Below, piece after piece: positions 1 through 27,748 of a stretch of 27,748 nucleotides of DNA. A model generated the notes under the pieces. It was not told the DNA's origin and did not search any database. It saw only the letters and a list, made by a program, of their open reading frames with translations. This DNA is from a virus. Where the stretch lies: positions 1 through 27,748 of the IMG/VR virus record IMGVR_UViG_3300025421_000057; one strand, written 5' to 3'. Each line of letters begins with the position of its first letter. Within the stretch, counting starts at the first letter, position 1. A program made the position numbers and the translations under genes.

Positions 1-10
1 TTCCTTCGGG

Positions 11-196
11 TTATTTAAAGAGATCGAGCTGACCTTCTTGGGGGTACAGGTGCGTTTCTGTTGGGGCAAGAGCGATGTATCGGCGCAGCAGTTCGTGTTG
101 CCATGCGAGGGGCATGCCTTCATTGGAATCAATGAACATGGCTGAGTACTGAATCAGTTCCGAGTTACTGAGGGATCGAGGTTGTATTCCTTGCAT
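11..196 (-). CDS. Small protein ending in a sliding-clamp-binding motif
   Basis: This 61-residue protein is unrecognised by overall sequence. Its last residues are EGQLDLFK, containing QLDLF (residues 56-60), a perfect match to the QL[SD]LF pentapeptide with which bacterial proteins dock on the beta sliding clamp. I chose the ATG at 196 because GGAGAAG lies 5 bases upstream; an in-frame ATG at 208 has no good SD. It overlaps the upstream helix-turn-helix gene by 43 bases, so the two are probably translationally coupled. It may recruit to, or compete for, the host replication clamp; that role is inferred from the motif alone. Confidence 0.65.
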   Translation of the reverse strand: MQGIQPRSLSNSELIQYSAMFIDSNEGMPLAWQHELLRRYIALAPTETHLYPQEGQLDLFK

Positions 197-447
197 ATTC
201 TTCTCCATGCTTCGTCAGCCGTCTTTGAGGTTGACATTATTTTTGTTAAAAGTTCTACCCTGTTTTGGTACGCCACAAATACGTCCTTACCCTCAAACCA
301 GTTGTACACGGTTTGACGAGTAACTCCAAGTACATAAGCGATCTTGGTCACAGGAAAGTCGAGATGAATAGCCCAACGTCCTAGCGTGTTGCCAGGACCA
401 CGCGGAGCGTGGGCTACTAGGTTTGCTATTTTGTCTGAGTACGGCAT
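154..447 (-). CDS. Helix-turn-helix DNA-binding protein
   Basis: The 97-residue protein has a clear helix-turn-helix at about residues 31-52 (FPVTKIAYVLGVTRQTVYNW), the pattern of transcription factors and transposase-like DNA-binding domains. The C-terminal half looks helical. No catalytic domain is present, so it is probably a phage regulator or DNA-binding accessory. The ATG at 447 has no obvious SD; a GC-rich hairpin at 457-474 sits just upstream in the transcript, which may limit translation or read-through from the gene before it. It overlaps the following clamp-motif gene by 43 bases. Confidence 0.75.
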   Translation of the reverse strand: MPYSDKIANLVAHAPRGPGNTLGRWAIHLDFPVTKIAYVLGVTRQTVYNWFEGKDVFVAYQNRVELLTKIMSTSKTADEAWRRICKEYNLDPSVTRN

Positions 448-456
448 TGTTTTGAT

Positions 457-474
457 GGGGGGCTTATGCCCCCC
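457..474 (-). other. GC-rich intercistronic hairpin
   Basis: GGGGGGC, a TTAT loop and GCCCCCC form a perfect 7-bp stem between the stop of the candidate ssDNA-binding gene (482) and the start of the helix-turn-helix gene (447). Neither strand shows a proper T-run after the stem, so it is not a classical terminator. RNA stabilisation, partial termination or control of the next start are the plausible roles. Confidence 0.6.
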
Positions 475-481
475 TGTTTAA

Positions 482-1450
482 TTACTCATCATCCCAATCG
501 GACACGATGTCAGCGAGTTTGCTTTTCTTCGCAGGGACAGCGCTTACCTTTGTCTCCTTGCGAATCTCTGGCTCCTCGTCGGCTTCGGCAATGGGTTCGG
601 CTTTGGCTTTCTTAGCCTTGGGTGGGGGAGCAATTATCTCATCCTCCTCGTCCTCAACTACAGGGGGTTTTCCTGCAAGGGCTGGAACGGACTTTGCTTT
701 CACACCGTCAGCTTGGGCGACCGTCATGTTGACTGCGCTTGATGCTTCTCTGGACTCGCCTTGCTCTCTAGTGATCTCGTACTCCTCAGCGGTGAGCCAA
801 CGTACAGGAGCAAAGAGGAGCTTGGGACTCTCAGACTTCATATCAAACTTCATGCGAGTCACAATCTTCTCGACATCCACAGGTGGGGATGCAAGTGCCA
901 AGTGACGTACAAAGGCTTGCAAGGGGCGCTTGTCACCGTCTTCCTTACCAAAGATGGATGTAGCAGGTAGAGTCAACTGGAGAATGTCTCCACTTGGGTT
1001 GTTCTCTAGCACAACGGCTAGGCGTTGTTGATAGCGACACGCCCGGCTATTACCCTGACCTGACCCGGCAACGTTGTTCTTGCAACTCATACATGTCTCA
1101 GCTTGTTTGTTCTGAGCGTTTGCATCAGGCAATTCACCATCGTTAGACCAGCAGTCTGGACCAGTTACATTCTCAGCATCGTACTTGGCAGCGTAGAACA
1201 CTCGGCTCACTTTAGGGGCAGCTTTGACGATGATGACATCGAGGTGACGGTCTTCAATAGAAGCCATCTCCTTACCACCGGAGACCAAGCGGAATACACC
1301 GCCTTTGATTGAAATACGTTTAGTTGTGCTACCGAGCGCTCCACCGATGAGGGCTTTTGCGGTGTCAGATAGTTCACCAGTTTGTGCGAATGCGGGTACT
1401 TGCGAAGCGTTAAAGGTCGTTATGTTAGACATAGTTTTCGTTACTTTCAT
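482..1450 (-). CDS. Candidate phage ssDNA-binding protein with Cys cluster
   Basis: The 322-residue protein has a mainly beta core (residues 40-220), a central cluster of four cysteines (C100, C120, C123, C138) that could bind zinc, and a low-complexity Pro/Lys/Glu tail ending in the acidic SDWDDE. This layout is that of phage single-stranded DNA-binding proteins of the gp32 type, whose acidic tails recruit replication partners. Its place beside helicase, nuclease and polymerase genes fits. Start 1450 overlaps the previous stop (ATGA); an ATG at 1432 is equally possible and neither has a strong SD. The assignment is architectural, not by homology. Confidence 0.5.
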   Translation of the reverse strand: MKVTKTMSNITTFNASQVPAFAQTGELSDTAKALIGGALGSTTKRISIKGGVFRLVSGGKEMASIEDRHLDVIIVKAAPKVSRVFYAAKYDAENVTGPDCWSNDGELPDANAQNKQAETCMSCKNNVAGSGQGNSRACRYQQRLAVVLENNPSGDILQLTLPATSIFGKEDGDKRPLQAFVRHLALASPPVDVEKIVTRMKFDMKSESPKLLFAPVRWLTAEEYEITREQGESREASSAVNMTVAQADGVKAKSVPALAGKPPVVEDEEDEIIAPPPKAKKAKAEPIAEADEEPEIRKETKVSAVPAKKSKLADIVSDWDDE

Positions 1451-1860
1451 TTAGATGGTTTAGTGATGCGAATCTCAAACTCCGTCATGGAGTTCAAGCC
1501 TGGTGGTACGACACCAGGATTTTCTTGGAGGAACTGACCCATGTTTGTCTGAGCCACACGCTTCTCCAACAAATCAACTGCGTCGTGTTCTACGATAAAT
1601 CGTTTGAACGAATCCCAGTCGTTGGTTGAATAACGCGTCTTGGTCATCAGACTGACCGTACCAAAGGTCGTCTTCAATGATGTCGTGCCGTCAGCCTTCA
1701 TCATATCTTTGAGCGCAAACTTGATCTCGTCTTGCTGTGCTTTGAGAGTCTCAATCTGCGTGTCGTACTCTTGGGTAAGAGTATCAATCTTCTCTTTAAT
1801 CTTGCGATAAATTTTTACCAATCTGTCGATTGGAACCGTCTCAGTTGCTTGGTCATCCAT
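1447..1860 (-). CDS. Coiled-coil DNA-metabolism accessory protein (Gam-like?)
   Basis: The 137-residue protein has an N-terminal coiled coil (about residues 10-55, rich in K/E/Q with heptad spacing) and a small beta/alpha C-terminal part with FGTVSL and DWDSFKRFI. That arrangement recalls the Mu Gam-type end-protecting proteins and other phage coiled-coil accessories, but key similarity cannot be confirmed by eye. Start 1860 is fixed by AAGGAG at 1867-1872; an ATG at 1887 has none. It overlaps the next gene by 4 bases (ATGA), so it is co-translated with the candidate ssDNA-binding protein. Confidence 0.65.
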   Translation of the reverse strand: MDDQATETVPIDRLVKIYRKIKEKIDTLTQEYDTQIETLKAQQDEIKFALKDMMKADGTTSLKTTFGTVSLMTKTRYSTNDWDSFKRFIVEHDAVDLLEKRVAQTNMGQFLQENPGVVPPGLNSMTEFEIRITKPSK

Positions 1861-1880
1861 TGCTTTCTCCTTATGTTTTG

Positions 1881-1897
1881 TTGTCAAGCGTTAGACA
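1881..1897 (+). promoter_or_regulatory. Operator-like dyad, copy 1
   Basis: TTGTCAAGCGTTAGACA lies in the 56-base gap between the helicase stop and the SD of the next gene. Read on the minus strand it is TGTCTAACGCTTGACAA, matching 16 of 17 bases of the site at 19928-19944. The arms TGTC/GACA make it partly palindromic. On the plus strand TAGACA (1892-1897) is followed after 18 bases by TTTATT, so an antisense promoter is also conceivable. Confidence 0.5.
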
Positions 1898-1916
1898 TTC
1901 TACACACGTTTTTTGT

Positions 1917-3491
1917 TTATTTCACCTCCTTGTCAATAATTATTTCATTCTCAAACATCTGGGTAATAAGTAAGTTATCACTCACTTTAGATTCCAAAGC
2001 CTTGAACATCTTCTTCTCGATGGGACTACCTTGGATATGAATCACGGTTACTTTGTCAGAGTCCTGCCCCTTGCGATCAGCCCTTGCAATAGCTTGCGTG
2101 TATTGTTCCACGCTCATAAGCGGTCCATAAAACACTACTGTGTCGGCTCTTGTCAACGTGATACCGTGTGCAGTTGCTTGAGGCTGCATGACTAAGACCC
2201 TAGGGTTTTCCTCATTCTGGAATCTCCTAATAATGTCCGAGCGTTTTGGTGGGGTAACTGTACCGTTGATGTACTCAGCCGTGATGTTGCGCTTGAGTAA
2301 GTGGTTGTAGATCGTGTCGATGGTTGACCTGAACATTGCAAAGATAATGACTTTGCGATCTGTCTCTTCTAGTATTTCTTCTAGCACGTTGAGCCTTGGC
2401 GCTGAGTCAAACTCGATGACTTCCTTGTCGTCCGTATAGGCTGCACCACAACTGATTTGAAGTAGCTTGCTGACACTTGCTGCCGCATTGACTGCGCTGA
2501 TGGTCTCCCCTGCTGCTTGCACAAGCATCTGCTCTTTGAGTAGGTTGTAGTACTTGGCTTGTTGAGGCGTGAGTGGGACTTCGCGTGTCATGGTCAGTAC
2601 AGGTGGCAAGTCAAGACATTGGTCTTTAGTGAACCTGATCGCAGGTTGTAGTGCTTCGTGCACCAACTGTTTAGCTTCTGCCTTGGGCGCCCACTTGTAC
2701 ATGGTGACTTTGTTCATGACCTTGTCTCTCCATCCTGTAAAGAACATAGGTACGTTGGTTGGATTAACGAGCTTGGCAAGACCGTAGGCATCAACAGGTG
2801 ACTGCGATGCAGGTGTGCCTGTCATCATCCATAGGTGTGTGTTGGGTTTGATGATGGACTTTAAAGACTTCCATCTTTTGGTGGTCACAGACTTGTATGC
2901 GTTAGCCTCATCCACAATAACCAAGTCAAACTTGCCGTTGCTATTAACTTCTTCGGCAATAAGATTCAAGCCCTCGTAGTTTGTAATCACAAACTCATAG
3001 CCTTGTTGAATCATCTCAATTCTTCGGGTAGCCTGGGCATGGTGCGCAACAATGGCAGAGCGATGAATGATACTGTTGTTCATATCACTAAGCCACGCAG
3101 ACTGCATGATCGACAAGGGGCAAAGAATTAAGCAACGCCTGACCTCACCACGCTTCATCAAATAGTCGGCAGCCCACAGCGCTGATAGTGTCTTGCCTGT
3201 ACCCGGTTCAGAGAATACAAACGCACGCTTGTGTAGTGTAAGAAAAGCAGACGTCTCGATCTGGTGTGCCATTGGTTTGAAACGACCAGGCCAATTGTAT
3301 TTGCGCTCAATCGGTGAGGGCACACTCTTTACACCAAGGTTCTTTAAAACTCTGGCTTCGTCTAGTCCCCAGTACACAGCAATCTCGTACGTGCCTTTGT
3401 CCTCGCTGAGTATCTTATGTTTAGGGATGATGCTGTACTTGGCTGGGTTTCGCGTACGAAAGACCAGCGCTTTGTCTTCTACTATTTGCAT
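1917..3491 (-). CDS. SNF2-family DEAD/H helicase
   Basis: This 524-residue superfamily 2 ATPase carries motif I EPGTGKT (95-101), motif II DEAN (194-197, in place of DEAH), motif III TGTPA (224-228), and C-terminal motifs V and VI around TAHGITLTRADTVVF and QAIARADRKGQ. These are the hallmarks of SNF2/RapA-like double-stranded DNA translocases. Length is typical for phage versions lacking extra domains. It probably remodels DNA or forks during phage replication or recombination, beside the ssDNA-binding candidate and nucleases. The start at 3491 is preceded by AGAGAGAGCAAATG, a variant of the leader used by many genes here. Confidence 0.92.
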   Translation of the reverse strand: MQIVEDKALVFRTRNPAKYSIIPKHKILSEDKGTYEIAVYWGLDEARVLKNLGVKSVPSPIERKYNWPGRFKPMAHQIETSAFLTLHKRAFVFSEPGTGKTLSALWAADYLMKRGEVRRCLILCPLSIMQSAWLSDMNNSIIHRSAIVAHHAQATRRIEMIQQGYEFVITNYEGLNLIAEEVNSNGKFDLVIVDEANAYKSVTTKRWKSLKSIIKPNTHLWMMTGTPASQSPVDAYGLAKLVNPTNVPMFFTGWRDKVMNKVTMYKWAPKAEAKQLVHEALQPAIRFTKDQCLDLPPVLTMTREVPLTPQQAKYYNLLKEQMLVQAAGETISAVNAAASVSKLLQISCGAAYTDDKEVIEFDSAPRLNVLEEILEETDRKVIIFAMFRSTIDTIYNHLLKRNITAEYINGTVTPPKRSDIIRRFQNEENPRVLVMQPQATAHGITLTRADTVVFYGPLMSVEQYTQAIARADRKGQDSDKVTVIHIQGSPIEKKMFKALESKVSDNLLITQMFENEIIIDKEVK

Positions 3492-3503
3492 TTGCTCTCT
3501 CTT

Positions 3504-3773
3504 TTATTTATTCTTACCGTACTGCTTGCCGTGCTCATCTCTCCAACTTCTATTGACCTTCTCAGGTACTACACGCAAGTTCTTCTTTACATTCTTACCG
3601 CCTGCATCAAGCATCTTGATGTGATCGACTTCCTTGTTGTCTCCCTTCTTAACCTTCCCTGCCTTCATCTCTAACGCTCTTGCTCGGTTACGTTCCTCGC
3701 GTTTCTTAACTTGAGCCGGACTTGATTCGTACTTGGTGTTGTACGCTAACTTTTCTGGACTAGACTTAGCCAT
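3504..3773 (-). CDS. Small HNH-like protein
   Basis: The 89-residue basic protein has a Lys/Arg-rich N-terminal half and a short HNH-like core: VDHIKMLDAGG (D50, H51), NLRVVP (N65) and the asparagine of VNRSW (N74). Such compact HNH-type proteins are common in tailed phages, where related domains nick DNA or help packaging. This one lacks the Cys zinc knuckles of longer HNH enzymes, so it may be a minimal nuclease or a DNA-binding relic. AGGAG at 9 bases supports the start. It sits between the helicase and the Fe-S nuclease. Confidence 0.8.
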   Translation of the reverse strand: MAKSSPEKLAYNTKYESSPAQVKKREERNRARALEMKAGKVKKGDNKEVDHIKMLDAGGKNVKKNLRVVPEKVNRSWRDEHGKQYGKNK

Positions 3774-3782
3774 GATTTACTC

Positions 3783-4448
3783 CTAATGTTTGGGGTTGTG
3801 TTCACACGTTTTTACAGGACACCACGGACACAGCGGTGATGGCTTGGGGTTCCATACATCTGTGGCGTGGGCTTGCTCGATACGGGCAACGCGTTGGCGG
3901 TACTGCCACCACTCGCCCTCTGCTTGGTCATAGGTCATACTGATCTTGACCATGTCGTCTTTTACTACAAAGAGTAATGCTGAATTGATCTTGCGAATAT
4001 GCGGATGGTGAGCAAACACCATGATCGACATGAGCTTGAGTTGCTCACGATCTGGGTACTTGTTGTTGCCTGTCTTATAGTCCACGACCCAAGCAGTTAA
4101 GTTGTCATCGTCGAGTATAAGCAGGTCAGCAATACCACGTACCCATGTGTCTTTGTCTCTCCAACCGCAAGGCTTTAAGTCCGCAGTCAGCGCCATCTGT
4201 TGCTCACACAACTTGCGACCAGGCTTGGCAATCAAAGCGTCTAGCATATCTTTAGCAAACAAGAACTGTGGTGGTATGGGTGTACCGTCCTTGATGTAAT
4301 CTTCTGCTGCCTTGTGAAACTCTGTACCGTAACGCGTTGCTTCGTTCTCTACAAACGGAAAGTTCTTGAGAACCTTGACTTCGTGATACCGCCTTGCGCA
4401 TCCCTCATAGTCTTTGAGGGAACTGTGTGACCATGTAACTGTTGGCAT
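3783..4448 (-). CDS. RecB/Cas4-like PD-(D/E)XK exonuclease, probable Fe-S protein
   Basis: The 221-residue protein carries the RecB-type nuclease core: GTEFHKAAED (H45), GIADLLI (D108), VVDYKTG (D123, K125) and the QLKLMSIM helix. A single Cys near the N-terminus (C17, in YEGCARRY) and three near the C-terminus (C207-x2-C210-x4-C215) reproduce the split four-cysteine layout that holds a 4Fe-4S cluster in AddB and Cas4 nucleases. It probably resects or degrades DNA ends, assisting recombination or recycling host DNA. Start 4448 overlaps the previous stop in TAATG. Confidence 0.87.
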   Translation of the reverse strand: MPTVTWSHSSLKDYEGCARRYHEVKVLKNFPFVENEATRYGTEFHKAAEDYIKDGTPIPPQFLFAKDMLDALIAKPGRKLCEQQMALTADLKPCGWRDKDTWVRGIADLLILDDDNLTAWVVDYKTGNNKYPDREQLKLMSIMVFAHHPHIRKINSALLFVVKDDMVKISMTYDQAEGEWWQYRQRVARIEQAHATDVWNPKPSPLCPWCPVKTCEHNPKH

Positions 4449-4765
4449 TAAAACCTCGCTGATCGAATTGCTTTGGTAAGTCTGTTGGCAAACCCTGTGA
4501 CAAACTTCTCGTTCTTGTTGAGTGCATCTTCCCCCATGTCGTTGAGGATAGCGTGAGTTAACTCATGCCAAAAGGTTTCACTCATCATCGCTTGGGTATA
4601 AGCTCGTCCTGTCACATTGCTCTTACGCCCAACTCTTATCGTTTGCTTGTCATAGTCAATCGTCCCCATGATGCGTTGCCTAAGCATTGTCTCAACGACT
4701 TCGATTGAATAGCGTTTGTTACCGACTCGTATTGTTTTAGGTATCTGTAGTTTTGTTGGCGTCAT
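4448..4765 (-). CDS. Small HExxH zinc metalloprotease-like protein
   Basis: The 105-residue protein is a compact metallopeptidase with the zincin motif HELTH (H67, E68, H71) in FWHELTHAIL, followed by NDMGED, which may supply the third ligand. It resembles the SprT/Gp-type minimal zincins that phages keep among early genes; cellular SprT/Spartan relatives cleave proteins crosslinked to DNA. The substrate is unknown. Its position among replication genes makes a DNA-protein conflict role attractive but unproven. It overlaps the upstream coiled-coil gene by 29 bases and the nuclease start by one base. Confidence 0.8.
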   Translation of the reverse strand: MTPTKLQIPKTIRVGNKRYSIEVVETMLRQRIMGTIDYDKQTIRVGRKSNVTGRAYTQAMMSETFWHELTHAILNDMGEDALNKNEKFVTGFANRLTKAIRSARF

Positions 4766-4994
4766 TCATATCCCTTATTTGCCTTCTTAGGTTGTAATTT
4801 TCTGTCATTACTTCTTGTAACATCTTGATGTGTTCCTTGTGTCTGTTCTCCATGACATTAATAAGGCTCTCAAGCTCTGTGCTCCACGAAGACATCTTCT
4901 GTCTTAATAGTGATCCGTGGTACCAGACATAGTTTTCTGTAATGCCTTCAATTATGATGTGATCTTTTATTTCAAACGGTTGCGTTTGTTCCAT
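4737..4994 (-). CDS. Unknown coiled-coil protein
   Basis: The 85-residue protein is not recognised. The first third looks beta-like (EIKDHIIIEGI) and the rest (about residues 30-75) is a charged heptad-rich helix. I chose the ATG at 4994 because AAGGAG is close upstream; a longer reading from 5045 would overlap the polymerase gene and has no SD. It lies directly downstream of the polymerase and could be a small polymerase or protease partner. Confidence 0.65.
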   Translation of the reverse strand: MEQTQPFEIKDHIIIEGITENYVWYHGSLLRQKMSSWSTELESLINVMENRHKEHIKMLQEVMTENYNLRRQIRDMNDANKTTDT

Positions 4995-5004
4995 TTCTCT
5001 CTCC

Positions 5005-6975
5005 TTAGTTTTTAGCTTCACCGTAACGTCTATGCGCGCCACCATCTGCTGCCAGAGGTATGCCCGACATATAGCTCGGCTCCATAGTCATTTGCTCCAA
5101 GACCCATGTCTTGGCTACATTGACCTCGTCATCTGGCACAACGCATATTAACTCATCGTGCACAGTTCCTACTACGGGATAACATTTGTTAACTCGTAGC
5201 ATTCCGTCCGTCATCACAATCCTTGCTAGGGCTTGCGTGACATTGTTTGTTACTTTACCGGGGTAAAGTTTGGTAGCGTCTGGCCCGTATACATACTGGC
5301 TCCTACCTTTATCGTCTTTAGTTCTGCGTAGATCGGGGTACAGCAATTTCATGCCGTTTGGTAATTCTATCTCACCCTTGCGAAATGTCAAACATTTGTA
5401 CTTGTGCTCTTTACCGCCATACAAAGACGTCTCAATCAGCCCACCACAGGTCTCCCAAAATGATACGACTTGATACGCGGTGGCACGGTATATGTCAATG
5501 ATCTTCTTGGCAGCCACGGCATGCACGGCAAGCTCTTGTAGGCTACAGGTGTGCGGTATATCCTCTAGCTTCTTAACGTTCTCATCCCAATCAAAAAACT
5601 TCTCGACCGCATCCGACGTAACGCCAAGCGCTTTCGCGAACTTCTTTTCATACCGTACGGGCGGCGCTCCAAGAAAGCCGGTGAGTAACTGCGACGCGAA
5701 CGACGACCATCCGAGTCCATAACCACACCCGAGTAGTGCACTTTTCGCAGACTGCCGTAGGTCAGGATGTGTTTCTTTACTGAGTCCGGGTATGTTAAAC
5801 ATCTGCGCTCCGAACGCCGCATAAGGGTCGCCACCTCCTTTGAAGATGTCGAGCATATCTTGATAGTCAGCCAACCACGCCAGAACCCGTGGCTCAATCT
5901 GTGATAAATCTCCAACAACGAGTTGCGAACCTTCGGGAGCCATAATTGCTTTACGTAAGAACGACCCACGTTTGAGGTTTTGCATATTGATAGCGGAGCC
6001 TTTGGCTGCCGACCAACGACCCGATTTAGCCCCGTAATACGATAACGGGACAGGTAGTGCGCCGCGTTGAGATATATCGAGAAACCTCTGAGCACGCGTC
6101 CTCTCTGTCGTCGATTTAACCCGAAGGCGTGCTTCACAAAGGAGGGCAATGTCCTCACGTTCACCATTGAGGAGCGCTTGGAAGAGGGCATCATTTTTCG
6201 CAAGTGCAAGGGTTTCTTTCCCGGTAGTTTTACTGACCTTAGTTGGGGGAACCGTCCCGAGCGCTGTAAGTAAGGCAGCAAACTTAGGATTCGACGCGAG
6301 GTCGGATTCGTCAATATCAAGTCTTTGGAGTAGTTCCTCACGTTTAATCCTTTCTTCTGAGAGTGCTTCGATAAGCATGGGCTGATCTAGTACAAGCACG
6401 GGGCGCGTGTACATCTTAAGCGTCATGTCGATGAGTCTGAGTTCCTTAGCAGGGTAGCCTTGAACCAACCGCCCGAAAATTTGCTCACATAGGTATACAT
6501 CGTGCTTGCAATATTCTGCCAGTTCTCGCTCAATATTGATGTCACTAAGTCGTTCGAGTCCATTCGTTGAATGTACTGCCATTCCCTTGGCAGGGAGTCC
6601 AAAGTCTTCAGCCAACTTTGCAAGTGAGTTTCCAACTTCCACGCCTCGTAAAGCTCTTGCCATTGATAAGGTGTCGAAGATGAAACAGGGGTGGACATCG
6701 TAGACCCACTCAAGGATAGAGATGTCAAACTGGGCGTTATGGGCAAGAACGGCAGTCTGTGACCAGTCGTACGTAGATAGTATTCGTGGAAGTTCGTCTC
6801 CTCTGTACCATTGTGTAGGTCTATCACTTCCGTATTCGTGGATACAGGCTCCAAAGGCTGTGAATCGCGCATCTCTTATGTACTCCTCTGTGGTCATCTT
6901 ACTTAGTGTGTAGTCCTTACTGTCCCACCTTGTCTCAAAGTCAAGGGTCAGTATCGTCTTGTATGGGGCGCTCAA
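5005..6975 (-). CDS. polA: DNA polymerase I family A with 3'-5' exonuclease
   Basis: The 656-residue replicative polymerase has an N-terminal proofreading domain (LDFET with D12/E14; AHNAQFD with D84; YCKHD with Y155/D159) and a family A polymerase domain: motif A GDLSQIEPR (D356), helix O R407, K411, L415, Y419, and motif C VHDEL (H606, D607). No 5'-3' exonuclease domain is present, as usual for phage enzymes. The residue equivalent to E. coli Phe762 is Leu (L415), a variant known in viral PolA and linked to altered nucleotide handling. Start is a TTG at 6975 with AAGGAG 8 bases upstream; the first ATG would remove the exonuclease motif. Confidence 0.95.
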   Translation of the reverse strand: MSAPYKTILTLDFETRWDSKDYTLSKMTTEEYIRDARFTAFGACIHEYGSDRPTQWYRGDELPRILSTYDWSQTAVLAHNAQFDISILEWVYDVHPCFIFDTLSMARALRGVEVGNSLAKLAEDFGLPAKGMAVHSTNGLERLSDINIERELAEYCKHDVYLCEQIFGRLVQGYPAKELRLIDMTLKMYTRPVLVLDQPMLIEALSEERIKREELLQRLDIDESDLASNPKFAALLTALGTVPPTKVSKTTGKETLALAKNDALFQALLNGEREDIALLCEARLRVKSTTERTRAQRFLDISQRGALPVPLSYYGAKSGRWSAAKGSAINMQNLKRGSFLRKAIMAPEGSQLVVGDLSQIEPRVLAWLADYQDMLDIFKGGGDPYAAFGAQMFNIPGLSKETHPDLRQSAKSALLGCGYGLGWSSFASQLLTGFLGAPPVRYEKKFAKALGVTSDAVEKFFDWDENVKKLEDIPHTCSLQELAVHAVAAKKIIDIYRATAYQVVSFWETCGGLIETSLYGGKEHKYKCLTFRKGEIELPNGMKLLYPDLRRTKDDKGRSQYVYGPDATKLYPGKVTNNVTQALARIVMTDGMLRVNKCYPVVGTVHDELICVVPDDEVNVAKTWVLEQMTMEPSYMSGIPLAADGGAHRRYGEAKN

Positions 6976-7256
6976 TTAAACATCTCCTTGGGTGGTGCAT
7001 CGCTCATATTGACATGGTCAAAGTAATTCTTGAGTCCGTCCAACATCTCGGCTGCATCCATCTCGTTGCAGTTAAGCGTAATCACTTCGCCCATGTCACC
7101 GATCAAATGTCCTTTGACAAGCAGCATGCCTGTGCACGCATCCTTACCGTAACACATGACGAGTCTGTGTATGCACTCTTTTAAATGATCGCGTTCTTTG
7201 TTTGAAAGCGTTGCGATACGCGCCTCCATTTCTTTTTCAGCTTCAGTTAGTGCCAT
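6972..7256 (-). CDS. Unknown 94-residue protein upstream of polymerase
   Basis: The protein is not recognised. It starts with a charged helix (residues 3-33), continues with a short beta-like GHLIGDMGEVITLNC, and ends in helices. Three cysteines (C28, C35, C41) lie close together but not in a standard zinc motif. The stop overlaps the TTG start of the polymerase gene by 4 bases, so the two are likely co-translated and this protein may act with the polymerase. SD is AGGGG. Confidence 0.7.
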   Translation of the reverse strand: MALTEAEKEMEARIATLSNKERDHLKECIHRLVMCYGKDACTGMLLVKGHLIGDMGEVITLNCNEMDAAEMLDGLKNYFDHVNMSDAPPKEMFN

Positions 7257-7536
7257 CTAGTATCCCCTGTAAAGTGTGTAAGTTGTCTTCGTTAATAACA
7301 TGTGCTTCTCCTCCTGCATCTTTTATATCTTGTAAGTGTTTAAGTTGTAGTGCCGTTGGCTTGCCTCCCTTAGCTTTAGCCTCAATGCCAATGAAGCGCC
7401 CCTTATGACAGACCAAGAAGTCTGGCACGCCTGAGTTACCCATCCCCATACCGATCGGCATAGCGTAGTAGGCGTTGTTGTTTTTAAGGATTGCTTTGAT
7501 TTGCTTTTTAACTAAAGCCTCGGGAGTCATAGCCAT
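7243..7536 (-). CDS. VRR-NUC nuclease
   Basis: The 97-residue stand-alone VRR-NUC domain belongs to the PD-(D/E)XK superfamily. It shows GVPDFLVCHKGRFIGIEAK with catalytic D39 and E52-x-K54, followed by the supporting glutamine-bearing helix LQLKHLQ. Phage copies often lie next to helicases or polymerases and are thought to cut branched or flapped DNA, as the related FAN1 domain does. The start overlaps the preceding stop in TAATG and the stop overlaps the next gene by 14 bases. Confidence 0.9.
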   Translation of the reverse strand: MAMTPEALVKKQIKAILKNNNAYYAMPIGMGMGNSGVPDFLVCHKGRFIGIEAKAKGGKPTALQLKHLQDIKDAGGEAHVINEDNLHTLQGILDGTN

Positions 7537-7790
7537 TAGTAAAGTACCTCGTTTAGTTTCTCAATGTAGTGAAACGCTTTCTTCACGTCCTCTTCTGTCG
7601 CACCCTTGCGTCCTGCACGCATAGAGTATTTGATGATGTTACCCTTTAAGAATCCTATGAACTCCTGTGTGGTCAACACATTCTCCATTACTGTCCACGG
7701 CTGTATCGCCATGTCTTTGTAGTGGTTACCGCCTACTTGTTTGTCATCGGCTTTTGGAAACAGTTCTTGTTGTCTATCGTTTGAGATCAT
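7536..7790 (-). CDS. DUF3310 (SaV-like) protein
   Basis: The 84-residue protein contains the hallmark VGGNHYKDMAIQPW followed by FLKGNIIKYSMRAGRKG and a final helix, the DUF3310 signature found in very many phages near nucleotide-metabolism genes. Its function is not settled. The N-terminus DRQQELFPK contains QQELF, a loose match to the sliding-clamp-binding consensus. Start at 7790 is set by AAGGAGGG; the longer reading from 7814 has no SD. Confidence 0.9.
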   Translation of the reverse strand: MISNDRQQELFPKADDKQVGGNHYKDMAIQPWTVMENVLTTQEFIGFLKGNIIKYSMRAGRKGATEEDVKKAFHYIEKLNEVLY

Positions 7791-7968
7791 TAGTACCCTC
7801 CTTGTACGCGGCAATGCCTAGCTGAATTTGTTCTGATCTGATTTGTCTGTTCAAGTAATTTCTTAACCATTCTATTCCTCCTATTGCTTTGAACATTTCC
7901 TTTTGTTCTGGTGTCATACGAAACGATGTTGTTTTGTATCCTGTGATTTCACTTTTGGGTCTTGGCAT
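7774..7968 (-). CDS. Small ribbon-helix-helix-like protein
   Basis: The 64-residue basic protein reads TTSFRMTPEQKEMFKAIGG, a beta strand followed by helices as in ribbon-helix-helix or short DNA-binding proteins. A second helix (WLRNYLNRQI) follows. It is probably a small regulator. Upstream AAGGACAAGGAC can act as SD. It overlaps DUF3310 by 17 bases and the zinc-finger gene by 20. Confidence 0.6.
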   Translation of the reverse strand: MPRPKSEITGYKTTSFRMTPEQKEMFKAIGGIEWLRNYLNRQIRSEQIQLGIAAYKEGTNDLKR

Positions 7969-8149
7969 CGTCCTTGTCCTTGTGGTCGTGTGTTTCGGTT
8001 TCTTCTTTGTTAAAGAATATCTTCTTACAAACGGTGCACAACCAAGCAGGGCGAAAGATTTGATTCACCTCACCTGTGTGTACACCAAGAGGTCTGCCCT
8101 CATAGGTGTTGATCTTTTGGAACACTTGTCTTTTCCTCCAAGCTGTCAT
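7949..8149 (-). CDS. Small C2H2-type zinc-finger-like protein
   Basis: The 66-residue protein has a single finger-like motif CTVCKKIFFNKEETETHDH (C-x2-C, about 12 residues, H-x-H) near its C-terminus, followed by a charged tail. It could bind nucleic acid or be a minimal structural zinc protein. SD AAGG is 7 bases upstream. It overlaps the upstream gene by 50 bases, which is long, but the motif and SD support it. Confidence 0.6.
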   Translation of the reverse strand: MTAWRKRQVFQKINTYEGRPLGVHTGEVNQIFRPAWLCTVCKKIFFNKEETETHDHKDKDDAKTQK

Positions 8150-8354
8150 TTTGTAACCTTGCTTTCATCATTGCGTCCGCTACTTCATAAGAAAACTGTG
8201 TAAGTTCATCCGTATCGTATCTAATGCCTGAATGTTCAGACAACATTCCGAGCATAGCCATTCCTGCAAACCAGTCTCTTAAATCCATACCTTGTTGACC
8301 ACCAATAATCAAACCATCACCGTTTGTAATTATTCCGTTTGGAAATGCTTTCAT
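8100..8354 (-). CDS. Conserved small phage protein (MDLRDWFAGMAM motif)
   Basis: The 84-residue protein carries MDLRDWFAGMAM and YEVADAMMKAR, features I recognise from a common phage protein family of unknown function. The start at 8354 is supported by GGGAG and by a TAATG overlap with the previous stop, rather than the ATG at 8360. Confidence 0.75.
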   Translation of the reverse strand: MKAFPNGIITNGDGLIIGGQQGMDLRDWFAGMAMLGMLSEHSGIRYDTDELTQFSYEVADAMMKARLQNDSLEEKTSVPKDQHL

Positions 8355-8662
8355 TAACATCTCCCATCCATGTCCACGGCTTTAGCTCTGTACTGACGTA
8401 TTGCCTCAAGCTTAGCGTAAAACTTTTGCACGTGCACTAGCGCATCGCCGTAACGTCCGCTATCCACATCATCACAAATCACCTTTGCTTCTTCTATTGC
8501 GTTCTGATACAAGTTAAGCTCTGCGAGTGCATCGCCCAGTTGTAAATCTATTTCTCTTGTTTGATCATCCATTGGTTTACTCCTAAAAATTCTATCAAAG
8601 TTACTTGCAAATGCGTCCATGTTAACAGGTCTTTGGACTGAACCTTTTCCTCCGTCACTCAT
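8354..8662 (-). CDS. Conserved small phage protein (MSDGGKGS)
   Basis: The 102-residue protein begins MSDGGKGSVQRPVN, a signature of a widespread phage family without known function. The central and C-terminal parts are helical and acidic/amphipathic. Start 8662 is set by AGGAG 7 bases upstream, not the in-frame ATG at 8734. Its first 8 bases overlap the end of a 53-codon upstream gene. Confidence 0.75.
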   Translation of the reverse strand: MSDGGKGSVQRPVNMDAFASNFDRIFRSKPMDDQTREIDLQLGDALAELNLYQNAIEEAKVICDDVDSGRYGDALVHVQKFYAKLEAIRQYRAKAVDMDGRC

Positions 8663-8816
8663 TTTGTTTCTCCTGTAATGATTTCTGATAGATTTCTTGC
8701 AATGATTTTGAAAGCTTATTTGAATGATGTGCAATTAATTCCATCAACCTATCCACTGACCTTACAAAACCAGTGTCCCGCCTGGTCATCTGCCTGCGCC
8801 ATGTTCTAAGTTTCAT
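8655..8816 (-). CDS. 53-residue basic protein
   Basis: Translation gives a 53-residue, Arg/Lys-rich helical protein starting MKLRTWRRQMTRRD. AAGGA lies at a good distance upstream; it starts 3 bases after the preceding stop and overlaps the MSDGGKGS gene by 8 bases (ATGAGTGA). Tight packing on both sides supports it as real. Function is unknown; nucleic-acid binding is possible from the charge. Confidence 0.65.
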   Translation of the reverse strand: MKLRTWRRQMTRRDTGFVRSVDRLMELIAHHSNKLSKSLQEIYQKSLQEKQNE

Positions 8817-8818
8817 TC

Positions 8819-9034
8819 TTACTTCCTTGCATAGTTTGTGTTTTTTAGGTAAAACTTAGCACATCTGCCTTCCACAACCGTCAAGGTTTTATCGGCTTTT
8901 ATTTTGTCTTCTACGTTGGTAACCTCCTGTTTACATTCTTCTTGGTTTGCGTAGGGTGTTTCAACGGCAATCATTCCGCAATCAATACCGCGACAAAAGA
9001 AAATAATAGCTAAATACATAGTGCTATTCATCAT
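8819..9034 (-). CDS. Small Cys-containing exported or membrane protein
   Basis: The 71-residue protein has a short hydrophobic N-terminus (MYLAIIFF) and a hydrophilic remainder with four cysteines (C14, C19, C34, C58), as in small periplasmic phage proteins. AGGAG precedes two adjacent ATG codons (9034, 9031). It overlaps the stop of the upstream 37-residue membrane gene. Role unknown. Confidence 0.65.
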   Translation of the reverse strand: MMNSTMYLAIIFFCRGIDCGMIAVETPYANQEECKQEVTNVEDKIKADKTLTVVEGRCAKFYLKNTNYARK

Positions 9035-9137
9035 GAACTCCTAGTATAAATAGCACATAACAAAACACCACAGTGATCCACATTGATGCGATACAAAGCA
9101 CTGCAAGCGTCATTAAAACTTCTAGTATGTCGTTCAT
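9024..9137 (-). CDS. 37-residue single-pass membrane protein, copy A
   Basis: The 37-codon frame has AAAGGAG 6 bases upstream. It encodes MNDILEVL, then a hydrophobic segment spanning most of the protein, ending CYVLFILGVHDE. It matches the protein at 11974-12087 in length and pattern (MN-x2-L, AVL, W, CYV-x-F-x-LG-x2-D), so the two are paralogues. It overlaps the next gene by 11 bases. A small inner-membrane effector is likely; the target is unknown. Confidence 0.7.
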   Translation of the reverse strand: MNDILEVLMTLAVLCIASMWITVVFCYVLFILGVHDE

Positions 9138-9154
9138 TTCTTTCTCCTTTAAAG

Positions 9155-9745
9155 TTAAATCAAATTAAAAGAAAGCGTTACTCTTTCTTGCGATACTGCA
9201 TCTACCCAATGAACTAACTCAGAGGGAAAGATAAGTATGTCTCCTTTTTTGCCTAAATACTTTACACCGTTTTGAAACTCAGTTGGCTCTGCGCCATCTG
9301 TATAGTATATGACTCCTGAAAATACAGCGAAGTGTTGATGCCTTGGGACGTAATCCCCTACGTTATAAAAGCATGTCCAAAAATCATACCCGTTAAAGTG
9401 TCCGTCATATTTCTTAACTCTAAATTCTCTACGGTGTGCCTCACCAAAAATCTGTGACTGCACATACTCACCAAGATAGATAAGAAACGCTTGCGTAAAT
9501 GAGTTCTCAAACGCTACCGTCGGGACTGGTACATGAGAAAAGTTATCGCTTACCGTAGTACGTTGGCGTAATAAGTAAAACAACTCTTGGCTTTTGATGC
9601 TTCTACAAATGTCAACAAACGAACCTATCTCCTGCATCAGCTTGTCAGGGATACGTCCTTGCATGATCGGTGCGTTACCTTCTAAAAACTTAAAGTCTTT
9701 AAATAACGCTAAAACTTTATGCGGTATGGGGGGAAAAGTACTCAT
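9155..9745 (-). CDS. 2OG-Fe(II) oxygenase-like protein, copy 1
   Basis: The 196-residue protein has a C-terminal double-stranded beta-helix: RHQHFAVFSGVIYYTDG (H136, H138), GDILIFPSELVHWV (H179) and ERVTLSFN (R188, likely 2-oxoglutarate contact). This is the layout of the 2OG-FeII_Oxy_5-type family common in aquatic phages. These enzymes hydroxylate proteins, nucleotides or small molecules using Fe(II), O2 and 2-oxoglutarate; the substrate here is not known. The N-terminal 100 residues are helical and unassigned. It is coupled by a 4-base overlap to a second, different oxygenase. Confidence 0.8.
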   Translation of the reverse strand: MSTFPPIPHKVLALFKDFKFLEGNAPIMQGRIPDKLMQEIGSFVDICRSIKSQELFYLLRQRTTVSDNFSHVPVPTVAFENSFTQAFLIYLGEYVQSQIFGEAHRREFRVKKYDGHFNGYDFWTCFYNVGDYVPRHQHFAVFSGVIYYTDGAEPTEFQNGVKYLGKKGDILIFPSELVHWVDAVSQERVTLSFNLI

Positions 9746-10257
9746 TGTTTAATTGGAAATATTTGAACAGTTGCTCTTACCACTGGTGCATCTAAAGATA
9801 CAGGCGTGGTGCAATGGGGCGCATTTGCCTTGTTAAACACCGCAGTATTAAATGTTGGTATGTACCCTTTAACATACCCAGGCTCATCTGCTAAGTACAA
9901 AAAATATCCACCCCAGTCTTTATCCCACACGGGGTTTAAATAAATAGTGATAGCATCCGCATATCCATCGTCATTGTGCCAAGGAATGTAGCTGAGTCTT
10001 GTCCACGCATAGTTCATAACACAGTACTTACTATGACTGATAAACCCCTTTCTTATAAGGTTGTTTAATATTAACTGCTTTATGTTTTCAGGATATGAGC
10101 GCACCAATACTGAATGACTAGCTTTGACGATGCCCTGCGCCCACATAAAGTTGCTACACCATTGATCTTTAGGTTCTTTTAAAGTCTTTAGTGTGTCTTC
10201 GTACAACTCGTTACATAAACTTGCAGGCAAAACATCCGTGTGAATTAATACGCTCAT
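9742..10257 (-). CDS. 2OG-Fe(II) oxygenase-like protein, copy 2 (P4Hc type)
   Basis: The 171-residue protein shows the complete facial triad H94-x-D96 (WHND) and H148 (APHCTTPV), with R161 in the final strand (VRATVQIF) for 2-oxoglutarate. Between them are YLNPVWDKDWGGYFLYL and an FNTAVFN strand, typical of prolyl-4-hydroxylase-like domains. Standard leader AAGGAGAAAGCAATG supports the start. It is translationally coupled to the next oxygenase, hinting at a shared substrate or sequential reactions. Confidence 0.85.
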   Translation of the reverse strand: MSVLIHTDVLPASLCNELYEDTLKTLKEPKDQWCSNFMWAQGIVKASHSVLVRSYPENIKQLILNNLIRKGFISHSKYCVMNYAWTRLSYIPWHNDDGYADAITIYLNPVWDKDWGGYFLYLADEPGYVKGYIPTFNTAVFNKANAPHCTTPVSLDAPVVRATVQIFPIKQ

Positions 10258-10472
10258 TGCTTTCTCCTTGTGTGTGATACGTTTGTTAAACTTACTCCCG
10301 GGTCTTCCTTTGCTACAACTCTCCTAAGCACGTTGTTAATTTGAGTGTTGTGCTTTGCCAAAAACGTGGCACTAAAACCTGTACCAAAAGATCCGTATAT
10401 TACTTCGTTTAAGGCTTGTGTAGCCCCATATAGCTCAATAATTTCTTCTTTAATTTCGTCTTTGGTTTTCAT
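10254..10472 (-). CDS. Unknown 72-residue protein
   Basis: The protein is not recognised. Its first half is a charged helix (KTKDEIKEEIIELYGATQAL), followed by a Gly/Phe stretch and a basic C-terminus. AAGGG at 8 bases supports the start, and it overlaps both neighbours by 4 bases, so it belongs to the oxygenase operon segment. Confidence 0.65.
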   Translation of the reverse strand: MKTKDEIKEEIIELYGATQALNEVIYGSFGTGFSATFLAKHNTQINNVLRRVVAKEDPGVSLTNVSHTRRKQ

Positions 10473-10711
10473 TCTTCTACCCTTTCATATGTCATTTCAA
10501 AAATTTCAGGCTTGCATGGATAGTGCTCATCCTTAACACCAGTGATAATCCAATCGCCAGGGGTGACTATATGCCCACCTTCAAGTGTTTCAATCCAACC
10601 CCATCCATGTTTTTCTGGGTCGTGATTAAAAAATTTTTTGACACGATCATGGTCGCCGTCTTTAAACCATTGCGTAGCTTCTACTACCACAGGTCTTTTT
10701 TTAAATTTCAT
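10469..10711 (-). CDS. Conserved phage protein (PGDWIITGVKDEHYPCKP)
   Basis: The 80-residue protein begins MKFKKRPVVVEATQWFKDGDH and ends TPGDWIITGVKDEHYPCKP...FEMTYE. I recognise this as one of the most widespread small phage protein families, all-beta, with no established function. SD AAGGGG is present. It is linked by 4-base overlaps to neighbours. Confidence 0.85.
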   Translation of the reverse strand: MKFKKRPVVVEATQWFKDGDHDRVKKFFNHDPEKHGWGWIETLEGGHIVTPGDWIITGVKDEHYPCKPEIFEMTYERVEE

Positions 10712-10905
10712 TCTTGCCCCTTATATATTTCATCAAAAATCTTTTCAACCCCGGGCCTAACAGTCTCCATAAATGTTTGTGGTTTTTGCTCAGGCTCTTC
10801 TATTCCCTTTAACTTTCGCAGTTCCCTTTCCATTTCCTCAATTCTTCGTCTCAACGCCAAAATTTCATAAGCCTCTGGTGTCATATAAAACTGTGAATGA
10901 TCCAT
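10708..10905 (-). CDS. Small coiled-coil protein
   Basis: The 65-residue protein has a strong heptad helix (residues 12-35, LALRRRIEEMERELRKLKG) followed by a Pro-rich linker and a short helix. It has no recognised family. Start overlaps the upstream stop in TAATG; the SD is a modest GGGGA. Confidence 0.6.
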   Translation of the reverse strand: MDHSQFYMTPEAYEILALRRRIEEMERELRKLKGIEEPEQKPQTFMETVRPGVEKIFDEIYKGQE

Positions 10906-11072
10906 TATTCTTGTCCCCTTGCTCGTATTCGATCACGAAATTCAAAATATTGAGGAGGTATCAATTCAGCACATTTTTCACGTTCGTCTTCAGCAATAGC
11001 ATCAACAATAGTGCGTACCATACCCTCACTAAAGTGTTCCAAAAGTATTTGTACCGCTGTATCTTTAATCAT
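10905..11072 (-). CDS. 55-residue IRARG-tail protein, copy A
   Basis: The frame encodes 55 residues starting MIKDTAVQILLEHF and ending FRDRIRARGQE. The segment DEREKCAELI...IRARG matches the widespread phage motif EREECAKMCDE...LIRARG carried by the gene just upstream. AAGGGG is the SD and TAATG overlaps join it to both neighbours. Function unknown. Confidence 0.75.
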   Translation of the reverse strand: MIKDTAVQILLEHFSEGMVRTIVDAIAEDEREKCAELIPPQYFEFRDRIRARGQE

Positions 11073-11287
11073 TATTTACCCCTTGCGCGAATTAAATAAG
11101 CCAAATCAATTCCATCAGGATATTCAGATTCATCACACATCTTTGCACATTCTTCACGCTCTTTTTCCGCGCCAAGCTCAATAAGTTTGTTGCAAAATGA
11201 ATCGAATGCAACAATATTAAAGTCACCACTGTGCATTGGCACTTTACAAATGTTCAATATTGCTGTCTGAATTTCATCTTTAGTCAT
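11072..11287 (-). CDS. 71-residue IRARG-tail protein, copy B
   Basis: The 71-residue protein begins MTKDEIQTAIL and ends EREECAKMCDESEYPDG...LIRARGK. The C-terminal Cys-x3-Cys helix and RARG tail are recurrent in phage small proteins of unknown role. The next gene carries the same tail, so this looks like a tandem duplication with diverged N-termini. SD AAAGGA is 6 bases upstream. Confidence 0.75.
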   Translation of the reverse strand: MTKDEIQTAILNICKVPMHSGDFNIVAFDSFCNKLIELGAEKEREECAKMCDESEYPDGIDLAYLIRARGK

Positions 11288-11393
11288 CTTTATCCTTTCT
11301 TATAAATTCAAAATAAACAGATAATAATGCGCCAACATATAAGCCTAATCCTGAGCTAACAAAAATCCAAAATATTTTCCATTCTTCACTCAT
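11280..11393 (-). CDS. 37-residue single-pass membrane protein
   Basis: The frame starts at ATG 11393 with AAGGAG 6 bases upstream, giving MSEEWKIFWIFVSSG, a hydrophobic helix to about residue 30 and a basic/acidic end RKDKDD. It overlaps the next gene by 8 bases. It has the same length as the paralogous pair at 9024 and 11974 but a different sequence, so it is a separate micro-protein. Likely inner membrane. Confidence 0.7.
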   Translation of the reverse strand: MSEEWKIFWIFVSSGLGLYVGALLSVYFEFIRKDKDD

Positions 11394-11395
11394 TC

Positions 11396-11632
11396 TTATC
11401 TCCTTGCTTGTATGTCAAAAATACATTTAAATGCGGTTTTCCTGATGTCGTCATTAGAGTGATTAAGGTACTTTTGACATTCTTGAATAAATATTTTTAA
11501 AATGTGATTTTCTATTTCCTCCGCAAACAACCACACATGGGGTTTCCACATTTCATTTTTATAGTATTGGGGGTCTACAATTCCCAATAATTCTGTCTTC
11601 TCAACTAATTTCATTATTTCTTCTTTAGTCAT
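11396..11632 (-). CDS. Unknown 78-residue helical protein
   Basis: The protein starts MTKEEIMKLVEKTELLG at ATG 11632, preceded by GGGGG. The MTK[DE]EI opening is shared with the gene at 11072, and it ends CIFDIQARR, reminiscent of the RARG tails nearby. It may be a diverged member of the same family. The in-frame ATG at 11704 would overlap the upstream gene deeply and has no SD. Confidence 0.6.
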   Translation of the reverse strand: MTKEEIMKLVEKTELLGIVDPQYYKNEMWKPHVWLFAEEIENHILKIFIQECQKYLNHSNDDIRKTAFKCIFDIQARR

Positions 11633-11633
11633 T

Positions 11634-11984
11634 TCAACCCCCGGGCATATCAGGCATACAGTTAATAGGATGTCTTGGCATAGAGTCAAGATTCGTGGAA
11701 CCATCGTACTGAGTCACCCATATACAGCGCTTGTTTGTCCATACATAAGTTGCGTTGCACTCAGGCGAACCATAGCCTCCGTAGAAAGTCCAACCATGCA
11801 TCAGTGGCTCTGCCTCAGCCAATGTCATTAGTTTTCCTTGGTCTTTCTTTTGAACCTTGTGGTCTGCCTTTTCTCCAAATCCGCCCCAGCCATAATCTCC
11901 AAAGACTATGCCTTCAACGGACTCTCCTTCTTCCAAGAACTCCATGAGTTCTTTATATGCATCTTCAAGATCTTCAATCATCAT
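11634..11984 (-). CDS. Conserved phage protein (GIVFGDYGWGG...YDGSTNLDSMPR)
   Basis: The 116-residue protein has an acidic N-terminal helix, then EGIVFGDYGWGGFGE, LMHGWTFYGGYGSPEC and the end WVTQYDGSTNLDSMPRHP...CMPDMPGG. I recognise this as a common conserved phage family of unknown function, rich in aromatic and Gly residues. AGGAG serves ATG 11984 or, at better spacing, ATG 11981. Confidence 0.8.
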   Translation of the reverse strand: MMIEDLEDAYKELMEFLEEGESVEGIVFGDYGWGGFGEKADHKVQKKDQGKLMTLAEAEPLMHGWTFYGGYGSPECNATYVWTNKRCIWVTQYDGSTNLDSMPRHPINCMPDMPGG

Positions 11985-12087
11985 ACGCTCCTAATAAAAA
12001 TATGACATAGCAAGATACTGCAAGTATCCACACAGCACCGAGACCGAGCACGGCAACGAGGAGCAAGTAGTTTAGTACTTCATTCAT
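11974..12087 (-). CDS. 37-residue single-pass membrane protein, copy B
   Basis: The start at 12087 has AAAGGA upstream and gives MNEVLNYLLLVAVLG, a transmembrane helix and the end CYVIFLLGAYDD. About 16 of 37 positions match the protein at 9024-9137 without gaps, so they are paralogues 2.8 kb apart. A longer reading from 12162 lacks an SD. It overlaps both neighbours. Confidence 0.72.
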   Translation of the reverse strand: MNEVLNYLLLVAVLGLGAVWILAVSCYVIFLLGAYDD

Positions 12088-12271
12088 TGTTCTTTTCCTT
12101 TGTGTATAGCATCTTGTTAATCCACTCCTCTGTTGGCTGCACATACTCGCGTAGGAATTCATTAGATAAAACTTTGTACATCATGGTCGAGCCAAGGTGT
12201 CTGCCGTCTACATCTTTTAAATCATTTGCAGCGATGAGTAACTTCTCTATTGAGTCAGGGTGTAGGTTCAT
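12080..12271 (-). CDS. Unknown 63-residue protein
   Basis: The protein is not recognised. Predicted helical, acidic, starting MNLHPDSIEKLLIAANDLKD. AAGGAG at 8 bases is within a 31-bp sequence duplicated at 12751-12781, which supplies the end of the previous gene and the leader of this one. It overlaps neighbours by 4 and 8 bases. Confidence 0.65.
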   Translation of the reverse strand: MNLHPDSIEKLLIAANDLKDVDGRHLGSTMMYKVLSNEFLREYVQPTEEWINKMLYTKEKNNE

Positions 12272-12297
12272 GTGTTGCGCTCCTTCAGCTTGGCTTC
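12267..12297 (-). repeat. 31-bp direct repeat, copy 1
   Basis: A 31-base stretch is identical to 12751-12781. In both places it encodes the C-terminus EAKLKERNT, the stop, the SD of the next gene (AAGGAG) and its ATG. It marks a duplicated gene-end/leader cassette. Confidence 0.9.
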
Positions 12298-12558
12298 AAA
12301 CGCTTGATATAAAGTTGTAGGGAACATCATGGTTGTACCGCCATCATCCCAATGCTCACCAACTAGCTTTTCAGTAGCTTCGTATACTTCATAGATTTCT
12401 TCATTCGTCAACCCTACCCATTCTCTCCTCAATAAATTCTGAACATCGTTGCACATAACTTTTACTGAGTTATAACCTTCGGCATCGCCACGGTCAGCGA
12501 GTTCATAGGCTTCTTGCATTATTCTGATTCTTATTGGTTCAAAATCTTTGTTATTCAT
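12268..12558 (-). CDS. WVGLT...EAKLKERNT family protein, copy 1
   Basis: The 95-residue protein starts at ATG 12558 behind AAGGA. Its second half holds EWVGLTNEEIYEVYEAT and the end YQAFEAKLKERNT, a modular phage family of unknown function. The gene at 12752 has the same two landmarks with a different middle. The first 35 residues here (helical, MNNKDFEPIRIRIMQEAYEL) are an extra N-terminal segment. Confidence 0.7.
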   Translation of the reverse strand: MNNKDFEPIRIRIMQEAYELADRGDAEGYNSVKVMCNDVQNLLRREWVGLTNEEIYEVYEATEKLVGEHWDDGGTTMMFPTTLYQAFEAKLKERNT

Positions 12559-12755
12559 GTGTTTTTTTCCTTCTTTACCTCTTTCCACTCCCCGCCTTCG
12601 ACTGGTTGCCAACCATGCGTCTCGGTCAATACTTCATTTTGATGCCACTGCTCAAGAATGGTGATGGTTCGATTTTGATTGTCGTTAGAGTCGTAAGAAT
12701 AAAAATTTTTATCTATCCATCTAAGTTGTGGTGTTGGTGCTAGTCTTCTATTCAT
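12555..12755 (-). CDS. Small phage protein (LAPTPQLRW)
   Basis: The 66-residue protein starts MNRRLAPTPQLRWIDK and has ITILEQWHQ and WQPVEGGEWKEV, a Trp-rich layout I know from small phage proteins predicted to be beta-hairpins. Function unknown. Its leader is the second copy of the 31-bp repeat. It sits between the two WVGLT paralogues and ends EKNT, close to their ERNT. Confidence 0.65.
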   Translation of the reverse strand: MNRRLAPTPQLRWIDKNFYSYDSNDNQNRTITILEQWHQNEVLTETHGWQPVEGGEWKEVKKEKNT

Positions 12756-12781
12756 GTGTTGCGCTCCTTCAGCTTGGCTTC
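12751..12781 (-). repeat. 31-bp direct repeat, copy 2
   Basis: Identical to 12267-12297; 484 bases apart start to start. It again spans the codons for EAKLKERNT and the SD/ATG of the next gene. Confidence 0.9.
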
Positions 12782-12928
12782 TATTGTTTGAGCAAATAAA
12801 AATAATCTATCAGGGTCTTCAACATAAGAATGACGAAAGAAAAACTCAACTTCATTTTTTACCTCTTCTTTAGTTAACCCTACCCATTCTTTAGGCTCAT
12901 CTTCTTCTTGCTTTACTTCTTTAGTCAT
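12752..12928 (-). CDS. WVGLT...EAKLKERNT family protein, copy 2
   Basis: The 58-residue protein from ATG 12928 (GGGAG upstream) contains EWVGLTKEEVKNEVEFF and FAQTIEAKLKERNT. It is the short form of the paralogue at 12268. The family, frequent in phages, lacks a known function. The in-frame ATG at 12961 has no SD and overlaps the upstream gene. Confidence 0.7.
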   Translation of the reverse strand: MTKEVKQEEDEPKEWVGLTKEEVKNEVEFFFRHSYVEDPDRLFLFAQTIEAKLKERNT

Positions 12929-13116
12929 TAGATACTCCCATGCAATACACGCTTGCGACATTCATCCCTAACTTGAATTGGTATATCAGGCGTGATCTCT
13001 GACCAGTCGCATCTGTAAATCACAAAGCCTTGATGGGGCGCAAGTGACCAGATGCCAAGCGTAGTTATAGTCGAGCAAACGACGGCTACCAATATGAATT
13101 TAAATACGTCACTCAT
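12928..13116 (-). CDS. Small membrane-anchored protein (SEITPDIP motif)
   Basis: The 62-residue protein starts at ATG 13116 behind GAGGAG. An N-terminal membrane helix or signal anchor (residues 5-26) is followed by YRCDWSEITPDIPIQVRDECRKR, in which two cysteines (about C37 and C53) could pair outside the cytoplasm. The SEI[ST]PDIP...CR motif recurs in small phage proteins. Possible envelope or superinfection role; inference only. Confidence 0.72.
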   Translation of the reverse strand: MSDVFKFILVAVVCSTITTLGIWSLAPHQGFVIYRCDWSEITPDIPIQVRDECRKRVLHGSI

Positions 13117-13324
13117 AGTAACTCCTCGATATAAGACCCATAACTGCGTACGTGCAGATAGCAAACAAAACGCTAAGAACGACTGTGTCAGTCGTGATTG
13201 TTGACTCGATGCCAAGCACGGCTTTTTGTACCCAGTCTTGGTCAGGATTGTGGTGGTTGTGTTTCGGCTCATAGTAGATACCGATCTTGACTTTGCCTGT
13301 GTCGTATGGTGTCATCCTACTCAT
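13109..13324 (-). CDS. Small phage protein (MTPYDTGKVKIG) with C-terminal TM helix
   Basis: The 71-residue reading from ATG 13324 begins MSRMTPYDTGKVKIGIYYEP, a recurrent phage opening, continues with DQDWVQKAVLG and ends in a membrane helix (about residues 44-66). A longer in-frame reading from 13444 (111 residues) has GGAG upstream and cannot be excluded. I prefer the short form because the family motif starts there and a well-led 34-codon frame ends at its ATG. Function unknown. Confidence 0.6.
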   Translation of the reverse strand: MSRMTPYDTGKVKIGIYYEPKHNHHNPDQDWVQKAVLGIESTITTDTVVLSVLFAICTYAVMGLISRSYYE

Positions 13325-13425
13325 GGCTGAACACCCATTAGTTTTATGATTAGTACTAAGTGTCGATTTACTTCTAGCAGTTCTATCCAACACAGTATTA
13401 CCATCAGCCATATAGATAATTTCAT
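13321..13425 (-). CDS. Possible 34-residue hydrophobic leader peptide
   Basis: ATG 13425 has the genome's standard leader AAGGAGAAAGCGTAATG. The frame encodes MKLSIWLMVILCWIELL and a second hydrophobic stretch, and its TGA overlaps the next ATG (ATGA). It competes with the longer 13444 reading in another frame. The SD and coupling argue for it; the weak family support argues against. Confidence 0.35.
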   Translation of the reverse strand: MKLSIWLMVILCWIELLEVNRHLVLIIKLMGVQP

Positions 13426-13440
13426 TACGCTTTCTCCTTT

Positions 13441-13830
13441 TCATTTACGTCTCTCCAATATAGGAAGGTTTGCCTCTGTGGGTACGTAGATAATTTGATT
13501 TTGAGTATGTTCAAGGTTGTTGATATACAGATAGCGTAGGTATGCTTCGTTGTTGTTGAGTGAGTCACCTATGATCTTGTTTGCCTTTGCTACACCCTCG
13601 GCACGTATGACTTCAGCATCTGCTAATAACTTAGCGGACTCCATCTTGGCGTGCGCCTCTTGTACGGCTACTTGCTTGGAGTAGTTGGCTTTCGCCAACT
13701 CGGCCTCGCCTCGCAAACCTTGCTCATACACATCGTATATCGGCATGCCGTACATACACCCACCAATACATAAAACAAACATCGCTAAAGTAAATAGCCC
13801 TGCTCTAATTAAAAATTTAAAATCGTTCAT
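13441..13830 (-). CDS. SPFH/prohibitin-like membrane protein
   Basis: The 129-residue protein has an N-terminal membrane anchor (about residues 8-28), then YDVYEQGLRGEAELAKA, a long Ala/Glu/Lys helix with repeated AEVIRAEGVAKANKI, and a conserved end EAYLRYLYINNL...IIYVPTEANLPIL. This is the short SPFH/stomatin-like family found in many phages, equivalent to the C-terminal helical part of host Band 7 proteins. It may organise phage proteins at the membrane or counter host HflKC-type proteases; this is inference from the family. Confidence 0.8.
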   Translation of the reverse strand: MNDFKFLIRAGLFTLAMFVLCIGGCMYGMPIYDVYEQGLRGEAELAKANYSKQVAVQEAHAKMESAKLLADAEVIRAEGVAKANKIIGDSLNNNEAYLRYLYINNLEHTQNQIIYVPTEANLPILERRK

Positions 13831-14321
13831 ACTGTACCTCCAAAATATTTATGCAACTCCACATACAAAGCCTTGGCTTGTTGTAGCGATATGTCTCTGA
13901 GTAACCCCTCGATGTTCCAACGTACAACAGGCACTTCATTCTTAGGCTCGGGTGCTGCTGCGGGTGGGCGTGTTGTTATGACGATTTTCTTTTTCTTGGC
14001 GTTGTTTAGCTTTGTGCCGTGTGCTTTGGCAAATGTTAATAAAGGCGTGTACTTATCTGTCTTGGCAAACAACTCATTGCACACAGGGTCTCGCACCACC
14101 ATGCCTACCTTTATGAATTGCCCGATCATGGTCTCGGTCGTGACTGTCTTGATACCTTGCTTGTACATGGCATCTATGACATTTTTAGATACACATCCCT
14201 CGTTGTCTCTGATGTAATTAAATATGATTTCGCTTTTTGACATTTGCTTCTCCTCTTGTTTATCTTCTGGTTCTGTCCACTCATTGATGGCTTTTTGTAG
14301 TGCGTCTTGTAGTGATGGCAT
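13827..14321 (-). CDS. Unknown protein, possible winged helix
   Basis: The 164-residue protein has a helical segment KSEIIFNYIRDNEGCVSKNVIDAMYKQG...TTETMIGQFIKVGMV that reads like a winged helix, a Lys/Pro/Ala linker (residues 105-128) and a C-terminal helix domain. Start 14321 has AAGGAGGAG; a second start at 14243 (MSKSEIIF, residue 27) has its own AGGAG and the common leader, so two products are possible. Role unknown; DNA binding is plausible. Confidence 0.65.
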   Translation of the reverse strand: MPSLQDALQKAINEWTEPEDKQEEKQMSKSEIIFNYIRDNEGCVSKNVIDAMYKQGIKTVTTETMIGQFIKVGMVVRDPVCNELFAKTDKYTPLLTFAKAHGTKLNNAKKKKIVITTRPPAAAPEPKNEVPVVRWNIEGLLRDISLQQAKALYVELHKYFGGTV

Positions 14322-14531
14322 TTACTCCTCCTTGTCGTTGTGTCTAACATTATACATATTTTGCAGGTCATCGAACCTAGCAAGCAGGCTGCGCATCAGC
14401 CCATACTTATGGTCGTTCTGTTCAAAGTTAGCGCTTACTGATACAGCAAGGCGCAGGGCTTGGCATATCAGGTCTATCTCCTTATCGTGCAGTACGATGG
14501 ATTTGGATACATTCGGTTTACTTTTAATCAT
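14322..14531 (-). CDS. Unknown 69-residue helical protein
   Basis: The protein is not recognised: a helical core DKEIDLICQALRLAVSV and LMRSLLARFDDLQNMY. The common leader AAGGAGAAAGCAAATG gives a firm start. It lies directly downstream of a hairpin terminator-like element, so its expression may depend on read-through. Confidence 0.65.
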   Translation of the reverse strand: MIKSKPNVSKSIVLHDKEIDLICQALRLAVSVSANFEQNDHKYGLMRSLLARFDDLQNMYNVRHNDKEE

Positions 14532-14548
14532 TTGCTTTCTCCTTGGTT

Positions 14549-14571
14549 AAAAAACGGGTCAGACTGACCCG
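14549..14571 (-). terminator. 17-bp repeat hairpin, copy 1
   Basis: CGGGTCAGACTGACCCG (14555-14571) is a perfect inverted repeat around one base. On the minus strand it is followed by six T (14554-14549), the form of a rho-independent terminator. It lies 20 bases after the stop of the metallopeptidase gene. Confidence 0.75.
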
Positions 14572-14590
14572 AAAATCATGATTGCTGAAG

Positions 14591-15712
14591 TTACACGTAC
14601 GCATACACCGAGTCGAACAAGTCGATCAGTAATGTGTCAGGGTCTTCGACCCACGCACGAGCGAGTGCCTCGCTTATCCATTCATCCGTTATGCGACTGC
14701 GGTCGATCATCTTGATCGCCATGTCTACGTCCTCTGGGTACACCGCCTCAGCCATAAGCTCGAGCAAGAAGTCACACATACCTACCTGTGCATCGAGTAG
14801 TGCATCTTGTACGTCAGCCATGAAGCACTCTTTGTAAGACATCATGTCCTTGCCGTAACTAAATGAGTTGTCGGTAGTCTTGTCCCAGTTGTATGTATAG
14901 CCACCGTATGCGTAGTCTGACTGATCCCACTTGCTCTCACGTATCTTAGGGTCACGACTGGTTGGAAGTAAGTCCCAGTCCATGTGTATGACACGATCAG
15001 CAAGGGCTTGGAAGTGGACAAGGTCAAGCGACTCAAACTCGCTATGCTCACGGTCGTAGCCTACGCTGATATTCGTACACTCGGGGATGATGTCAACAAA
15101 CTCTGCGGTATCTGTATACACACCGCTATCGTCAGGCGAGTACATGAGCGCCATGCTGACATTGAGTGCATCGGATAAGTCCTGTGCAAACACATCGCTA
15201 CAACACCGTGACCAACCCTGATGTGTAATGACCGAGTCAATGCCACGCCTATCGAACGCAACCGCACGGTCAAACTCAGCGAGTAGCTCGGGATAGTTCT
15301 TAGCCACATACTTAGCACCGATGCCACCTACTTCCTCACCTTGCGTAAAGATATAGTAGCCATTCACACCCTCGTGCATCATGTGCATAAGCAAGGCAAT
15401 ACCCGCACCGTCATCGGCACCGAGGGGCGCACCACACGCAGACCATTTGGTTGCAGTCATGGTGATATTGTTCTTACCCTCGACCTTGTGCACAGTATCT
15501 ACATGAGATACGAATAGTGTGCGGTGTCTTGACTCGGTGCGGTAATCCACATGCAAATTGCCACACGCATCAATAAAGGACTTGTCCCATACCTCACGTG
15601 GGCATGTGGTTGCTATCCAATTGGTGAAGTCAATGTTGGTGATTGACTTGTGTGGTCGCTTAAGACTAAGTGCGTACTTGAGTGTTTTGTATAGTGTAGA
15701 TTTCTTATTCAT
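14591..15712 (-). CDS. M20-family metallopeptidase (peptidase T-like)
   Basis: The 373-residue protein has the full two-metal active site of M20 aminopeptidases: HVDT (H70, D72), LGADDGAGIA (D100), TQGEEVGG (E126, E127), AFDRRG (D154) and YDREHSEFE (H223). The LGADD-x-AGIA and FT-x2-EE-x-G patterns are closest to peptidase T. The last 120 residues, with Tyr-rich and acidic helices, are unassigned. I chose ATG 15712 with AAGGA over 15745. It may release amino acids from peptides or process a specific protein; such an enzyme is unusual in a phage. It overlaps the Asp/Tyr-rich gene by 8 bases. Confidence 0.85.
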   Translation of the reverse strand: MNKKSTLYKTLKYALSLKRPHKSITNIDFTNWIATTCPREVWDKSFIDACGNLHVDYRTESRHRTLFVSHVDTVHKVEGKNNITMTATKWSACGAPLGADDGAGIALLMHMMHEGVNGYYIFTQGEEVGGIGAKYVAKNYPELLAEFDRAVAFDRRGIDSVITHQGWSRCCSDVFAQDLSDALNVSMALMYSPDDSGVYTDTAEFVDIIPECTNISVGYDREHSEFESLDLVHFQALADRVIHMDWDLLPTSRDPKIRESKWDQSDYAYGGYTYNWDKTTDNSFSYGKDMMSYKECFMADVQDALLDAQVGMCDFLLELMAEAVYPEDVDMAIKMIDRSRITDEWISEALARAWVEDPDTLLIDLFDSVYAYV

Positions 15713-17003
15713 TTGTTTCTTCCTTGGTTGTTTGTTCAGGCGCATGGTCTGTGTGGTAAATGTTGCCGTCTATCTCGACAGAGTCGGTGCAGTCGTTTGT
15801 GTACCAGTTGAATGACTCCTCGCATTGCCAGCAGTCTTCTCTAAGCTCATACTCATTGCTATCCTCAGCGTAGCAGATGCGGTAATCGTCAGACTGGTAG
15901 TACTCACCATCGCTCTCAATAAAGATCACGTCCTCACGTCTGTGGTAGTCACCGTCTCTGTCACACACGATCTCATTGTCATCGAGGTAGTCTGTATCGT
16001 AGTAGTCACCTTGAACGGCAACGACATTGTCCTCGGGTATGTGGTACTGGTTACCTCTGCGTGAGTACGCATAGATGTAGTTGTTTATGCAAGTCTCACA
16101 CACGCCTCGGTCTTCATGTATGCCGACCCAGTAACCGTCACCGTCATCGTAACCGTCACCGCAATCCTCGCATGTGTTCTCATGTGCCTCACGTGTTACG
16201 CCTGCCGTGTTGTCCATCTCATACTCGCCGTCAGAGTCAATGAGGAAGTACCGTTCGCCTGATACAGACTTGAGCGTTGCCTGCTTTACGTTGCCGTCAA
16301 GATACGGTGCGACCCAGTCACCGTTGCGATGCTCGATAGCTTTGAGTTTGAGACCCTCCCAGTCGTTCGCTTTTGTATACCCCTGAGACTTGAGCCACGC
16401 CTCTAACTGCTCATCGCTATGCGAGTAGCCGTCATTGTTCTTGCGGTATGAGCGAACGAATATCTTGTTCTCAGGGTCGCTATCGTTGACTAGCGCACGA
16501 CCGACTGTGTCGTTGCCGTCCTCACGTACTGCCATAGCCCAACCGTAACGTGGGTCATAACATTCGTAGGGATGCGTAGCAAAAGAACTGTTGACCATGC
16601 AAGACCTTGGACCACGTTGCAAGTGGTAGATCATCTCGGCGGTTGTGCGTACGATCTTGATGCCGTTTGCCACATGTAATGCTTGGATGTCACGTATCTC
16701 ATGGTCGGACAAGTCAGGGAAATGTCTGCGCAGATACTTGCCAATGGTTGTAACAGTCTGACGATCTGCCTCACCTGCTCGGTCATCTTGTGTGTAAGCG
16801 ATGCGACCAGGGTCGGTGTCGGACTTGTAAGGATGCTCTAGCACCAGTTGATGCCAGTCTTTGGGACGGGCTAACTCGAACGCATCCCAGATCGCAGGAT
16901 GTACACGGTGTTTGTAGTACTCCCTATGATACCAAGGGCGTGATCTGCGCAGCACCTCCTGTAATAAAAAGACCCATTGTGTTGTAACAAGTTGCTTAGT
17001 CAT
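15705..17003 (-). CDS. Asp/Tyr/Cys-rich repeat protein
   Basis: The 432-residue protein is not assigned. The N-terminal 250 residues include a helical part and IVRTTAEMIYHLQRGPRSCMVNS. From residue about 280 there is a zinc-ribbon-like pair (CEDCG...CETC), then a run of short acidic units of the type DGDYHRREDVIF, DGEYYQSDDY, DSNEYELRED, ending CWQCEESFNWY and DGNIYHTDHA. These look like tandem beta units of 15-18 residues with more possible zinc sites. The strongly acidic tail suggests DNA mimicry or metal/protein binding. Common leader at the start; its stop overlaps the metallopeptidase gene, suggesting joint action. Confidence 0.75.
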   Translation of the reverse strand: MTKQLVTTQWVFLLQEVLRRSRPWYHREYYKHRVHPAIWDAFELARPKDWHQLVLEHPYKSDTDPGRIAYTQDDRAGEADRQTVTTIGKYLRRHFPDLSDHEIRDIQALHVANGIKIVRTTAEMIYHLQRGPRSCMVNSSFATHPYECYDPRYGWAMAVREDGNDTVGRALVNDSDPENKIFVRSYRKNNDGYSHSDEQLEAWLKSQGYTKANDWEGLKLKAIEHRNGDWVAPYLDGNVKQATLKSVSGERYFLIDSDGEYEMDNTAGVTREAHENTCEDCGDGYDDGDGYWVGIHEDRGVCETCINNYIYAYSRRGNQYHIPEDNVVAVQGDYYDTDYLDDNEIVCDRDGDYHRREDVIFIESDGEYYQSDDYRICYAEDSNEYELREDCWQCEESFNWYTNDCTDSVEIDGNIYHTDHAPEQTTKEETNE

Positions 17004-17173
17004 TTGCTTTCTCCTTTTAGTGTTTTAATGATCAATGCTTTTGCTTCCTTGATTGTGTCGAAACAGTTGTCACCGTTCTCATCCTCCAAGTAGGTATCGT
17101 TTGGCACATCGAGCGCCATGAACCCATTGCTCGTTTCTTGGATTTGATATTTCAAAACAGTTTGTTCACTCAT
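17000..17173 (-). CDS. 57-residue protein
   Basis: The frame from ATG 17173, with leader AAGGAGAAAGCAAATG, encodes MSEQTVLKYQIQETSNG, an acidic middle (YLEDENGDN) and the end IKTLKGESK. The last five codons are themselves the SD leader of the next gene, with an ATGA overlap. No family is recognised; a small alpha/beta fold with FDTIKEAKALI is likely. Confidence 0.75.
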   Translation of the reverse strand: MSEQTVLKYQIQETSNGFMALDVPNDTYLEDENGDNCFDTIKEAKALIIKTLKGESK

Positions 17174-17203
17174 TTGCTTTCTCCTTTGTGGTTAGTGTTT
17201 TAC

Positions 17204-17225
17204 AAAAACGGGTCAGTCTGACCCG
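17204..17225 (-). terminator. 17-bp repeat hairpin, copy 2
   Basis: CGGGTCAGTCTGACCCG (17209-17225) followed on the minus strand by five T (17208-17204). The stop codon of the 238-residue gene (17213-17215) lies inside the stem, and the arm encodes its final FGSD. Confidence 0.75.
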
Positions 17226-17929
17226 AAATCTTCTAGCCCATGCCACGTGTGTGGCACGGCATCGCTTGGCTTTAGCTGCTCGATGATCGTGATTGCTTGC
17301 TTCATCTGCGCTATGCGACTGGCTCGCTCCTCGGTAGGCTCGATCAGTTGCTCGGTCTCAGCGTTGCCCAGTTCCTTTTGGGTACGGACAAGCAGAGTTT
17401 GTTTCTGTTTGGTATTGGGTCGCTTGGTTCTTTGGAACGGTACTTTGCGCTTAGTCTTTGGTGCGTGGGGTATCGCCTCGAATAGCATGGCTATCTCTGT
17501 GCGCTTGGATGTGGGTATCCAATCCGTCCAATGATCTCCGTTGTTGGGGATGTCTGCATCTTTGGCTATGGTAGACGGGGTCATCGGCTTATCTGTCTCC
17601 TCATCTCTAAGCAACTGGAGTGCCTCAAATTTAATCAACAGTTTCTCCATCAGTTTGATGTACGCACTAAACGCAACATCTCGCTCGGGTTTGTGTTTGC
17701 CGTCATGCTTTGCCCCGACCTTGGCGTTGGAGAGTTCGTACTTGAGTGGTGAGATGAGCCGTGACCATAACTTTCTGTGTTGTAGTCTTAGCATCTTGTC
17801 TGACCTCTGCGCTTTCTTTGCTTTGAGTATCTCTGCTTTCTTTTGTTCGAGTGCATCAGGTTGTGCTATGCGTTTGCTTAGTCTGTTGTGCAACTCTTGC
17901 GGTTTCATTTGCATGTAAGTTTTTGTCAT
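17213..17929 (-). CDS. Unknown basic protein ending in hairpin-encoded FGSD
   Basis: The 238-residue protein is Lys/Arg/Gln-rich and helical, with MKPQELHNRLSKRI, a central LMEKLLIKFEALQLL helix, a very basic KTKRKVPFQRTKRPNTKQK region (about 158-176) and a C-terminal helix. It has no recognised domain; nucleic-acid binding is likely from the charge. Its last four residues and stop are encoded by the repeated hairpin, tying translation termination to the terminator stem. AAAGGA precedes the start. Confidence 0.7.
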   Translation of the reverse strand: MTKTYMQMKPQELHNRLSKRIAQPDALEQKKAEILKAKKAQRSDKMLRLQHRKLWSRLISPLKYELSNAKVGAKHDGKHKPERDVAFSAYIKLMEKLLIKFEALQLLRDEETDKPMTPSTIAKDADIPNNGDHWTDWIPTSKRTEIAMLFEAIPHAPKTKRKVPFQRTKRPNTKQKQTLLVRTQKELGNAETEQLIEPTEERASRIAQMKQAITIIEQLKPSDAVPHTWHGLEDFGSD

Positions 17930-17943
17930 GATTAAAATCCTTT

Positions 17944-18123
17944 TTAGGTTATTAGTCTTTGGTGGTGTCTAAGACTACTCATTGTGCCACAACTTTGGAC
18001 AGTTGGGAAGCCCCTTGAATACTGCGTTTGTGCCACTTCTGTCCGACATATATATCGTTTTAAAAGAACACTAAAGCCAAAGTAAAACAAAGAATGTCCG
18101 AACCAAATAAAGAATGAACACAT
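17944..18123 (-). CDS. Possible 59-residue membrane protein
   Basis: The frame from ATG 18123 encodes MCSFFIWFGHSLFYFGFSVL, a hydrophobic segment, then a basic stretch with two more cysteines, ending HHQRLIT. AGGAG lies 11 bases upstream, a little far. It ends 15 bases before the next start and fills an otherwise long gap. Composition (Phe/Cys-rich) could also reflect chance in AT-rich DNA, so confidence is low. Confidence 0.35.
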   Translation of the reverse strand: MCSFFIWFGHSLFYFGFSVLLKRYICRTEVAQTQYSRGFPTVQSCGTMSSLRHHQRLIT

Positions 18124-18235
18124 ATATAAATACTCTCCTATATATAAATATATATTTAAATAGATAAGTAAGTAAGACAGTTTTTAAGGACACGCAATAA
18201 CTACGGGGCTTGGCGACTGTCGGAAGTTAAGTCTG

Positions 18236-18280
18236 GTTGCTTAATCATGGATAGCTAATTTTTGAGTGTGATTAAGCAAC
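18236..18280. repeat. 12-bp perfect inverted repeat
   Basis: GTTGCTTAATCA (18236-18247) and TGATTAAGCAAC (18269-18280) are exact reverse complements separated by 21 bases. A further ACTAAGCAAC follows at 18287. It may be an operator, an RNA hairpin in the leader, or part of an origin. Confidence 0.6.
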
Positions 18281-18296
18281 TTTAAGACTAAGCAAC

Positions 18297-18319
18297 AAAA
18301 AACGGGTCAGTCTGACCCG
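18297..18319 (-). terminator. 17-bp repeat hairpin, copy 3
   Basis: CGGGTCAGTCTGACCCG (18303-18319), identical to copy 2, followed on the minus strand by six T (18302-18297). It contains the stop (18307-18309) and encodes the final GSD of the clamp-motif protein. Confidence 0.75.
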
Positions 18320-18522
18320 AAAAGATCGAGTTGCTTTGGTGCTTGGGTATACCATGCTTGGTAGTCTGACTCGGTCTCGAACACTAAGCCACGTTCCATG
18401 AGGTTGTGTTTCTTAAACACGTAGACCATGTGTTGCTTGTTGGGTGAGGGCTTGTAGTGTTGCACGTGGTAGTGCGTTGAGCCGATGGTGATTGTGCCGT
18501 GGTAGGTGATGGTTGGTTTCAT
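18307..18522 (-). CDS. Small protein with C-terminal QLDLF clamp motif
   Basis: The 71-residue protein has a beta-rich N-terminal part (MKPTITYHGTITIGSTHYHV), a basic middle (VYVFKKHN) and the end APKQLDLFGSD. QLDLF (64-68) is a perfect beta-clamp-binding pentapeptide, followed only by GSD, which is encoded by hairpin copy 3. AGGAG supports the start. It may bind the host DnaN clamp, like the protein at 11-196, to which it is otherwise unlike. Confidence 0.75.
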   Translation of the reverse strand: MKPTITYHGTITIGSTHYHVQHYKPSPNKQHMVYVFKKHNLMERGLVFETESDYQAWYTQAPKQLDLFGSD

Positions 18523-18523
18523 G

Positions 18524-18754
18524 TTAGCTCCTGTTGTTGAGTTCTAGTAGTTGTGCTTCGGTCTTACCCTCTAGGTATTCGACCATGCTTTTCTTGGATG
18601 TCCAGCAATTAAGCTCGGTGTCTAAGTGGTTGAATAGTTGCCATTGTTTGTCCGCTCCGATTACCTTGAAACCTACAACCCCAATGGGGTGTGAGGGTGT
18701 TTTGAATAGCACGTGGTACGTGCCTCGTCTGTGTCGTTTGACTATTGCTTTCAT
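18524..18754 (-). CDS. Unknown 76-residue protein
   Basis: The protein is not recognised. It opens MKAIVKRHRRGTYHVLF (basic, beta-like), has GVVGFKVIGADKQWQLF and ends in a helix EYLEGKTEAQLLEL. GGAG precedes the start. One base separates it from the clamp-motif gene, suggesting co-translation. Confidence 0.65.
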   Translation of the reverse strand: MKAIVKRHRRGTYHVLFKTPSHPIGVVGFKVIGADKQWQLFNHLDTELNCWTSKKSMVEYLEGKTEAQLLELNNRS

Positions 18755-18756
18755 GG

Positions 18757-18990
18757 TTACTCTCCAAAGGTTACAAATACTACGTGAGCGATACCGCTCG
18801 GGTAAATGGCGATCATGTCACCAAACTTTTCTACTCTCGCTTTGATGCCCGATAGACCTGCCCAAGCCTTAGCCCTACGGACAAGACTAAGATCGGATAC
18901 GTTATCAGGTAGGGCTTGCGTATGCCTACGCACCCATGAGTAGTTGGATTCGCCTGCAAATGTGTCTGTGTGTTCAAAGTGTACTTGCAT
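18757..18990 (-). CDS. Unknown 77-residue protein
   Basis: The protein is not recognised. It includes LVRRAKAWAGLSGIKARVEKF and a beta-like end MIAIYPSGIAHVVFVTFGE. GAGGAG is upstream of ATG 18990. It lies 2 bases from the next gene in the same direction, within a run of four short genes. Confidence 0.65.
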   Translation of the reverse strand: MQVHFEHTDTFAGESNYSWVRRHTQALPDNVSDLSLVRRAKAWAGLSGIKARVEKFGDMIAIYPSGIAHVVFVTFGE

Positions 18991-18992
18991 GA

Positions 18993-19133
18993 TTAAAACT
19001 CCTCGTTAAGAATACGGATTACCTCGGCATCGTCTCGATCTTTAAGAGCTTCGCAAAGCTCGTCATTTTCAAGGGCAAGTTGAGGGTCAATGGTGCGCTC
19101 GGCACACTCGGACATGAATTCTGTTTTAGTCAT
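18993..19133 (-). CDS. 46-residue acidic protein
   Basis: The frame from ATG 19133 with GGAG 6 bases upstream encodes MTKTEFMSECAERTIDPQ, then LALENDELCEAL and the end VIRILNEEF. It is acidic and helical, of a type frequent among small phage proteins. The stop is 2 bases from the next start. Function unknown. Confidence 0.7.
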   Translation of the reverse strand: MTKTEFMSECAERTIDPQLALENDELCEALKDRDDAEVIRILNEEF

Positions 19134-19172
19134 AGTGATCTCCAATTAAAAAGGTTAGACAAGGAATGGAAC

Positions 19173-19199
19173 AGCGCAGAGACCTCGCATCTTTGCGCT
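19173..19199 (-). other. Leader hairpin
   Basis: AGCGCA (19173-19178) and TGCGCT (19194-19199) form a 6-bp stem in the untranslated gap between hairpin copy 4 and the 46-codon gene. The half-site GTTAGACAA (19154) lies nearby. A transcript leader structure is possible. Confidence 0.35.
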
Positions 19200-19205
19200 C
19201 GAAAT

Positions 19206-19227
19206 AAAAACGGGTCAGACTGACCCG
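19206..19227 (-). terminator. 17-bp repeat hairpin, copy 4
   Basis: CGGGTCAGACTGACCCG (19211-19227), identical to copy 1, followed on the minus strand by five T (19210-19206). It starts 4 bases after the stop of the first leftward gene. Confidence 0.78.
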
Positions 19228-19231
19228 AAAA

Positions 19232-19666
19232 TTACTTAGTCATCGCTTTGATCTGTGCGAGTGCCTCAGCATGATACGCTTTGATCTCATCAATGCTCAG
19301 ACCTTGGTAGAGTTGCACAAAGGCTTTGACCTTAGTCTTACTGACCTTGATCTCCTCGGTGCGATCTGATGTATTTGCCTTAGTCTCGGCATGCCTGGTA
19401 GTGCCTTGTAGCATGAGCATGATGTCACGTACAACAGTCTTGGTTTTCTCATACTGTTTGTGTTTGCTATCTAGCATTACCTTGCCTGTTGATTCGCTCA
19501 CGTTGAATTTGCACTTAGTCTTAGAGCATGCCCACTCGATCACAATGGGTCTGCACTCCTCGACTGTTGCGTATCCTGCGTCTCGCATACCCTTGATGAG
19601 TTGGACACGTGCAGTAGCAAACGTGTTGAGTGTTGTAAAGGCTTGTTGTTTGTTTTGAATTGTCAT
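19232..19666 (-). CDS. Unknown 144-residue protein, first leftward gene
   Basis: The protein is not recognised. It is helical and basic, with a central Cys pair (WACSKTKCKF) and long charged helices, ending YHAEALAQIKAMTK. AGGAGAAAGC is the leader. As the first gene after the leftward promoter it is probably made early and could be a regulator or host-takeover protein. It is followed at once by hairpin copy 4, which could limit transcription of the next genes. Confidence 0.7.
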   Translation of the reverse strand: MTIQNKQQAFTTLNTFATARVQLIKGMRDAGYATVEECRPIVIEWACSKTKCKFNVSESTGKVMLDSKHKQYEKTKTVVRDIMLMLQGTTRHAETKANTSDRTEEIKVSKTKVKAFVQLYQGLSIDEIKAYHAEALAQIKAMTK

Positions 19667-19768
19667 AATGCTTTCTCCTAAAAGTTAATGAATGTCAACG
19701 GCTCTCACCTATTGACAATTCCATTGTAGAACAAGGGGGTATTTGATCGCCTCGAACTGGGTACTTTA

Positions 19769-19790
19769 GGGTCAGTTTGACCCATTTTTT
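19769..19790 (+). terminator. Variant repeat hairpin, opposite orientation
   Basis: GGGTCAGTTTGACCC (19769-19783) then A and six T (19785-19790) on the plus strand. It is the same stem as the four minus-strand copies with one loop change but inverted, so it could stop rightward read-through or serve as a binding site. Confidence 0.5.
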
Positions 19791-19903
19791 GACTACTTTT
19801 GACCCCACACTACCCCCATCCCCCTCTTTTAGACCATAGTGACCCTCCGACCATGAACACTGTTCCTCACCCGCTCCCACTATTCCTGTAATACCATAGT
19901 AAT

Positions 19904-19933
19904 ATTATAAAAAATCCAAACACCTATTGTCTA
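19904..19933 (-). promoter_or_regulatory. Leftward sigma70-like promoter
   Basis: On the minus strand TAGACA (19933-19928) and a perfect TATAAT (19909-19904) are separated by 18 bases. Transcription would start near 19897 and run into the leftward gene block beginning at 19666. The -35 box is inside the dyad at 19925-19946, so a bound repressor would block it. Confidence 0.65.
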
Positions 19934-19946
19934 ACGTTTGACAATA
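19925..19946. promoter_or_regulatory. Operator-like dyad, copy 2
   Basis: TATTGTC and GACAATA form 7-bp arms around TAACGTTT. The inner TGTCTAACGTTTGACAA (19928-19944) matches the site at 1881-1897 in 16 of 17 bases. Overlap with the -35 box suggests a regulator binding site; the helix-turn-helix protein at 154-447 is one candidate ligand. Confidence 0.55.
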
Positions 19947-19952
19947 CAATAT

Positions 19953-19990
19953 AAAAAAACCCCCCAAGTTGATTAGTGCAACGTTGGGGG
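19953..19990 (-). terminator. Rho-independent terminator-like hairpin
   Basis: CCCCCAA (19961-19967) pairs with TTGGGGG (19984-19990); an inner TTG/CAA extends it. On the minus strand the stem is followed by seven T (19959-19953). It would stop leftward transcripts arriving from the late region just before the leftward promoter. Confidence 0.6.
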
Positions 19991-20025
19991 ATATAAAAGA
20001 GGAGCCAACCTCTAGGAGAGAGCAA

Positions 20026-20046
20026 ATGCACAACTTGCGCACTTGA
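20026..20046 (+). other. Possible 6-residue leader ORF
   Basis: AGGAGAGAGCAAATG, the genome's usual leader, is followed by the frame MHNLRT and a TGA. The stop lies in the TTGACA of the next site. It may be a leader peptide or the relic of a lost gene start. Confidence 0.3.
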
Positions 20047-20071
20047 CAGAATGTAGTATATACTATATCCA
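20043..20071 (+). promoter_or_regulatory. Weak candidate rightward promoter with palindrome
   Basis: TTGACA (20043-20048) is followed after 17 bases by TATCCA, a poor -10. Between them is the perfect 12-bp palindrome TAGTATATACTA (20054-20065). It may be a late promoter read by a modified polymerase, or an operator. Confidence 0.35.
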
Positions 20072-20096
20072 CCCGAGGTTACAAGGACCTACGCGA

Positions 20097-20681
20097 ATGT
20101 TAGAACACCTTATTGATTTTGAACCAGAAGTGAGTGACAACTCACATGGATTCGTGTCGCTTGAAAAAAGTACCCCGTCCCAGACTGTGGACGCTAAAGT
20201 AAATACCCTCGACTGGCTCCAGCAACTGGGAGCCGTTGACACGGATAAGAAGGCAGACGAGCTGGACACCCAGCACGCACGCAAGGCTTTTGCCAATCTC
20301 GTATCCGCCACACCTGACGAAATCACACATACATCGCTTGCTGAAATTAAAACGCCACAAGCCGTACGCCATTTGGTCACCATGCTGACCGCTTACGACT
20401 GGGAGTTTGTAGAGCGAGCCAAAGAACTGAGAGGCTACACGGTAGCTAAAATTTTGGAAGAATGTGAGAACCCAAGTGCCAGCATACGCCTCAAAGCGCT
20501 TGCACTACTGGGCAAGGTCACAGAGGTCGGACTCTTTACAGACAAGATCGAGGTCAAGAAAACCGAGATGTCAGACGCAGAGATCGACTCCAAGATTAAA
20601 GAAAAGCTCAATCGGTTCATGGGTGTGGTAGACGTTACGGATGTGGGGGATGTTCTTGAAACTCAACGACCTAACGCTTAG
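20097..20681 (+). CDS. terS: Terminase small subunit
   Basis: The 194-residue protein precedes and overlaps the terminase large subunit. It has an acidic N-terminus and a helical core WEFVERAKELRGYTVAKIL...PSASIRLKALALLGKVTEVGLF, then a Lys/Glu helix, a layout I associate with podovirus small terminases that recognise the packaging site. ATG 20097 has AAGGA 9 bases upstream; an in-frame TTG at 20043 overlaps promoter-like DNA and is unlikely. It acts with TerL to cut and package concatemeric DNA. It is the first gene of the rightward late block. Confidence 0.75.
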   Translation: MLEHLIDFEPEVSDNSHGFVSLEKSTPSQTVDAKVNTLDWLQQLGAVDTDKKADELDTQHARKAFANLVSATPDEITHTSLAEIKTPQAVRHLVTMLTAYDWEFVERAKELRGYTVAKILEECENPSASIRLKALALLGKVTEVGLFTDKIEVKKTEMSDAEIDSKIKEKLNRFMGVVDVTDVGDVLETQRPNA

Positions 20682-22194
20682 TCCCCAAGAAATCCAGGCG
20701 CTGCAGACCGCCCTTCCCCGTATGAGTACGGCGGAAAAGATTGAACTGATGGAGATGCTCGAGGTCAGAGAGCAAAGATTTAAAGTAGCCACCGCCCAAA
20801 ACAGCGTCCTTGAGTTTGCCAAACGGGTCTATCCGGGCTTTAAAGTGGGTCCCCACCACAGGAAACTGGCATCTATATTTGAAGCGGTGCTAAGTGGTGA
20901 GAAAAAACGGGTGATTATCAACATCGCGCCCCGTATGGGTAAGTCTGAGTTCAGCTCTTACTTGTTTCCTGCTTACTTTTTAGGCAAATTCCCTGAGAAA
21001 AAGATCATCATGGGCACCCACACCGCGGGTTTGTCTGAGGATTTTGGACGCAGGGTGCGAAACTTGATCAATTCGGAGGAGTTCCATGAGCTATTTCCCA
21101 ACACCGAGGTCTCAGACGACCAAAAAGCCGCAGGCAAGTGGTCTACTTCAAGAGGTGGACAGTATTATGCAGCGGGTGTCGGTGGTGCACTTGCAGGACG
21201 TGGCGCGGATTTGTTCGTTATCGACGACCCCCACTCAGAGCAAGATGTCAAAGCGAATTCAAGACTGGCTTTTGATAATGCGTGGTCGTGGATGCAGACA
21301 GGACCGCTCCAGCGTTTGATGCCGGGCGGGGCGATCATTGTGATTATGACGCGTTGGGGACTGCTGGACCTGACGGGGCGCCTGATTGACTACCAAACGA
21401 GAAACCCGGACTCCCCCAGATGGGAGATTGTGGAGCTGCCTGCAATACTGCACGAGGGCACGGAGAATGAGAAGTCGCTATGGCCTGAGCAGTGGCCGCT
21501 TGAGGCGCTGAAATCTGCAAAAGCATCTATTGATCCGAGGTATTGGAACGCACAGTACATGCAGCAGCCAACGAGCGACACCTCTGCGGTTATTGCGCGA
21601 AAAGCATGGCGCGTTTGGACTCAGGACAACCCACCTCCTTGTGAATATGTGATTCAGTCTTGGGATACGGCGTTTGAGACCAAGAACAATTCTGACTATT
21701 CAGCGTGCACAACGTGGGGCGTTTTCTACAACGAAGAAGAAAACATGAAGCCGCAAGTCATCTTACTGGATGCGTTCAAGGATAGAATGGCGTTTCCAGA
21801 ACTCAAGGCAATTGCGCTCAAGCATTACAAAGAATGGGAGCCAGATGCGTTTATTGTGGAGAAAAAAGCCGCAGGTGCTCCACTGATTCAAGAGTTACGT
21901 GCGATGGGCATACCTGTGCAAGAAACAAATCCGAGCAGAGGCAACGACAAGATGGTGCGTCTAAACGCCGTGTCTGATCTGTTCGCAAGCGGCATGGTCT
22001 GGGCACCAGACACACGCTGGGCTAGAGAGGTGATTGAAGAAGTTGCGTCATTCCCAGTCGGGGACAACGACGACTATGTGGATACAACGTCTCAAGCGTT
22101 GATGCGCTTTAGACAAGGCGGCTTTATTGCACTTGACTCAGATGAGCGCGATGAGCTAAGAACATTTAGGCGTAAAAGCGCTGCATACTATTAA
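20641..22194 (+). CDS. terL: Terminase large subunit (ATPase/nuclease)
   Basis: The 517-residue packaging motor has an ATPase domain with Walker A APRMGKSE (96-103), Walker B LFVIDDP (191-197) and the coupling motif VIMTRWG (234-240). The C-terminal RNase H-like nuclease carries D342 (SWDTAFE), E407 (FIVEKKAAG) and D481 (DYVDTTSQ). The length is normal. The start is uncertain: ATG 20641 or 20650, or TTG 20656 behind GGGGGA. It overlaps the small subunit by 41 bases, so translation is coupled. Confidence 0.95.
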   Translation: MWGMFLKLNDLTLSPQEIQALQTALPRMSTAEKIELMEMLEVREQRFKVATAQNSVLEFAKRVYPGFKVGPHHRKLASIFEAVLSGEKKRVIINIAPRMGKSEFSSYLFPAYFLGKFPEKKIIMGTHTAGLSEDFGRRVRNLINSEEFHELFPNTEVSDDQKAAGKWSTSRGGQYYAAGVGGALAGRGADLFVIDDPHSEQDVKANSRLAFDNAWSWMQTGPLQRLMPGGAIIVIMTRWGLLDLTGRLIDYQTRNPDSPRWEIVELPAILHEGTENEKSLWPEQWPLEALKSAKASIDPRYWNAQYMQQPTSDTSAVIARKAWRVWTQDNPPPCEYVIQSWDTAFETKNNSDYSACTTWGVFYNEEENMKPQVILLDAFKDRMAFPELKAIALKHYKEWEPDAFIVEKKAAGAPLIQELRAMGIPVQETNPSRGNDKMVRLNAVSDLFASGMVWAPDTRWAREVIEEVASFPVGDNDDYVDTTSQALMRFRQGGFIALDSDERDELRTFRRKSAAYY

Positions 22195-22202
22195 GGACAG
22201 AT

Positions 22203-24764
22203 ATGGCAACCAATATTGATAAAGCACTTTACTCGGACACTCAGGGCATTGCTGCACAACACTCGGACGAACCCATTGAGATTGAAGTCATAGACCCAGA
22301 GGCGGTGCACATTACTGCTGGAGACATGGAGCTTGATATTGAAAAAGCCGAGGCAGAAGATTTTTATAAAAATTTAGCAGAAGACATGCCTGAAGCCGAC
22401 ATGGCAAGCATGGTGAGTGAGTTAGCATCTGCAATTGAGAACGACAAAGGTTCGCGCAAAGACTGGGAAAAAGCGTATGTAATGGGACTCAAGCTACTGG
22501 GTCTACAGTACGAAGAAAGAACGGAGCCGTGGAACGGAGCGTCAGGCGTGTTCCACCCCATGATTACAGAAGCCGTAGTTAGGTTCCAAAGTGAAACGAT
22601 CACCGAGATGTTCCCAGCGCAAGGTCCGGTTCGTACAAAAATTTTAGGCAAAGAAACGCCAGAGAAAAAAGAAGCTGCCATCCGTGTTGAGGATGACATG
22701 AATTATGAGCTGACCGAGGTGATGGTTGAGTTCAGACCCGAGCACGAGCGCATGCTCTGGAGCCTCCCCGCCACAGGCTCTGCGTTCAAAAAAGTGTACG
22801 ACGACATCACACTTGGACGCCAAACATCCATGTTTGTACCCGCAGAAGATGTGCTTTTGCCCTACGGTACGACCGACATGGACACTTGCTACCGTATGAC
22901 CCACGTCATGCGCAAGACTAGAAATGACATATTAAAGCTACAAAAGGCGGGTTTTTACCTAGACTTTGAACTACCAGACGCCACGCAGCTTAGGGATGAC
23001 ATCCAGAAAGCCAAGGATATGGAGACTGGATTCAATGACTTAAACGATGATCGTTATGTCATTTATGAAGTTCACGTTGACCTAGATTTAAAAGGCTTTG
23101 AAGATAAAGACGAAGATGGCAATGAAACCGGGATTGCGTTACCATATGTCGTAACGCTGATCAAAGGGAGCAACAATGTCTTGTCAATTCGCAGGAACTG
23201 GAAGGAAGGAGACGAGAACAAACTCAAACGACAGCACTTCGTCCACTACCAGTACATCCCAGGATTTGGAGCCTACGGCTTCGGACTCTTCCATCTTATT
23301 GGTGGATTTGCAAAGTCTGCCACCTCGATTATGCGTCAACTGGTGGACGCAGGAACTCTATCTAACCTCCCCGGAGGACTTAAATCGCGTGGGCTTCGCA
23401 TTAAAGGTGATGACACGCCCATTGCACCAGGAGAATTCCGCGACGTTGATATTGCGTCGGGTCCGTTAAGAGACAATATACTGCCACTCCCATATAAGGA
23501 GCCAAGTGCAGTTTTAGCTGGATTACTGGACAAAATCGTCGAAGAAGGACGTAGATTTGCCGCAACCGCTGATATGCAGATCAGCGATATGTCCAGCCAA
23601 GCACCTGTGGGTACAACACTTGCGCTGATTGAGCGCCAGTTAAAAGTCATGACGGCGGTGCAAGCGCGTATGCACTACGCGTTCAAGCAAGAGCTAAAAC
23701 TCCTTGCCAAGCTCATTAAAGAAGACACGCCCGTTGACTACGAGTACGAGCCTGAGTACGGATCCAAAACAGCTAAACAAGACGATTACGACAATGTAGA
23801 CATTATTCCCGTCAGCGATCCGAATGCGGCGACCATGTCTCAGCGTGTGGTGCAGTACCAAGCCGTGATTCAAATGGCGCAGATGGCACCAGATATTTAC
23901 GATATGCCAGAGCTTCACAGGCGCATGCTAGAGGTGATGGGTATCAAAGGCGCGGACAAGCTGGTGCCACTACCAGAGGATCAAAAACCAAAAGACCCCG
24001 TCACAGAGAACCAGTCTATTCTCAAATCAGAACCCGTCAAGGCGTTCTTTTACCAAGATCACCAGTCGCACATTCAGGTGCATACGTCCATGATGCAAGA
24101 CCCAATCGTAATGCAACTCATTGGACAAAACCCCAACGCACCTAAGATTCAAGCGGCAATGATGGCGCACATTGCAGAGCACGTGGGCTTCCATTACAGA
24201 CAACAGATTGAACAGCGCCTGGGTCTACCGATTCCAGAGCAAGATGACAAGATGGCGCCCCAAGTTGAGTTACAGCTCTCTAGCATGATGGCGCAAGCCG
24301 CGTCTCAGGTTCTGCAACAAAACCAACAGCAAGCTGCTCAACAACACGCGCAGCAACAAGCCCAAGACCCACTCATCCAGATGCAACAACAAGAGTTGCA
24401 GATTCGTCAGCAAGAGGTGCAAATCAAAGCACAAGAGGCTCAATCTAAAGCGCAACAAGCACAGGCAACTCTACAGCTCAAAGCGCAGGAAATGCAGGCT
24501 AGACAAGTCCTGGAGGGTCGCAAACTTGAGGCAACCACGATGGAGAAAGCCGGACGTATCCATATTGACAACAGACGACTTGATGCGGACACGATGGCTA
24601 AAGCCGCACAGGTACACAACAGCAATGCACAGCTTGCGGCGGATAACCAGCATAAGATGGAGCAAATCCGTGAGCAACGCAGAGACCGTGGTGCAGACTT
24701 GATCAAACACGCAGGCACACTTGAGAAACAAAACAACCAACCCAAGGAGAAACCGACTAAATGA
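22203..24764 (+). CDS. Portal protein with Gln-rich C-terminal extension
   Basis: The 853-residue protein follows terminase, as portals do, and shows the P22-like portal layout: an acidic N-terminus, WNGASGVFHPMITEAVVRFQ, the GTTDMDTCYRMTH segment, the wing region PGFGAYGFGLFHL, and VGTTLALIERQLKVMTAVQARMH in the stem. Residues about 690-840 form a long Gln/Ala-rich coiled coil (QQEL, QEAQ, QQAQ units), probably the barrel inside the head. It forms the dodecameric DNA gate. AAGGACAGATATG supports the start. Confidence 0.9.
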   Translation: MATNIDKALYSDTQGIAAQHSDEPIEIEVIDPEAVHITAGDMELDIEKAEAEDFYKNLAEDMPEADMASMVSELASAIENDKGSRKDWEKAYVMGLKLLGLQYEERTEPWNGASGVFHPMITEAVVRFQSETITEMFPAQGPVRTKILGKETPEKKEAAIRVEDDMNYELTEVMVEFRPEHERMLWSLPATGSAFKKVYDDITLGRQTSMFVPAEDVLLPYGTTDMDTCYRMTHVMRKTRNDILKLQKAGFYLDFELPDATQLRDDIQKAKDMETGFNDLNDDRYVIYEVHVDLDLKGFEDKDEDGNETGIALPYVVTLIKGSNNVLSIRRNWKEGDENKLKRQHFVHYQYIPGFGAYGFGLFHLIGGFAKSATSIMRQLVDAGTLSNLPGGLKSRGLRIKGDDTPIAPGEFRDVDIASGPLRDNILPLPYKEPSAVLAGLLDKIVEEGRRFAATADMQISDMSSQAPVGTTLALIERQLKVMTAVQARMHYAFKQELKLLAKLIKEDTPVDYEYEPEYGSKTAKQDDYDNVDIIPVSDPNAATMSQRVVQYQAVIQMAQMAPDIYDMPELHRRMLEVMGIKGADKLVPLPEDQKPKDPVTENQSILKSEPVKAFFYQDHQSHIQVHTSMMQDPIVMQLIGQNPNAPKIQAAMMAHIAEHVGFHYRQQIEQRLGLPIPEQDDKMAPQVELQLSSMMAQAASQVLQQNQQQAAQQHAQQQAQDPLIQMQQQELQIRQQEVQIKAQEAQSKAQQAQATLQLKAQEMQARQVLEGRKLEATTMEKAGRIHIDNRRLDADTMAKAAQVHNSNAQLAADNQHKMEQIREQRRDRGADLIKHAGTLEKQNNQPKEKPTK

Positions 24765-24955
24765 TTCAAGACTTCGCAGGAGCGCTGCGCCACCAAATAC
24801 GCAAACAAATGAACGATTACGCTGACGATCTAGCAACAGGTCAGTGCCAAAATTTTGACCAATATCAAAAACTCTGTGGGGTGATTTCGGGTCTAGCCAT
24901 CGCAGAGGGTCTCTTACTTGACCTGCAAGAAAAGGTAGAAAAATCAGATGAGTGA
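24761..24955 (+). CDS. Small protein between portal and co-chaperonin
   Basis: The 64-residue helical protein starts in an ATGA overlap with the portal stop and overlaps the GroES-like gene by 8 bases. MIQDFAGALRHQIRKQMNDY and CGVISGLAIAEGLLLDLQEK suggest two helices. Similar short helical proteins follow the portal gene in related phages, but the role is unknown. Confidence 0.7.
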   Translation: MIQDFAGALRHQIRKQMNDYADDLATGQCQNFDQYQKLCGVISGLAIAEGLLLDLQEKVEKSDE

Positions 24956-25385
24956 TCTCATACTTCCAGAGCGTTTAAAGCTCAAACCAACGGTTGAAGT
25001 GATTGAACAAATTACAAAACCACCAGAGAAAGACGAGGAAAAAGCAACATTGCTCCCAACACCCTCTGGGTATCGGTTGCTTTGTAGCGTGCCCCAGGTC
25101 TCTAAAAAGATCGACGGTACTGAGCTAGACCTTGAGCGTCCTGACTTCTATGCCAAACAAGAAGAACATGCAACCACCGTGTTGTTTGTTTTGAAAGTTG
25201 GTCCAGATGCGTACGCAGACAAAACCAAGTTTCCAACTGGGGCTTGGTGTAAGGCAGGTGATTTCGTTCTGGTACGTACCTACGCAGGTACGCGTTTCAA
25301 AATTTACGGCAACGAATTCCGGTTCATCAATGATGATCAGGTTGACGGTGTTGTAGATGATCCCCGCGGAATAACACGCGCATAA
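24948..25385 (+). CDS. GroES-like co-chaperonin
   Basis: The 145-residue protein has a GroES fold after a 38-residue Lys/Glu/Pro N-terminal tail: GYRLLCSVPQ (41-50), a mobile-loop region with DGTELDLERPDFY, then VLKVGPDAYAD, the hallmark GDFVLVRTYAGTRFKIYGNEFRFINDDQVDGVV of the last strands. It should cap a GroEL-type host chaperonin and adapt it to phage proteins, as T4 gp31 does for gp23. Its place between portal and scaffold, just before the capsid genes, fits capsid folding. The mobile loop lacks a clear IVL triplet. Confidence 0.8.
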   Translation: MSDLILPERLKLKPTVEVIEQITKPPEKDEEKATLLPTPSGYRLLCSVPQVSKKIDGTELDLERPDFYAKQEEHATTVLFVLKVGPDAYADKTKFPTGAWCKAGDFVLVRTYAGTRFKIYGNEFRFINDDQVDGVVDDPRGITRA

Positions 25386-25397
25386 AAAGGAAAAACT

Positions 25398-26357
25398 ATG
25401 GCAACATACGAAGGCGAAGATTTCAAATTCCCTGATGAAATCGAAGATAAGGGAAAACCCCAAGAGACACACAATGAAGACGATTTTGAAATTGAAATCA
25501 TTGATGACACACCCGAGCGCGACCGAGGACGCAAGCCTCTTGATCGTGAAGTATTGGACCCAACAGATGAGGAAATCAACCAATACACCAAGGGTGCCCA
25601 AGACAGAATTAAAGAACTAACTCACGCAAGACATGACGAGAGACGCGCTAAAGAAGCGGCTCTTCGCGAACGTCAAGAGTTAGACAGACTGGCTCAGCAG
25701 TTGGTTGAGGAGAACAAACGCCTCAAGCAAGTCGTTAATAGCGGCAGTGAGCAGTTCACACAAATGGCTAAGAGTGCAGCTGAGGCTGAACTTGAAAAAG
25801 CAAGGCGTGACTACAAGGCAGCGCAAGAATCGTTTGATTCAGATGCGTTACTTGCAGCACAAGAGGCTTTGACTGAAGCCAAGATGAAATTAGAGGCGGC
25901 AAAACATTTTCGTCCGACCCCTTTACAAGTTGAAAAAAATGAGGTATATTCGCCACCACAGCAGACCCAATCTGCACCACCAGACGAAAAATCCCTGCGC
26001 TGGCAGGCTAAAAACCAGTGGTTTGGTTCGCAAGGGTTTGAAGAAGTTACCAGCTTTGCACTAGGGCTGCACCAAAAATTAGTGAACTCCGGGGTTGATC
26101 CTCGCACAGACCAGTACTACGAGCAAATTGACGCTCGCATCAAAAAGACCTTTCCTGAAATATTTGGAGAGGCTACGGACAGAAGCTCTTCTGAATCCCC
26201 AAAGAAAACTCCTTCAGTGACTGCGCCATCGACACGGTCGTCTGGAACTAAAAAAGTTCAATTGACAACTACTCAAATGGCGCTTGCTAAGAAGTACAAG
26301 CTGGACCCCAAACTGTATTACGCTGAAATGATTAAATTGGAGAAACAAAATGGCTGA
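25398..26357 (+). CDS. Head scaffolding protein
   Basis: The 319-residue protein has an extremely acidic N-terminus (residues 1-60), a long coiled coil (60-170, KEAALRERQELDRLAQQLVEEN), a Pro/Ser-rich linker and a basic C-terminal helix (TTTQMALAKKYKLDPKLYY), the usual scaffold design in which the C-terminus binds the coat protein. It follows the portal and precedes virion genes. AAAAGG is upstream; it overlaps the next gene by 8 bases. It has no recognised protease domain. Confidence 0.8.
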   Translation: MATYEGEDFKFPDEIEDKGKPQETHNEDDFEIEIIDDTPERDRGRKPLDREVLDPTDEEINQYTKGAQDRIKELTHARHDERRAKEAALRERQELDRLAQQLVEENKRLKQVVNSGSEQFTQMAKSAAEAELEKARRDYKAAQESFDSDALLAAQEALTEAKMKLEAAKHFRPTPLQVEKNEVYSPPQQTQSAPPDEKSLRWQAKNQWFGSQGFEEVTSFALGLHQKLVNSGVDPRTDQYYEQIDARIKKTFPEIFGEATDRSSSESPKKTPSVTAPSTRSSGTKKVQLTTTQMALAKKYKLDPKLYYAEMIKLEKQNG

Positions 26358-26805
26358 TAACCGTACACCCCGTGACAATGTTACACGCGAAAAAGAAGCT
26401 CGATATGTATATACACCATCGAGTAAGTTGCCCGATCCAACACCCATACCAGGTATGTCTTTCCGCTGGATTGCTACCCATGTTATGAGCGTTGCGGACC
26501 CAACCAATGTGTCTAGAAAACGCAGAGACGGTTGGGAACCTGTGAAAGCAACTGACCATCCCGAGCTGATGCTTGAAGGAAACGCCAACGGCAACGTGGA
26601 AATTGGAGGCTTAATGCTATGCAAGATGCCTACAGAACGCGTTAAAGCGATGGACGAGTACTATCAAAAGCAAAATCAGTCTCAGATGGAGTCTGTAGAC
26701 AACAACTTTTTGAAGAACCAATCCGCGCCCCAATACGGTAAATTGTTTTCTGAACGCCAGTCAACAAGTTCCAGAGGTAACGGGTTTGGTTTAGGTACTA
26801 AATAA
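26350..26805 (+). CDS. Unknown head-region protein
   Basis: The 151-residue protein is not assigned. It begins MADNRTPRDNVTREKEARY, has PIPGMSFRWIATHVM and GGLMLCKMPTERVKAMDEYY, and a disordered Asn/Gln/Ser tail ending NGFGLGTK. The position between scaffold and capsid-type genes suggests a head component or assembly factor seen in related aquatic phages. Its start overlaps the scaffold stop region by 8 bases. Confidence 0.65.
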   Translation: MADNRTPRDNVTREKEARYVYTPSSKLPDPTPIPGMSFRWIATHVMSVADPTNVSRKRRDGWEPVKATDHPELMLEGNANGNVEIGGLMLCKMPTERVKAMDEYYQKQNQSQMESVDNNFLKNQSAPQYGKLFSERQSTSSRGNGFGLGTK

Positions 26806-26821
26806 TCTTAGGAGTTTTTAA

Positions 26822-27721
26822 ATGGCATATCCTATTGTTCCCGCAGCTTACGGCCTAAAGCCTGTAAGCCTGTCCGGTGGTAGAGTGTTCTCTGGTTCTA
26901 CCAGACTCATCCCTATCGCCTCAAACTATGGCTACAACATGTTTGACGGCGATGTCGTTACAGCAAGTGGTGGTTCATTAGTCGTTACTACTCTTGGTGC
27001 AGCTAACTCTCCTGTGGCTGGTACTATTGGTGTTTTTGTTGGCGCTCAATACGTCAACTCAATGAGCCAAACAGTACGTGCACAGTTCTACGCAGCTAAC
27101 ACAATCACTAACACTCTTTACGGACCTAACAGTCTGCAAGGTTATGTTGTGGATGATCCTTATGCTGTGTTCCAATCAGCTGTGTTGACACAAGGTACAT
27201 CTTCTGTATCTAACACACCTGGCGCTACCATCGGTTATGTAAACCCATCTTTCATTGGGTCTAACATGTACTTGGTAACAAACGGTTCTAACGGTGGTTC
27301 TGCTTCTGGTAATACTACAACTGGCGACTCAGCAATGGGCTTGACAGGTGGTGTTGTTACTTCTGGCACACAAGGTAACACACGTGTTACTGCTACAGCA
27401 CCTTTCCGTGTTGTTAACGTTGTTCCAGATACAGCAGTTACTGTTACTGCAGTTGGTTCTACATCAGGTTCAAGCACAACTCTTACTTTGACTGCCGCTA
27501 ACACAGCGATCAGCCCCGGTATGCAGTTAATTGTTCCAGGTGTTACTGGCGCTTTAGCAAGCAACTTCCTTACTGTGACTAACATCAGCGGTACAACTGT
27601 TACTTTGTCTGCAGCAGTTACGATTGCAAGCGGTACAGCACTGTCTTTTGTCGGTTACCCAGAAGTTCAAGTACAGTGGAACTTCGGTTACCACGGTTAC
27701 TTAAACGCAACAGCAGCTTAA
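26822..27721 (+). CDS. Beta-rich virion protein, head or decoration candidate
   Basis: The 299-residue protein is rich in Gly, Ser, Thr and Val with almost no charged residues. It begins MAYPIVPAAYGLKPVSLSGG, resembling virion proteins of aquatic phages that begin with YGLKPV and end in a WNFGYHGYL-type motif (here 287-295). Between FRVVNVVPDT and YPEVQVQWNF (about 203-277) is a beta module with TTLTLT, SPGM and GTTVTLS, characteristic of repeated Ig-like or decoration modules. Capsid or decoration function is inferred. AGGAG supports the start. Confidence 0.65.
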   Translation: MAYPIVPAAYGLKPVSLSGGRVFSGSTRLIPIASNYGYNMFDGDVVTASGGSLVVTTLGAANSPVAGTIGVFVGAQYVNSMSQTVRAQFYAANTITNTLYGPNSLQGYVVDDPYAVFQSAVLTQGTSSVSNTPGATIGYVNPSFIGSNMYLVTNGSNGGSASGNTTTGDSAMGLTGGVVTSGTQGNTRVTATAPFRVVNVVPDTAVTVTAVGSTSGSSTTLTLTAANTAISPGMQLIVPGVTGALASNFLTVTNISGTTVTLSAAVTIASGTALSFVGYPEVQVQWNFGYHGYLNATAA

Positions 27722-27736
27722 TCAAGGAGCACATAA

Positions 27737-27748
27737 ATGGCTATTTCA
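27737..27748 (+). CDS. Start of next virion gene (partial)
   Basis: AAGGAG (27724-27729) lies 7 bases before an ATG at 27737, and four codons (MAIS) follow before the window ends. By position it may be the major capsid protein, but nothing in the sequence shown decides that. Confidence 0.6.

Follow-up and report, generated by a model that had tools for sequence, protein, structure and literature searches.

The palindromes reiterated in the window (the whole 27,748-nt stretch of viral DNA analysed here) are probably cognate sites for a small, basic protein of the phage, encoded at 19232-19666, which would use them for an autoregulated, stoperator-like shut-off at the ends of early genes; we put the probability of this reading at about 0.58. 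At the sequence level, sites and protein demonstrably form a matched set that is private to a phage type and whose parts change together, and every freshwater phage strain appears to have a code of its own, with regulator and sites matched. The sites and genes of the presumed leftward operon are as follows.

19904..19933, minus strand: candidate leftward early promoter TAGACA-18-TATAAT, matching 11/12 consensus positions (consensus match only)
19769..19783, plus strand: palindromic site 0, GGGTCAGTTTGACCC, upstream of the putative regulator gene, where the leader of the leftward operon presumably lies
19232..19666, minus strand: putative cognate regulator, 144 aa, pI 9.5, first leftward ORF
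19211..19227, minus strand: palindromic site 1, lying 4 nt past the putative regulator stop; its homologue in the related L010 reads GGGGGAATTCCCCC
18524..19145, minus strand: small ORFan genes of 76, 77 and 50 aa, between sites 1 and 2
18307..18522, minus strand: 71-aa ORF ending in site 2
18303..18319, minus strand: palindromic site 2, overlapping the 71-aa ORF's stop; its L010 homologue reads GGGGGGAATTCCCCCC
17213..17929, minus strand: 238-aa ORF ending in site 3, with homologues in L009 and L043
17209..17225, minus strand: palindromic site 3, overlapping the stop of the 238-aa ORF
14591..17173, minus strand: genes between sites 3 and 4, encoding 57 aa, 432 aa (phrog_6980) and an M28-like peptidase (PF04389, phrog_4191)
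14555..14571, minus strand: palindromic site 4, reading CGGGTCAGACTGACCCG on the plus strand, 19 nt 3' of the M28-peptidase-like gene

Sites 1 to 4 are exact copies of CGGGTCAG[A/T]CTGACCCG, and site 0 is a 15-bp variant. With up to three mismatches allowed, the window holds five matches to the palindrome against 0.02 expected from dinucleotide shuffles; the repetition described in an earlier note on this DNA, four copies and a variant at 19769, is confirmed. The same five sites are present in a near-identical 44-kb contig. That note had also reported 5-6 T downstream of the four 17-bp copies on the minus strand, where we count 6, 5, 6 and 5. It took the copy at 19769 for an inverted variant with a T-run on the plus strand; the T-run is there, but the copy is not inverted: its arms match those of the other copies, and the differences are confined to the centre (GTT) and the flanks. 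Two stop codons do lie inside the palindrome, as had been noted, and the 238-aa and 71-aa proteins both end in GSD. Rather than being a C-terminal code, however, this shared tail is, like the placing of the stop codons, a by-product of position, arising because the site overlaps the reading frame; the 231-aa homologue in L009 has no GSD end, and its site lies 29 nt past the stop.

Related phages have palindromes in similar places but of different sequence. Thirty-one of the 32 terminase relatives with enough upstream sequence have a palindrome of their own, mostly in three to six strictly identical copies (at least three, against one, once two, in shuffles) and largely directly 3' of stop codons. 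The half-sites differ between phages, with more than 20 distinct ones, even at 93-98% identity elsewhere. Within a genome the sites are strictly identical and confined to one region; some border the regulator gene or fall within its reading frame, and the others are mostly at gene 3' ends. Overall, 145 sites have exact arms and five have one mismatch, an invariance that is stricter than usual for operators and to that extent speaks against DNA operators. Eighty-five of the 145 sites fall no more than 60 nt 3' of a stop codon, in a tally that used simple ORF calling, which makes its inside-gene counts unreliable. Some sites lie inside the putative regulator's own reading frame. Complementarity of the centre depends on the class of site (22/29 for GGGTCA, 2/18 for GGGACA), another feature that fits a DNA operator poorly.

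The same architecture recurs in Pag-Yong1, the record of a cultured Planktothrix phage (Pag-Yong1/MinM2 type, UMO76074.1), in which 19 of 25 sites are 3' of annotated genes (12% expected). No comparable reiterated set was found in the cultured relatives HTVC027P, HTVC023P, 023Pt_psg01 and DSL-LC04. L032 has the regulator gene and lacks the reiterated set, which likewise counts against the operator reading. A host-derived terminator family was considered and rejected: 84,980 bacterial and archaeal genomes yielded only 20 stretches, with one site each, against 73 in viral contigs.

The palindromes co-vary with one gene. In L010, whose flank is 97.6% identical to that of the window, all three homologous sites are replaced together with the first leftward ORF (19232-19666), the only sizeable gene to be replaced along with them; the small ORFans at 18524..19145 are partly 96-99% identical there, and the sites are different. 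The sites have also changed in concert between the window and L009. Between L054 and L056, whose terminases are ~100% identical and whose regulators are 68% identical, four sites show the symmetric change from GGGACA to GGAACA and a deletion in the centre, with the flanks aligned. Among 47 non-redundant phages, all 53 pairs with regulators at least 50% identical have at least 5/6 of the arm in common, and identical arms occur in none of the 16 pairs with terminases at least 94% identical and regulators below 35% (both counts leave out two truncated terminases, L042 and L049). The partial correlation between site and regulator, given terminase, is 0.36 (0 of 999 permutations; the two truncated terminases are included in this table).

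The half-site adjoins its own regulator-position gene in 59 of 65 loci, and a site overlaps the regulator stop or lies within 20 nt 3' of it in 77 of 77. With the palindrome as the sole query, a putative regulator was recovered in 68 of 73 stretches, and new loci fetched by regulator (L192-L200, L203 and L091) have the expected half-site or a one-step variant. The literal GGGGAATTCCCC predicted for L091 is not present there; in L091, four sites of the GGGGGATTTCCCCC type keep the predicted half-site and spacing but have a different centre. Half-site spacing differs by 1 bp between related regulators (L054/L056 and L043/L197), a shift not easily tolerated by a rigid DNA dimer and hence a further difficulty for DNA operators. 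Taken across dozens of phages, co-variation of the palindrome with a single phage gene strongly supports the earlier suggestion that a phage factor binds these sites, rather than their being independent terminators.

We propose that the regulator gene is the first of a leftward, probably early, operon, and that its product recognises the sites in duplex DNA, probably by binding as a dimer. Accumulated protein would then form a roadblock that halts elongation at one gene end after another, and within the regulator gene as well, leading to autoregulated, stoperator-like shut-off of the early operon. In the GGGTCA class, which includes the window, 3' sites with U-tracts may double as weak intrinsic terminators. 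We favour recognition of DNA over that of a hairpin because most classes lack a U-tract, because sites occur inside the regulator ORF, and because the centres are in mixed orientation. Specificity probably diversifies because phages that had it in common could be repressed by one another or by a resident element.

An unlikely alternative is that the cognate protein reads the palindrome as an RNA hairpin, as an antiterminator, mRNA 3'-end protector or processing factor, following the logic of lambda N-boxB. The stems fold well as RNA (~-9 to -12 kcal/mol at the window copies), the sites cluster a few nucleotides past stops, where they would form 3' hairpins, and 1-bp changes in spacing would be trivial in a hairpin loop. 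However, the central triplets vary, and relative to the genes they are found in either orientation (GAC/GTC/GTC/GAC in the window), so no loop is conserved, and in most GGGTCA-class sites the centre is complementary beyond a hairpin loop. Ribosomes would, moreover, disrupt sites inside the translated regulator ORF. In favour of this alternative, phage-private specificity is known among antiterminators; in the lambdoid N-boxB/nut system, boxB, an asymmetric RNA element, lies upstream of terminators. The system described here resembles it in that, privately to each phage, a small and basic protein is paired with an early-operon site that can form a hairpin, but differs in that the sites are symmetric, lie at gene ends or even inside the regulator ORF, and have no conserved loop.

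We consider it very unlikely that the palindromes are intrinsic early-operon terminators that selection or gene conversion has homogenised and that have no cognate protein. A terminator role, as the earlier note had it, is possible for the window copies, in which the stem is followed by U5-6 on the gene strand, and U-tracts are common in the GGGTCA class (at least five T of nine in 14 of 22 sites 3' of genes). It is probably not a general function: most other classes lack the tract (GGAGAG 0/3, GGGAAG 0/3, GGGGAA 0/4, and none in Pag-Yong1). Intrinsic (Rho-independent) terminators also tolerate compensatory changes and need no sequence identity, which leaves the exactness of the 145 sites unexplained, and this alternative does not account for the tight co-variation with one gene either.

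It is highly improbable that the sites serve a sequence-specific nuclease or recombinase, or bound mobile gene cassettes (attC-like or T4 PeSL-like), and were spread by recombination. Homologous sites in L010 and L056 change while the intervening DNA and flanks stay, so they are not merely carried by cassette swaps; such alteration in place, seen for L010 and for L054/L056, also removes the case for a spreading mobile element. One similarity breakpoint between the window and L009 does fall at a site (14553), and small ORFans between sites have been gained and lost, but Pfam, PHROG and PDB sequence searches detected neither a recombinase nor a nuclease signature in it, the protein having no notable match there. 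T4-type PeSL cassettes are reiterated intergenic stem-loops between variable early genes, with an early promoter beside each. Here too, reiterated stem-loops separate variable early genes, but a scan for sigma70-like promoters came up empty in the gaps that follow sites 14555, 17209, 18303 and 19211 on their 3' side, and the stem is phage-private and linked to one protein. Least credible are dispersed centromere, replication or packaging sites of a partition- or initiator-like protein (cf. phage N15, ParB-parS): several strict palindromes recognised by a small protein of plasmid type would look alike, and autoregulation is common in such systems, but the sites follow gene 3' ends rather than clustering, and neither a ParA-type ATPase (PF13614) nor a tyrosine integrase (PF00589), the only two lysogeny-linked domains covered by this search, was found in 16 relatives' records of ~60 kb, positive controls included.

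A stoperator-like shut-off invites comparison with the stoperator/repressor systems of Cluster A mycobacteriophages such as L5, Bxb1 and TipsytheTRex (PMC6550527, PMC9283540). Both have many sites per phage protein, mostly at gene junctions rather than promoters, a phage-type-specific motif that correlates with regulator divergence, and an autoregulatory site at the regulator locus. By contrast, Cluster A sites are asymmetric 13-mers in fixed orientation to transcription, 20-30 of them across the genome, whereas those described here are palindromes of 15-17 bp, with three to seven in one region (25 in Pag-Yong1). The Cluster A repressor has an N-terminal HTH and a stoperator domain, and the phages are temperate, with an integrase or ParABS; here the regulator of ~140 aa has no HTH or known domain, and neither integrase nor ParA was found in the 16 records. 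In Cluster A the bound protein blocks transcription elongation, as the roadblock proposed here would. A further difference is that here near-identical genomes carry completely different specificities.

More tentatively, and with some doubt, we suggest a new system of phage control and identity, in which hypervariable small orphan proteins and palindromic codes at early-gene ends operate in abundant freshwater phages without detectable integrase, and wholesale specificity swaps sort near-identical phages into groups for superinfection or competition, with no need for classical lysogeny. Searches of the literature turned up no account of such a palindrome/regulator system. The matched sets also suggest an immunity-like layer of specificity in environmental phages that are not known to be temperate, and from them one could predict cross-repression between phages. 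An unannotated, fast-evolving gene family is tied to its putative recognition sites by sequence alone, and nature supplies protein-site pairs by the dozen that are only one or a few bases apart, such as those of L054 and L056; with so many near-matched pairs, the evolution of regulator-site specificity, and the joint switching of scattered sites, become directly testable.

The putative regulator family is itself new, the 144-aa protein having no notable sequence match in Pfam, PHROG or PDB and none of significance by fold. Two AlphaFold2 models (pLDDT 80.6 and 76.5) gave no match at E < 0.001 in fold searches, and neither contains an identifiable DNA-binding fold, which does not favour a DNA operator. 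The putative regulators are all basic (pI 8.9-10.5). They seem to fall into two or more N-terminal types that are unlike one another, with a ~28-aa C-terminal tail partly in common, and the Pag-Yong1 protein has a C-terminal tail similar to theirs.

Four 17-bp palindromes reported in the window, an IMG/VR virus record, by an earlier note, and a fifth, 15-bp copy, were all found at the positions it gave. With up to three mismatches allowed, the window palindrome has five matches against 0.02 expected, and the same five sites recur in a 44-kb contig that is 99.9% identical to the window over 13 kb. Leftward genes, including one for DNA polymerase, oppose rightward structural genes (terminase, phrog_38; portal, phrog_1216), and the sites lie within the leftward operon, adjoining the divergence point:

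19950-19990, minus strand: strong terminator-like hairpin, CCCCCAACGTT...AACTTGGGGGGTTTTTTT, directly upstream of the candidate leftward promoter
19933-19904, minus strand: candidate leftward promoter (predicted)
19769, plus strand: palindrome site 0
19232-19666, minus strand: putative regulator gene (144 aa)
19211, 18303, 17209 and 14555, minus strand: palindrome sites 1 to 4
18228-18287: AGTCTggTTGCTTAATCA...TGATTAAGCAActttaAGACT, a long inverted repeat within ~350 nt of non-coding DNA that separates site 2 from a 238-aa gene
14591-15709, minus strand: M28-family peptidase-like gene (PF04389; phrog_4191), phage early region

Among viral sequences, 73 stretches contain CGGGTCANNNTGACCCGTTTT, often in multiple copies, against only 20 stretches, with a single site in each, in a bacterial and archaeal genome collection. 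GGGTCANNNTGACCC is present at 2-7 copies per record in 18 viral records (reversed control, 0), and most of the ~60-kb records that have it keep all copies within a single stretch a few kb long. The window palindrome is neither a host motif nor a general one. Terminase relatives carry different reiterated palindromes at the equivalent place, among them (arm and spacer length) GGGAAG-n4, GGGGTA-n4, GCAGACA-n3, GGGTAG-n4, GGGGAG-n4, GGAGAG-n3, GGGGAA-n3, TGGGAC-n4, GGGACA-n3 and AGGAAC-n4. At least three copies of one palindrome were found in 31 of the 32 loci with sufficient upstream sequence; of 160 shuffled sequences, 157 reached a best copy count of 1 and one reached 2. Arms are invariant within a genome (145 exact and 5 one-mismatch sites; ~1 expected by chance). 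Three relatives (L032, L035, L039) have a gene at the regulator position and just a single palindrome or two (GGGTGAGGTTTCACCC); this may be a decayed or a minimal form.

Judged from sequence, the regulator is the same positional gene in all relatives. Of 65 loci, 59 have a leftward ORF with the reiterated palindrome directly 3' of its stop; in a few of the 59 (L048, L059) the wrong ORF may have been picked. The encoded proteins are basic (pI 8.9-10.5) in 53 of 53 tested. Among 47 non-redundant phages compared pairwise, regulators at least 50% identical predicted a palindrome match in 53 of 53 pairs; the Spearman correlation with palindrome identity was 0.39 for the regulator versus 0.07 for terminase, whose identity hardly predicts that of the palindrome. 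The regulator-palindrome association was also assessed by permutation test. Where terminases were near-identical and regulators unlike, arms were identical in 0 of 16 pairs. Retrieval by palindrome alone returned the regulator protein in 68 of 73 stretches, and in all 77 loci from palindrome-fetched stretches a site overlaps the regulator stop or trails it by 2-20 nt. New loci found with regulator queries have fitting sites: GGAGAG-n3 in L192-L196 and L198, GGAGAG-n4 in L197 (regulator 52% identical), GAGAGA-n4 in L199 and L200, and GGGACA-n3 in L203. L091 combines an L010-like regulator with GGGGGA-n2 sites.

Sites and regulator gene also change together between close relatives. Across the divergent region and terminase, L010 matches the window at 97.6% identity, with two inter-site blocks 96-99% identical; each of its three homologous sites is of the GGGGGAATTCCCCC type, and another gene takes the place of the 144-aa one. 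L009, 93% identical on either side, has five GGGAAG-n4-CTTCCC sites and a different gene at the regulator position. Between L054 and L056, an identical symmetric substitution and centre deletion affect four homologous sites with alignable flanks. The fifth L056 site (~5088) remains L054-type (GGGACACGTTGTCCC; the others are AGGAACACGTGTTCCT) within a 99.3% identical block, and may be a recent recombination import.

Most of the sites (85 of 145) follow an ORF stop by no more than 60 nt, most commonly by 1-10 nt, the remainder being mainly near the regulator gene or attributed to spurious ORFs that overlap. Several classes have one site within the regulator reading frame (codons 22-27 read ADIESA in L015 and ADKSSA in L053). 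The Pag-Yong1 record has 25 GTTCA-n3-TGAAC sites, 19 of them within 60 nt after genes positioned by the published annotation, versus 12% expected; its first leftward gene, UMO76074.1, likewise has sites on either side.

The window sites, which carry U-tracts, fold at about -9 to -12 kcal/mol, and 14 of 22 sites in phages with the window-type GGGTCA arm are T-rich downstream; many other classes are not, and the Pag-Yong1 sites have no T-tract. Recognition as RNA is the main rival to recognition as duplex DNA, and is supported by 1-bp spacing changes. Termination is hard to square with sites inside coding sequence. We favour recognition as duplex DNA because the T-tract is not general, some sites are internal to coding sequence, and the centre triplet is variable and found in both orientations.

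Searches of Pfam, PHROG and PDB returned no relatives of note for the regulator protein. AlphaFold2 monomer models give a helix-helix-hairpin-helix-helix arrangement with a C-terminal helical tail for regulator class A1 and an all-helical core for A2; a fold search with these models gave no significant matches. Profile comparison joins A1, A3 and A4 (hhalign 96-98%), and A2 shares with A1/A3 at most the C-terminal tail (about 50-57%); the sequences are metagenomic contigs with simply called ORFs. This tail of ~28 aa, [DK]xVxx[LI][VI]xx[FY]xx[LM][TS]xAExxRF in the A1-A4 alignments, is common to several unlike regulators and is resembled by that of the Planktothrix phage protein UMO76074.1 (L187:7852-8415). 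It may be an effector or dimerisation part.

A transcript from the candidate promoter would meet site 0 first and then run through the regulator gene to site 1; small genes separate sites 1 and 2, the 238-aa gene lies between sites 2 and 3, and a further three genes precede site 4. By blocking elongation at every site, the regulator would provide negative feedback and staged shut-off of the operon. We infer the elongation block from site and gene order and from the precedent of stoperators, the dispersed repressor-bound sites at gene junctions in Cluster A mycobacteriophages (PMC6550527, PMC9283540). By sequence evidence the palindrome system works alike, but it lacks three defining stoperator features: the asymmetric site, the HTH/stoperator protein and, in the 16 relatives' records searched, integrase or ParABS. 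Because these fail, we file it apart, as a putative regulator with dispersed sites, of an unnamed protein family.

A further palindrome, TTGTCTAACGTTTGACAA, at 19927-19944 overlaps the candidate promoter and has weaker copies at 1881-1898 and 7770-7787. A perfect TGTCTAACGTTAGACA lies ~700-740 nt upstream of terminase in L009, L011-L013, L055 and L070. In contrast to the private palindromes, this second palindrome (TTGTCTAACGTTTGACAA/TGTCTAACGTTAGACA) is conserved across these phages.
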